Positions 1-47,176 of a stretch of DNA of 47,176 nucleotides are shown here, one piece after another. The notes beneath the pieces are model-generated. The model was given only the letters and a program-made list of their open reading frames with translations. It was not told where the DNA came from and made no database searches. The stretch lies in assembly GCF_000336935.1 (NCBI RefSeq), contig NZ_AOME01000070.1:154596-201771 (forward strand). Reading direction: 5' to 3'. This stretch comes from Halococcus salifodinae DSM 8989 (GTDB taxonomy: Archaea > Halobacteriota > Halobacteria > Halobacteriales > Halococcaceae). Each line of letters opens with the position of its first letter. The stretch's first letter is position 1. A program made the translations under genes and the position numbers.

Positions 1-290
1 CCCGCGCTGTCGCGTCTGCTCACGGGCGCTTCGTGCCCGTTCGCACGGGCCGAGGCGCTACGCGCCTCGTGGCGGCACGCGCTGAAGCCCCGTCCCTCCC
101 CGTGCGGCCGCGATAAACGCGGCCGCGGGCTTCCTTCCGCACCGCCACCACACAGCTTCTGCACCGCTCCGCACAGCACCGCCGAAGCCCTTGACTGCTC
201 GCTTCGCTCGCAGTCTCGCCCTTCATCCACCAGGGCCGCTGCCACACCGCCTCCGCACCCCCACCGCCACCCACGCGAGCGTCGAACCCT
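1..290 (+). repeat. Hairpin-rich intergenic element, copy A (partial, cut by window edge)
   Basis: No gene is visible in the first 318 bases. The stretch is a chain of small inverted repeats and carries the two blocks that define the element family: CCGCACAGCACCGCC at 169-183 and CTCGCCCTTCATCCACC at 215-231, separated by a hairpin (about 191-214). The orientation, by comparison with copy D, implies that the element starts at the 3' end of a plus-strand gene lying left of the window. The T-run block seen in copies B-E is not visible and would lie further left. Confidence 0.7.
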
Positions 291-318
291 CTTTGTGGCC
301 CCCGTTCGTAGGTGACCC

Positions 319-594
319 ATGCACTGGAAACTCTTCGCGACGCTCGCCGAGATCGCCGGCGAACGCGAGGTCGATGTCGAGGTCGAACCGGATGCGAACC
401 TCGACGACGCGCTCGCGGCGCTGTTCGATCGGTATCCCTCCCTCGAAGATGAGATCACCGAGGACGGCGAGATCCGCGACCACATCCGGCTGCTCAGAAA
501 CGGCGAGGACCCCTTCGTCGCTGGCGACGGCCTCGATACCGACCTCGATACAGACGACGAACTCGCTGCGTTCCCGCCGGTCAGTGGTGGCTGA
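319..594 (+). CDS. Ubiquitin-like small archaeal modifier protein (SAMP1/MoaD family)
   Basis: The 91-residue protein has the beta-grasp pattern of MoaD/ThiS proteins, beginning MHWKLFATLAEIAG and ending with the diglycine (PPVSGG) that is adenylated and then conjugated or thiocarboxylated. In haloarchaea such proteins work both as sulfur carriers for molybdopterin or tRNA thiolation and as protein modifiers activated by the E1-like UbaA; which role applies here cannot be told. The length matches SAMP1-type proteins. The first ATG is used; a T-rich stretch (CTCTTTG, near 289) lies about 28 nt upstream. The gene is convergent with the nucleoside phosphorylase gene with an 11-nt gap. Confidence 0.85.
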   Translation: MHWKLFATLAEIAGEREVDVEVEPDANLDDALAALFDRYPSLEDEITEDGEIRDHIRLLRNGEDPFVAGDGLDTDLDTDDELAAFPPVSGG

Positions 595-605
595 TCGGCC
601 TCACC

Positions 606-1331
606 TCAGAGATCGGTAGCCGCGTCGAGTGCGATCGCGATCGCGCGCTCGACGTTGTCCTTCGCCTTCTCGGGCAGCTCCTCGCCCTCGGTCTCGCCCT
701 TCTGGGTGCCCGCGACGAGGTTGCCGTCGACGGTACAGAGCGCGCCCGCCCGCAGTCCCTTCCGGCGCGCGAGCGTGAAGATCGCCGCGGCCTCCATCTC
801 GACGGAGAGCACGCCCGCGCGCTCCCACGCCTCGATGTACTCGTCGGTCTCGGCGTAGAACGCGTCGTCGGAGGCGATCGGCCCGACGTGGACGGGTTCG
901 GAACGCGTTTCGGCCGCTTCGACCAGCCCCGAGAGCACGTCGTAATCCGGGACCGCCGGCACGGTGTCGCGCTCGTAGCGCTCGGTCGTCCCTTCGTCCT
1001 TCGCCGCGCCCGTCGCGACCACCACGTCGCCGACCTCGATGTCGGCCTGGAGCGCGCCCGTGGTTCCAACCCGAATGAGACTCTCGACGCCGACGTTCGC
1101 GAGCTCCTCGACCGCGATCGCGGCCGACGGACAGCCGATCCCCGTCGAACAGATCGTGACCGGCGATCCCTCATAGGTGGCGTTCACGATCTTGTACTCG
1201 CGGTTCTCGGCGACGACCTCGCTCTCCTCGCAATGGCCGGCGATCCGATCGACTCGACCCGGATCACCAGGCAGGAGCGCAACGTCGTGAAGCTCGTCCG
1301 ACTCGACCAGCAGGTGTGGCTGTTTTGCCAT
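606..1331 (-). CDS. udp: Uridine phosphorylase-like nucleoside phosphorylase
   Basis: The 241-residue protein belongs to the PNP/UDP phosphorylase family, which cleaves nucleosides with phosphate to a base and ribose 1-phosphate in pyrimidine or purine salvage. Visible family marks are LLPGDPGRVDRIA near the N terminus (phosphate-binding GDPGR), the ICSTGIGCPSAAIAVEEL segment, RVGTTGALQ, and the active-site block VLSVEMEAAAIFTLA. The open frame extends upstream to 1397, but the ATG at 1331 (MAKQPHLLV) fits the family start; the extra 22 residues would overlap the promoter region of the divergent gene at 1427. Substrate preference (uridine or another nucleoside) is inferred from overall resemblance only. 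Confidence 0.88.
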   Translation of the reverse strand: MAKQPHLLVESDELHDVALLPGDPGRVDRIAGHCEESEVVAENREYKIVNATYEGSPVTICSTGIGCPSAAIAVEELANVGVESLIRVGTTGALQADIEVGDVVVATGAAKDEGTTERYERDTVPAVPDYDVLSGLVEAAETRSEPVHVGPIASDDAFYAETDEYIEAWERAGVLSVEMEAAAIFTLARRKGLRAGALCTVDGNLVAGTQKGETEGEELPEKAKDNVERAIAIALDAATDL

Positions 1332-1426
1332 ACCGCAGCCTCGTCGCCGGGGGAGAAAAAACGGTCTATCCGGGTGGACGGAGCGAGTGCCGGCCACTTT
1401 TTCACCCGGCGCGTCGAACCGCGGGC

Positions 1427-2596
1427 ATGGCGCTCGAAATCACTCGGATCGAGACCATGGAGTTCGCCTACCCGCTCGAAGACGTCGGCTCGGACGAGGG
1501 GTTCAACCTCGCCTACGAGCCAGGCACGACGACCGAGCGGCGGCTGTTCGCGATCGAGGTCCACACCGACGGCGACGTGACGGGGCGGTTCGTCGGCGGC
1601 AACTCGCCCGCGTTCGCCCAGATCCACGAGGTCGCCGACTACCTCATTGGGAAGGACCCGCTCCGCCGCGAACGCCACTGGAGCGAGATGAAACGCGCGC
1701 TCCGAAAGTACGACCGGATGGGGATTGGACCTGTGGACATCGCGCTCTGGGACCTCGCGGGCAAACACTACGACGCGTCGATCAGTGAACTCCTCGGGCG
1801 CTACCGCGATCGTCTTCCTACGTATGCCTCGACATACCACGCCGACGACAACGGCGGGCTCGATTCGCCCGAGGCGTACGCGGAGTTCGCCATCGAGTGC
1901 GCCGAGATGGGGTATGGAGGATTCAAGATCCACGGCTGGGGCGGCAGTGACGCGGCTCGGGACATCGACCGCGAGGTCGCCACCGTCCGCGCGGTCGGCG
2001 AGGGCGCACCCGACGAGATGGATCTGATGATCGATCCCGCCTGCGAGTACGAAACCTTTGCCGACGCGCTGGAGGTCGGCCGCGCGTGCGACGAACAGGA
2101 CTTCTTCTGGTACGAGGACCCGTTCCGCGATGGCGGCATCTCCCAGCAGGCCCACAAACGCCTCCGCCAGCGGATCGACACGCCCCTTCTCCAGACCGAG
2201 CACGTCCGTGGGCTCGAACCCCACGTCGATTTCATCGCGAGCGAGGCGACCGATTCGCTCCGAGCCGATCCGGAGTACGACGGGGGGATCACGGGCGCGA
2301 TGAAGCTCGCCCACGCCGCCGAGGGGTTCGGGGCCGACGTCGAGATCCACTCGCCGGGTCCGGCCCAGCGCCACTGCATGGCCGCGATCCGCAACTCGAA
2401 CTACTACGAGATGGCGCTGGTCCACCCCGACTGCGACAACACCGCGCCGCCGATCTACGAAGAGGGATACGACGACCAGCTCGACACCATCGACAGCGAT
2501 GGGACCGTTCCCGTCCCCGATGGACCCGGACTGGGTGTCGACTACGACTGGTCATACATCATGGATCAGAAGAAGGGCGGCCGAACCTACGAGTAA
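1427..2596 (+). CDS. Enolase-superfamily enzyme (mandelate racemase/muconate lactonizing type)
   Basis: The 389-residue protein has the MR/MLE two-domain pattern: an N-terminal capping domain with the mobile-loop GRFVGGNSPAF and IGPVDIALWDLAGK, then a TIM barrel. Putative Mg ligands are D203 (LMIDPA), E230 (WYEDPF) and E258 (LQTEHV), and a candidate Asp/His dyad is near D281 or D285 and H308 (EIHSPG). The first catalytic motif is K167-I-H169, not the usual KxK. Such enzymes abstract the proton alpha to a carboxylate, commonly dehydrating sugar acids; the substrate is unknown. The ATG at 1427 is chosen over an upstream ATG at 1316 because family similarity begins at MALEITRIE and a T-rich box (ACTTTTTC, about 1390-1397) lies about 33 nt before it. 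Confidence 0.85.
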   Translation: MALEITRIETMEFAYPLEDVGSDEGFNLAYEPGTTTERRLFAIEVHTDGDVTGRFVGGNSPAFAQIHEVADYLIGKDPLRRERHWSEMKRALRKYDRMGIGPVDIALWDLAGKHYDASISELLGRYRDRLPTYASTYHADDNGGLDSPEAYAEFAIECAEMGYGGFKIHGWGGSDAARDIDREVATVRAVGEGAPDEMDLMIDPACEYETFADALEVGRACDEQDFFWYEDPFRDGGISQQAHKRLRQRIDTPLLQTEHVRGLEPHVDFIASEATDSLRADPEYDGGITGAMKLAHAAEGFGADVEIHSPGPAQRHCMAAIRNSNYYEMALVHPDCDNTAPPIYEEGYDDQLDTIDSDGTVPVPDGPGLGVDYDWSYIMDQKKGGRTYE

Positions 2597-2644
2597 CGCG
2601 GCGTCGGTGGTCGGCGATCTGTAGTCACGGTGCGGTCCGACGCC

Positions 2645-3598
2645 TCACTTCGAATCGGAGTCGAGTGCGGTCGCCGGGCGGGAGTCACGCCGGCGAGCGA
2701 CGAGTGCGGCGACACCGAACACGATGACCAGCAGGAGTCCGAAGACGAACGCCAGCGTGCTCAGGCTCAGGTTCGACAGGATCCCACCACTCTCACCCGA
2801 GGCTCCGGTCGTGTTCGTCTCGTTTGCCGTGGTGCCGGGTGTCGTCGTCACACCGGTCGTGATCGTTTGCGGCGGCTCGGTCGTCGATTCCGTTGTCGTC
2901 GGCGTTTGAGTCGCCGTCGAAGTGGCTGTCGCGGTCGGTGTGGCCGTCTGCGTTGCTGTTGGCGTCGGTGTCGGCGTCGCGGTCGGTGTCGGTGTCGGCG
3001 TTGGCGTCGGTGTATCTGTTGGCGTCGGGGTTGGTGTAGGGGTCTGGGTCGTTGTCGGCGTCGGGGTTGGCGTAGGCGTTTCCGTCGTTGTAGTGGTCGT
3101 CGTTGTTGTGGTCGTGGTCGTCGGTGGTGTTTCCGAGAACGAGTCCAGATCGCGCTCCTCGCCGTTGACGAGAACGGTTACCGGGCCACCAGTGACGCTG
3201 AACGACGTAACCTCTCCAGCGAACCGGAAGCTGTCCTCGCCGCCCTCAGCGGTTGAGCCGGTGGCTGTGTTGCCGGAGGCCGTGTCGGGAATCTCCGCGT
3301 CTTCGGTGTCCGCTCCGCTGCCTGGCTCGATCCGATCGCTCACCGTGATGGTGTAGTTCGCCCGTTCGTCGCTGGTGCTTTGAACGGTGATCGTGTTCGA
3401 CGGTTCGGACGACTGTGCGTAGCCCGATCCGAGCCGGACGGCGGTCGCCCCGGAACTGCTCGACTCGATCGGCGTGCTTGCATCCACCGAGGGCTGAACT
3501 CCACCGTAGTCGGCGGTCGGGGCCGCGACGGCCGGCATCGTCGTTACTGTGAGGACGCAGACTGCAACCAGGATCACCGACGAAACGGACGAAGACAT
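2645..3598 (-). CDS. Secreted, membrane-anchored Thr-Pro repeat surface protein
   Basis: The 317-residue product starts with a signal peptide (MSSSVSSVILVAVCVLTV, likely cut after AVAA). It is followed by a small beta-rich region (about 50-150) with several N-glycosylation sequons. Then comes a long low-complexity stalk of about 100 residues made of poly-Thr and TPTPTP/TATPTA repeats, a hydrophobic helix (LSTLAFVFGLLLVIVFGVAALVA in outline) and a short RRR-containing cytoplasmic tail. This is the architecture of an anchored, probably O-glycosylated haloarchaeal surface protein; no enzymatic domain is recognised. The frame is open up to 3937, but the signal peptide fixes the start at 3598. A TATA-like TTATTTACC lies about 30-35 nt upstream on the minus strand. 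The gene is divergent from the CBS gene. Confidence 0.8.
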   Translation of the reverse strand: MSSSVSSVILVAVCVLTVTTMPAVAAPTADYGGVQPSVDASTPIESSSSGATAVRLGSGYAQSSEPSNTITVQSTSDERANYTITVSDRIEPGSGADTEDAEIPDTASGNTATGSTAEGGEDSFRFAGEVTSFSVTGGPVTVLVNGEERDLDSFSETPPTTTTTTTTTTTTTETPTPTPTPTTTQTPTPTPTPTDTPTPTPTPTPTATPTPTPTATQTATPTATATSTATQTPTTTESTTEPPQTITTGVTTTPGTTANETNTTGASGESGGILSNLSLSTLAFVFGLLLVIVFGVAALVARRRDSRPATALDSDSK

Positions 3599-3710
3599 CG
3601 TCTGCTTCGCAGTAGCGACGAACGGGTAAATAACCCTGCGGTCGTGACTCGCGGAATTCCGACCGATACGCATCGGAACAGTTAGCATCGTACGTGGAGT
3701 GGCTCCAGCC

Positions 3711-4214
3711 ATGAGCCTTCGTGCTCGTGACATCATGACGACCGACGTGAAGACAGTGCGGCCGGACGAGGACGTGAGTGACGTCCTCACCCGGCTGGCT
3801 CGTGCGTCGTTCAACGGGTTCCCGGTCGTCGACGACGAGAACCACGTCGTCGGGATCGTCACGCAGGGCGATCTCGTCGATCTCTTCCAGCCGAGCGACC
3901 GCACGCTCTGGATCCCGATCGGGTTTCCGCCGTTCATCAGCTCGATCGACTACGCGGTCGATATCTCGTGGAACGATCTCGACGTCGGGATCGATCTCGC
4001 CAAACACGCCGGCAAACCCATCCGCAGCGTGATGACCGCAGACGTCGTGACCGTCATCCCCGACGACGATCTCGACCGAGTGCTCGAACTCCTCGCCGAC
4101 GAGAACCGCGACATCAATCGTCTCCCCGTGATCGAGGGCGAGCGACTCGTCGGGATCATCGCTCGCGAGGACCTCCTGCGGACGCTTCGAGACGAGCGCG
4201 AACTCGCGTCCTGA
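3711..4214 (+). CDS. Two-CBS-domain protein
   Basis: The 167-residue protein contains two CBS motifs. The first is about residues 7-60 (ARDIMTTDVKTVRPDED ... FPVVDDENHVVGIVTQGDL) and the second about 105-160 (IRSVMTADVVTVIPDDDL ... LPVIEGERLVGIIAREDLL). An intervening segment of about 45 residues (LWIPIGFPPFISS, hydrophobic and aromatic) is a frequent insert in archaeal stand-alone CBS pairs. CBS pairs bind adenosyl ligands and gate partner proteins; no partner is adjacent, since the neighbour on the other side is a divergent surface protein. ATG 3711 is preferred to GTG 3699 because the family usually begins directly with the RARDIM motif. Confidence 0.88.
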   Translation: MSLRARDIMTTDVKTVRPDEDVSDVLTRLARASFNGFPVVDDENHVVGIVTQGDLVDLFQPSDRTLWIPIGFPPFISSIDYAVDISWNDLDVGIDLAKHAGKPIRSVMTADVVTVIPDDDLDRVLELLADENRDINRLPVIEGERLVGIIAREDLLRTLRDERELAS

Positions 4215-4301
4215 TCCGCCGATTCGGGCGCTCGGTCACCTTCTCGTAACCCGTCCTTTCGGCCCACAGTATATTCCCGTGGAAGTCGAAGCCGGGGCAG
4301 T

Positions 4302-5168
4302 ATGGTACACTCGACGTGGGGCGACTGGTTCGTGCGTGACGAGATCGAGGCCACGGAGCCGAACGGGCTCTCGGTGTGGTATCTCGGGTGTAATGGCTAC
4401 GTTCTCCGGACCGCCGAAACCACCGTCTACCTCGACCCGTACTTCGGCGACGGGTCGCCACCCCGGACGATCCGGATGATCCCGATCCCGATCGATCCCA
4501 CGGACGCGACGCTGTGCGACGCCATCTTGGTCACCCACGAGCATATCGATCACATCCACCCACCCTCGTACGGCCCGCTCGTCGAGGACGGGGCCGAGAT
4601 CCACGCTCCGAGCGCCTCCTACGAGAGTCCCGACTACGACGGTGATCTGCGCGCGCCCGACGACAAGCGTTACACCGTCGAACCGGGCGACGAGTTCGCG
4701 GTCGGCGATCTCACGATCCACGTCCGGGGTGCGAACGATCCGGATGCCATCGAACCCGTGAGCTACGTCGTCGAACACGACTCTGGTACCTTTTTCGCTG
4801 CGGGCGACTCCCGGCCAGCCGATGCTTTCACCGATATCGCCGACGAGTTCGATCTCGATCTCGGCGTGCTCGCCTTTGGCTCCGTCGGCAACATCGTCCA
4901 CACCGAGGACGATCCCACCGAAGCCCGTCCAACCGAGTGGTACAACGACGGCGACCAGGTCGCGACCGCCGCGAACCAGCTCGAACTCGACAGGCTCGCA
5001 CCCGTCCACTGGGACATGTGGCGCGGCGTCGGTGCCGATCCGGACGCCATCGCCGACCACGTCGCCTCCTCTCGGTATCCGAACGTCGTCGAGACCGTCC
5101 AGATAGGCGACCGACTCGATGTCAGTGAGCCGGGTGTCGTCCAGCTTCGGGATGTCCGGAACCACTGA
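4302..5168 (+). CDS. Metallo-beta-lactamase-fold hydrolase (UlaG-like)
   Basis: The 288-residue protein shows the MBL-fold zinc motif THEHIDHIH with ligands H79, H81, D83 and H84. A second metal region follows in AAGDSRPAD and a late His in APVHWDMW. The N-terminal WYLGCNGYVLRTAETTVYLDP resembles UlaG-type lactonase-like hydrolases (too short for RNase J or beta-CASP enzymes). Substrate is unknown. A TATA-like AGTATATTCC (about 4267-4276) lies about 30 nt before the ATG, consistent with a monocistronic, nearly leaderless transcript. The next gene starts 108 nt downstream with its own TATA-like box. Confidence 0.82.
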   Translation: MVHSTWGDWFVRDEIEATEPNGLSVWYLGCNGYVLRTAETTVYLDPYFGDGSPPRTIRMIPIPIDPTDATLCDAILVTHEHIDHIHPPSYGPLVEDGAEIHAPSASYESPDYDGDLRAPDDKRYTVEPGDEFAVGDLTIHVRGANDPDAIEPVSYVVEHDSGTFFAAGDSRPADAFTDIADEFDLDLGVLAFGSVGNIVHTEDDPTEARPTEWYNDGDQVATAANQLELDRLAPVHWDMWRGVGADPDAIADHVASSRYPNVVETVQIGDRLDVSEPGVVQLRDVRNH

Positions 5169-5275
5169 GCGTCGCGCCGGCCTGGCCCCACCGTGAGGAT
5201 CCGCTTCCTCCGTGACGACGTGGCTTTCCATCGACGGCGGGTGTATTAAGCCAGTGGCGACCGAGGCCACCGAGC

Positions 5276-6070
5276 ATGGGCACTGCGAGCTTCGATTTCA
5301 GCGACGAGACCGTGATCGTCACCGGGGGCAGCGCCGGGATCGGCCGTGCGATCGCGCTCGGCTTCGGCGAGGCGGGCGCGACGGTCGTCAATGCCGACGT
5401 ACGCGAAGACCCCAAGATGGAGGGCGAAGACACCCCGACTCACGAGAAGATCGAGGAGATGGGCAGCACCGGCGAGTACGTCGAGACCGACGTGTCCCAA
5501 CCCGACGAGATCGAATCCGTGGTCGAAGCGGCCCGCGAGTTCGGCGGCGTCGACGTGATGATGAACAACGCCGCCGCCCAGCGATCGGGCGCGTTCCTCG
5601 ATGTCGATCAGGACACCTTCGATCTGCTCCACGACACCAACGTCCGGGGGTACTTCTTCGGCACACAGGCCGCCGCACAGGACATGATCGACCGCGGCGA
5701 GCCGGGCTGTATCGTCAACACCGCCTCGATCTCCTCGGAGGTCGCCCAGCACGACCAGGTCCAGTACGACTCCACGAAGGGCGCGATCAAGATGATCACC
5801 AAAGGGACGGCGCTCGAACTCGCCGAGCACGACATCCGGGTGAACGCGGTCGCGCCGGGTCAGATCGCCACCGAGTTCACCGAGGGCTGGTCGGAGGAAG
5901 CCCAGCAGGCCGCTGGCGAGGGTGGTGAGGGATTCATCAAGCCCGTCCCGCTGGGCCGGGTCGGCCATCCCGACGACATCGCGGGCGCGGCGCAGTTCCT
6001 CGCGAGCGACGACGCGTCGTACATCACCGGCGACATGGTGTTCGTCGACGGCGGCTGGACGGCGATCTGA
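5276..6070 (+). CDS. Short-chain dehydrogenase/reductase (SDR), glucose-1-dehydrogenase-like
   Basis: The 264-residue length is typical of classical SDRs. The Rossmann nucleotide motif TGGSAGIG is at residues 16-23, the NNAA structural motif at 97-100, and the catalytic triad is S151, Y164 and K168 (YDSTK). The C-terminal DIAGAAQFLASDDASYITGDMVFVDGGWTAI is the usual family ending. D41 at the end of beta strand 2 (NADV) suggests NAD preference, an inference. The product is a cytosolic oxidoreductase of unknown substrate. GTATTAAG (5241-5248) is a good TATA box for the ATG at 5276. Confidence 0.88.
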   Translation: MGTASFDFSDETVIVTGGSAGIGRAIALGFGEAGATVVNADVREDPKMEGEDTPTHEKIEEMGSTGEYVETDVSQPDEIESVVEAAREFGGVDVMMNNAAAQRSGAFLDVDQDTFDLLHDTNVRGYFFGTQAAAQDMIDRGEPGCIVNTASISSEVAQHDQVQYDSTKGAIKMITKGTALELAEHDIRVNAVAPGQIATEFTEGWSEEAQQAAGEGGEGFIKPVPLGRVGHPDDIAGAAQFLASDDASYITGDMVFVDGGWTAI

Positions 6071-6145
6071 CTTCAGCCGGCCCGTCAAAGCGCGATCGAT
6101 CCGACCGACCACGGAGATTTTGTCAGCGCCGCGCGACGCCCCGAT

Positions 6146-7243
6146 ATGGACGATCGAATCCACGAGCACGCCGACGTGCTGGTCGATTGGAGCGCGCGGA
6201 TCGAGTCCGGCGACGATGTCGTCGTGAGCGTCTCGGAGGGGGCCCACGATCTCGCGGTCGCGGTCGCCGAGAAGATCGGTGATAGAGGCGCGAATCTCGT
6301 GACGACCTACGGCTCCAGCGAGATGAATCGCGCGTACCTCAACGCGCACGACGGCGAGTTCGACGACGACCCCGGCCACGAGCTCGCGCTGTTCGAGAAC
6401 GCGGATGTGGTGCTCTCCCTCGGCGGCGGTCGGAACACGGCGGCCCAAACCGACGTGTCGGGCGAGGTGCGCGGCGCGTACTCGAAGGCCCACGAACAGA
6501 CACGTGAGGCGTACATGGACACCGACTGGGTTTCTACTGTGCATCCGACTCGATCGCTCGCCCAGCAGGCCGGGATGAGCTACGAGGCGTATCAGGAGTT
6601 CGTCTACGACGCCGTGCTCCGTGACTGGGAGTCACTCGCTACGGAGATGAGCGAGATGAAGGACATCCTCGACGCGGGCAGCGAGGTCCGCATTCGGAGC
6701 GAGGACACCGATCTCACGATGTCGATCGAGGGCCGAACCGCCGTGAACTCCACCGCATCGGTCGCCGACGACAGCCACAACCTTCCGAGCGGCGAGGTGT
6801 TCACCGCGCCGCACGCTACCGCGGGCGAGGTCCGGTTCGACGTGCCGATGACGATTCGTGGGACACGCGTCGAGGACGTGTGGCTCGAATTCGACGACGG
6901 CGCGGTGATCGACTACGACGCAGCACGCAACCCCGAAGTGATCGGAGAACTCCTCGATACCGACGAGGGCGCGCGCCGACTCGGCGAGCTCGGAATCGGG
7001 ATGAACCGCGGCATCGACCGCCCTACCGACAACATCCTGTTCGACGAGAAGATGGCCGAAACCGTCCATCTCGCGCTCGGCCGCGCCTACGACGCCTGTC
7101 TGCCCGACGACGAGACTGGCAACGACAGCGCGATCCACACCGACCTGATCACCGACGTGAGTGACGACTCGTCACTCGCCATCGACGGCGAAATCGTCCA
7201 GCGCGACGGCCATTTCCGGTGGGAAGACGGGTTCGAGAGATAG
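6146..7243 (+). CDS. M29-family aminopeptidase (AmpS/thermophilic metalloprotease)
   Basis: The 365-residue protein matches the M29 leucyl aminopeptidase family in length and layout. The N-terminal segment has the Rossmann-like half (DDVVVSVSEGAHDLAVAVAEKIG). The C-terminal half carries the metal-site segments: NLPSGEVFTAPH with Glu and His ligands, ELGIGMNRGIDRPTDNILFDEKM and HLALGRAYDACLPDD, with a final D-rich HTDLITDVS. These enzymes remove N-terminal residues from peptides with two divalent metals. It sits after the SDR gene (75-nt gap) and probably has its own promoter (AGATTTTGTC near 6115-6124). The intact length and conserved ligand blocks argue that it is functional. Confidence 0.85.
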   Translation: MDDRIHEHADVLVDWSARIESGDDVVVSVSEGAHDLAVAVAEKIGDRGANLVTTYGSSEMNRAYLNAHDGEFDDDPGHELALFENADVVLSLGGGRNTAAQTDVSGEVRGAYSKAHEQTREAYMDTDWVSTVHPTRSLAQQAGMSYEAYQEFVYDAVLRDWESLATEMSEMKDILDAGSEVRIRSEDTDLTMSIEGRTAVNSTASVADDSHNLPSGEVFTAPHATAGEVRFDVPMTIRGTRVEDVWLEFDDGAVIDYDAARNPEVIGELLDTDEGARRLGELGIGMNRGIDRPTDNILFDEKMAETVHLALGRAYDACLPDDETGNDSAIHTDLITDVSDDSSLAIDGEIVQRDGHFRWEDGFER

Positions 7244-7399
7244 CCGATATCGGGTCCGGCGATCGGTGCGAACGCCTGGTAGACCGTCGTTGAAGGCGGC
7301 GAGCGATCGAGAGGGTGTCGGCTGAGACTGCTCTGCGAGCACTCTTGGAGAAAGTATTTAACCGTTGTGGCCGATTCGACGAGGAGGAGCAGCCGTCGG

Positions 7400-7570
7400 A
7401 TGAGCTATCTCGATCGACTCAGGCGACGCGTGGGTGAGCCCGACCGCGACGACGCGGAGTACGAGTGCACCGGCTGTGGAGCGGGATTCGACAGACGCCG
7501 GCAGGTGTGTCCGGAGTGTGGGGGCTACTCGATCAGGCGACGCGAGTGGCGCTCGGCAGTGATTCGGTGA
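7400..7570 (+). CDS. Small zinc-ribbon protein (56 aa)
   Basis: The short product MSYLDRLRRRVGEPDRD... carries two CxxC knuckles, CTGCGAGFD and CPECGGYSI, spaced 13 residues apart, so it should bind one zinc. Similar tiny CxxC proteins are common and mostly uncharacterised in haloarchaea; possible roles are nucleic-acid or protein binding. A strong TATA box (AAGTATTTAACC, about 7352-7363) is followed by a purine-rich GAGGAGGAG at 7381-7389, a Shine-Dalgarno-like site 11 nt before ATG 7400. That supports this start over the upstream GTG at 7367. The gene is convergent with the lipoprotein gene ending at 7593. Confidence 0.75.
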   Translation: MSYLDRLRRRVGEPDRDDAEYECTGCGAGFDRRRQVCPECGGYSIRRREWRSAVIR

Positions 7571-7592
7571 GTTTGGCTCCGAGAGCGTTCGG

Positions 7593-8597
7593 TCACTCCC
7601 ACCAGTCGCTTCTGCGTTCTTCGTCGCTCGTCGACTTCCGGAGCGCTGGCGGGTATGCCGCCCCGTCGCCGGGTTCGAAGCCGAATCCGAGCGCGAGGTG
7701 GCGCGCGACGTGCCACCCGGTTGCGTCGGTGTCGACATCGGAGAGAGCGACGTCGACGCGGGTGTAGCGTTCGATCGCACCGTCGCCGTCGGGATCGGTG
7801 CCGTAGACCGAGCCACACGATCCTGAGCCGTCCCCGCAGGGCGGACCGTCCTGGAAGTAGACCACGATGTCGGCGTTTTCGAACGACGAGACACGCTCGA
7901 AGGAGACGTTGTCGGGAACGCGACCCGCCGCGCCGTGGTCGTAGTAGTCGAGTGCGTGGTCGATCTGCTCGCGGACCGCAGCGCGCTCGTCGGCCGGGAT
8001 GGCGTCGAGATCGGCGAACACCGCGAGGGTCGGGTCGGCCCACGGGAGCACGCGCTCGCTCGCGTTGGGCTCGGGTAGCATCGTGAGCGATGCCCGCGAT
8101 CGCATCAGCTGTGTCGGTTCGTCGCTGTGATCCAGTCCAAGGGTATGGCCGAGTTCGTGTTTGAGCACCTGGGTGGTCGATTCGTTCGAGAGATCGTCGA
8201 GGATGCGAACGTCGACCGTGTCGGCGGCCTGGGGCGGACTGGTGATCCGTGGTGCACAGCCCGCGGCCGTTTCGACCTCACCACAGCGGTCGAGCGATCG
8301 CTGGAACGTCACCCGGAGGTCGGGATCGGTCGCGTTCGGCGCGAGCGTGAAGTTCACGCCGAAGTCGAGGTAGCGGTCGTCGTTGCGTTCCCAGTACGAA
8401 AGCGCCTCGTGCACCAGCGGGTCGAACGGCCGATCGGTCTCGCCCGGATCGACCGCGACGGTCAGCTCGTCGTCGGGGTAGGGGTTGTCGGGATCACCCG
8501 CGTAGCCGGCGAGTTCGTCGGGGAGCGCGCCGCCCGCACAGCCCGCGAGAACGACGAGACACACCACCGCGAGCGCGCGAGCGATCCCGGCCATCAT
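7593..8597 (-). CDS. Matrixin-like metalloprotease lipoprotein with duplicated, degenerate second domain
   Basis: The 334-residue product begins with a lipoprotein signal (MMAGIARALAVVCLVVLAGC, lipobox Cys20). Domain 1 (about 40-160) ends in the complete metzincin-type zinc site HELGHTLGLDH (H147, E148, H151, H157). Domain 2 (about 188-312) repeats its plan: LAVFADL against LTVAVDP, a HALDYYDHG helix against HEALSYWERN, a YFQDGPPC strand against TFQRSLDRC, and a pair of Cys in each. It ends in HVARHLALGFG, where the catalytic Glu and the third His are lost. The active half probably cleaves proteins on the cell surface; the second half may bind or regulate. The start is 8597 or 8594; 8624 would put nine residues before the signal. 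Confidence 0.8.
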   Translation of the reverse strand: MMAGIARALAVVCLVVLAGCAGGALPDELAGYAGDPDNPYPDDELTVAVDPGETDRPFDPLVHEALSYWERNDDRYLDFGVNFTLAPNATDPDLRVTFQRSLDRCGEVETAAGCAPRITSPPQAADTVDVRILDDLSNESTTQVLKHELGHTLGLDHSDEPTQLMRSRASLTMLPEPNASERVLPWADPTLAVFADLDAIPADERAAVREQIDHALDYYDHGAAGRVPDNVSFERVSSFENADIVVYFQDGPPCGDGSGSCGSVYGTDPDGDGAIERYTRVDVALSDVDTDATGWHVARHLALGFGFEPGDGAAYPPALRKSTSDEERRSDWWE

Positions 8598-8639
8598 CGA
8601 GACGTGGCGCGACGCGGGTATCATGTTTGCGGCGTGGTC

Positions 8640-9102
8640 GCGGCTGTGGCAGCGGTGCGGTGGCGGTGCGGCGCGGTCGCGGTGCTGTCCTGGCGGATGA
8701 AGGGCGAGGCCCGCAGAACGGGCCGAGGGCTTCGGCGGTGCTGTGCGGGGCGGATGTGGGGTCTGTCCGTGCGAGCGAAGCGAGCGCGGCTCACCGCGAG
8801 TGAGCGCGAAGTCGTCCGAAACGGCGATAGCGAGGCGCTACGTGCCTCGAACCGTTGGCGCGGCTTCGCCGCGCCAAGAAGCCGTTTCGTGATGCCGAAA
8901 ATCGCGGAGCGATTTTCGGGCCACGCGAACGAGCGGGTGTTTTTCATGTCCTCGTGAGCAGCGTGGGATCGAAGGTCCCACGGGCCGTTCGCGCGGCTTC
9001 GCCGCGCGAAGACGAAGCGAACGAGGACTCGGAGCGGCTACGCCGCTCCGGTGAACGTTTTTGCAAGCGGGGGTCGCCGCAGGCGACCCTCCGCAGTAAA
9101 AA
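8640..9102 (-). repeat. Hairpin-rich intergenic element, copy B
   Basis: No gene is seen in this 460-bp interval between the matrixin-like gene and rnpB. The family blocks read on the minus strand: the T-run/hairpin unit (TAAAAA at 9097-9102, hairpin 9071-9089, GTTTTTGCAAG around 9057-9067), CCGCACAGCACCGCC as the complement of 8734-8748, and the CTCGCCCTTCAT-type block as the complement of 8692-8708. Between them stand near-perfect hairpins at 8832-8848, 8855-8877, 8895-8919, 8962-8982, 8988-9010 and 9031-9049, mostly with tiny TTCG-like or TACG loops. The T-run end directly abuts the 3' end of rnpB. Confidence 0.75.
9097..9102 (-). terminator. T-run at the 3' end of rnpB
   Basis: On the minus strand the RNase P RNA is followed immediately by TTTTTA, the usual archaeal termination signal, and then by a strong hairpin (9071-9089) that belongs to element copy B. 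Confidence 0.6.
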
Positions 9103-9568
9103 GGTTCGGCTGGGGAGGAGTAAGCCCCCTTCTGTTCGTCCCGGCATTCGGCTGAGCGTCCGCACCCCTGCCGGGCTACCGTGCGGCTCGCGCCGCGTGG
9201 TGCGGACTTGCACCGGTGAGGATTCGCCGTTCCATCGATCCTCGCCCGTCGACGCTCGGTGGGTCGACTCCCCGTCGCTTCGTCGGCCGAGTGGCCGTTT
9301 CGCTCAGGGTTCGCACGCTCGCAGGCCGGCTCGCGGGCGGTGCCCGCTCGCTCGTTCCGGGGCGCGATGCGCCCCGTGCCGCGAACGCCGAGGAGGCGGC
9401 GAAACCGCCTCCCGCACCTCATCGCTCGGGGCGAGACGTGTCGTTGCTGTTCCAGTGCCGACGGTCTCCCGTCCCGGGGTTTCCCCGGTCACCTGCCCGG
9501 CGGTGGGGGGACTTTCCTCGCTTCGCGTGGCGGACCACGCGCGCGGTGGCCAGGCTCTCCCTGCCGAT
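9103..9568 (-). ncRNA. rnpB: RNase P RNA (archaeal type A)
   Basis: Read on the minus strand this interval has the conserved RNase P cores. GAGGAAAGTCC (CR-I, about 9500-9515) follows a P2/P3-like stem. A CACTGGAACAGCAACGACAC stretch lies about 9435-9455. AGCCGAATGCCGG and then ACAGAAGGGGGCTTAC (CR-IV/CR-V, about 9120-9165) precede the 3' end. The outermost GGC-GGGAG (9565 downward) can pair with CTCCC-GCC (down to 9108) as P1. The RNA cleaves 5' leaders from pre-tRNAs with Pop5, Rpp30, Rpp21, Rpp29 and L7Ae, none of which is in the window. Exact ends are estimated from P1 pairing, with an uncertainty of about 5 nt. Spurious open frames cross this region and should not be annotated as genes. 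Confidence 0.93.
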
Positions 9569-9585
9569 CGACGCTACGTCGTCGA

Positions 9586-9595
9586 TCGATAAAGA
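9586..9595 (-). promoter_or_regulatory. TATA box for rnpB
   Basis: On the minus strand, CTTTATCGAT lies about 25 nt upstream of the predicted 5' end of RNase P RNA. It is squeezed between the rnpB 5' end and the stop codon of pncB (9607). Confidence 0.55.
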
Positions 9596-9606
9596 TGGTT
9601 CGAAAA

Positions 9607-10761
9607 TCAGGGCGTCGCGTCGAAGTCGACTCGATCCGCGTCCTCGCGGGCACGGTCGGTCGCTACGTCGAGATCGAACTCTCGCACTCCCTCTCCGTCG
9701 CGAATCAGCGGTTTCAACAGTGCATCGCCCTCAGCCGGGCCCTCACGATCGGCGAGTGCGACTTCGTGGCCGCCCTCTGCTGTGCGATAGACCTGTTTCT
9801 TCCCCGAGAGCTTGCCTCGTTTTGCGGCGGGTTCGCCGTCGACTGCGACGATGTCGAGCGCGAAATCGACTGGATCGGCGTTCGAAACGTAGCCACCGAC
9901 GCCGAAGCCGGTGGCGACGTCGCGGAGTTCCCGGAGATCGGCGGGACCGAGGCCGCCGCTCACGAACAGGTCGACGTCCTCGCGGCCGCGGGCGTCGAGC
10001 TCCCAGCGCACCTCGCGCAGGATGTGGCGGATGTCGCCCCGGCGCGAACTCGTGGTGTCGATCCGGACGCTGTCGAGGCGGTCGTTGAGCGCGTCGGCCG
10101 CCCGGAGCACCTCGTCGACCTCGTCGGAGTACGTGTCACACAGCGCGATCCGGGGGACGGACTCGGCGACGGCGTCGTCGAACGCCTGCCACGCCACCTC
10201 CTGGTTGCCCTCACCGAAGCAGATCACGAGCGCGTGAGGCATCGTGCCGCTGGCATCCCGACCGAGCAGCTCACCGGCGGCCACGTGAGAGAACCCGTCG
10301 AACCCGCCGAGCAGCGCGCTGCGTTCGACTACTGCCGCGATCGACGGATGGACGTGGCGAGCTCCGAAACTCACGATCATCGACTCCGGGGCCGCCCGGC
10401 GCGCGCGGAGCGCGTTGGTCGCCATCCCCGACGCCTGAGAGAGAAACCCCAAAAGAGCGGTTTCGAGCCGTGCGAAGTCGAGATACGGACCCTCGATCCG
10501 CATGACGGGGCCGCCGTCGAACAGTTGGCCTTCGGCAAGCGCGTCGACGTCGATGTTCCGGCCGTCGAACAGCTGTGCGGCGTCCTCGATCCCGGCGAAG
10601 GCCTCGAACGCGCCCGTGGGGAACTGATCGGCCGTCACCTCGGCCGTGACGTGCGGGTTCCGGTCGGCGTGTTCGAGGGTCTCGACCGTGCGCTCGAAGT
10701 AGGCGTCGGTCGCCCCACCCTCGCGGATGGTCTCGGGCGGAACGATGTCGAAGGCGGCCAT
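9607..10761 (-). CDS. pncB: Nicotinate phosphoribosyltransferase
   Basis: The 384-residue protein matches archaeal NAPRTases, which convert nicotinate and PRPP (with ATP) to nicotinate mononucleotide in the Preiss-Handler NAD salvage route. Recognisable parts are the N-terminal FDIVPPETIREGGATDAYFERT, the phosphoribosyl-binding barrel with FSHVAAGELLGRDASGTM, IALCDTYSDEVDE, SVRIDTTSSRRGDI and FVSGGLGPADL, and the C-terminal AKRGKLSGKKQVYR. The open frame extends to 10971, but ATG 10761 (MAAFDIVPP) fits the family, and a T-rich box (GCTTTTGCCC, about 10780-10790) precedes it. A nicotinamidase-like gene at 19377 could supply its substrate. It is divergent from the regulator at 10871. Confidence 0.9.
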   Translation of the reverse strand: MAAFDIVPPETIREGGATDAYFERTVETLEHADRNPHVTAEVTADQFPTGAFEAFAGIEDAAQLFDGRNIDVDALAEGQLFDGGPVMRIEGPYLDFARLETALLGFLSQASGMATNALRARRAAPESMIVSFGARHVHPSIAAVVERSALLGGFDGFSHVAAGELLGRDASGTMPHALVICFGEGNQEVAWQAFDDAVAESVPRIALCDTYSDEVDEVLRAADALNDRLDSVRIDTTSSRRGDIRHILREVRWELDARGREDVDLFVSGGLGPADLRELRDVATGFGVGGYVSNADPVDFALDIVAVDGEPAAKRGKLSGKKQVYRTAEGGHEVALADREGPAEGDALLKPLIRDGEGVREFDLDVATDRAREDADRVDFDATP

Positions 10762-10870
10762 GAACGACCAATCCGGCGGCCGGGCAAAAGCGTAGTGTTG
10801 CGGAGGGAGGGGAGACTCCATGTCGAGATCCGTAGGGCTAAGTGTGGATGGTGGATGCAACGGGTAGGAG

Positions 10871-11566
10871 GTGTCTGCCATCCTCACGATCGAGTTCGAG
10901 ACCGAACCCACCGGGACGCTCGCGAAGCTCGCCCCCGCGATCGGTACCGACGGGAGCATCGAACTCGACAACGCGTTCTACGTCGAGGACGGAACGTGGC
11001 TCGAATCGCTGACGCTGGCCGCGACATCGACGATCGATCTCGATGCCGAGATCGACGCGGTCCCCGGCGTGTCGCTGTTTCACAGCGAGTCGATGCCGAC
11101 CGGACCGACCGGCATCGACCACCGCCGCGCCATCGTGTTCGCGAACGAACCGTACCCGTTCCTCCTCGAACTCGTGTTGCGCCACCGGGCGATCCCCAAC
11201 CGTGTCGTGCTCCAGAACAGCACGGCGACGGTGATCGCCACGGTCGGCGAGTGGGACGACTTCCGCGCGATCGCCGACGACGTCGAGGCAAAGCTCGGCC
11301 GATTTGACGTGATCCGGGTCAACGAAACCGACCGTCCGGGCGAACCCCTCGACAGCGGACGGCTGTCGGATGTCCTACTCTCGAAGCTCACCGACGACCA
11401 GCTCAACGTCCTCGAAACCGCCTACTCGATGGGCTATTTCGCCGTTCCCCGCGACGCCTCGGCCCAAGCGGTCGCCGACGAGCTCGGGATCCAGCAGTCG
11501 ACGTTCAGCGAGCGCATCCGCACCGCCGAGCGGGCGTTTCTCGAACTGGTGTTCTCCCCTCGATGA
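10871..11566 (+). CDS. Bacterio-opsin-activator (Bat)-type HTH transcription regulator
   Basis: The 231-residue protein has the haloarchaeal layout of a beta-rich N-terminal sensor-like domain (about 1-155) and a C-terminal HTH_10 domain (about 168-228: LTDDQLNVLETAYSMGYFAVPR, then AVADELGIQQSTFSERIRTAE). This HTH is the DNA-binding domain of Bat-family regulators. The start is GTG 10871, preceded closely by GGAGG and about 30 nt after a GCTAAG box, so the message is probably leaderless or nearly so. The gene sits 127 nt upstream of the ABC importer operon in the same orientation, which suggests, but does not prove, that it controls that operon through the palindrome at 11638-11663. Confidence 0.85.
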   Translation: MSAILTIEFETEPTGTLAKLAPAIGTDGSIELDNAFYVEDGTWLESLTLAATSTIDLDAEIDAVPGVSLFHSESMPTGPTGIDHRRAIVFANEPYPFLLELVLRHRAIPNRVVLQNSTATVIATVGEWDDFRAIADDVEAKLGRFDVIRVNETDRPGEPLDSGRLSDVLLSKLTDDQLNVLETAYSMGYFAVPRDASAQAVADELGIQQSTFSERIRTAERAFLELVFSPR

Positions 11567-11623
11567 GCGGTGCTGGGTGGTCGGTGTGGATCGGACAGCC
11601 CGATCCTCTCGATCGACGGTCAT

Positions 11624-11663
11624 ACTTAAAGAACGATGATGTTCACCGCCGTTCGTGAACATC
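11624..11663 (+). promoter_or_regulatory. TATA box plus perfect 9-bp palindrome upstream of the ABC importer
   Basis: ACTTAAAG (11624-11631) is a TATA box whose expected transcription start falls near 11652-11656. A perfect inverted repeat GATGTTCAC (11638-11646) / GTGAACATC (11655-11663) with an 8-nt spacer covers that start. This is the placement of a repressor operator. As RNA the palindrome could alternatively form a leader hairpin. Confidence 0.6.
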
Positions 11664-11693
11664 GACTTGGAGATACCCCCGCTACGAGTGGCC

Positions 11694-13601
11694 ATGGCAG
11701 ATGATGGCAGACGAACCGATTCGCCGACCACGACCCGCCGCGGGTGGCTCGCAATCGCCGCGGGAGCCACACTCGGGACGGCCGGATGTCTCGGCGGCGG
11801 CTCCGGCAGATCGGACCGCGAGACGCGCGTCCCATCGGGTGTTTCGGCGACGGTCGAGACCAAGTACTGGCACGACTGGCCGACAATCGAGGCCGACGCG
11901 CCGCCGATGGAGTACACCGCGCATGCGGGGGCGGCGCTCGATCCCGTCACCCTCGAGTTCTCGACGGAGGACGACCCGTGGATGCGCGAGCACGCGTTCA
12001 CGGTCCAGCGTGCGTTCACCGAGCTCGGCGTGCCCACGACGCTCAACAACCGCCCGCTGAACCAGCTCTACGCACAGAGCTGGACCACGGCCGGGCTCGA
12101 AAACATGGTCTCGATGAGCACCCACGGGCCGGACCCCCAGCGCGGGCTCGATCCCAACCCGCTGATGATGCGCCGGTACAAGTCGAGCGCGTCGAACTAC
12201 GACAACTACTGGCACCCGAAACTCAACGAGATTCTCGACGAACAACGCCGTCAGACGGGCGACCGTGAGGCACGAAAGCGACTCGTCGACCGGGCACAGA
12301 AGATCTTCGCCCAGGACGTCGGCGCGCTCATCACGCTGATCCCGGACGTCATCACGGCCGCCAACGAGCGGAAGTGGGACGGGTACGTGTCGACGCCGGG
12401 CAACGGACCCACCGGCGACGCCTTTCAGTGGACCGAGGTCAACCTCCAGCCCACGGCCGGCGATCGGTCGTTCGTGAAGGGAACGACCATCTCGATGAAC
12501 TCGCTGAACCTGCCGTGGGCGGCCGGCGGTGCGGAGTCGAAGCGACTCACCTACATCTACGACGGGCTGTTCGACGCGTCGCCACAGCTCGACGTGATCC
12601 CCGCGCTCGCGACGAGCGCGGAGTTCGTCGACGACACCACCGTCGAGATGTCGCTCCGAGAGGGCGTTACGTGGCACGACGGGGAACCGTTCACCGCCGA
12701 GGACGTGAAGTTCACCGTCGATTTCTATACCCAGAACTCCTCGACGAGCCAGGCACCCTTTTACGAACCCATCGACTCCGTCGAAGTTCTCGACGACCAC
12801 GCGGTGCGGTTCACCCTCAAGCGGCCGGACGCGGCGTTTCTGACCCAGCGGGTGGTCCGGAGCGCGATCATCCCGAAACACCACTGGCAGGACGTCGACA
12901 GCCCGACCCAGTACAGCCCCGCGAACCCGATCGGCACCGGCCCCTTCGAGTTCGAAAGCTGGTCTCAGAGCAGCAAGTTCGTGGTGAGTCGCAGCGACGG
13001 CCACTGGATGTGGGACGACGAGTGGCGCGCCGAGCATCTCGGCGACGCCGCGGCCGCCGGTCCGGGGATCGACCGCGTGATCTGGGTCAACGTCGGGAAC
13101 ATCAACGCGCTGATCGGCGGGATCCAGAGCGGCGACATCGACGCGATCGCCGGCCGGCTGTCGAGCCAGCAGGCCGAACGTGCCGCGGGGTCCACCAGCG
13201 TCGAGAAGAAAGTCGCCGACAACTTCGCGCCGCTGGATACGAAGCTCATGTTCTCCGCACCGCTGATCCGCGACAAGGAGTTCCGGATCGCGCTCGCGAA
13301 GGCCGTCGACAAAAAGGGGTTCGTGAAGCAGGTCCTCCAGGGCCGCGCGACCGTTCCGCCCGGCGAGAACTTCATTTCGGACATCATGCAGTGGCACAAC
13401 CCCGACACTCACGACTACGGGTACGACACTGAGGCGGCACGATCGATCCTCGAACGCGCCGGCTACACGTGGGACGACAACGGCAACCTCCAGTTCCCGA
13501 ACGGGCCCGCGTGGGGCGCGTTCGTCGAACGGGTACAGAACGGCAACTGCCACCGGCGGCGGGACGCCCTCGGACAACGGAACTTCGCCACCGATGACTG
13601 A
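11694..13601 (+). CDS. ABC transporter substrate-binding lipoprotein (peptide/nickel family 5)
   Basis: The 635-residue product starts with a Tat-type lipoprotein signal (TTRRGWLAIAAGATLGTAGC, lipobox Cys32). The rest is a family-5 extracellular binding protein (DppA/OppA type), with typical segments LREGVTWHDGEPFTAEDVKF, NPIGTGPFEFESW and IRDKEFRIALAKAVDKKGF. It is larger than most DppA proteins. It should deliver peptides or oligosaccharide-like ligands to the permeases encoded next; the ligand is unknown. ATG 11694 is chosen because it directly precedes the signal. GTG 11655 in the same frame sits where a leaderless start would fall and cannot be excluded. The C terminus (NFATDD) overlaps the next small gene by 8 nt. 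Confidence 0.87.
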   Translation: MADDGRRTDSPTTTRRGWLAIAAGATLGTAGCLGGGSGRSDRETRVPSGVSATVETKYWHDWPTIEADAPPMEYTAHAGAALDPVTLEFSTEDDPWMREHAFTVQRAFTELGVPTTLNNRPLNQLYAQSWTTAGLENMVSMSTHGPDPQRGLDPNPLMMRRYKSSASNYDNYWHPKLNEILDEQRRQTGDREARKRLVDRAQKIFAQDVGALITLIPDVITAANERKWDGYVSTPGNGPTGDAFQWTEVNLQPTAGDRSFVKGTTISMNSLNLPWAAGGAESKRLTYIYDGLFDASPQLDVIPALATSAEFVDDTTVEMSLREGVTWHDGEPFTAEDVKFTVDFYTQNSSTSQAPFYEPIDSVEVLDDHAVRFTLKRPDAAFLTQRVVRSAIIPKHHWQDVDSPTQYSPANPIGTGPFEFESWSQSSKFVVSRSDGHWMWDDEWRAEHLGDAAAAGPGIDRVIWVNVGNINALIGGIQSGDIDAIAGRLSSQQAERAAGSTSVEKKVADNFAPLDTKLMFSAPLIRDKEFRIALAKAVDKKGFVKQVLQGRATVPPGENFISDIMQWHNPDTHDYGYDTEAARSILERAGYTWDDNGNLQFPNGPAWGAFVERVQNGNCHRRRDALGQRNFATDD

Positions 13602-13719
13602 GAACGCATTCGCTGGAGGCGTCACCGCCGACGGCTCCGCACACGACGCGATCACCACCGAGCAGTACCAACTCGTCGAACAGCATTGGACGATCGTCAC
13701 CCGGGAGGTGGGAACGTGA
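13594..13719 (+). CDS. 41-aa small gene inside the ABC operon, overlapping both neighbours
   Basis: The frame reads MTENAFAGGVTADGSAHD and ends WTIVTREVGT. Its ATG overlaps the end of the binding-protein gene by 8 nt, and its TGA overlaps the GTG start of the permease (GTGA), so it is placed exactly as a translationally coupled member of the operon. It is too short and hydrophilic for a transmembrane protein; the middle (EQYQLVEQHWTIVTRE) could form an amphipathic helix. I do not recognise a family. Without this gene there would be an unexplained 114-bp gap in an otherwise overlapping operon. It could be a small regulatory or assembly subunit of the transporter, which is inference. Confidence 0.6.
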   Translation: MTENAFAGGVTADGSAHDAITTEQYQLVEQHWTIVTREVGT

Positions 13720-14702
13720 GCCAGTTCCAGCGGTTCCTCGCGAAGCGGATCGGGATCTCGGTGGTGCTCACGCTGGTCGCCGTCTCGGTGATCTTCTTCA
13801 CGCTCCGGCTGCTGCCGGGCAGTCCGTTCACGCAGCTGGTGGCATCGGGCAACCTCACCGAACAGCAGATCCAGGAGATCATGCGGCTCTACGGACTGAA
13901 CAGGCCGCTCGGCGAGCAGTATCTCGCCTACCTCCGGAACCTGCTCACGTTCCAGTTCGGCTTCTCGATCCGCCAGAGCCGGCCGGTCTGGGCCATCCTC
14001 GGGCCGAAGCTGCTCAACACGCTGGTGTTGCTCGTCCCGGCGCTGGTCTGTACCGCCGTCTTGAGCACGGTGCTCGGGATGGTCGCGGGCTGGAATCGTG
14101 GCTCGTGGCTCGAAACCAGCAGCATCGTCGCGACCACGTTCTTCCGGTCGACGCCGGTGTTCATCACCGCGCTCGGGTTCATCATCGTGTTCGCGTACAC
14201 CCTCGATCTCGTGCCGGCGTTCGGGATGCGTGACATCACCGTCACCCCGAGCGGGGTCGGAGCGTACTTCTCGCTCGATTTCCTCCATCACTACCTCCTG
14301 CCGTTCACGGTGGCGGTGCTCTACTACAGCGGCGACTTCCTGCTGCTCGCCCGCAACGGCATCGTCGAGCGGAAAGGATCGGCGTTCCTCAAACTCCACC
14401 GCGCGAAGGGCCTCTCCGAGACCGAACAGCTCTGGCGCGCCGGCCGGAACTCGCTGCTGCCCGTACTGACGTACTTCGCGCTCCGGCTCGGGATGGTGTT
14501 TCAGGGTCTCATCCTGCTCGAAGTGGTGTTCGGCTGGCCCGGCATCGGCCGCCAGCTCGTCACCTCGATCGCCCAGCAGGACTACCCCGTGGTGCAGGCC
14601 GCGGTGTTCCTGATGGCGCTCGCGGTCATCATCATGAACCTCGTGGCCGACGTGCTCTCGGCGTACTTCGATCCCACCGTTTCGATGGGAGGTGGGAGCT
14701 GA
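13716..14702 (+). CDS. ABC transporter permease (DppB type)
   Basis: The 328-residue inner-membrane subunit has six predicted helices. The N-terminal FFTLRLLPGSPFTQL is the typical DppB start. The periplasmic-side LTEQQIQEIMRLYGLNRPLGEQYLAYL segment follows, and the coupling EAA loop is in the region RAKGLSETEQLWRAGRNSLLPV, with FGWPGIGRQL after it. GTG 13716 is the start, overlapping the upstream small gene by GTGA; an in-frame ATG at 13686 would lie inside that small gene and lacks family support. The stop overlaps the next permease start (TGATG at 14700-14704). It forms the channel with the DppC-like partner. Confidence 0.9.
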   Translation: MSQFQRFLAKRIGISVVLTLVAVSVIFFTLRLLPGSPFTQLVASGNLTEQQIQEIMRLYGLNRPLGEQYLAYLRNLLTFQFGFSIRQSRPVWAILGPKLLNTLVLLVPALVCTAVLSTVLGMVAGWNRGSWLETSSIVATTFFRSTPVFITALGFIIVFAYTLDLVPAFGMRDITVTPSGVGAYFSLDFLHHYLLPFTVAVLYYSGDFLLLARNGIVERKGSAFLKLHRAKGLSETEQLWRAGRNSLLPVLTYFALRLGMVFQGLILLEVVFGWPGIGRQLVTSIAQQDYPVVQAAVFLMALAVIIMNLVADVLSAYFDPTVSMGGGS

Positions 14703-15610
14703 TGTCCGTCGAGTTCTCGCGGCCGACCGGCGACTGGCTGCGGACGAAGGTCGGTCAGGCCCGCGATCAGCTCCGATTCATCGCCGATGACCGTCCGGCG
14801 CTCGTGAGCATGGTGATCCTCGCGGGCTTCCTGTTCCTCGGCGTGTTCGGCCCACTGATCGCCCCGCACGACCCGATCCGCTACAGCGTGCTCTCGGCGG
14901 AGGGGGTCATCATGCGGTTGCATCCGCCGACGCTCGCGGCCCCGTTCGGTACGACCGCCTACGGCAAGGGCGTGCTGAGCCAGTTCCTCGCTGGGGCCCA
15001 GCCGACCCTGATCGTGGGGCTGTTCGGTGGGGTGGCGACCGGTGGGATCGGCTTCCTCGTCGGGCTGGTCAGCGGCTACTACGGCGGCTGGGTCGACGAG
15101 ATCCTGATGCGGCTCACCGACCTCACGTTCTCGCTGCCGTTCATGCCGATGGCGCTGCTGTTGCTCACTTTCATCCAGCCCAACATCTGGATCATCACGC
15201 TGATCGTCGCGGCGTTCCTCTGGAAGATGCCCGCCCGGGTCGTGCGCTCGGAGGTGCTCTCGGTCCGCGAGCGGACGTTCGTGAAGTCCGCGCGTGCGAG
15301 CGGTGCGAGCGACCTCCGGACGATGTTCGTCCACGTCGCGCCGAACGTCCTGCCGATCGGCTTCCTCTACACGGCGTACGGCGTCGCGTGGTCGATCGCA
15401 GCACAAGCCAGCCTCGCGTTCCTCGGCTTCGGCGATCCCACCACGACGAGCTGGGGCCGGATGCTCAGGCAGCTGTTCGCCTCCGGGAGCATCCGGGTCG
15501 CGTGGTGGTGGGTGCTCCCACCAGCGCTCGGCATCGCCGCAGTCACGACGTCGGTGTTCCTCGTGGGACGTGCCTACGAGGAAGTCATTAACCCCGAAAT
15601 CAACGGATAA
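14702..15610 (+). CDS. ABC transporter permease (DppC type)
   Basis: The 302-residue protein has the DppC/OppC pattern: a cytosolic N-terminal part, then LVSMVILAGFLFLGVFGPLIAPHDP, the conserved APFGTTAYGKGVLSQFLAGAQ segment, and the EAA coupling loop (FVKSARASGASDLRTMFVHVAPN). The end is FLVGRAYEEVINPEING. It is translationally coupled to the upstream permease by TGATG and is followed after 3 nt by the ATPase gene, so the operon is tight. The reading frame is intact and of family length. Confidence 0.9.
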   Translation: MSVEFSRPTGDWLRTKVGQARDQLRFIADDRPALVSMVILAGFLFLGVFGPLIAPHDPIRYSVLSAEGVIMRLHPPTLAAPFGTTAYGKGVLSQFLAGAQPTLIVGLFGGVATGGIGFLVGLVSGYYGGWVDEILMRLTDLTFSLPFMPMALLLLTFIQPNIWIITLIVAAFLWKMPARVVRSEVLSVRERTFVKSARASGASDLRTMFVHVAPNVLPIGFLYTAYGVAWSIAAQASLAFLGFGDPTTTSWGRMLRQLFASGSIRVAWWWVLPPALGIAAVTTSVFLVGRAYEEVINPEING

Positions 15611-15613
15611 TCA

Positions 15614-17698
15614 ATGAGTTTGCTCGAAGTCGAAGACCTGACGGTCACGTACGGTACCGACGACGGCCGCGTTCACGCCGTCAACGGCGTCTCCTTCGCG
15701 ATCGAGGAGGGGATCAACTACGGCCTCGCCGGCGAGAGCGGCTCCGGCAAGTCCACCGCCGCCGAAGCCGTTCTTGGATTGCTGCCCGGCAACGGCCGGA
15801 TCGACGCTGGGTCGGTGCGGTTCAAAGGTGAGGACCTCCTGGAGATGTCCGCCGACGAGCGCCAGGACGTCCTCTGGGAGGAGATCGCGTACATCCCTCA
15901 GAGCGCGATGGACGCGCTCGATCCGTCGATGAGCTGCGGCGCGCAGATCCGCCAGGCGATCAGCAAACACCGGAACGTCTCGACCGCGAACGCGCGCGAT
16001 CGGGTGCGCGAGCTGTTCGAGATGGTCGGCCTCGATCCCGATCGGGCCGACGACTACCCCCACGAGTTCTCGGGCGGGATGCGCCAGCGCGTCACCATCG
16101 CGATGGCACTCGCGCTCGAACCCGACCTGATCGTGGCCGACGAGCCCACCACGGGCCTCGACGTCATCGTTCAGGACAAGATCGTCGACACCATCCTCGA
16201 CATCCAGGAACGCATCGACAGCTCGCTCCTGCTCATCACCCACGAGATCGGCGTCATCGCCGAGACCTGCGAGGAGCTCTCGTTGCTCTACGGCGGGAAG
16301 GTGATGGAACAGGGCAGCGTCGACAACGTCCTCCTGAACCCCACCAACCCGTACACGATGGGGCTGAAGAACTCCTTCCCCGAGGTCGACGACCTCGGCG
16401 ACGATCCGGTGGCGATCCCGGGATCACCGCCCGACCTCGGCCAGCCCCCCGAGGGCTGTGCGTTCGTCGACCGGTGTCCGTTCGCCACCGAGGAGTGCGA
16501 GCGCACGCACCCGCCGTTGGTCGATCTCCCGAACCGCAACCACCGCTCGGCGTGCCACCACGTCGACGAAGCTGCACAGATGCGCAACGCGGCGGGCGAT
16601 CCCGAAACGTGGGGTATCGAGCTGGCTGACGACGAACACGAGGACGAAGAGAGCGAGGAGATCCTGCGTGTCGATGGGCTGGAGAAGTGGTACGGCACGT
16701 CCCAGCCGCTGCTCGACCAGATCCGCGGCGAGGAGCCGCCACAGGTGAAAGCCGTCGACGGGGTCTCCTTTTCGGTGCAGCGCTCGGAGATCCTCGGCGT
16801 CGCTGGCGAGAGCGGCTGCGGGAAGTCGACCCTCGGCGAGACGATCTCGCTGCTCGAAGACCCGACCGGTGGCCAGATCGTCTTCGACGGCAAAACCGCC
16901 GCAGAGTACAAAAGCGGCGGGATGAAGGAGTTCCGCCGGAAGCTCCAGGTCGTCTTCCAGGACCCCTTCGACTCGCTCAACCCGCGTCAGACCGTCGGCC
17001 AGCTCGTGACCGAGCCGCTGACGATCCACGGCCTCGCCGAGGGGCGGCGCGAGGAAGCCGCGAGCGAGACGCTCGAACGGGTCGGGCTGACCCCGGCCGA
17101 CGCCTTCCTCGATCAGTACCCACACGAGCTGTCGGGCGGTCAGCGCCAGCGGGTCGCCATCGCGCGGGCGCTGGTGGTCGATCCTGACTTCCTCGTCTGT
17201 GACGAGCCCGCATCGATGCTCGACGTCTCGCTCAAGGTCAACCTCCTCACCCTGCTGCGCGATCTCGCCGACGAGGACGACATCGGGATCATCTACATCT
17301 CCCACGACCTTGCGAGCCTCGCGCAGGTCACCGACCGGCTCGCGATCATGTATCTCGGCCGGCTGGTCGAACTCGGGGCGACCGACGAGATCATCTCGAA
17401 CCCGAAACATCCCTACAGCGCGGCGTTGCTCGCGGCCTCGCCCGAGAAGGACCCCTCGGCCGACCGGGATCGCGTGCTGCTCGACGGCGAGCCGCCGGAC
17501 CCGGTCGATCTCCCCTCTGGTTGTGTGTTCGCCCCGCGCTGCCCGAAAGCGAGCGAGGAGTGCTGGGAGGCTGAGCCGGCGCTCGATGAAGCTGGTAGCG
17601 ACGATCACACGGCGGCGTGTTACTTCCCGGTCGAGGGTGCGCTCGACACCGATTTCGACGCGTCCGACGCGCCCTCGGAGGAGTCGTACTCGGACTGA
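15614..17698 (+). CDS. Fused peptide-type ABC ATPase (DppD-DppF in one chain)
   Basis: The 694-residue protein holds two complete ABC domains. Half 1 has Walker A GESGSGKST (about 38-46), signature FSGGMRQRV and Walker B LIVADEPTTGLD. Half 2 has GESGCGKST, signature LSGGQRQRVAIARAL and LVCDEPASMLDVSL. Each half ends with the oligopeptide-transporter C-terminal Cys motif: CAFVDRCPFATEEC with a later Cys, and CVFAPRCPKASEEC with a later Cys, a region reported to hold an Fe-S cluster in DppD-type proteins. In most bacteria these are two genes; here one chain powers import. A linker rich in Asp and Glu (about 335-355) joins the halves. The operon appears to end here, since the next gene is convergent. 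Confidence 0.92.
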   Translation: MSLLEVEDLTVTYGTDDGRVHAVNGVSFAIEEGINYGLAGESGSGKSTAAEAVLGLLPGNGRIDAGSVRFKGEDLLEMSADERQDVLWEEIAYIPQSAMDALDPSMSCGAQIRQAISKHRNVSTANARDRVRELFEMVGLDPDRADDYPHEFSGGMRQRVTIAMALALEPDLIVADEPTTGLDVIVQDKIVDTILDIQERIDSSLLLITHEIGVIAETCEELSLLYGGKVMEQGSVDNVLLNPTNPYTMGLKNSFPEVDDLGDDPVAIPGSPPDLGQPPEGCAFVDRCPFATEECERTHPPLVDLPNRNHRSACHHVDEAAQMRNAAGDPETWGIELADDEHEDEESEEILRVDGLEKWYGTSQPLLDQIRGEEPPQVKAVDGVSFSVQRSEILGVAGESGCGKSTLGETISLLEDPTGGQIVFDGKTAAEYKSGGMKEFRRKLQVVFQDPFDSLNPRQTVGQLVTEPLTIHGLAEGRREEAASETLERVGLTPADAFLDQYPHELSGGQRQRVAIARALVVDPDFLVCDEPASMLDVSLKVNLLTLLRDLADEDDIGIIYISHDLASLAQVTDRLAIMYLGRLVELGATDEIISNPKHPYSAALLAASPEKDPSADRDRVLLDGEPPDPVDLPSGCVFAPRCPKASEECWEAEPALDEAGSDDHTAACYFPVEGALDTDFDASDAPSEESYSD

Positions 17699-17724
17699 CA
17701 GAGAGCCGATGGTTCCGGGCTGTT

Positions 17725-19299
17725 CTAGCTGGCGTCCCCGTCGTGGACCGCGTCGAGGTCCTCGACCGTCGGGGCGTTGACGATCGTCACGGTGTTGCCT
17801 TCTTGGCGGATCGAGAACGCGTCGGCGAACGGTGATTCTTCGTCAACTCGCCAGACGTTACCGGTGTCGCTGGTGGGTTGGCCGCCCCAGTGAGCGAGGA
17901 GTTGCTCGTAGCCCGCCACGAACTCGCGGGCTTCGACCGGCGAGTCCCACGCCAGTTTCCAGACGTAGCCCGTCCGGTTTTGCTGCTGGTAGACGACCAT
18001 CTTGTCGCCGTCCCAGCCGTCGGTGTAGTTGAGCCCGTAGTTGAACGGGTCGGTTTGGTTGACGCCGCCGATCCCGCCGTTGAGGAACTCGCGGGGCGAG
18101 ACGGTCGAAGAGCGGTTGTAGTCGTCGTACAGGGTGTACGCGAACATCGCCGTGAGTCCCGATTGGCCGAGCACGGCGTAGTCGGGCTGCCCCGGACGGT
18201 CGAGCGCGACGCGCGACCACTCATCGGCACTCGTCTCGCTGATCGAGACGTTCGTGGGGGCGTCCTCGCCGTATTTTTCGGGATGGATCACCTGCTCGGT
18301 GCTCGCGGGCAGGTCGTCGTAGAGCGCGTTCACGCCCTCCCAGCCGTCTTGCTGGTAGATTGCGTCGACGAAGCCCGGGCCGTCGGCGTACGGGAAGAAG
18401 CTGAGGATGTACACTCCGAGATGGAGGTTCCCACCGGCTGCACTGCCGTTGCTGGCGCTCTCCGAGTCGATATCGGGACATTCCCATTCGTCACCGCAGC
18501 GGTCGTCGTACTGGCGCTGGACGTAGTTGGCATCGCCCTCGATGAGGCCGTTCCGGGCGTTGTACGCCTCCCGAGTCCCCGGATTACTCGACGTGAGATC
18601 GAACTGCTGGTCCTGAAGCGCGTGCACCAGCTCGTGGGCGAGCGTCGAGCGGTTGAGTCGCGGCGTCTCGGACGACGAGACCACCACGATGGAGTCCTGG
18701 GTCGGGCTGTAGTACCCGAGGACGTTCTGGCCGCGGTTCGACTGCTGGACCGCGAGCGAGTTCTCGTCCTCGCCGATCAGGAACAGTCCCTCGAACTTCG
18801 TGTTGTCGAACGTCCGAAACGCCGGTGCGGCGTCGCCGCCTCCGCTGCTCGGTCGCTGCTGGAACTCCTCGCGCGAGATCACCTCGACCGGCACCGTTCG
18901 GTTGAACTCGAGCTGTCGGATCCGCTCTAACCGCGCCATCGTGCGGTTGACGACCGCTCGACGTTCGGTCGCGTTGAGTCCGTCCTCGCCCACGACCGGC
19001 ACCGACTCGTTGTACCAGACGCCGTTCTCCCAGCCGAGTACGTCCTCGGCGGGATCGTCGATGCTCTGCACCGCCTGTTGGCTGCTCTCGGTGGCTGAGT
19101 CGTTACCGGTCGTCCCGTCGGATTCACCGACCGTTCCGGTCGCGGCGTCGGTCGCCGGCGCGGTGGTCGCGTCGCCGGACGTGGGTGACGCCTCCGGCGA
19201 GGTGTCGTTGCCGGCCGATCCGTTGCCGGCGGTGAAGGGCACGCTACAGCCGGCGAGAACCACGAGAACGGCGAACAACAGGGCGGCGAGCTGTCGCAT
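17725..19299 (-). CDS. Hvo_1808-type surface lipoprotein with HExxH metallopeptidase motif
   Basis: The 524-residue product has a lipoprotein signal (MRQLAALLFAVLVVLAGC, lipobox Cys18) and a Ser/Thr/Gly/Asp-rich stalk (about 20-75) with sequons. The large outer domain is of the Hvo_1808 family as I remember it. It contains AHELVHALQDQ (H222, E223, H226) followed by NGLIEGDANYV, where E254 could be the third zinc ligand, the pattern of gluzincin-like peptidases. Later blocks such as FFPYADGPGFVDAIYQQDGW also recur in that family. It is therefore probably an active cell-surface protease, although the family has no defined function known to me. Start 19299 is fixed by the signal peptide, with a CTTTTTG box about 28 nt upstream. 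Confidence 0.82.
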   Translation of the reverse strand: MRQLAALLFAVLVVLAGCSVPFTAGNGSAGNDTSPEASPTSGDATTAPATDAATGTVGESDGTTGNDSATESSQQAVQSIDDPAEDVLGWENGVWYNESVPVVGEDGLNATERRAVVNRTMARLERIRQLEFNRTVPVEVISREEFQQRPSSGGGDAAPAFRTFDNTKFEGLFLIGEDENSLAVQQSNRGQNVLGYYSPTQDSIVVVSSSETPRLNRSTLAHELVHALQDQQFDLTSSNPGTREAYNARNGLIEGDANYVQRQYDDRCGDEWECPDIDSESASNGSAAGGNLHLGVYILSFFPYADGPGFVDAIYQQDGWEGVNALYDDLPASTEQVIHPEKYGEDAPTNVSISETSADEWSRVALDRPGQPDYAVLGQSGLTAMFAYTLYDDYNRSSTVSPREFLNGGIGGVNQTDPFNYGLNYTDGWDGDKMVVYQQQNRTGYVWKLAWDSPVEAREFVAGYEQLLAHWGGQPTSDTGNVWRVDEESPFADAFSIRQEGNTVTIVNAPTVEDLDAVHDGDAS

Positions 19300-19376
19300 A
19301 TTCGGGTGACGGAGGCGACGGACAAAAAGGACCCGCCCGGAGAAACTGACTTCCGGAAACCGGTCTTGTACTACGC

Positions 19377-19949
19377 ATGAAGTTCGATCCCGACCGAACC
19401 GCCGTCGTGGTGGTCGACATGCAAAACGGGTTCTGTCATCCCGAGGGCAGCCTCTACGCACCGGGGAGCGAGGGGGTCGTCGATCCGATCGCGGACCTGC
19501 TCGACGATGCGCGCGACGCCGGCGCGAGTGTCGTCTTCACGCGCGATGTCCACCCTCCTGAGCAGTTCGACGACACCCACTACTACGACGAGTTCGATCG
19601 CTGGGGTGAGCACGTCGTCGAGGGGTCGTGGGAGACCGAAATCGTCGATGGGCTCGACGTCAGGGACGAGGATCACGTGGTCGCAAAACACACCTACGAC
19701 GCTTTCTACGAGACCGAGCTGGAGGGGTGGCTCGATGCCCACGGGATCGACGACCTCGTGCTCTGTGGCACGCTCGCCAACGTCTGCGTGCTTCACACCG
19801 CCGGCAGCGCTGGCCTGCGCGACTTCCGGCCCGTCCTCCTCGATGAGGCGATCGGCTACATCGAGGAAGACCACCACGAGTACGCGCTCGATCACGCCGA
19901 CTGGCTGTTTGGCGAAGTCACGAAGCGCGCGGATGTCACGTTCGAATAG
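19377..19949 (+). CDS. pncA: Isochorismatase-fold cysteine hydrolase, probable nicotinamidase
   Basis: The 190-residue protein has the complete catalytic triad of the nicotinamidase/isochorismatase family: D14 (VVVDMQNGF), K104 (VAKHTYDAF) and C137 (TLANVCVLHT). It also has a metal-like DVHPPEQFDDTHYY region. Nicotinamidase deamidates nicotinamide to nicotinate, the substrate of the pncB product encoded at 9607-10761 in this window. Other family members (ureidoacrylate or carbamoyl hydrolases) are possible, so the symbol is tentative. The ATG starts 77 nt from the divergent lipoprotein gene. Confidence 0.78.
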   Translation: MKFDPDRTAVVVVDMQNGFCHPEGSLYAPGSEGVVDPIADLLDDARDAGASVVFTRDVHPPEQFDDTHYYDEFDRWGEHVVEGSWETEIVDGLDVRDEDHVVAKHTYDAFYETELEGWLDAHGIDDLVLCGTLANVCVLHTAGSAGLRDFRPVLLDEAIGYIEEDHHEYALDHADWLFGEVTKRADVTFE

Positions 19950-19984
19950 CAGTGGTTTCGATCGAACACCACGCACTCCCCGAG

Positions 19985-20443
19985 TCAGCGCCGAAACAGC
20001 CGATAGGCACCCTGCCCCGTGGCGACCGCTTTCGTCTCGCCGTCGGGAGCCTCGCTCTCGACCGTCACGGTGGAAACACCGACGCTCGACCCCGCACGGA
20101 TCACGTCGGCGGTCGCGGTGAGGTCGCCGGCAGCGGGTCGGAGATAGTTGACGTTGAGGTTGATCGTCGCCACGCCGTCTTCCATCGGGTCGTCGAGGGC
20201 GGGCCGGAGCGCGATCCCGCCGGCGGTGTCGATCAGCGTCGCGGCGATCCCGCCGTGGATGTTCGCGGTCGCGTCGCCGTCGCCGTTCGGTCGCGTGTTC
20301 GTGAGCTTCTCGTCGAACGGGATCGTCATCACGAGCCGATCGTGTTCCATCGACTCGACCTGCGTTCCGAGCCACGACAGATAGCCGTGGTCGTCGATGT
20401 ATGCTTGGAGAAAAGCGGCCGCGTCGTCCGTCTCGTCGATCAT
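19985..20443 (-). CDS. PaaI-type hotdog-fold thioesterase
   Basis: The 152-residue protein has the hotdog thioesterase signature NIHGGIAATLIDTAGGIAL, with H63-G-G and catalytic D72. Then follow TINLNVNYLRPAAGDLTATADVIRAG and a final GQGAYRLF. Such enzymes hydrolyse acyl-CoA or aryl-CoA thioesters in the cytosol; the natural substrate cannot be read from the sequence. Length and motif spacing are normal. It is convergent with the nicotinamidase-like gene (35-nt gap) and divergent from the small gene at 20538. Confidence 0.85.
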   Translation of the reverse strand: MIDETDDAAAFLQAYIDDHGYLSWLGTQVESMEHDRLVMTIPFDEKLTNTRPNGDGDATANIHGGIAATLIDTAGGIALRPALDDPMEDGVATINLNVNYLRPAAGDLTATADVIRAGSSVGVSTVTVESEAPDGETKAVATGQGAYRLFRR

Positions 20444-20537
20444 GGAGCCACCGCGAGCGCCAGCGGTTAGTAGCCACCGGTGCGTGAGACGTTACGGCAG
20501 GCAACAGCGTGAGGGTGGGGCGGCCACAACGAACGTC

Positions 20538-20768
20538 GTGAGCGACGACCCCGAGTACGACCTCGACTTCCGCGCCCATCCAGAAAGGTACGAGATCGGT
20601 CGCGGCGAGAAAGGGGTGTTCAAGATCGAACCCTACAAGAGCGAACTCCTCGGGCTGTGGGGGTACACGGACCGCGAGGCCGCACTCGTCTACGAGGTCT
20701 GGTGGAACCGAGTCGAGAACGACGACGAGTACCAACGGCTGAAAGCACAGCATCGAGAACACGACTGA
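20538..20768 (+). CDS. Short DUF4385-like protein (76 aa)
   Basis: The GTG-started product SDDPEYDLDFRAHPERYEIG, then RGEKGVFKIEPYKSELL, resembles the N-terminal half of DUF4385 proteins as I remember them (DFR..PE.YRIGxGEQGVLLVEPYKSE). The expected C-terminal half of that family is not recognisable, and the frame ends with a different helix (VYEVWWNRVENDDEYQRLKAQHREHD). It is either a natural short haloarchaeal version or a truncated relative. GTG 20538 is chosen because the family match begins four residues later; upstream codons look non-coding. Function unknown. Confidence 0.6.
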   Translation: MSDDPEYDLDFRAHPERYEIGRGEKGVFKIEPYKSELLGLWGYTDREAALVYEVWWNRVENDDEYQRLKAQHREHD

Positions 20769-20898
20769 CTCGGTATTGTCGAGAGTGACGTGAAGTTGGC
20801 TAGAATCTGCCTCTTGATGCGACAAACCGATGGAAAAATGGTGTGTGCTCCGAAACGCCTCACAGTTACCCGAGACAACTGAGAACCGCAGGCCACTT

Positions 20899-20944
20899 CC
20901 TCCCCAGCCGACTCCCTCGTTCGCATCACTCGGTCATCCCTCGC
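20899..20944 (+). repeat. Second repeat family, copy G1 (right of DUF4385-like gene)
   Basis: In the 260-bp gap between convergent genes, CCTCCCCAGCCGACTCCCTC begins at 20899 and GTCATCCCTCGC lies at 20933-20944. The same two blocks recur on the opposite strand at 22132-22181, with 13 nt between the blocks here and 17 nt there. No gene is seen in 20769-21029. Confidence 0.6.
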
Positions 20945-21029
20945 GCGGTGTTGCGCGCCAACAAGCGGCGCGCAGCACGCGCCAACCGCAACCACTCAGC
21001 ACCGCCAACCCCACTCGAATCGCGTGAGA

Positions 21030-22001
21030 TCAGAACAGCGCTTCGGACTCGTCGAGCACGCGCGCGGGACCGCCGACCTCCCAGACGCGGGTGTCGACAC
21101 CGCAGTCGGCGATGCGCTCCTCGACGCGCTCGACGTGCTCGGCCGTAGTGTTGACGTAGACGCTCGCGCCCGTGTCTGTCGAGAAGTAGACCGGAACGCC
21201 CGATTCCCGCAGCTCGCGGACCGTGGCGAAGATTTCGAGGGTTTCGGGCTGCCAGTAGACCCAGCCGGCGGGGCCGGTCATCGTGGTCGCGGCGAGCGAG
21301 AGCGAGTCGTGTTCGGCGAGTTCGAAGGTGCGGTCGAAATCGCCTGCCCGGAGCGCGTCGCGCATCTCGGCGAGCTGACCGTGGATGTGGGCGAGTCGCG
21401 CCTCGAACATGTGGCTATCGGCGGCTTCACGGTGGGCTTCCTCGGTTTCCTTGTACGCGGGCACGAGCGCCGCCACGATCCGGAGATCGTCTTCGAGGTC
21501 GCTCTCGATCCGCTCCGAACGACAGTCGATGTCGTTGCGCCCCGTGTGGAGGTCCGAGAACCCGCCCGTGACCGCCCGCGCCGACGACGCCGAGCCACGC
21601 CGTGCGACCGTCGAGACTTCGGGCAGCGTGAGATCGAGCCCTGCCGCGGTTGTCAGGGCCATCGCCGCTGCCGCGAAGCCCGACGACGACGAGCCGAAGC
21701 CCACGTTCGTCGGGAAATTGCTCTCGCTCTCGAAGCGCACGGGAGCCTCGACGTCCGCGAGTTCACGCACGCGCGAGACGACGCTCTCGATGCGTTCGCG
21801 CCCCCGCCCCTCCACGGTCTCGTCGTCGACGACGTACCGATCCTCTTCGAGCGAGTCGTCGAACGCCACCGTGGTGGTGGTGTTGCTCGGTGCGGTGCAG
21901 ACGCTGATCGAGTCGTGGTACGGCAGCCGGAGCTCGTCATCGACCATGCCGTGGTACTTGACGAGTCCCTGGATCGGATGCGCGCGCGCGGTGGCTTTCA
22001 T
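21030..22001 (-). CDS. mvaD: Phosphomevalonate decarboxylase (haloarchaeal MvaD type)
   Basis: The 323-residue GHMP-family protein begins MKATARAHPIQGLVKYHGM and carries ESNFPTNVGFGSSSSGFAAAA (ATP-binding loop), RRGSASSARAVTGGFS and VYFSTDTGASVYV, the usual diphosphomevalonate-decarboxylase blocks. In Haloferax the homologue was shown to decarboxylate phosphomevalonate to isopentenyl phosphate, feeding archaeal lipid synthesis; the same role is inferred here. The frame extends upstream to 22289, but the family begins at ATG 22001. GACGTTTATTC (about 22023-22033, minus strand) is a TATA box about 26 nt away, giving a leaderless message. The gene is flanked by inverted repeats G1 and G2. Confidence 0.9.
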   Translation of the reverse strand: MKATARAHPIQGLVKYHGMVDDELRLPYHDSISVCTAPSNTTTTVAFDDSLEEDRYVVDDETVEGRGRERIESVVSRVRELADVEAPVRFESESNFPTNVGFGSSSSGFAAAAMALTTAAGLDLTLPEVSTVARRGSASSARAVTGGFSDLHTGRNDIDCRSERIESDLEDDLRIVAALVPAYKETEEAHREAADSHMFEARLAHIHGQLAEMRDALRAGDFDRTFELAEHDSLSLAATTMTGPAGWVYWQPETLEIFATVRELRESGVPVYFSTDTGASVYVNTTAEHVERVEERIADCGVDTRVWEVGGPARVLDESEALF

Positions 22002-22340
22002 ACCGTGCGAAGCGGCCGACACGCGAATAAACGTCCCGGAACCGCGCTCTCCACTGAAGGGTGCTGTCGGTGGAAACTGCCTGTTTTGACTGCGGTGGCG
22101 CGCGGGAGTACGCCGAAGGCGCACGACTCGTGCGAGGGATGACTGAGCGAGCGTAGCGAGCGAGGGAGTCGGTTGGGGAGGTGTGTGGCCGTTGCGGTAC
22201 GGTAGCGGAGCGGTGGGCGGTTTCTCATATGCACCGGCACTCGCGGTTCGTTTCTCGTTTTGGCCTCTCTTTCCGACGTGAGCGATCAACGGAATACCGG
22301 GTGGCTCAATGCTTTTGTCTCAAGCTACCGAATCAACGGC
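22002..22340. other. Divergent intergenic region with promoter(s) and repeat copy G2
   Basis: This 339-bp gap between mvaD and the DJ-1 gene holds the mvaD TATA box near 22023-22033, repeat copy G2 (22132-22181) and GC-rich inverted repeats around 22090-22160. No convincing coding frame is seen. The frame of the DJ-1 gene is open back to 22260, but that part does not resemble its family. Confidence 0.55.
22132..22181 (-). repeat. Second repeat family, copy G2 (upstream of mvaD)
   Basis: On the minus strand this reads CCTCCCCAACCGACTCCCTC (from 22181), a 17-nt spacer with a CGCT...AGCG hairpin, then GTCATCCCTCGC (22143-22132). It matches copy G1 in inverted orientation, so the pair brackets mvaD. 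Confidence 0.6.
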
Positions 22341-22970
22341 ATGGCTCCGAGGAGTCCGATCGAATCAATCGCAATCGTGCTCTACGAGGGGTTCGATGAA
22401 CTCGACGCGATCGGCCCGTACGAGGTGTTCGAAAACGCCGCCGAAGCGGGGGCCGATCTCGATGTCGGACTCTGCACCCTCGAACCCACGAATCGAGTGA
22501 CCGCGAGTCACGGTCTCGTCGTCGAACCCGCCGGCGCGCTCGACGATCTCGCTGACGACCCCGACCTCGTCGTGGTTCCCGGCGGCGGGTGGACGGATGG
22601 GGCGAAGCATGGCGCGCGAGCCGAGGTCGAACGGGGCGCGCTTCCGGACGCGATCGCGGAACGACACCGCAACGGCGCGAGCGTCGCGTCGGTCTGCACC
22701 GGCGGGATGATCCTCGCCGCGGCCGGCGTCCTCGATGGCCGACCGGCGACCACCCACCATGGGGCGATCGACGATCTCCGCGAAACGGCAGCGAACGTGG
22801 TCGACGCGAGAGTGGTTGACGACGGCGATGTCCTCACTGCCGGCGGCGTCACCTCGGGACTCGATCTCGCGCTGTGGCTCGTCGAACGGGATTTCGGGGC
22901 CGATACTGCTGAGACGGTCGCCCGCGAGATGGAGTACGAGCGACGCGACGAGGTGTATCGAGCCAACTGA
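22341..22970 (+). CDS. DJ-1/PfpI family protein (class I glutamine amidotransferase-like)
   Basis: The 209-residue protein has the DJ-1/PfpI fold: IAIVLYEGFDELDAIGPYEVF with E16, VVVPGGGW, and the nucleophile elbow SVCTGGMILAAAGVLDGRPATTHH with C119 and nearby His 139/140. The end is LTAGGVTSGLDLALWLVERDFG. The AraC-regulator sensor domain has the same pattern, but no HTH follows, so this is a stand-alone protein. Possible activities in the superfamily include glyoxalase III, chaperone/deglycase or isonitrile hydratase; the GVTSG and D-G-P-Y-E-V-F features resemble the last, but this is weak. ATG 22341 is the family-consistent start. Confidence 0.82.
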   Translation: MAPRSPIESIAIVLYEGFDELDAIGPYEVFENAAEAGADLDVGLCTLEPTNRVTASHGLVVEPAGALDDLADDPDLVVVPGGGWTDGAKHGARAEVERGALPDAIAERHRNGASVASVCTGGMILAAAGVLDGRPATTHHGAIDDLRETAANVVDARVVDDGDVLTAGGVTSGLDLALWLVERDFGADTAETVAREMEYERRDEVYRAN

Positions 22971-23034
22971 GTATTCAGTACGCGGTGTCGACGGAACCGA
23001 ACGCCTCAAACCACGCTCGGTCGGATGCGTCCGC

Positions 23035-23718
23035 ATGGGAACGCCGCTCGATTCGCGCGAGGCACAGGCCACGGAAGTCATCGATCGCCTCGCGACCGAG
23101 TACCCCGACACGACGATCTCGCTCGATTTCTCGACCCGGTTCGAACTCCTCGTCGCGGTGATCCTCTCGGCGCAGTGTACCGACGAGCGGGTAAACAAGA
23201 CGACTGCCGACCTGTTCGAAACCTACCCGTCGCCGGAAGCGTTCGCGAACGCGCCCCAAGAAGAACTCGCCGAAGCCCTGAACTCGATCACCTACTACAA
23301 CAACAAGGCGAGCTACATCCGCGAGTCGGCCCAACTCGTCGTCGAGGAGCACGATGGCGAGGTTCCGGACACGATGGCCGCGCTCACCGACCTCCCTGGT
23401 GTGGGGCGCAAGACCGCGAACGTCGTGCTCCAGCACGCACACGATGTCGTCGAGGGGATCGTCGTCGACACCCACGTCCAGCGGATCACCCGGCGGCTCG
23501 GGCTCACCGACGAGGAACGACCCGAGAAAATCGAGAGCGATCTGATGGGGTTCGTGCCCGAGGACCGCTGGCAGGCGTTCACTCATCTGTTCATCAGCCA
23601 CGGTCGGGCGACCTGCACCGCACGAAACCCCGACTGTGCCGACTGCACGCTCGAAGACGTCTGTCCCTCGTCGAAGCGCGACTCTGCCGTCGATCTCGCT
23701 AGCGACGAGGCGTGGTGA
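23035..23718 (+). CDS. nth: Endonuclease III (HhH-GPD DNA glycosylase/AP lyase)
   Basis: The 227-residue protein carries the helix-hairpin-helix LPGVGRKTANVVL with catalytic K126, the Asp D145 in VVDTHVQRITRR, and the 4Fe-4S cluster motif C194-x6-C201-x2-C204-x5-C210. It removes oxidised pyrimidines and nicks abasic sites in base excision repair. The N-terminal region (LLVAVILSAQCTDERVNKTT) matches the family closely. ATG 23035 lies 64 nt after the DJ-1 gene in the same direction, so cotranscription is possible. The tail after the cluster is short and acidic. Confidence 0.95.
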   Translation: MGTPLDSREAQATEVIDRLATEYPDTTISLDFSTRFELLVAVILSAQCTDERVNKTTADLFETYPSPEAFANAPQEELAEALNSITYYNNKASYIRESAQLVVEEHDGEVPDTMAALTDLPGVGRKTANVVLQHAHDVVEGIVVDTHVQRITRRLGLTDEERPEKIESDLMGFVPEDRWQAFTHLFISHGRATCTARNPDCADCTLEDVCPSSKRDSAVDLASDEAW

Positions 23719-23863
23719 CCGACGGCCGCCGGACGATCGTTTGTTTCGAACGATTCCGTGCCGTTTCGACCGAAAACGGATGAACGGCCGGCGGGGGGTT
23801 TTGTGGAGTATCCCGAAGCGATGGCTGCAGCCAGCCCCGGGCTGCACTGCTGCGCGTGGCATC

Positions 23864-23908
23864 ACCGATCGGTCCCGAACTGATCCTGGCTCGGGACCGA
23901 TCGGTTTT
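23864..23908 (+). terminator. Perfect 15-bp inverted repeat followed by TTTT
   Basis: ACCGATCGGTCCCGA (23864-23878) and TCGGGACCGATCGGT (23891-23905) form a perfect 15-bp stem with a 12-nt loop, followed on the plus strand by TTT (23906-23908). It lies 145 nt after nth and just before the 3' end of the convergent minus-strand gene. The shape is that of an intrinsic terminator for nth. In archaea stems are not required, so an operator-like or bidirectional role is possible. Confidence 0.5.
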
Positions 23909-23926
23909 CGTTCGACGAGACCCGAT

Positions 23927-24415
23927 TCAGGCCAGATAGCGGAGCGCGTACCGGGCGATCCCCACGACGTACGCCAGCAGCCAGAAGATCACGTAGCCGA
24001 ACACGCCGATCCGGAGTCGGCTCCGCCAGTGATCCATCCGATCGGAGCCGATCTCGTCGAGGAGCACGTCCTCGTCGTAGTCGTGATACAGGTTGTGCCG
24101 ACGTTTCGCGCGAAAGATCCTGACGATCCCCGTGAAACCGAAGGCGAGCATGGCGTACGCCTGGAGCCCAAGAAAGGCGTGGAGCGCCGACGCACCGCCC
24201 AACTGCTGGAACAGCCGGGGGAGCATCCATACCAGCAGAGGGATCGTGGTGAGCGCGAGCCCGGTGACGATGAACTTGAGGTGGTAGGTCAGCACGCTCC
24301 ACGTCACGTTCTCGGTGTCGATCATGATCCACGCCCCGTAGAGAAAGCAGGGAAAGCTCGCTGTGACCAGCGCCGCGACGATCGTCGCCACCGCCGCGTC
24401 GGCCAGTCCGAACAT
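23927..24415 (-). CDS. Haloarchaeal membrane protein (DUF7321-like) next to the bc complex cluster
   Basis: The 162-residue protein has four predicted helices: about 8-30, 45-65, 82-100 and 138-158. A polar RAKRRHNLYHDYDEDVLLDEI loop lies between the third and fourth. I do not know a function. It is divergent by 92 nt from the cytochrome bc/halocyanin cluster, and homologues sit there in other haloarchaea as far as I recall, where they carry a DUF73xx name. Two His (H45 in TYHLKF and H79 in ALHAFLG) lie in or near helices and could bind heme, but this is speculation. A TTTAGC box (24440-24445 region, minus strand) fits start 24415. Confidence 0.7.
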   Translation of the reverse strand: MFGLADAAVATIVAALVTASFPCFLYGAWIMIDTENVTWSVLTYHLKFIVTGLALTTIPLLVWMLPRLFQQLGGASALHAFLGLQAYAMLAFGFTGIVRIFRAKRRHNLYHDYDEDVLLDEIGSDRMDHWRSRLRIGVFGYVIFWLLAYVVGIARYALRYLA

Positions 24416-24507
24416 GGCCGAACTCGCTGTCCTGGGCGCTAAAGACTGCCGAAACCCGCTCGCGGGCGGTCGGAAAGCCTAACCCGGCCCGTGGCGTAGA
24501 TAGAGCA

Positions 24508-25398
24508 ATGGCCGATCCTCGATCCTCGTCGTCGAACGACGACGGGACCGCGGATGCGAGCGACCGCCCAGCGGACCGAGCGGACGCTACGGACGACGAG
24601 ACGGACGAACTCCGTCGACAGGTCGAGGAAACCTACGATTTCGAGGAGTTCGGGCCGCGGGACATGGCCGAAATGAGCCCTGAGGAGTGGGACGCCGCCT
24701 TCGACGAGGAGGCGTGGATCACGGGCACGGAGCTCCTCGACCGTGTCGAGGCCGATCTGCTGAGTCGGATCGCCGGCCGTGAGGTGTTCGCCCGGATCGA
24801 GCGCGTCGACGACGGACTGCTCGCGTACTCCGACGAGGGGTACGTCCACGTCGCTCCCGACGGCAGCGTCGAGGGTCGAGGAACCGTACTGCGCGACGTC
24901 AAACCGACGGTCGCGCTCTGTTCGATGGACGACTACGACGTGCCGGAGCCCCCCGACGGCGACCCGCTACCCGACCCCGCGACGGTGCCGGAAGGGGGCG
25001 GCGAACTCGGTAACTGGATGCTGCAAGCCGTCGCCGCCGCCCAGCTTCTCGTCGGTCTGGGACTGATCGGCGCGTATCTCGTTCTCTCGGGTCTCAGTAC
25101 GATCGCCGCGCCCGTGATCGGCCTGCTGTTCGTGCTGTTCTCGTTGGTGCTCTTCCTTCAGGTGGCGAACGCACGGCTCTCCGATAAGTTCCGGGCGGAG
25201 GAGTACCGCGACCGGTTGCGGGCGGTCGGCGTCGGCTCGGGCGAGCGTCCCGACGTCCTGCCGGAGAAATATCGTGACGTCGATCGGGAACAGCCGGCCG
25301 GCGAGATCGCGAACGCCGACACCGAGGGTCGGGGCTCCGGAACGTCCGAACAGGGGAGCGACGCGCGCGATGCCGAGGACTCTCGCCCGTCGGCATAG
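24508..25398 (+). CDS. Haloarchaeal membrane protein (DUF7319-like), first gene of the bc/halocyanin cluster
   Basis: The 296-residue protein has an acidic cytosolic N-terminal part (about 1-165) with a conserved-looking helix (LRRQVEETYDFEEFGPRDMAEMSPEEWDAAF). A beta segment (DDGLLAYSDEGYVHVAPDGSVEGRGTVLRDVKPTVALC in outline, about 110-146) follows, then two transmembrane helices (about 175-195 and 200-220) and an acidic disordered tail. No catalytic motif is recognised. It is upstream of the halocyanin gene in the same direction, which suggests an assembly or accessory role for the respiratory complex. The family label is from memory. Confidence 0.7.
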   Translation: MADPRSSSSNDDGTADASDRPADRADATDDETDELRRQVEETYDFEEFGPRDMAEMSPEEWDAAFDEEAWITGTELLDRVEADLLSRIAGREVFARIERVDDGLLAYSDEGYVHVAPDGSVEGRGTVLRDVKPTVALCSMDDYDVPEPPDGDPLPDPATVPEGGGELGNWMLQAVAAAQLLVGLGLIGAYLVLSGLSTIAAPVIGLLFVLFSLVLFLQVANARLSDKFRAEEYRDRLRAVGVGSGERPDVLPEKYRDVDREQPAGEIANADTEGRGSGTSEQGSDARDAEDSRPSA

Positions 25399-25457
25399 TG
25401 GCCACGGGCCCCGCATTCGGTGGACTTATGCGAAGCCAGACCCGAGTGCGGACACAC

Positions 25458-26156
25458 ATGAACAGGCGGGATTTTCTGCTGGCGACAAGTGTCGCGGCCG
25501 GCGGCACAGCCGCCAGCGGGGCGGCCGCCGCACAGCAGGGCAACGCCTCCGGTGGCGGCAACGAAACCGGGGGCGGCAACGCCACTGGCGGCAATCAAAG
25601 CGCCGGTGGAAACCAGAGTGGCGGTAACGCGACCGGTGGCAACGCAACCGGTGGGAACGCGACCGGTGGAAACCAGAGCGCAGGTGGCGGTGGTGGTGGC
25701 AGCACGACAACAGTCGAGGTCGGGACAGGTTCGGGAACCTCCTTCGGTCCCGAGGAAGCCACCATCGCACCCGGCAGCACCATCGTCTGGGAGTGGACCG
25801 GCGAGGGTGGCGCACACAACGTCGTCGCCGACGACGGCGCGTTCAACAGCGGGAGCCCGGAGGAAGGCAGCGGAATCACCTTCCAGCACACCTTCCAGGA
25901 GGCCGGTGAGTTCACCTATCACTGTGCTCCCCACGAGGCCGTCGGGATGGTCGGGACGATCGTCGTTCAGGAGGGCGGCGCGAGCAGTGGTGGCGGTGGC
26001 GGCGAGGAGGAAGTCGACCCCGAGGAGATGGGCGTGGCGTTCCAGGCGCATTTCGTCGGGATCGCCACCCTGCTGATGATGGTCCTTTCGTTGATCTATA
26101 GCTTCTTCGCGCTGAAGTACGGTGAATCGCCGAACGCGAAGGGAGGGAACAACTGA
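25458..26156 (+). CDS. Membrane-anchored halocyanin (blue copper protein)
   Basis: The 232-residue protein has a Tat signal (MNRRDFLLATSVAAGG), then a Gly/Asn-rich linker (28-80) with nine N-x-S/T sequons. The cupredoxin domain follows (about 84-172) with type-1 copper ligands H120 (GGAHNVV), C156, H159 and M164 (YHCAPHEAVGM). After a second Gly/Glu linker it ends in a transmembrane helix (about 197-218). Halocyanins carry electrons from the quinol-oxidising bc complex toward the terminal oxidase on the outer face of the membrane. Start 25458 is preferred over 25428 because a CTTATG TATA-like box overlaps 25428. The stop overlaps the next start (TGATG). Confidence 0.92.
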   Translation: MNRRDFLLATSVAAGGTAASGAAAAQQGNASGGGNETGGGNATGGNQSAGGNQSGGNATGGNATGGNATGGNQSAGGGGGGSTTTVEVGTGSGTSFGPEEATIAPGSTIVWEWTGEGGAHNVVADDGAFNSGSPEEGSGITFQHTFQEAGEFTYHCAPHEAVGMVGTIVVQEGGASSGGGGGEEEVDPEEMGVAFQAHFVGIATLLMMVLSLIYSFFALKYGESPNAKGGNN

Positions 26157-26542
26157 TGAGCTCCTCCGGTAGCACGTACGGCGACATCCACCGGTACGAG
26201 CCGGCCCGCGAGAGTACCGCGGCCGCGATCGCGATCGTCCTTCTGACGGTGGTCGAAGTGGTGTTCGTCGGGCTGTTCGCCTACGGCCTCGTCAGTGGCT
26301 GGGGGACGGACGAGCTCGGCAACATGTATCTCGGCGCGGCGCTCGCGATCGTGTTCGTGGATCTCGCCTTCATTCTCATGCTCTACCGCAAGGAGTTCCT
26401 GCCGGACGTGATGATCGTCAAAAAGCGCCGCCGGAAGTGGGAGGATCTCTATATCCGCGAGGAACAGCAGACGGGGACGAGCGCCACCGACGGCGCGTGG
26501 GACTCCGTGAAACGTGCAGTCTACCCCTACTACAAGCGATAA
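26156..26542 (+). CDS. Small bc-cluster membrane protein (DUF7318-like)
   Basis: The 128-residue protein has two predicted helices (about 22-47 and 59-80), followed by a basic KKRRRKWEDLYIREEQQTG segment on the cytosolic side. It is coupled to the halocyanin gene (TGATG) and is followed by the Rieske gene after 3 nt. Its conserved position inside the cluster suggests an accessory subunit of the quinol:halocyanin oxidoreductase. No cofactor-binding motif is visible. Family name from memory. Confidence 0.72.
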   Translation: MSSSGSTYGDIHRYEPARESTAAAIAIVLLTVVEVVFVGLFAYGLVSGWGTDELGNMYLGAALAIVFVDLAFILMLYRKEFLPDVMIVKKRRRKWEDLYIREEQQTGTSATDGAWDSVKRAVYPYYKR

Positions 26543-26545
26543 ACC

Positions 26546-27439
26546 ATGCCAGAGAACGAAGACCGATACCCAGCCGAATCGGGACGGAGACGGTTCGTGA
26601 AGGGCGTCGTCGGTGCCTCGGCGCTCGGTGCGACCGGGATTTCGACCGCGCTCGCGACCAACCTCACCACCACCTCCTCGGGGGCCGGTGGCGGGGCAGT
26701 CCAGTATTACGGCATCGAGAACACCGACGGGCCGGCTCCACGTGGACTGCCACAGATCCCCATCGAAGTCACCGGCAACGGAGAGATCAAAGGGATCTGG
26801 CCCGAGGTGAAGACGGAGACGGTCAACAACGAGGAGGTCCAGCTCGCTGAGATGCAGCTCGGTGGCACCACCTACTCCAGCGAGTGGTTCCAGTACTGTG
26901 GCGTCCAGACGTACCCCGGCATCCGACCTGGTGCCGACCAGAGCAACTTCCTCCGATCGGGCCCCCAGCCGAGCTTCGAGTGGCAGAGCGAGCTCAGCCC
27001 CGGAGACAAGCTCACCGTCGACATGTTCGACGACTACGAGACGTGGGGTAACGATGTCGGCACGGCCGGCATCGGTAAGCCCGCATCGGCGACATGGCGC
27101 TCGCAGGACCTCTCGCCACAGGAGACGGTTCCGGTACAGGTGATGCGGAGCACGCGGATCGAGGAGCTCGCTCAGAACGCGAGCGATCCCGCGATCCGGG
27201 AGTGGCTGCAAGCGAGCACGTCACAGGGGTTCATCGCGTGGCTCAACAAGTGTACTCACTTCTGTTGTGTCCCCGGGTTCAAACAGACCGCCGACTTCGG
27301 CGCGGCGAACGCGGTGTACTGTCCGTGCCACCAGTCGGTGTACGATCCGTTCAGCATCGTTGAACGGCAGTTCACGTCGCTGCCGCGGCCCGAGGACACC
27401 GGCAGCAGTAGTGAGTCGGGCTCCGGCGGTGGTGAGTAA
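26546..27439 (+). CDS. Rieske [2Fe-2S] protein of the cytochrome bc complex
   Basis: The 297-residue protein has a Tat-type anchor (RRRFVKGVVGASALGATG, residues 14-31), a middle insertion of about 150 residues, and the Rieske cluster motifs C236-T-H238 and C259-P-C261-H262. C241 and C261 are positioned for the usual disulfide; the neighbouring C240 makes the unusual CTHFCC. The cluster accepts electrons from quinol and passes them to halocyanin or a cytochrome. The insertion between the anchor and the cluster is long compared with bacterial Rieske proteins. The C-terminal tail is Ser/Gly rich. The gene is 3 nt from both neighbours. Confidence 0.93.
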   Translation: MPENEDRYPAESGRRRFVKGVVGASALGATGISTALATNLTTTSSGAGGGAVQYYGIENTDGPAPRGLPQIPIEVTGNGEIKGIWPEVKTETVNNEEVQLAEMQLGGTTYSSEWFQYCGVQTYPGIRPGADQSNFLRSGPQPSFEWQSELSPGDKLTVDMFDDYETWGNDVGTAGIGKPASATWRSQDLSPQETVPVQVMRSTRIEELAQNASDPAIREWLQASTSQGFIAWLNKCTHFCCVPGFKQTADFGAANAVYCPCHQSVYDPFSIVERQFTSLPRPEDTGSSSESGSGGGE

Positions 27440-27442
27440 CCC

Positions 27443-28255
27443 ATGAGTCTCGAACGGAGCGACGACCACGACCACGAGGGGTGGATGGAGCGGAAAGACC
27501 TCACCCCGATCGAGGGGGCGTATCTCACCGTCTTGCTCTGGCTCGACAAGCGGCTGCGGCTGGTCGACTACCTCGAGGTTCTGGAGAACCTCTACTACAA
27601 GGTCAATCTCCAGATGCCCAAGAGCCACACCGAGCAGTACAACCTCGACAACAAGTTCTGGTACTGGTACCCGCTGTACGCGCTCGGGAGTTTCTCGACG
27701 ATCGCCTATGTGGTGGCGGCCATCTCGGGCGCGCTACTCGGCTTTTACTACTCGCCAGCGGCAGCCTCGGGGGCCTGTACCATCGACGGCGCGTCGGTGG
27801 CGTACTGTTCGCTTACCGCGATCATGACCGACATCAACTTCGGGTTCATGCTCCGGAGCATTCACCGGTGGTCGGCGCAGGTGATGACAGCCGCCGTGTT
27901 CCTCCACATGCTCCGGGTCTACTTCACCGGCGCGTACAAGGAGCCACGCGAGCTCAACTGGATCCTCGGCATCGTCCTCATCTCGCTCACGATGGTGTTC
28001 GGCTACACCGGCTACCTGCTGACGTGGGACCAGCTCGCGTACTGGGCCGGCCAGATCGGCGTCGAGATGAGCCTCTCGATCCCGCTCATCGGCGAGTGGG
28101 TCGCACAGCTCATCTTCGGCGGGTTCTCGCTGGGTCAGGCCACCCTGATGCGGATGTATATCCTCCACGTGTTCTTCTTACCGTTCGTGGTGACGGCGCT
28201 GATCGCCGTGCACATCGGCATCGTCTGGATGCAGGGCATCGCGGAACCCCACTAG
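27443..28255 (+). CDS. petB: Cytochrome b (b6-type N-terminal subunit)
   Basis: The 270-residue protein has four core helices. Heme ligands are H141 and H155 in helix B (RSIHRWSAQV, FLHMLRVY) and H242 and H257 in helix D (ILHVFF, IAVHIG). The second pair has 14 intervening residues, as in cytochrome b6, not 13 as in mitochondrial cytochrome b. FYYSP and TGYLLTWDQLAYWA correspond to b6 blocks. The residue at the position of the b6 heme-ci Cys (LYALGS against FYCLGG) is Ala80, so that covalent heme is probably absent. A longer N-terminal cytosolic extension is present. It is part of the quinol-oxidising complex. Confidence 0.93.
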   Translation: MSLERSDDHDHEGWMERKDLTPIEGAYLTVLLWLDKRLRLVDYLEVLENLYYKVNLQMPKSHTEQYNLDNKFWYWYPLYALGSFSTIAYVVAAISGALLGFYYSPAAASGACTIDGASVAYCSLTAIMTDINFGFMLRSIHRWSAQVMTAAVFLHMLRVYFTGAYKEPRELNWILGIVLISLTMVFGYTGYLLTWDQLAYWAGQIGVEMSLSIPLIGEWVAQLIFGGFSLGQATLMRMYILHVFFLPFVVTALIAVHIGIVWMQGIAEPH

Positions 28256-28259
28256 ATCA

Positions 28260-29060
28260 ATGACCCGAGACAACGCCACCGACACGGACGAATCGAGCGG
28301 GACCGACACGGGCGAGGGCGTCGCCGCCGACGGCACCGGCATCGTCGCGCCCGACGACGAGACCCCGACGTGGGGCGAGCGCAAGGAGCGCACTCAGGGG
28401 CTCTCGCGGCTGACCTACGAGTACTTCGAACGCTCGCGCCGTGAGGATCAGGACCTCCGCACCGAGTCGAGCTACGTCGAGCGCGACGTGCTCGCGTTCC
28501 CGACGTGGCCCCACGAGATGGTCCGCAACCTCGCGCTGACGAGCTTCTTCGTCGGACTGATCATCTTCCTCGCGGCGACGCTGCCGCCGCACCTCGGCGC
28601 ACCCGCGAACCCGAGCCAGACGCCCGCGATCATCCTGCCGGACTGGTATCTCTACTGGTCGTTCGGCCTGCTGAAACTCGGGCCGCTGAACCCCGACCTC
28701 GCCGTTCTGGGTGGGAAGAAGCTCCTCCAGGACTCCACGTACGGCGTGCTCGCCAATCTCGTGGTGGTCGGGTTCATCGCGATCGTTCCGTTCCTCAACA
28801 AGGGGAGCGCGCGTCGGCCGGTCGAGCAGCCGTTCTGGTCGGCCGTCGGCATGTTCGGCGTGGTGTTCGCCGTGATGATCAGCGCGCTGTCGATCAAGAA
28901 CCTCATGCCGACGTGGTTCGACACCCATCTCCTGTTCGATCTCACCTTCCTCCTGCCGTTCGTGGCAGGGTTCATCACCTACGGCATCCTGCGTGCGATG
29001 CGCGAGGGGTACATGTTCGACCTGAACCGTCGGTACTACCGGCTCCGACCGCCGCGATAG
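28260..29060 (+). CDS. Cytochrome bc complex C-terminal subunit (subunit IV-like)
   Basis: The 266-residue protein corresponds to the C-terminal half of cytochrome b. PDWYLYWSFGLLKLG is the equivalent of the Qo-site PEWY motif, with Asp replacing Glu. Predicted helices lie at about 88-108, 160-180, 195-215 and 222-242. An acidic N-terminal cytosolic extension of about 70 residues is specific to this lineage. With the separate cytochrome b subunit this gives a split, b6f-like arrangement. It begins 4 nt after petB and is followed by two small membrane proteins. Confidence 0.9.
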   Translation: MTRDNATDTDESSGTDTGEGVAADGTGIVAPDDETPTWGERKERTQGLSRLTYEYFERSRREDQDLRTESSYVERDVLAFPTWPHEMVRNLALTSFFVGLIIFLAATLPPHLGAPANPSQTPAIILPDWYLYWSFGLLKLGPLNPDLAVLGGKKLLQDSTYGVLANLVVVGFIAIVPFLNKGSARRPVEQPFWSAVGMFGVVFAVMISALSIKNLMPTWFDTHLLFDLTFLLPFVAGFITYGILRAMREGYMFDLNRRYYRLRPPR

Positions 29061-29064
29061 CGTC

Positions 29065-29436
29065 GTGAGCTCCGACACCGGCTCCGAGGCCGACGGCAGC
29101 GACGGCGGGAGCAGGGGTCGCGAGATCGTCGTCCCGCTGCGAACCTACAAGGCGGTCACGGTGTTCTCGACGCTACTCGCGATCGTCTGCGTACTGCTCG
29201 GCTTCGCCTTTCTCGACGCTGCCACCGCCGAGGCTGGCCCGCTGCCGGTGCTGTTCGATCTGCTGCCATCGGTCGGGCTCCCGGTCGGCTCGGGCGTGAT
29301 CTCGCTCGTGCTCGTCCTGATCGGGCTCGGGCTCATCGCGGTCGGTGCCGGGGTGTACGTGCTCGGCACCCGCTTTCGCACTGCGGGGATGCGGAACGCT
29401 CAAGACGACAGCGACGAACTCTCGGGCAATGAGTGA
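29065..29436 (+). CDS. Small bc-cluster membrane protein (DUF7315-like)
   Basis: The 123-residue protein starts at GTG 29065, 4 nt after the previous gene. It has two predicted helices (about 31-53 and 74-100) joined by a short outer loop, and a polar tail (QDDSDELSGNE). No motif indicates a cofactor. Its last 8 nt overlap the next gene. Its position suggests an accessory or assembly subunit. The family label is from memory. Confidence 0.7.
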   Translation: MSSDTGSEADGSDGGSRGREIVVPLRTYKAVTVFSTLLAIVCVLLGFAFLDAATAEAGPLPVLFDLLPSVGLPVGSGVISLVLVLIGLGLIAVGAGVYVLGTRFRTAGMRNAQDDSDELSGNE

Positions 29437-29701
29437 CGAATTCGCCAAGGGCCTGGCGATGCTCACCGGTGGGCTGCTCGGGTGGATGGTGCTCTCGGGC
29501 TGGTATGCCACCGAGAGCTTCGAGTCGCCGAAGCAGCTCATCGCCGAGCCACCCTCCGGTCTCGAACTGTTCGGCACGCTCTCGCTCACCCTTCGAGAAG
29601 CCCTGTTCTGGTTCGCCATCGTCGGCGCGCTCGTCTTCTGGGTGCTGATTCCCGCAAGCCAGCGGGCACGCATCGCGTGGAACGAACGTCAGTCGAGCTA
29701 G
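29429..29701 (+). CDS. Small bc-cluster membrane protein (DUF7314-like), last gene of cluster
   Basis: The 90-residue protein MSDEFAKGLAMLTGGLLGW... has an N-terminal hydrophobic segment (about 8-24) and a second helix (about 58-77) followed by the basic SQRARIAWNERQ. The ATG overlaps the end of the previous gene (ATGAGTGA), so translation is coupled. The cluster ends here. A T-rich stretch at 29782-29801 (CACTTTTGATTGATTTACTT) is a possible terminator. Function unknown. Confidence 0.7.
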   Translation: MSDEFAKGLAMLTGGLLGWMVLSGWYATESFESPKQLIAEPPSGLELFGTLSLTLREALFWFAIVGALVFWVLIPASQRARIAWNERQSS

Positions 29702-29781
29702 CGTCGACAGCGCTCCACGACTTCTCACCGTTCTCCAAATCGATAGCGACGGGAACCGACCCGTGATTCCCCGCTGTCTCC

Positions 29782-29801
29782 ACTTTTGATTGATTTACTT
29801 T
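29782..29801 (+). terminator. T-rich stretch downstream of the bc cluster
   Basis: CACTTTTGATTGATTTACTT is the only T-rich patch downstream of the cluster (81 nt after its last stop) and immediately precedes element copy C. It somewhat resembles the TTTTTACTGCGG block of the element family, being followed by TGCGGCGG. Confidence 0.4.
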
Positions 29802-29802
29802 G

Positions 29803-30230
29803 CGGCGGTGCGGTCCTGGTGTCCTGCGGTCGCTCCGCGACTGCAGGGCTCAGGAGAGCTTGCTCTCCTGGTGGATGAAGGGCGAGACGCGCGAACGAGC
29901 GAAGCGAGTGAGTAGCGAACACCGGAGCACGCTTCGCGCGTGGTTCGAGGGAGCTTCGCTCCCTCGTCATCACGAAAGGCGCTTCGCGCCTTTCGAACGA
30001 CTCCGAGCTCCCGTTCGCTTCGCTCACGGGAACGAGGGGAGCGCGCGGTGAGGGCTTCGGCGGTGCTGTGCGGTTGCGAATCGATGTCCGTGCGAGCGAA
30101 GCGAGCACGGTTCGCCGCGAGCGAACGAGCGCAGCGAGTGAGCGAGCGGGTGTTTTTAGTCCAGGTTTTTGCGGGGAGGGGTGCCCGCAGCGCGCCACAG
30201 GCGCGCGAGGACACCCCTCTCCGTAAAAAA
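29803..30230 (-). repeat. Hairpin-rich intergenic element, copy C
   Basis: This gene-free interval (537 bp between convergent genes) reads on the minus strand as TTTTTTACGG (30230 down), a long hairpin of about 45 nt (30172-30223) and GCAAAAA (30171 down). CCGCACAGCACCGCC is the complement of 30059-30073 and CTCGCCCTTCATCCACC the complement of 29870-29886. Strong hairpins are at 29851-29870, 29946-29966 and 29974-29994. Compared with copies D and E, about 150 nt of extra hairpins lie between the two blocks. The T-run begins 8 nt after the korB stop codon. After the second block its sequence follows copy D for about 80 nt. Confidence 0.75.
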
Positions 30231-30238
30231 GTGGGTGC

Positions 30239-31102
30239 TTAGTAGAACTCGCGAACGAGGTCGGTGGCGTCCTCGGGTGCGCCGTCGGGGATGTCGGCCA
30301 TGTTCTCGTCGAGGCCGTGGCGTTCGTTGTACGGCTCCGACTCCTCGTCCTGGTAGATGACGCCCTGATACTCGGTGTCCTCGTCCATGATCTTCTTTTG
30401 GGCGGCGTCGCGGTCGGTCGGGTCGTGACCTTCCTCGTCGAGATCGACGATCGCATCCCGGAAGTAGTCGTAGGTGTCGACGTCGTTGAACGTGACACAC
30501 GGACTGTAGACGTTCACGAACCCGAAGCCGTCGTGTTCGACCGCCTGCTGGACGATCTCGGTGTGGCGCTGGGCGTCCGACGAGAACGACTGGGCGATGA
30601 AGCTGCCGTCGGCGGCGAGCGCGAGCGCGAGCGGGTTGACCGGAGCCTGTTTCGGCCCGTCGGGCGTCGTCGCCGTCTCGAAGTCCTCGCGCGACGTCGG
30701 CGAGGCCTGTCCCTTCGTCAGCCCGTAGATGCGGTTGTCCATCACGACGTAGGTCATGTCCATGTTTCGTCGTACTGCGTGGACGAAGTGACCAGCGCCG
30801 ATGGAGTAGCCGTCGCCGTCGCCGCCCGAGACCATGACTTCGAGGTCGGGGTTCGCGCTCTTGACGCCGATGCCGACGGGAAGTGCGCGGCCGTGGACGC
30901 CGTGGAGCGCGTAGCTGTGCATGTACGTGCCGATCTTGCCCGAGCAGCCGATTCCCGCCACGACGAACGTGTTGTCGGGGTCGTTGCCGGTGTTGGCGAG
31001 CGCCTTCATCATGCCGTTCATGGTGCCGAAGTCGCCGCAGCCGGGACACCACGTGGGCTGCTTGTCGGACTTGAAGTCGGTGAACCTGACGTCTGAACTC
31101 AT
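30239..31102 (-). CDS. korB: 2-oxoacid:ferredoxin oxidoreductase, beta subunit
   Basis: The 287-residue thiamine-diphosphate subunit has CPGCGDFG (C19, C22), C53 (IGCSGK) and C202 (YSPCVTF) as 4Fe-4S ligands. The TPP-binding motif is GGDGDGYSIGAGHF followed by MDNRIYGLTKGQ. With the alpha-gamma chain it oxidises a 2-oxoacid (2-oxoglutarate or pyruvate) to acyl-CoA and reduces ferredoxin, the archaeal replacement for the dehydrogenase complexes. The substrate cannot be decided from sequence. The start is ATG 31102, overlapping the alpha gene by ATGA. The symbol korB is used loosely for the haloarchaeal pair. Confidence 0.93.
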   Translation of the reverse strand: MSSDVRFTDFKSDKQPTWCPGCGDFGTMNGMMKALANTGNDPDNTFVVAGIGCSGKIGTYMHSYALHGVHGRALPVGIGVKSANPDLEVMVSGGDGDGYSIGAGHFVHAVRRNMDMTYVVMDNRIYGLTKGQASPTSREDFETATTPDGPKQAPVNPLALALAADGSFIAQSFSSDAQRHTEIVQQAVEHDGFGFVNVYSPCVTFNDVDTYDYFRDAIVDLDEEGHDPTDRDAAQKKIMDEDTEYQGVIYQDEESEPYNERHGLDENMADIPDGAPEDATDLVREFY

Positions 31103-32865
31103 GTGGGAACCTCCTGGGCCGCGTCGAGTTTCTCGGTGATCCGCTCGGCCAGTTCGTCGGCCTTGAACCGCACGCCGTTGTACTTGTTTATCCGTTTGAC
31201 TCGGGTAAGCGTGTCGCCTTCGACCACGTCGGCGAACTGTCCGGTCGCATTGCACTCCACCACGATGACCTCGTCGGCGGCCTCGATCTCCTCGGTGAGA
31301 TCAGGCCGGGGGAACATGTACGGAACCGAGAGGAATCGAACGTCGATGTCGGCCTCGTCGAGAAAGCCCATCGCCTCGCGCATCGCGCCCTCGTTCGATC
31401 CCCACGAGAGGACGAGCGTGTCGGCATCGCTGTCGCCGAACTCGCGGTAGTCCCAGTCTTCCTCGTTTTTGGCGGTCTCGACCTTCTGATTGCGTTTGTC
31501 GACCTGCTCGATCCGCACCTCTTGCTCCTCGGTCCGGCGGCCGAGCTCGTCGTGTTCGAGTCCGGTCGTCATGTGTGCGCCGCCCGACGTTCCAGGCAGC
31601 GTGCGCGGGCTGATGCCGTCGGCGGCCGGGAAGTGGGGCTGGAACTGGTCGCTGTCGTTGAGCCACGAATCGATCTCGTTCTCGTCGACGAGCTTGCCGC
31701 GGTCGATCTCCACACTGTCCATGTCGAACTCCTCGGGCTCGAACGTCTGTTCGGAGACCGCGAGCGCGAGATCGCCCACCAGATAGACCGGCGTCTGGTA
31801 CTTCTCGGCGAGGTTGAACGCCTCGATCGTCTTGTGGAAACACTCCGATATCGTGGTCGGTGCGACCACGAACCGCGGAATCTCGCCGTGGCCACCGTAC
31901 AGGAGCATGTCGAGGTCGCCCTGTTCCTGTTTGGTTGGCATCCCGGTCGAGGGGCCCGATCGCATCACGTCACAGATCACGAGCGGCGTCTCGCTGGTGG
32001 CGACGAGGCCGAACGTTTCGGTCATCAGGTCGATGCCTGGGCCACTGGTCGCGGTCATCGAACGCGCACCCGCCCGCGCCGCGCCGAGCGCCATGTTGAT
32101 GGCGGCGAGTTCGTCCTCGGCCTGCATCACGTGGCCGCCGTAGCGTTCGAGCCGGCCCTTGAGGTACTCCATCACGTCGGTCGCGGGGGTGATGGGGTAG
32201 CCCGAGTAGAACCGACAGCCCGCGGCGATCGCACCCATGCCGATGGCCTCGTCGCCGTTCAGCAGGACGTAGTCGTTGTCGGTGGTCTCGATGTCGTAGT
32301 CGAACTCGTCGTGGTCGAGCTCCTCGACGACGTGTTCCTCGCCGAGCCGCGCGGCCTGGCGGTTGTTCGCGACGATCGACTCGCCCTTGTCGCCGAAGCG
32401 CTTTTCGAGCGCTTCGTCGAGGTTCTCGATCGGGAAGTTCGCGACCTCACAGGCCGCGCCGAGCGCCACGATGTTCTGCATGAGCGCGCCGCCGGCGTCC
32501 TCCGCGAGGCGTTTGAGCGGGACGGGAAGCCCGATCATCCCCTCGGGGGCCTCGAAGTCCTCCATCATCGTGCGCTCGCCGTCGTAGATGATGACCGAGC
32601 CCTCGTGGAGTTCGTCCATGTTCTCCTCGACCGTGCGCTGGGTCAGCGCGATCAGAATGTCGAGCCGATCGACGACCGACTCGACGCGCTCGGTCGAACT
32701 CCGGACCTTGTAGGCGGTGTACCCCCCGCGGATCCGCGAGGCGAAGTCCTTGGAGGTGAAGACGTGGCGGCCCGCCCGCGAGAGCGCCTGCGCGAAGATC
32801 TTCCCCGTGGAGTTGATCCCGTCGCCGGCCTCTCCACCGATGGCCCAGTTCAAATCGTCTGGCAT
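31099..32865 (-). CDS. korA: 2-oxoacid:ferredoxin oxidoreductase, fused gamma-alpha subunit
   Basis: The 588-residue chain has the gamma domain first (about 1-190: WAIGGEAGDGINSTGKIFAQ, SRIRGGYTAYKVR) and then the alpha domain (about 200-588: GCRFYSGYPITPATDVMEYL, MTATSGPGIDLMTE, DVMRSGPSTGMPTKQEQGDLD). Those are the standard pyrimidine-binding and CoA-side motifs. The C-terminal domain includes VLSWGSNEGAMREAM. Fusion of gamma to alpha is the normal haloarchaeal form. A CTTTTCG box about 33 nt upstream of ATG 32865 may be its promoter. The stop overlaps korB, so the two are coupled. Confidence 0.94.
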   Translation of the reverse strand: MPDDLNWAIGGEAGDGINSTGKIFAQALSRAGRHVFTSKDFASRIRGGYTAYKVRSSTERVESVVDRLDILIALTQRTVEENMDELHEGSVIIYDGERTMMEDFEAPEGMIGLPVPLKRLAEDAGGALMQNIVALGAACEVANFPIENLDEALEKRFGDKGESIVANNRQAARLGEEHVVEELDHDEFDYDIETTDNDYVLLNGDEAIGMGAIAAGCRFYSGYPITPATDVMEYLKGRLERYGGHVMQAEDELAAINMALGAARAGARSMTATSGPGIDLMTETFGLVATSETPLVICDVMRSGPSTGMPTKQEQGDLDMLLYGGHGEIPRFVVAPTTISECFHKTIEAFNLAEKYQTPVYLVGDLALAVSEQTFEPEEFDMDSVEIDRGKLVDENEIDSWLNDSDQFQPHFPAADGISPRTLPGTSGGAHMTTGLEHDELGRRTEEQEVRIEQVDKRNQKVETAKNEEDWDYREFGDSDADTLVLSWGSNEGAMREAMGFLDEADIDVRFLSVPYMFPRPDLTEEIEAADEVIVVECNATGQFADVVEGDTLTRVKRINKYNGVRFKADELAERITEKLDAAQEVPT

Positions 32866-33056
32866 GTGCTGGGTCCGGGTACGCCATCTGCGGACGAAAA
32901 GGCTTCGGAACGATCGTCTACATCACCGACGAGTACGATCGTGTTTTCGGTTCTCAGGATTCGCTGCCGCCCGAATCACCCCGTCACGATCACCGATACC
33001 GATCCTCCCGACGGGTGTATCGAAGTCCCTTTGGCCGGGCCACGCCCAGCGTCGGC

Positions 33057-33698
33057 ATGAAAGCGACACGAACGCGCGTGCGCGACAACCGGGCGGTCGG
33101 ACCGGAAACCATCGCGCTCGATCTCGAAACCCCCGACGGGTTCGACGCCCGGCCCGGCCAGTTCGTCAAGCTCTCGCTCGATGTCGATGGCGAGCAACGC
33201 TCGCGGTTTTACACGCTCTCTTCGTCCTCAGTGGCGGACACGTTCGAGGTCACCGTCGGTGTCGATCCCGACGGCGAGGTCGCCCCCTACCTCGCGGAGC
33301 TCGACGCCGGCGATTCGGTGACGATGGCGGGGCCGTTCGGCAGCGCCCACTACGAGGACGAACCTCGGACCACCGTCCTCGCGGGCGGTCCGGGAGTCGG
33401 GCCCGCGATCGGGATCGCCGAGCGCACGCTCGACGACGGCGGCGAGACCGCGGTGGTCTATCGCGACGACGATCCCGTCCACGAGGACCGCCTCGACGCG
33501 CTCCACGACGCTGGCGCAACCGTCCACGTCGTCGGTTCGGACGCCGATCTGACCGATCCGACGGTGGACGCACTCGCCGGTGACGAGAACGAACAGGTGT
33601 TCGTCTACGGGTTCGCTGATTTCCTCGACGCCGCAACCGACGCGCTCGCAGCCGCCGGCGGCGACCCCGACAGGGCGAAGATCGAGAACTTCGGCTAA
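33057..33698 (+). CDS. FNR-like FAD/NAD(P)-binding oxidoreductase
   Basis: The 213-residue protein is a compact ferredoxin-reductase-type flavoprotein. The FAD motif is R50-F-Y-T-L-S, the region GDSVTMAGPFG lies in the FAD domain, and the nucleotide-binding LAGGPGVGPAIGI is at 108-120. The C-terminal EQVFVYGFADFLDAA corresponds to the usual CGP-type motif but lacks its Cys. It is divergent from korAB (191 nt), and a role passing electrons between NAD(P)H and ferredoxin or flavodoxin-like partners is inferred. ATG 33057 fits the family start. Its stop is followed after 3 nt by the T-run of element copy D. Confidence 0.82.
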   Translation: MKATRTRVRDNRAVGPETIALDLETPDGFDARPGQFVKLSLDVDGEQRSRFYTLSSSSVADTFEVTVGVDPDGEVAPYLAELDAGDSVTMAGPFGSAHYEDEPRTTVLAGGPGVGPAIGIAERTLDDGGETAVVYRDDDPVHEDRLDALHDAGATVHVVGSDADLTDPTVDALAGDENEQVFVYGFADFLDAATDALAAAGGDPDRAKIENFG

Positions 33699-33701
33699 AC
33701 G

Positions 33702-33950
33702 TTTTTACTGCGGGTGATCGCGCTCGCTCCGCTCGCGCTCAACCCCTTGCAAAAACGTTTATCAAAAACTCCCGCTCGCTCACTTTGTTCGCTCGCGGTG
33801 AGATTTCTATCCTCCCCGCAACCGCACAGCACCGCCCGAGCCCTCGGCCCCACGGGCCTCGCCCTCGATCCGCCAGGAGAGCTTCGCTCTCCTGAGCCCT
33901 GCATTCGCGCCGCGAACGCAGGACGCCAGGCCCGCACCGCGATCGCTACC
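33702..33950 (+). repeat. Hairpin-rich intergenic element, copy D (most complete)
   Basis: Starting 3 nt after the FNR-like stop codon, the order of blocks is: TTTTTACTGCGG (33702-33713), a hairpin, CAACCCCTTGCAAAAACG (33740-33757), AAAAACTCCCGCTCGCTCAC (33764-33783), GTTCGCTCGCGGTGAG (33787-33802), CCGCACAGCACCGCC (33822-33836), a short hairpin, the CTCGCCCTCGATCCGCC block (33858-33874), the hairpin AGGAGAGC/GCTCTCCT (33875-33892) and a GCAGGACGCCAGG end. The same order is seen in copy E. No gene is present in 33699-34014. Confidence 0.8.
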
Positions 33951-34014
33951 CCGCCTGTTGGTTGGGGGAGTGAGTAGCCGACGAATAGATGGCGTACGCG
34001 CCCGAGTGTCAACC

Positions 34015-34686
34015 ATGAGTCGATATCGACCCGGATCGAGGGCGACTCGCCGACGATACCTCGCGCTCGCGGCTGCGATCGGCGGGTCACTCGCCGGCTG
34101 TCTCGGCGGTGACGGCGGCGGCGACAGCGAGGAGACCGCGACGGCGGATACGGAGGGATCGGATTCGACCGCTGCTGACGGGACCACTACGGACGCCGCC
34201 ACGACAGCCGAGACGAGCCCCACAGCGGGGGCCGGCGCGTCTACCACCGTGGCAACCGACTCGGCGACGCCAGGGACGACCACGGGCAACCAGCTCGACC
34301 TCCGCGAAGCGAACGTCGTCGGCGTCGAAGTCGAGTCGACCGCCGACGGCTACCGCTTCGACGTGACGCTCTATCACGACGACGACGGCGAGGATGGCTA
34401 CGCCAACTGGTGGCAGGTCGAGAACCTCGGTGGGGAGCGACTCGGCCGGCGTGAACTCCGTCATCCACACGGCACCACGCGATTCACGCGCTCGGAATCG
34501 ATCGAGGTGCCGGACGGAACGGAACGCGTCGTCGTCCGCGGCCACGACCAGACTCACGGCTACGGCGGCCAGGCGATGCTCGTCACCCTCGAAACCGGCG
34601 CGACCGAGATCGTCGGGCAGGGTCCCGAAACCCAGTCGTTCGACGGCAACGGTTCCGGATCGGTGACCACGACTGGCGGTGGATGA
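34015..34686 (+). CDS. Tat-exported lipoprotein with Ser/Thr/Asp-rich linker
   Basis: The 223-residue protein has a Tat lipoprotein signal (TRRRYLALAAAIGGSLAGC, lipobox Cys29) and a low-complexity linker of about 60 residues. A small beta-rich domain (about 93-215) follows: VVGVEVESTADGYRFDVTLYHDD, GYANWWQVENLGGERLGRREL, then FTRSESIEVPDGTERVVVRGHDQTHGYGGQAMLV in outline. No enzyme motif is seen; similar domains are annotated as hypothetical in haloarchaea. It is transcribed away from element copy D and has its own start at ATG 34015. Function unknown. Confidence 0.75.
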   Translation: MSRYRPGSRATRRRYLALAAAIGGSLAGCLGGDGGGDSEETATADTEGSDSTAADGTTTDAATTAETSPTAGAGASTTVATDSATPGTTTGNQLDLREANVVGVEVESTADGYRFDVTLYHDDDGEDGYANWWQVENLGGERLGRRELRHPHGTTRFTRSESIEVPDGTERVVVRGHDQTHGYGGQAMLVTLETGATEIVGQGPETQSFDGNGSGSVTTTGGG

Positions 34687-34725
34687 CGTAGAGAGGGCAT
34701 GTGACAACCTGGACTGAGGCTGCTG

Positions 34726-34733
34726 TTTTATCG
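34726..34733 (+). promoter_or_regulatory. TATA box of the alpha/beta hydrolase gene
   Basis: TTTTATCG is centred about 27 nt before GTG 34756, so the transcript probably starts at or next to that codon. This is the main argument for the GTG start over the ATG at 34771. Confidence 0.5.
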
Positions 34734-34755
34734 CAGGAACACTAATCCAACTGGC

Positions 34756-35712
34756 GTGACGACCGACGGCATGGTTGACATCACGGGAACGCTCGCAGGA
34801 CTGTTCGGGACCGACGAGGCGACGCCGACAGGATCGACGATGCTCGACGTGGCTCGTGACATCCGGGCAAACCCCAGGACCGTCGACTGTCGCGACGGGC
34901 GGGCGCTCGGGTACGCCGACTGCGGCGATCCCGACGGCGACCCGCTGGTGGTCTTCCACGGGTTCCCGAACTCGCGGGTGTTCGGTGCGCTCCTCGATGC
35001 GTCGGCGCGCGAGCGCGGCCTCCGTATCATCGCGCCCGAACGCCCCGGTCTCGGCGTCTCTGACCCGCTCCCGGACCGGACGGTCGCCGACTGGACCGAC
35101 GACGTGGCCGACCTCGCCGACGCGCTCGATCTCGGCTCGTTCCCGGTGCTCGGAATCTCTGGCGGTGGTCCGTACGCGGCAGCGTGCGCCGCGCGCCTCC
35201 CGCGGACCGAGCGTACCGGCATCGTCTGTGGCCTCGCACCGCTCGAATCGGTGGACCTCGACGACCGGCTGCCGTTCCTCACGGCGAAGTACGCCAGGCC
35301 GCTCGCGACGCTCTCGCTCTGGTCCGACGGTCGCACCGCACGATGGAACCCCGAGGAGTATCTCGCATCCCGCGCGGAGACCGCCGCCGATGTCGACGCG
35401 GAGCGCTGGAGTGGCGAAATCGGCTGGACGTTGCTGGAGAGCGGCCGCGAGGCGACCACCCGTCACGGCTACGGCCCGCTCGCCCAGGAGCTCGCCGTGT
35501 TCGCCGACGACTGGGGGTTCGATCTCGGCTCGATCGACGTGCCCACCTATCTCTGGTACGGTAAGGCCGACCGGATCGTTCCGCTCTCGATGGGGCTCCA
35601 CTACACTGATCGGATTCCCACCGCCGAGGCGCACGTCTATCCGAATCAGGGCCACCTCTCGATCGTCGAGGAGAACGAAGCGGCGATCCTCGACGCAGTC
35701 ACCGGAGCGTAG
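34756..35712 (+). CDS. Alpha/beta hydrolase
   Basis: The 318-residue protein has the full alpha/beta-hydrolase triad: S135 in the elbow GISGGGPYA, D272 (YGKADRIVP) and H300 (NQGHLSI). The oxyanion-hole HGFPNSR lies at about 68-74. It has an extra N-terminal stretch of about 40 residues before the hydrolase domain. Possible activities include esterase, lactonase or haloalkane-type hydrolysis; none is indicated. The start is GTG 34756 (leaderless) or ATG 34771. It is convergent with the methylmalonyl-CoA epimerase gene (24-nt gap). Confidence 0.83.
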   Translation: MTTDGMVDITGTLAGLFGTDEATPTGSTMLDVARDIRANPRTVDCRDGRALGYADCGDPDGDPLVVFHGFPNSRVFGALLDASARERGLRIIAPERPGLGVSDPLPDRTVADWTDDVADLADALDLGSFPVLGISGGGPYAAACAARLPRTERTGIVCGLAPLESVDLDDRLPFLTAKYARPLATLSLWSDGRTARWNPEEYLASRAETAADVDAERWSGEIGWTLLESGREATTRHGYGPLAQELAVFADDWGFDLGSIDVPTYLWYGKADRIVPLSMGLHYTDRIPTAEAHVYPNQGHLSIVEENEAAILDAVTGA

Positions 35713-35736
35713 CCGACGCCCGATCGCCCGATCGTG

Positions 35737-36123
35737 TCAGTGTTCGACGAACTCGATCAGGACGCCGCCGGTCGATCCGGGGTGGAGGAAGGCCACGCTA
35801 TGCCCCCACGCGCCCGGCCGCGGTTCGTCGTCGATGAGTTCGACACCGTGCTCTCGCGCCCGATCGAGCGCAGCCGCGACATCGTCGGTTTCGAGCGCGA
35901 GGTGGTGGATGCCTGGCCCATTGCGATCGAGATATCTGGCGATCGCGCCCTCACCGCCGAGCGGTTCGAGGAGTTCGAAGTAGCTCTCGCCACAGTCGAG
36001 GAAGACGACGTTCATCCCGTCGAACGTCTCCTCGTGAGCCACCTCGAACCCGAACAAGTCGGTGTACAGCTCCGCGAGCACGTCAGCGTCGTCGGTGGCG
36101 ATGCCGGCGTGATCGACGTTCAT
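35737..36123 (-). CDS. mce: Methylmalonyl-CoA epimerase
   Basis: The 128-residue VOC-fold protein has metal ligands at H5 (VDHAGIAT), E50 (SYFELLE), H74 (IHHLALET) and E124 (LIEFVEH), and the family blocks [15 protein letters not shown] and [16 protein letters not shown]. It interconverts R- and S-methylmalonyl-CoA so that the mutase encoded just upstream can use either. The ATG overlaps the mutase stop by 4 nt (ATGA), so the two genes form one operon. The pathway joins propionyl-CoA and succinyl-CoA. Confidence 0.93.
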
Positions 36124-37802
36124 AGCGCGGCTCCGCCCTGGTGCTCGCCGAACACGTCGCGCATCGTGTCACAGATCTCGCCGATGGTGGCCTCGGCTTT
36201 CACTGCATCGACGAGATACGGCATCAGGTTGTCGTCGCCCTCGGCGGCTGCGTGGAGCGCCGCAAGCGCGTCCTCGGCGGCCGCGTCGTCGCGCTCGTCG
36301 CGCACATGCTGCAGCCGATCACGCTGGCGCTGCTGATCGGCCTCGGTGACCTCCTCGATGTCGACTTCGGGCTCCTCGTCGACCTCGTACTCGTTGACGC
36401 CCACGATCACGCGCTCGCCCTCGTCGATCTCTTGTTGGCGCTCGAAGGCGACATCTTGAACCTCGCGCTGGACCCACTGGTCCTCGACGGCCTGGAGCAT
36501 GCCGCCTTTCCCGTCGACGGTGTCGAGGATGTCGAACGCCTCCTCCTCCAGTTCGTCGGTGAGGTTCTCGATGTAGTAACTCCCCGCCAGCGGGTCGATG
36601 GTGTCGGCCGCGCCCGATTCGTGGGCGAGGATCTGCTGGGTCCGGAGTGCTGTGCGAACGCTCTCCTCGGTGGGGAGTGCGAGTGCCTCGTCTTTCCCAT
36701 TCGTATGGAGGCTCTGGGTCCCGCCGAGCACGGCGGCGAGCGCCTGGTAGGCTACCCGGACGATGTTGTTGTCGATCTGCTGGGCGGTCAGCGTCGAGCC
36801 CGCGGTCTGGGTGTGGAACTTGAGCTGTTTCGAGTCGGGATCGTCGGCGTCGAAGCGCTCGTCCATGATCTTCGCCCACATCCGGCGCGCGGCCCGGAAC
36901 TTCGCGACCTCCTCCAAGACGTTGTTGTACGACGCGAAGAAAAAGGAGAGCTGCGGCGCGAAATCGTCGACGGCGAGGCCAGCCTCCGTGGCGGCCTCGA
37001 CGTACTCGATGCCGTTGCCGAGGGTGAAAGCGATCTCCTGGGCCGCCGAGGAGCCCGCCTCGCGGATGTGATAGCCCGAGATCGAGATGGTGTTGAAGCT
37101 GGGGACCTCCTCCGCACAGAACTCGAAGATATCAGTAATAATTCGCATCGAGGGCTCCGGCGGATAGATGTAGGTGTTGCGCGCGACGTACTCCTTCAGG
37201 ACGTCGTTCTGGATCGTGCCTCGCAGCTCCTCGCGGTCGATGCCCTGACGATCGCCGACCGCGATGTACATCGCGAGTAGGACGCTCGCGGGCGCGTTGA
37301 TCGTCATGCTGGTCGAGACCTCGTCCAAGGGGATGCCCTCGAAGACGGTCTCCATGTCGTGTATCGAGTCGATCGCCACGCCCGACTTGCCGACCTCGCC
37401 CGCGGCCATCTCGTTGTCCGAATCGTATCCCATCTGGGTCGGGAGGTCGAACGCCATCGAGAGTCCCGTCTGGCCCTCGTCGATCAGATACTGGAAGCGC
37501 TCGTTGGTCTCCCGAGCGGTGCCCATTCCGGCGTACTGGCGCATCGTCCAGAGCCGGCCACGGTACATCGTGGGATAGACTCCCCGCGTGTAGGGCTCCT
37601 CGCCGGGGAAGCCGACGTCCTCGCGGTAGTCGCGCTCGCCCACGTCGTCGGGGGTGTAGAGCCGATCGACCTCGTGGCCCGCGGTGTCGGTCTCGAAGGT
37701 GTCCTTGCGCTCGCCGAACCGATCGAGGACGGGATCGAGCGTTTCTGCTTCCCACTCTTCTTTGGCCGACCGGATGTCGGCGAGATCGTCGGGGTCGAAC
37801 AT
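36120..37802 (-). CDS. mcmA: Methylmalonyl-CoA mutase large (catalytic) subunit
   Basis: The 560-residue TIM-barrel subunit is recognised by [32 protein letters not shown] (in outline), [30 protein letters not shown] and [13 protein letters not shown]. It lacks the C-terminal cobalamin-binding domain (no DxHxxG), so, as in other archaea, it must pair with a separately encoded B12 subunit, which is not in this window. The enzyme interconverts methylmalonyl-CoA and succinyl-CoA. ATTAAAGTCG (minus strand, about 37824-37833) is a TATA-like box about 27 nt before ATG 37802. It is followed directly by mce. Confidence 0.94.
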
Positions 37803-37915
37803 ACTCGATCGTGGGACCGACGCGACTTTAATCGTTGTTCGTCGTGGCCGAGATCGGGAACTCGTTGCGGTCGTGACCGGATGGACGCCGGTATGACTGG
37901 GGAAAGAACGACAGG

Positions 37916-37964
37916 TTTATATTTGTAGAACTCCTTATGTCAAATACCCAGAAGTTTTTAGTAT
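37916..37964 (+). promoter_or_regulatory. AT-rich promoter region with two TATA-like boxes
   Basis: TTTATATTT (37916-37924) and TTTTTAGTAT (37955-37964) stand in an unusually AT-rich stretch between divergent genes. The second is about 29 nt before ATG 37989 and so predicts a leaderless transcript for the hydrolase gene. The first could serve an alternative start. Confidence 0.55.
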
Positions 37965-37988
37965 CCATAGTTCCGACTGTGTCGAGCG

Positions 37989-38624
37989 ATGTCCGAAGAC
38001 GTCACGCTCGAAGTCGGCGACAGCGCGTATCCGGGACGACTGAACATACCTGAAGAATCCTCGGATCGTGGGGTACTGATTGTGCCCGGGGCGGGACACG
38101 GTCCCTTCGGCGACGTGTTCCTCCGCTTTTCCCGTGCGGCGGCCGAGAAGGGCCACCACGTCGCCCGATTCGAGACGTGGATGTCGCCCGACGAACTGGA
38201 GGAAAAGACCGACGAGGACTTCCGCACAGAACTGGCAGCCGGCGTCGATTTCCTGCGTTCGCGCGGCTGTTCGACGGTCAGCGTGGTCGCCAAGAGCCTC
38301 GGCGGCCGGGTGGCTCTGGAGCATCTGCCGGAGGGCGTCGATCGGTTGATACTGTGGGCTCCCGCAGTCCTCGCAGAGGGAGCCGAGAACGTTCCCGATG
38401 AGGCGCGCGAACTCTTGCCGTCGGTGACTCCCGGCGAGTTCGGCGTCGATGTCCCCACACGGATCCTCCAGGGTGACGACGACAACATCTCGGTTGACAA
38501 CGCGGAACGGATCGTCGAGGGGTTGCCCCAGGGTGAGCTCGTGATCCTTCCCGACGAGGACCACTCGTTCCTGCGGGACCACGAGCGAGTCATCGAGAAG
38601 ACGCTGGCGTTCCTACCGGAGTGA
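37989..38624 (+). CDS. Dienelactone-hydrolase-like alpha/beta hydrolase (KANL3/Tex30 type)
   Basis: The 211-residue protein has a nucleophile elbow AKSLGGRVAL (S103), an acid in LQGDDDN (D164 or D165) and H192 in DEDHSFL. The N-terminal GVLIVPGAGHGPFGDVFLRF has the oxyanion GAGHG motif of the KANL3/Tex30-type family, which has no settled substrate. It is a small cytosolic protein without a cap domain. A leaderless promoter precedes it. The short hairpin CGTGT-GAAA-ACACG (38631-38644) lies just after its stop codon. Confidence 0.8.
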   Translation: MSEDVTLEVGDSAYPGRLNIPEESSDRGVLIVPGAGHGPFGDVFLRFSRAAAEKGHHVARFETWMSPDELEEKTDEDFRTELAAGVDFLRSRGCSTVSVVAKSLGGRVALEHLPEGVDRLILWAPAVLAEGAENVPDEARELLPSVTPGEFGVDVPTRILQGDDDNISVDNAERIVEGLPQGELVILPDEDHSFLRDHERVIEKTLAFLPE

Positions 38625-38748
38625 TGCGATCGTGTGAAAACACGGATCACTCGATCGGCTGTTCAGGTCGTCACGAGCAACGAAGATGCCGTCATCGCCG
38701 TCGTCGGGATGATGCGATTCCAGACTGAGGCGACCACCACCCAATCGT

Positions 38749-40038
38749 CTACTCCGTTGCAGTCTCCACGTCGAAGTCCTCCGGTGTGGCTGCCCTGACG
38801 GCGGGGAGTCCTCGAAGCCGCGGGCGGAGGAGGACGTAGATCGCCGTGAAGCCGAAGCCGCCCGCGGTCAGCGCCATCGTCGTCGTCGTTCCCAGCACCG
38901 CGGCGACCGCGCCACCGATGAGCGACCCCAATGGGAGCGTCGCCCCCGAGGCGGTGCCTTTCGTTGCGGAAACCCGACCCAGCAGGTCGGCCGGGAACAC
39001 CCGCTGGTTCAGCGTTGAACCAAGTACGCTCGAAACGCCGACGGGAACCCACGCGAGACCGAACAGGACGACCGTGAGTGCCGGCGACGACACGAGGACG
39101 GCCGCGAGCCAGCAGCAGGCACCCAGTCCGTGGGCGAGGAGCAGCCTCCCGTAGGGGACGCCCTCGAACCACGGACCGACGAGCGAGCCCACGAGCCGGC
39201 CGATCCCAAGCGCGCCCAGCAGTAGGCCATAGACGGCGGGGCCGCCGAGGCCGTCGCCGAACGCCGGCAGTATCGCCAGCGTGACGCCGGTCGTGAAGTT
39301 CGCCACCGCAGTCGTCAGTATCAGCTCGACGAACACCGTCCCGCGGAGCACCCTGACTCCGTCCCGGAGGTCCGAGACGTACGAGCGCAGCACCGAGCGC
39401 ACAGTTTCAGGGGCCGTTTCGTCCCTTGCTTCGGTGCGCTCGTCAGCCCCCGCAGGGGTGCCGAGCCTGATACCGGCGAACAGCAGCGCCGCGACAGCGA
39501 ACGTGGCCGAGTCGGCGAGGAACAGGGTCGTCGCGCCGAACACGGCGACGAAGCCGCCGCCGAGCGCGTCGAACACCATGTCCAGGCCGAGCGTCACGGT
39601 CGAGAGCGCCGAGTTCGCACCGGGGAGGCGCTCGTCGTCGACGATACGGGGCAACAGTGCGGTCTCCATCGGGAACATCAGCAGCGACGCGAGCATCAGG
39701 ATCGGCGCGACGGCGAACAGAACGCCGACGTCTAAGTGTCCTGTCGCCGCCGCCAGCGGCAGGGCCAGCACGACGGTGCCCTGAATCACCTGCGAGCCGA
39801 CGAGGACGTGTTCGAGCGCCAGGCGGTCGACGAGCGGGCCGGCGAACACCTGCAACAGCCACGGTAGTAGTAATATCGCGTTCAGCGCGCCGGTGACCAG
39901 CGTCGAGCCGCTCAGCTCGAAGGCCAGCCAGAGCATCGCCACCGTGTAGAGGCTGTCCCCGGCGTTCGTGACGAACTGTCCGGCGAAGAAGCGCCGGAAG
40001 TCGGTGTTGCGCCACAGCCCCCGATCGAGAGCGCTCAT
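38749..40038 (-). CDS. MFS-family efflux transporter
   Basis: The 429-residue membrane protein has about 12 hydrophobic segments. The first is preceded by LWRNTDFRRFFAGQFVTNAGDSLYTVAML, the usual start of MFS_3/enterobactin-exporter-like proteins; FAGPLVDRLALEHVLV and FPADLLGRVSATKG correspond to the conserved cytoplasmic loops. It probably exports a small molecule or drug by proton exchange; the substrate is unknown. The frame is open to 40116, but ATG 40038 (MSALDRGLW) fits the family. The gene downstream of the shared minus-strand run (S66 peptidase) is broken, which may mark a region of change. Confidence 0.85.
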   Translation of the reverse strand: MSALDRGLWRNTDFRRFFAGQFVTNAGDSLYTVAMLWLAFELSGSTLVTGALNAILLLPWLLQVFAGPLVDRLALEHVLVGSQVIQGTVVLALPLAAATGHLDVGVLFAVAPILMLASLLMFPMETALLPRIVDDERLPGANSALSTVTLGLDMVFDALGGGFVAVFGATTLFLADSATFAVAALLFAGIRLGTPAGADERTEARDETAPETVRSVLRSYVSDLRDGVRVLRGTVFVELILTTAVANFTTGVTLAILPAFGDGLGGPAVYGLLLGALGIGRLVGSLVGPWFEGVPYGRLLLAHGLGACCWLAAVLVSSPALTVVLFGLAWVPVGVSSVLGSTLNQRVFPADLLGRVSATKGTASGATLPLGSLIGGAVAAVLGTTTTMALTAGGFGFTAIYVLLRPRLRGLPAVRAATPEDFDVETATE

Positions 40039-40516
40039 CGGCGACCGCCTCCGAGGAGCGTCGGCAGAGCTCCACGCGGAGCGGGCGAGCGGCTCCCACG
40101 CCAGCGTCTCGGGCATCGGCGCGGGCGGTTCGGTCGTGATTCACGTGTCGGTGCGCGGTCGTGCGAGCGCCGGCACTGGACCGGCTGCTCGGTGGATATC
40201 GGCATATGCGTGCGTGTTCGAGAGGAAATGCGGCTACCGGAGTGGTAGCGAAACGAACCCGAGTGCTGCGGCTATCGGGCCCGTCAGGCTGCGGGAGGCG
40301 AGAGGGGGTCGAACACCGGGCGAACCGTGGGCCGGCGAGTCATAGAACAGTTCTTCGGATCGGTTCGCACGGCTGGTGAAAAGCGTGCTGGTTCCACGTG
40401 AACGGGGGCTGCTGCTGCTGCCTGCGCTCATGATCTCATCGGGTCCTGCGAAGAGTCTACCGCGGCGGATCTCTCTCTGAGAGCCAGAACGGACGACGAT
40501 CAGCGACGCAGCCCCC
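40039..40516. other. Gene-free interval between the MFS gene and the restored end of the S66 gene
   Basis: These 478 bp contain no frame that resembles a protein. A minus-strand open frame runs through part of it, but only because the frameshifted S66 gene reads on past its natural stop at 40517-40519. The MFS promoter should lie near 40060-40075, but I see no clear TATA box there. No copy of either repeat family was found. Confidence 0.5.
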
Positions 40517-41571
40517 TCACCCGACGACGATCCGTTCGTCGTCGGGATCGATGACCGCTCGGCCGCCGATCGGGAGCGCGAGGGTGGATTGGTGTGGCCG
40601 AAATCGAGATCGAACACCACAGGAATATCTGGGTTGTACCGCTCCAGTTGGCCGGCAATCGCCTCGCGCTGGCGGTCGCGGTACGCGGCGCGTTCCTCAT
40701 CGTTGGGGCGTTCACGATGATTCCTCGTGGCTGGTCGTCCGACGAGCACCGCGCCGAACCGGTCGAGCAAGCCGCGTTCGCCCATGCACATGAGAGTCCA
40801 CTTCACGCGGTCGGCGCTCGGCATGTCCTCGGCGGTCTCGATCGCGAGCACACAGCCATCGAGCGCGCCTGGATCAGGCAGGTAGCGCCCGGTCATCAGG
40901 TGCCACTCGACGATCGCGAGACAGCCACCCCAGAGCCGTCCTTCGGCGCGCTCCTCGCCGCCCCGCCACGTCCAGCCGATGGCGTCCTCGTACGCTGGTT
41001 CGTGGTCGGCGTACGCGTCGTCGCCCCAGTCGATCACGTCGTCGGTCCACTCGGCGGCGGGTTCGAGTTCGCCGAGCGACTCCTCGAAGAACGCCCGGCG
41101 AAGATGGCGCTCGGTAAACTCGTGGAGATGGCCAGGCGTCGCGACCTGGTTCATCAGTTGACCGCCGTTGTACGAGACGATCCCGAGATTCCAGAGATAG
41201 AGCTGGAGATTCGTGTTGTCGCTCATCCCGTAGAATCTGGTGGGATTGTCGCGGAGCACGCCGGCATCGAGGTGAGGGAGCACCCGGAGCTGGTCGTCGC
41301 CGCCGATGGTCGCCACGATCCCCCGAACGTCGGGATCACGGAAGGCATCGTGGATGTCACGAGCGCGCTCCTCGGGATGTGTTTCGAGGTACTCGTTCCC
41401 CTTCTCGGCGGTCGGATAGACGACGGGTTCGAGATCGAACGTCTCGCGGAGTCGCTCGACACCGAGATCGAGGACATGCGGTGCGTCCGCCGCGCCCCCA
41501 CTGGAGGGCGCGACGATCGCGACGCTGTCGCCGGGATCGAGTGCGGGCGGCACCACGAACTCCGAGGGCAT
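40517..41571 (-). pseudogene. S66 peptidase (LD-carboxypeptidase/MccF-like), single-base frameshift near the C terminus
   Basis: The protein has the S66 catalytic set S117 (FYGMSDNTN), E245 (LAIETAED) and H326 (DFGHTNP), so the first 329 codons look functional. Directly after HTNP (40585-40587) the frame breaks. In the +1 frame the sequence continues LALPIGGRAVIDPDDERIVV and stops at TGA 40517-40519, the normal family ending, giving about 351 residues after adding one base. As sequenced, translation would run on to 40234 with about 115 unrelated residues. S66 enzymes cleave LD-peptide bonds or detoxify microcin-C-like peptides; archaea lack murein, so the latter or another amide is likelier. 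Start ATG 41571; a GTG at 41616 overlapping the GNAT stop is an alternative. Confidence 0.8.
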
Positions 41572-41612
41572 GATCGCGTCTCGTCGGTCGAACCGAAAAG
41601 CGCTCCGGCCGT

Positions 41613-42200
41613 TCACCCGGTGTCGTACTTGTACGTCGTGTTCTCGCTGTCGATCCCGAAGTCCTCGGGGCTCTCCTCGGCTGCGGGTTCCTCGTCCTCG
41701 GCTCCGTCTTCGGCGGCGTGTTTGAACCGCTCGCGTAGCTGGGATGGCATGGTGAACGCCCCGACATCGACCCGCGTCGGGACGGCTTCGGGAACGCTGC
41801 CCTCTCGTTTGACGTCGAGGCGTTCGGCGATCTTGTCGGGAAGGTCGTCGGTCGCGACACGCTCGAAGCCGAACTGTTCGAGGTACTGAGCTTCGTCGGT
41901 CAGCGAGTAGACGGTCTCGAACCCCTCGTCGCCGGCGCGGTCGACGAGCCGCTCGACGACGTGTGCGCCGATTCCTTGCCCTCGCCAGCCGTTGAGAACC
42001 CCGATTCCGGTGAGTTCGCAGAACTCGCCGTCGTCGGTTCGGTGGATACGGATCCGGCCGAATCCCGCTTTCTTGTTGCCGGCCTCGTCGACGGCGATGA
42101 CGTAGTCTCGGGAGCGGAAGGCGGCGTCGTCGAGACTCATCGCCTCGATATGGTCCAGAAGCCAGACTTCCTCACGGTTTCTCGCGTTCCGGACGTACAT
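41613..42200 (-). CDS. GNAT-family N-acetyltransferase
   Basis: The 195-residue protein has a GNAT core: FCELTGIGVLNGWRGQGIGAHVVERLVDRA contains the acetyl-CoA loop R-x-x-G-x-G, and SLTDEAQYLEQFGFERV is the usual motif B end. After the core, a C-terminal extension of about 70 residues is acidic and likely disordered. The acceptor amine is unknown. CCTTTTACTGG (minus strand, about 42222-42232) is about 27 nt before ATG 42200. The stop overlaps a possible GTG start of the S66 gene, so the two may be cotranscribed. Confidence 0.85.
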   Translation of the reverse strand: MYVRNARNREEVWLLDHIEAMSLDDAAFRSRDYVIAVDEAGNKKAGFGRIRIHRTDDGEFCELTGIGVLNGWRGQGIGAHVVERLVDRAGDEGFETVYSLTDEAQYLEQFGFERVATDDLPDKIAERLDVKREGSVPEAVPTRVDVGAFTMPSQLRERFKHAAEDGAEDEEPAAEESPEDFGIDSENTTYKYDTG

Positions 42201-42299
42201 ACGTTCGGTTGGGTCGCCGGCCAGTAAAAGGGTTTCCGGGTATCGAGAACGAACGACGATGGGGAAACTCCTTTCATGTCGTGCGGTGTCCCCTCCGGT

Positions 42300-44318
42300 A
42301 TGGAGTCCCTGGGCGAGTTCGACGAGGTGGTTCACGAACCGACCGAGGAGTTCGTCGAATCCACGAACGTCCACGCGTTCATGCAGGAGTACGGGATCGA
42401 CGACTACGACGAACTGATCGCGCGGACCTGCGGCGACACCGGGATCGACGAGTCGGGGGTCGACTGGTTCTGGGACGAGCTCGTCGACTATCTCGGTATC
42501 GAGTTCTACGAGGGCTACGACAGCGTTCGCGACGACAGCGAGGGACCGCAGTTCACCGACTGGTATCCCGGCGGCACGATCAACATCGCTCACAACACGC
42601 TCGATCGGTACGCCGACGGCGACACCGCCGACGACGTGGCGTGCACCTGGGAGGGTGAACCGGGCACGGTTCGGGAGGTCACGTTCGCGGAGCTCCACGA
42701 GCAGGCGAACCGAGTGGCGAACTGTCTCGAAGCGCGCGGGGTCGAGACGGGTGACACCGTCGGGCTCTACATGCCGATGGTCCCCGAGGTCATCGCCATT
42801 CTCTACGGCTGCTTCAAGATCGGTGCGGTCGCGGTCCCGATCTTCTCGGGGTTCGGCGTGGATGCGACCGCCACCAGAATCGAAGACGCTGAACCCACCG
42901 TGTTGTTCACCGGCGATGGGTTCTACCGCCGGGGCGGCGAGGTCCGACTGAAGGGGGCCGCCGACGAGGCGATCGCCGAGGCGGGCCACGTCGAACACAC
43001 TGTCGTCTACGATCGGCTGGGACTGACGCCCGACGAGAACGGTGGAGGGGCCGCAAGCGACGTGCCGTGGGACGACGCACGCGACGAGCACTGGGACGAT
43101 GCGGTGGGCGAGCAGTCGAGCGAGTACGAGACGAAAGAACTCGACGCCTCCCAGGAGTCGATGCTGCTGTACTCGTCGGGGACGACCGGCAAGCCGAAGG
43201 GGATCGTCCACACCCATGCCGGGGTTCTGATGCAGTGTGCGAAGGAGATCCACTTCGGATTCGATCAGAAACCCGACGACAACTTCTTCTGGGTGTCGGA
43301 TATCGGCTGGATGATGGGGCCGTGGACGCTGATCGGCAACCACGCCTTCGGGGGAAACGTGGTGATGTACGAGGGCGCACCCGACCACCCCGAACCCGAT
43401 CGATTCTGGGCAATGATCGACCGCCACGACGTCACCCAGTTCGGGATCTCGCCGACCGCGATCCGCGCGCTTCGGAAGCAAGGAGACGAATGGGTGGAGG
43501 GTCACGACCTCTCGAGTCTCCGCCTCTTGGGCTCGACCGGCGAGCCGTGGGACCCCGAGTCGTGGCTCTGGTTCTACGACCAGGTGGGAGGTGGCGACAC
43601 GCCGATCATCAACATCTCCGGCGGGACCGAGATCTGTGGGTGTTTCCTGATGCCGATGCCGATCCAGTCGCTCAAACCCTGTACGCTCGGCGGCCCAGGG
43701 CTAGGAATGAACATCGACATCGTGGATTCGGCGGGCGAATCGGTGGCTGACGACCACGAGCGCGGCTTTCTGGTGGCGCGGGATTCGTGTCCCTCGATGA
43801 CGAAGTCGCTCTGGAGCGGCGACGAGCGCTACCTCGAGGAGTACTGGTCGAGCTTCGAGGACCCGCCGCTGTGGGACCACGGCGACTGGGCCCAGAAGGA
43901 CGAAGACGGATTGTGGTTCCTCCACGGTCGGGCCGACGACGCGCTGAACGTCGCCGGGCGGAAGGTCGGCCCCGCCGAGGTCGAGGGCGCGATCATCGAA
44001 CACGACGACGCGAACCAGGCCGCCGCGGTCGGCGTCCCCGACGACACCACCGGGACGGCGGTCGTGGCGTACGTCGTCCTCGAGGACCACGCCGAAGTGT
44101 CGGACGCGCTCCGCGAGGAGCTCCGCGATCAGGTGGGCGAGGAGCTCGGCAAGCCGTTCAAACCCCGCGAGGTGCTCTTCGTCGAGCAGTTCCCGAAAAC
44201 CCAGTCGGGGAAGATCATCCGGCGGGCGATCGCCTCGATATATCAGGGCGAGGAGCTCGGCGACATGGACTCGATCGAGAACCCCGCTTCGCTCGACGCT
44301 ATCGAGCAAGCACGATAA
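42300..44318 (+). CDS. acs: Acyl-CoA/acetyl-CoA synthetase (AMP-forming)
   Basis: The 672-residue enzyme has the AMP-ligase P-loop YSSGTTGKPKGIVHTHAG (S293-K300 region), the ISGGTEICG motif, LWFLHGRADDALNVAGRKVGP with the hinge, and the C-terminal catalytic Lys in KTQSGKIIRRA. The N-terminal region (FTDWYPGGTINIAHNTLDRYADG) is that of the acetyl/propionyl-CoA synthetase group. It activates a carboxylate to acyl-AMP and then acyl-CoA; the chain length is undecided, so the symbol is loose. ATG 42300 is preferred over ATG 42276. It is convergent with the next gene, with a 1-nt gap. Confidence 0.9.
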   Translation: MESLGEFDEVVHEPTEEFVESTNVHAFMQEYGIDDYDELIARTCGDTGIDESGVDWFWDELVDYLGIEFYEGYDSVRDDSEGPQFTDWYPGGTINIAHNTLDRYADGDTADDVACTWEGEPGTVREVTFAELHEQANRVANCLEARGVETGDTVGLYMPMVPEVIAILYGCFKIGAVAVPIFSGFGVDATATRIEDAEPTVLFTGDGFYRRGGEVRLKGAADEAIAEAGHVEHTVVYDRLGLTPDENGGGAASDVPWDDARDEHWDDAVGEQSSEYETKELDASQESMLLYSSGTTGKPKGIVHTHAGVLMQCAKEIHFGFDQKPDDNFFWVSDIGWMMGPWTLIGNHAFGGNVVMYEGAPDHPEPDRFWAMIDRHDVTQFGISPTAIRALRKQGDEWVEGHDLSSLRLLGSTGEPWDPESWLWFYDQVGGGDTPIINISGGTEICGCFLMPMPIQSLKPCTLGGPGLGMNIDIVDSAGESVADDHERGFLVARDSCPSMTKSLWSGDERYLEEYWSSFEDPPLWDHGDWAQKDEDGLWFLHGRADDALNVAGRKVGPAEVEGAIIEHDDANQAAAVGVPDDTTGTAVVAYVVLEDHAEVSDALREELRDQVGEELGKPFKPREVLFVEQFPKTQSGKIIRRAIASIYQGEELGDMDSIENPASLDAIEQAR

Positions 44319-44319
44319 G

Positions 44320-44877
44320 CTACTCGCCCCGCTCTTCCCACTCATCTCGGAGCAGGCCGTACTGAAACGTATCGCGGTACGCGCCGTCGATGAACCGGTC
44401 CTTCCGGGTGCGGCCCTCCTCCGTGAAGCCGAGTGACTCCAGCAGACCGCGGGAGGCATCGTTGAAATCGTAGGCTCTTGCTCCCACGGTAGGGTGGTCG
44501 TACGTCCGGAAGACGTAGTCGATGACGAGTGCGACGGACTCCCTGCCGTGGCCCTCGCCGTGGACCTCGGGAACGAGCCAGTAGCCGAGCTCCGGGCGTC
44601 GCCAGTCGGCGTCCGCCACGCTCACGACGCCGATCCGCTCCACGTCGTCCCCGTCCGGCTGGCCGGGACCGGCGTCGTCGCCATCGAGACAGACGAGGAA
44701 CTGGTCGGTGTCATCGTCCTCGGTCGGGAGCTCGATCTGCTCCTGGTTTCTGAGCGGCGTGCCGAGCGGGTAGCGGATGGCCGGATTGGCGGAACCGCGC
44801 TGGACGAACGGGAGATCCTCGGATTCGAGGGTTCGGAGTGTGACACGCTCGCCGCTCGTGATTCGTGGGCCGGGCAT
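44320..44877 (-). CDS. RimJ/RimL-type GNAT acetyltransferase
   Basis: The 185-residue protein has the RimJ/RimL pattern: an N-terminal RVTLRTLESEDLPFVQR, then LGYWLVPEVHGEGHGRESVALVIDYVF (acetyl-CoA loop GxGxGR) and DFNDASRGLLESLGFTEEG near the end. These enzymes acetylate N-terminal amines of ribosomal or other proteins, or amino-acid-like substrates. CGCTATACGC (minus strand, about 44900-44909) is a TATA box about 27 nt before ATG 44877. It shares no operon with the neighbours. Confidence 0.85.
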   Translation of the reverse strand: MPGPRITSGERVTLRTLESEDLPFVQRGSANPAIRYPLGTPLRNQEQIELPTEDDDTDQFLVCLDGDDAGPGQPDGDDVERIGVVSVADADWRRPELGYWLVPEVHGEGHGRESVALVIDYVFRTYDHPTVGARAYDFNDASRGLLESLGFTEEGRTRKDRFIDGAYRDTFQYGLLRDEWEERGE

Positions 44878-44948
44878 GATTCGACAGCGATCGCACAGCG
44901 TATAGCGCTTTTCGGTGGCTGCTCATCGATTCGGGTTGGTCGTCGAGA

Positions 44949-45656
44949 TCAGCGGATCGCGGTTGGGTCGACGATGGTTCCCTCGGGCGCACTCTCGGTC
45001 GCGATCGCGACATCGCCGACGGTCCCAGCAGCCGGAAACACGACTGTCGCACCCGTAAGCAGCGGTGCGACGATGCCGGCCGCGACGGTTCCCGGGATGG
45101 TGAGCGACGCACGCACTACCACATCGTCACCGGCTGTCAGTCCTGTACGTTCGACGACGCGCTCGGCTGTATCGAGGAGTTCGGCGTGAGAAACCGACGA
45201 TCCGTCGGCGGCGAGCACCGGGTCGTCGGCCGCGACCTCTGCCGGTGCGAGCGTCGGGTTTTCGCTCCAGACGTCGCGCTCGAAGTGTGCCGTTCCGGGG
45301 TCGTCGGGTGGATCGTCGTAGGCGACGCGCGTGCCGCCGGGTGGGAGTTCGAAGTCGTCGATCCTCTCGGCAGGGGCGACGACCGCACGAGCGTCGATCG
45401 ATGTCGGCGGATCGAACCGCACGATGCCGCCGAGCGACGCCGTGCCGAGGACGGTGAGCACCGCTGCGGGCTGCCGTCCGGCGATCCCGACGGTTCGTCC
45501 GCGGCGGACCCCGAGGTGGCTGAGGAAGTTGCCCGTCTTCCACGTGTTCGTGAGCAGTCGGTGGTAGTCGTAGCTGTGGTCGGAGCCGTCCGGAGCGCGG
45601 AGCGCGGGGTGGTCGCTCCGTCGATCGCGCGCGAGCAGCCCGCGCAGCGTGTCCAT
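44949..45656 (-). CDS. AMP-ligase-like protein lacking the catalytic P-loop
   Basis: The 235-residue protein resembles the N-terminal part of AMP-forming ligases (YHRLLTNTWKTGNFLSHLGVRRGRTVGIAGRQPAAVLTVLGTASLGGIVRFDPP in outline). Where the S-x-G-T-T-G-x-P-K-G loop should come, it has VLAADGSSVSHAELLDTAERV, and there is no C-terminal domain. It therefore cannot make acyl-adenylates in the usual way. It could be a regulator or a binding partner of a real synthetase, such as the one at 42300. The frame is intact with a plausible promoter (GGTTTTGGGC, about 27 nt upstream), so it is not an obvious pseudogene. Confidence 0.7.
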   Translation of the reverse strand: MDTLRGLLARDRRSDHPALRAPDGSDHSYDYHRLLTNTWKTGNFLSHLGVRRGRTVGIAGRQPAAVLTVLGTASLGGIVRFDPPTSIDARAVVAPAERIDDFELPPGGTRVAYDDPPDDPGTAHFERDVWSENPTLAPAEVAADDPVLAADGSSVSHAELLDTAERVVERTGLTAGDDVVVRASLTIPGTVAAGIVAPLLTGATVVFPAAGTVGDVAIATESAPEGTIVDPTAIR

Positions 45657-45689
45657 AGCCTCGATTCGGTTGCACGGCCCAAAACCTCG

Positions 45690-45976
45690 CCGGCCGCGGC
45701 GGCGGTGCGGCCGCGGTCGCGGTGTGGCTGCGGTGGCGGTCGCGGTGTGGCTGCGGTGGCGGTCGCGGTGTGGCTGCGGTCCTCGGTGGATCGAGGGCGA
45801 GCGAGTGCAACGAGCGAGGGCTCGGGCGGTGCTGTGCGGTGGCGGTCACGGTGGCGGTTGCGGAGAGTGCCAGTGATCTCACCGCGAGCGAACGTCGTGA
45901 GCGAGCGGGAGTTTTTAGCGTAGCTTTTTGCAAGGGGTTGAGCGCGCCGAAGGCGCGCGAACCCCCGCAGTAAAAA
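45690..45976 (-). repeat. Hairpin-rich intergenic element, copy E
   Basis: On the minus strand, starting 11 nt after the TRAM-gene stop codon, the order is TTTTTACTGCGG (45976 down), hairpin GCGCGCC-TTC-GGCGCGC (about 45942-45958), CAACCCCTTGCAAAAA (45940 down), AAAAACTCCCGCTCGCTCAC (45919 down), TTCGCTCGCGGTGAGAT, CCGCACAGCACCGCC (complement of 45825-45839), hairpin, and the CTCGCCCTCGATCCACC block (complement of 45785-45801). It matches copy D block by block. The interval 45657-45987 holds no gene. Confidence 0.8.
45715..45780 (+). repeat. 23-bp tandem repeat, nearly three units, inside element copy E
   Basis: A 23-bp unit beginning GGTCGCGGTGTGGCTGCGGT is repeated at 45715-45737, 45738-45760 and 45761-45780 (last unit incomplete). 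The repeats lie at the distal end of copy E, between the CTCGCC block and the AMP-ligase-like gene. The sequence is G-rich in pairs only, so a quadruplex is not obvious. Confidence 0.8.
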
Positions 45977-45987
45977 GGTACAGGTTG

Positions 45988-46407
45988 CTACTGGTCGATG
46001 ATCTCGCCGACCGCGAAGTTCGACTTGACTTCCGTGACTTCGACCTTGACGCGCTCGCCGATCTCTGCACCGGGCACGATGATGACGTAGCCCCGCTCGA
46101 CGCGTGCGATCCCGTCGCCCTGCTTGCCGATGTCTTCGACCTCGACGTAGCGCATCTCGCCGATGTCGACCGGCGGCTGGGGCTCCGAGGACGGCCGGCT
46201 TGATCCCGAGTGCGACCCGCTCGACCCCGCACTACTCGATTCGTCGTCAGTGCGCTCGCGCGAGACGAGCGCCACGCGGTAGACGTCGCCCGCCTCGACC
46301 GAGCCGGTGTCGATCTCGCGGCGCGGTACCTCGACGGTGTAGGTGTCGTCGTCTTCCGCAGTGACCTCGGCGTTGAACAGACACAAGAGCTTGTCAGAGA
46401 TTTCCAT
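45988..46407 (-). CDS. TRAM-domain protein
   Basis: The 139-residue protein has a short N-terminal beta region (about 1-50, MEISDKLLCLFNAEVTAEDDDTYTVEVP), a Ser-rich linker (about 55-78) and a C-terminal TRAM domain (about 84-137: RYVEVEDIGKQGDGIARVERGYVIIVPGAEIGERVKVEV in outline). TRAM domains bind RNA; stand-alone haloarchaeal TRAM proteins are abundant and, in methanogens, act as RNA chaperones and cold-shock proteins. The start is ATG 46407, with a TTTACC box (46441-46446, minus strand) about 35 nt upstream. Its 3' end is followed by element copy E. Confidence 0.87.
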   Translation of the reverse strand: MEISDKLLCLFNAEVTAEDDDTYTVEVPRREIDTGSVEAGDVYRVALVSRERTDDESSSAGSSGSHSGSSRPSSEPQPPVDIGEMRYVEVEDIGKQGDGIARVERGYVIIVPGAEIGERVKVEVTEVKSNFAVGEIIDQ

Positions 46408-46693
46408 CGGTAGGCCTCTGTTTGCGCCCGTTGGTGGCGAGCGGTAAAGAACTACCGCACGAACGCTCGTCCGGCACGGCTGTCACCGATCACGGTCGAT
46501 CACGACCGCCAACTCCTGCCCATCGAATCTCCGAAACCGATTACCTCGCTGTACCACTCTCGCTCACGAGCGCCCCGACCAGGCTGATCGTGGGCGTCCA
46601 GTGGAGTCATCACGCGACGAAAATCGGCCGACAGCGGCCGAATTACCCTGGTGTACCAAATCCGCTTTAGGAGGACGTCCCGTTCGTGCATTC
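46408..46693. other. Divergent intergenic region
   Basis: These 286 bp hold the promoters of the divergent TRAM and small HTH genes: TTTACC near 46441-46446 on the minus strand and GCTTTAGG (46660-46667) on the plus strand. Minor coding frames in it look spurious. No repeat copy is seen. Confidence 0.5.
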
Positions 46694-46930
46694 ATGGCAG
46701 CCAGCAGCGCGACGCCCGACCTCAGTCGAAAACAGCACCGGATCCTCGAGTACCTCCGCGAGAACGCCGGCACCCGGACGTACTTCAAATCCCGACTGAT
46801 CGGCGACGAACTCGACCTCTCGGCGAAGGAGGTCGGCACGAACATGACCGCCATCCAGAACGGTGAGTGTTCGCTCTCGGTCGAGAAGTGGGGGTACTCC
46901 TCGTCGACGACGTGGAAGGTCACCGCCTGA
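46694..46930 (+). CDS. Small haloarchaeal winged-helix-like protein (DUF7123-like)
   Basis: The 78-residue protein MAASSATPDLSRKQHRILEY, then LRENAGTRTYFKSRLIGDEL, DLSAKEVGTNMTAIQ and WGYSSSTTWKVTA, has the helix pattern and aromatic wing of a winged-helix DNA-binding domain. The family name is recalled from memory; its function is not known to me. The GCTTTAGG box (46660-46667) and AGGAGGACG (46666-46674) lie upstream of ATG 46694. Its stop codon is followed at once by element copy F. Confidence 0.72.
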   Translation: MAASSATPDLSRKQHRILEYLRENAGTRTYFKSRLIGDELDLSAKEVGTNMTAIQNGECSLSVEKWGYSSSTTWKVTA

Positions 46931-47176
46931 AAGCCCTCGGAACTGCGAGGGCAAGCCCGCGCATCCGGCCTCGCTGTGCTCGGCCGGACGCCTGACGGCG
47001 GCTCCTCGCCCTTTTCATGTCCACCGGGGGAGCAGAGCTCTCCCGAGCCCTGCCTCGTGGTCCGAAAGACGCGAAGCGTCTTTCGTCATTGCAGGAAATC
47101 GGTGATTTCCTGCAAGCAGTCAGATTCCGTCGGAATCTGACGACATCACGAAACGGCTTCTTGGCGCGGCTTCGCC
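46931..47176 (+). repeat. Hairpin-rich intergenic element, copy F (partial, cut by window end)
   Basis: No gene is seen after the small HTH gene. Directly after its stop codon comes the hairpin CCCTCG-GAACTG-CGAGGG. Then follow the CTCGCCC(TTTT)CATGTCCACC block (47005-47025), GGGGGAGCAGAGCTCTCCC, GAGCCCTGC, and a run of hairpins at about 47060-47086, 47092-47114 and 47120-47142. The last 32 nt are the inverse of part of copy B (8863-8894) with a few mismatches. The CCGCACAGCACCGCC block is not found in the visible part. Confidence 0.65.

Follow-up and report, generated by a model that had tools for sequence, protein, structure and literature searches.

What are the hairpin-rich repeats that stand at the 3' ends of genes in a 4.2 Mb Halococcus genome, and what could they do there? 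The stretch of DNA analysed (the window; 47,176 nt, G000:C70:154596-201771) holds six of them, A to F (Table 1). The original prediction had read A, D and F on the plus strand and B, C and E on the minus strand, and these assignments hold, as do the coordinates. Statistics drew on 750 kb of contigs from the same genome; three further Halococcus genomes contributed 180-400 kb apiece and four other genomes 200 kb apiece. Genes were called with a home-made codon-Markov finder and tRNAs were taken from ARAGORN; tRNAs and rnpB were counted as genes.

The sequence CCGCACAGCACCGCC is exact in five copies (A, B, C, D and E), compared with no occurrence in 20 first-order Markov resamplings of the window. 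Two core blocks had no match in reversed contigs either, and the shared blocks are therefore beyond chance. The CTCGCCCTTCATCCACC block, previously assigned to all six copies, was recovered in A to E with up to three changes (chance 0.25), but copy F has a longer relative, CTCGCCCTTTTCATGTCC, at 47005 in its place. Similarly, the common start proposed for B to E is TTTTTACTGCGG exactly in B, D and E, but a variant, TTTTTTACGGAG, in C. The elements begin 0-11 nt past the gene end, as had been noted: 5 nt after rnpB (B), about 8 nt after korB (C), 3 nt after the gene for an FAD-binding oxidoreductase domain (D), 11 nt after the TRAM gene (E) and directly after the gene preceding F. The names given to these genes (rnpB, korB, FNR-like, TRAM) proved sound, except that the gene of copy F encodes DUF7123 and an HTH was not confirmed. 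The left edge of copy A adjoins an assembly gap (N, contig position 154595); this copy lies 3' of another gene, alongside an F-like element which precedes it to the left of the window, across the N.

Several local features accompany the copies. The tail of copy E (window 45690-45780) contains about three tandem repeats, 23 nt each, of CCGCAGCCACACCGCGACCGCCA, by which the ACCGC-rich tail is expanded. Assembly Ns are found at or beside repeats at window base 1, C70 73530-74326 and C70 289489-290736. Two of these are flanked by short duplicated stretches, and some composite copies may thus be scaffold joins. A low-complexity array of the GTCGGTGTCGGC type, with spacings of mostly 12 nt, occupies window 2880-3125 and overlaps a minus-strand ORF (2645-3937).

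Table 1. Repeat copies, their upstream genes and the parts of copy D (window coordinates)
Feature	Position	Strand	Remarks
Copy A	1..290	+	core at 169-234
Copy B	8640..9102	-	3' of rnpB; nested palindromes inserted
rnpB (archaeal RNase P RNA), preceding copy B	9108..9565	-	Rfam RF00373, 102.5 bits
Copy C	29803..30230	-	3' of korB; slot 3 enlarged
korB (2-oxoacid:ferredoxin oxidoreductase beta)	30239..31102	-	TIGR02177, 310.7 bits (cut-off 261.9)
FAD-binding oxidoreductase domain gene, copy D at 3' end	33078..33698	+	gene call; Pfam FAD_binding_6, E 1.9e-11
Copy D, complete element (putative terminator module and hairpin tail)	33702..33950	+	orthologous copy in G008, 80% identical
Putative terminator module of copy D	33702..33768	+	T5 33702-33706, hairpin 1, A5 33751-33755, spacer CGTTTATC 33756-33763, A5 33764-33768
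Hairpin 2 of copy D (CCCGCTCGCTC...GCTCGCGG)	33769..33800	+	limits approximate; precedes T5-N8-T5 on minus strand
Halococcus-specific core of copy D	33822..33877	+	CCGCACAGCACCGCC-CGAG-CCCT-(slot-3 hairpin)-CGCC-CTCG-ATCC; CGAG/CTCG arms pair
Tail hairpins of copy D	33878..33940	+	GGAGAGC..GCTCTCC, CCTGC..GCAGG; end is CCCGCACCGC
Copy E	45690..45976	-	3' of TRAM gene; tail enlarged by 23-nt tandem repeats
TRAM-domain gene, upstream of copy E	45988..46407	-	Pfam TRAM, E 1.9e-15
Copy F, divergent subfamily, GAAAG...CTTTTC arms, lacking the T5 module	46931..47176	+	directly after DUF7123 gene

The repeat family is real and occurs throughout the genome, with at least 50 places found by BLAST (40 of 169 candidates were scored). 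In the 750 kb, clusters of blocks were detected at 25 places; one lies inside a coding sequence, probably by chance, leaving 24 copies. An 'AA' match at C70:67625 was rejected as a chance A-rich match within an unrelated insertion. A gene 3' end is present on the 5' side of 19 of these 24 copies, which point away from it with a T5 usually 3-11 nt past the stop codon, and about five copies have no preceding gene 3' end. Between genes on the same strand, 15 copies point away from the end of the upstream gene and three point the opposite way (two-sided binomial p ~0.008). The upstream genes include rnpB, tRNA genes and CDSs. A comparison independent of how the copies were detected gave the same position: a T5 no more than 15 nt from the stop was present at 17 of 21 element-bearing gene ends vs 5 of 271 others (Fisher p 1e-19). 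The T5 is therefore part of the element and is missing from most gene ends in this genome. This rarity also rules out a T-tract that was already in place as an insertion target. The fixed polarity at gene ends, first noticed in the window, extends well past it, and random placement relative to gene ends was not seen.

The element consists of two parts, a T5-hairpin-A5-N8-A5 module and a tail formed by a chain of hairpins. Read away from the gene, the module is NNA-YY-T5-(RCT hairpin-1 GC)-A5-(8-nt spacer YY-TNN-RYN)-A5-C, followed by hairpin 2 (CCGCTCGCTC...GCTCGCGG) and a linker. The spacer is exactly 8 nt long in 111 of 127 instances when shorter and longer spacers are allowed. In 97 of 116 distinct instances the spacer contains a triplet complementary to the one that precedes T5 (shuffles: mean 28, max 41), with a caveat that related sequences are not independent and that covariation in palindromes can also come from template switching. 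Eight kinds of pairs were found: CCA/TGG, GTA/TAC, GAA/TTC, GCA/TGC, GGA/TCC, CGA/TCG, AAA/TTT and ACA/TGT. The covariation persists when families other than that of Halococcus are taken alone (35/47; shuffles: mean 9, max 19). A CCGC...GCGG hairpin past the second A-tract is present in 53 of 69 modules from the Halococcus family; outside it this second hairpin is weaker, with a stem in 28 of 46 modules vs 17 of 46 shuffled.

In the same direction the tail reads CCGCACAGCACCGCC, GAAG or CGAG, CCCT, the slot-3 hairpin, CGCC, CTTC or CTCG, ATCC, further hairpins and CCGCACCGC repeats. The arms around slot 3 are GAAG with TTC in 46 cases, CGAG with TCG in 19 and mixed in two. In a gapless alignment of 12 slot sequences 95.8% of the stem cells are paired, with double changes at 10 of 12 pairs, and the pairing is lost when the partner is slid by one column. 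Nested palindromes of the form GTGGTTCGA(stem)TCGTCATCACGAA(stem)TTCGAACGAC, in which the linkers are constant and the stems hypervariable, sit inside element hairpins in copy B (window 8800-9000) and copy C (29880-30050), and are also found in other haloarchaeal families (L059, L160).

The two parts differ in their spread. A strict module pattern was detected in 99 of 243 genomes of the order, with 9-29 strict modules per Halococcus genome, and the reversed control pattern in none. Among 30 modules fetched from other families of the order, T5 lies 4-11 nt past a gene end in 18, and 24 of the 28 with a known upstream neighbour face a gene 3' end. The tail core gave 75 strict matches in all eight Halococcus genomes searched and none in 81 others. 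Among named genomes the exact core pattern was found in only H. morrhuae, H. thailandensis and the MAG SW_9_67_24. Plasmid and phage collections contained no match to the tail. A search of the window with Rfam 15 at gathering thresholds returned RNaseP_arch only, and the element itself matched no known RNA family. A second intergenic repeat, CACGCCTCCCCAACCGATTCC-hairpin-TCATCCCTCGCACGAG-hairpin-GCGCGCCACC, is present in several haloarchaeal genomes (window 20899-20947 and 22133-22181; G000:C51 49354-49765 and 259184-259518; L047, L058). Two intergenic regions of C51 have it immediately after the putative terminator module.

Comparison of orthologous sites indicates that copies stay in place. 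All ten Halococcus genomes carry the element at the korB end, in G006 as a degenerate copy, and so does G010, which belongs to a different genus; the first module can also be recognised in two members of a third genus, G011 and G013. The gene preceding copy D carries the element in seven genomes, and in the three where it is absent the downstream neighbour is different. With gene adjacency conserved, this genome and G008 share four of five element sites, the fifth being a remnant, and this genome and G002 share three of three. Overall, among the three species compared, eight sites of this genome retain their neighbours; seven of them have an element in G008 or G002 as well, and the eighth has a remnant. 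One site is specific to G002, although its counterpart is not a clean empty site.

Within these stable sites the hairpins change while the linkers are kept. For example, slot 3 of copy D was replaced outright relative to G008, and hairpin 1 at C70:216554 relative to G002. The 75 strict cores contain 63 distinct slot sequences. Identical slots were found in three of five nearby pairs (<5 kb, all in G002) vs 5 of 474 distant within-genome pairs (p 3e-5), which we read as exchange between copies, probably by gene conversion. An unusual variant of hairpin 1, GCTACGAGACGGCG...CGTCTCGGCAT, occurs in two genera, at the G002 site orthologous to C70:216554 and at the korB end of G017 (L162). This common variant suggests that modules are shared across genera.

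The hairpins also show a strand bias. In C70, odd-length palindromes with C-GNA-G or C-TNC-G tips make up 60 of 77 in noncoding DNA vs 8 of 44 in coding DNA, the bias being weaker in other genomes. In the elements, the tips are TNC on the sense strand and GNA on the bottom strand (slot 3: 30 vs 4; hairpin 1: 57 vs 9). Internal mismatches of two nucleotides are TC/TC in 26 of 27 cases, which corresponds to tandem G.A on the bottom strand. The predicted fold of copy D is more stable for the bottom strand (-122.7 kcal/mol, z -4.05) than for the sense strand (-89.5, z -3.15). RNA UNCG tetraloops were ruled out as the tips: the palindromes have odd-length triloops and those with a loop of four are few. 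In single-stranded DNA, mini-hairpins with a GNA triloop and a closing G-C pair have extraordinary stability (PMC4686876). The bearer of the hairpin features could be RNA or single-stranded DNA.

On balance, the element is probably a polar two-way transcription terminator or insulator at gene 3' ends, joined in Halococcus to a specific tail that evolves by exchange of hairpins between copies. In Haloferax volcanii T5-C stretches terminate ~95% of transcripts (PMC7237163), and the T5 at the stop codon should therefore end the RNA of the gene there. RNA polymerase on the gene strand would meet T5 ~3-11 nt past the stop and release. Hairpin 2 and T5-N8-T5 together are shaped like an intrinsic terminator with a second T-tract, which is why action in both directions is proposed: opposing polymerases would meet the GC-rich hairpin 2, then T5-N8-T5, and halt before antisense entry into the gene. 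Between the tracts a long stem (NNA-YY-T5...A5-YY-TNN) capped by the variable hairpin would form, and the tail would contribute extra hairpins spaced by conserved linkers. Copies would remain at their own gene end while recombination or gene conversion among dispersed copies swaps the slot hairpins. The five or so copies with no preceding gene 3' end, the weaker second hairpin outside the Halococcus family and the lack of a T5 module in copy F speak against this reading, as does the tail, for which termination does not account. Should the RNA end at T5, the mRNA would lack the remainder of the element, and covariation across T5 would have to act on read-through RNA, bottom-strand RNA or DNA. 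The original prediction had offered a functional 3' extension (termination, RNA stability or processing) or a mobile element. Termination fits best, with T5 coming first and at the gene end, rnpB and tRNA ends included; a role in RNA stability or processing is a poorer fit, given that such a T5 would end the transcript ahead of the hairpins. The order-wide first module and the use of hairpins as exchangeable slots were not part of that prediction.

Known terminators resemble the module in part. Archaeal T-stretch terminators such as T5C of Haloferax volcanii also lie just downstream of genes, with hairpins reported near some termination sites (PMC7237163), and the T-stretch directly past gene 3' ends is found here too, with like placement in other families. 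In the element, by contrast, the T5 forms one side of a covarying stem, A5-N8-A5 and a second hairpin come after it, polarity is fixed and the copies make up a repeat family. The module may work like an archaeal T-stretch terminator; its additions are polarity, the covarying stem and a spacer whose length hardly varies. Bacterial intrinsic or bidirectional terminators share the GC hairpin followed by T-tracts seen on the bottom strand, but in the element a spacing of exactly 8 nt separates two T-tracts, and the gene strand has its T-tract ahead of the hairpin.

Alternatively, the repeat could be a small non-autonomous mobile element (REP/BIME- or PATE-like) that is moved by a single-strand transposase, targets gene ends and uses its hairpins as recognition structures. 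The high copy number, the mosaic and nested palindromes, the presence of the module across many genera and the noncoding excess of tips of the ultrastable mini-hairpin class (PMC4686876) would all suit such an element. REP/BIME, the mosaic extragenic palindromes of bacteria (PMC2817692), are likewise dispersed, intergenic composites of hairpins with conserved linkers, but the Halococcus element is a much longer modular unit, with stems that are hypervariable in fixed slots and a T5 whose distance from the stop is fixed. The nearest haloarchaeal elements are the PATEs of Haloquadratum, palindrome-associated IS605 derivatives which, like the SMR elements of the same genus, are non-coding, palindrome-rich and nested in one another (PMC3119063). 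Resemblance to IS605 ends and strain-specific insertions characterise PATEs (PMC3119063), and neither was seen for the Halococcus element at four TnpA loci or among the three species compared. No matching description of a Halococcus or haloarchaeal repeat was found in the open literature searched, and within that literature the earlier statement that no such family had been described stands. We consider the mobile reading unlikely. Of the eight sites with conserved neighbours seven are occupied across species, and comparison of the three species revealed no clean empty site, target duplication or insertion polymorphism. Furthermore, the four Y1 transposase loci of this genome are not flanked by the same palindromes and do not contain the element blocks (the only matches are <=33 nt, E >=0.008), which leaves no linked RAYT-like transposase in this genome and removes its Y1 transposases as the driver, and plasmids and phages in the collections searched do not carry it.

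The hairpin features also allow for a polar gene-end element that acts through single-stranded bottom-strand hairpins, with their C-GNA-G tips and tandem G.A, bound by a dedicated haloarchaeal factor. The hairpins would then be exchangeable cassettes in slots fixed by constant linkers, combining termination with DNA-level marking of boundaries between genes; this is distinctly unlikely. The better bottom-strand fold of copy D, the TNC tips on the sense strand and the tandem G.A could instead reflect a structured RNA encoded on the bottom strand, an antisense-side small RNA whose terminator, hairpin 2 with T5-N8-T5, would explain the position at gene ends. Such an RNA is very unlikely, as copies diverge to the right of the tail with no common start signal evident by inspection, modules outside Halococcus have no tail core and an Rfam match is absent. 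Another possibility is that the repeats have no function: template switching at imperfect palindromes would maintain their palindromic form and gene conversion would homogenise them. Template-switch repair can yield covarying stems without selection, the identical slots of neighbouring copies point to active conversion, and nested palindromes are inserted in stems. Even so, this neutral origin appears highly improbable, since neither the polarity nor the fixed distance from the stop would be expected from it, and nor would the exact 8-nt spacer or the conservation of the module across families.

The termination signals of this order have mostly been described as plain T-stretches. If the module terminates transcription, it would give this archaeal order a searchable, structure-supported class of terminators and would predict both ends of an insulated interval. 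The C-GNA-G tips and the strand bias make selection on RNA vs single-stranded DNA testable. For hairpin turnover, the Halococcus tail amounts to a natural experiment: site and linkers are constant while the hairpins differ, and structure becomes separable from sequence.
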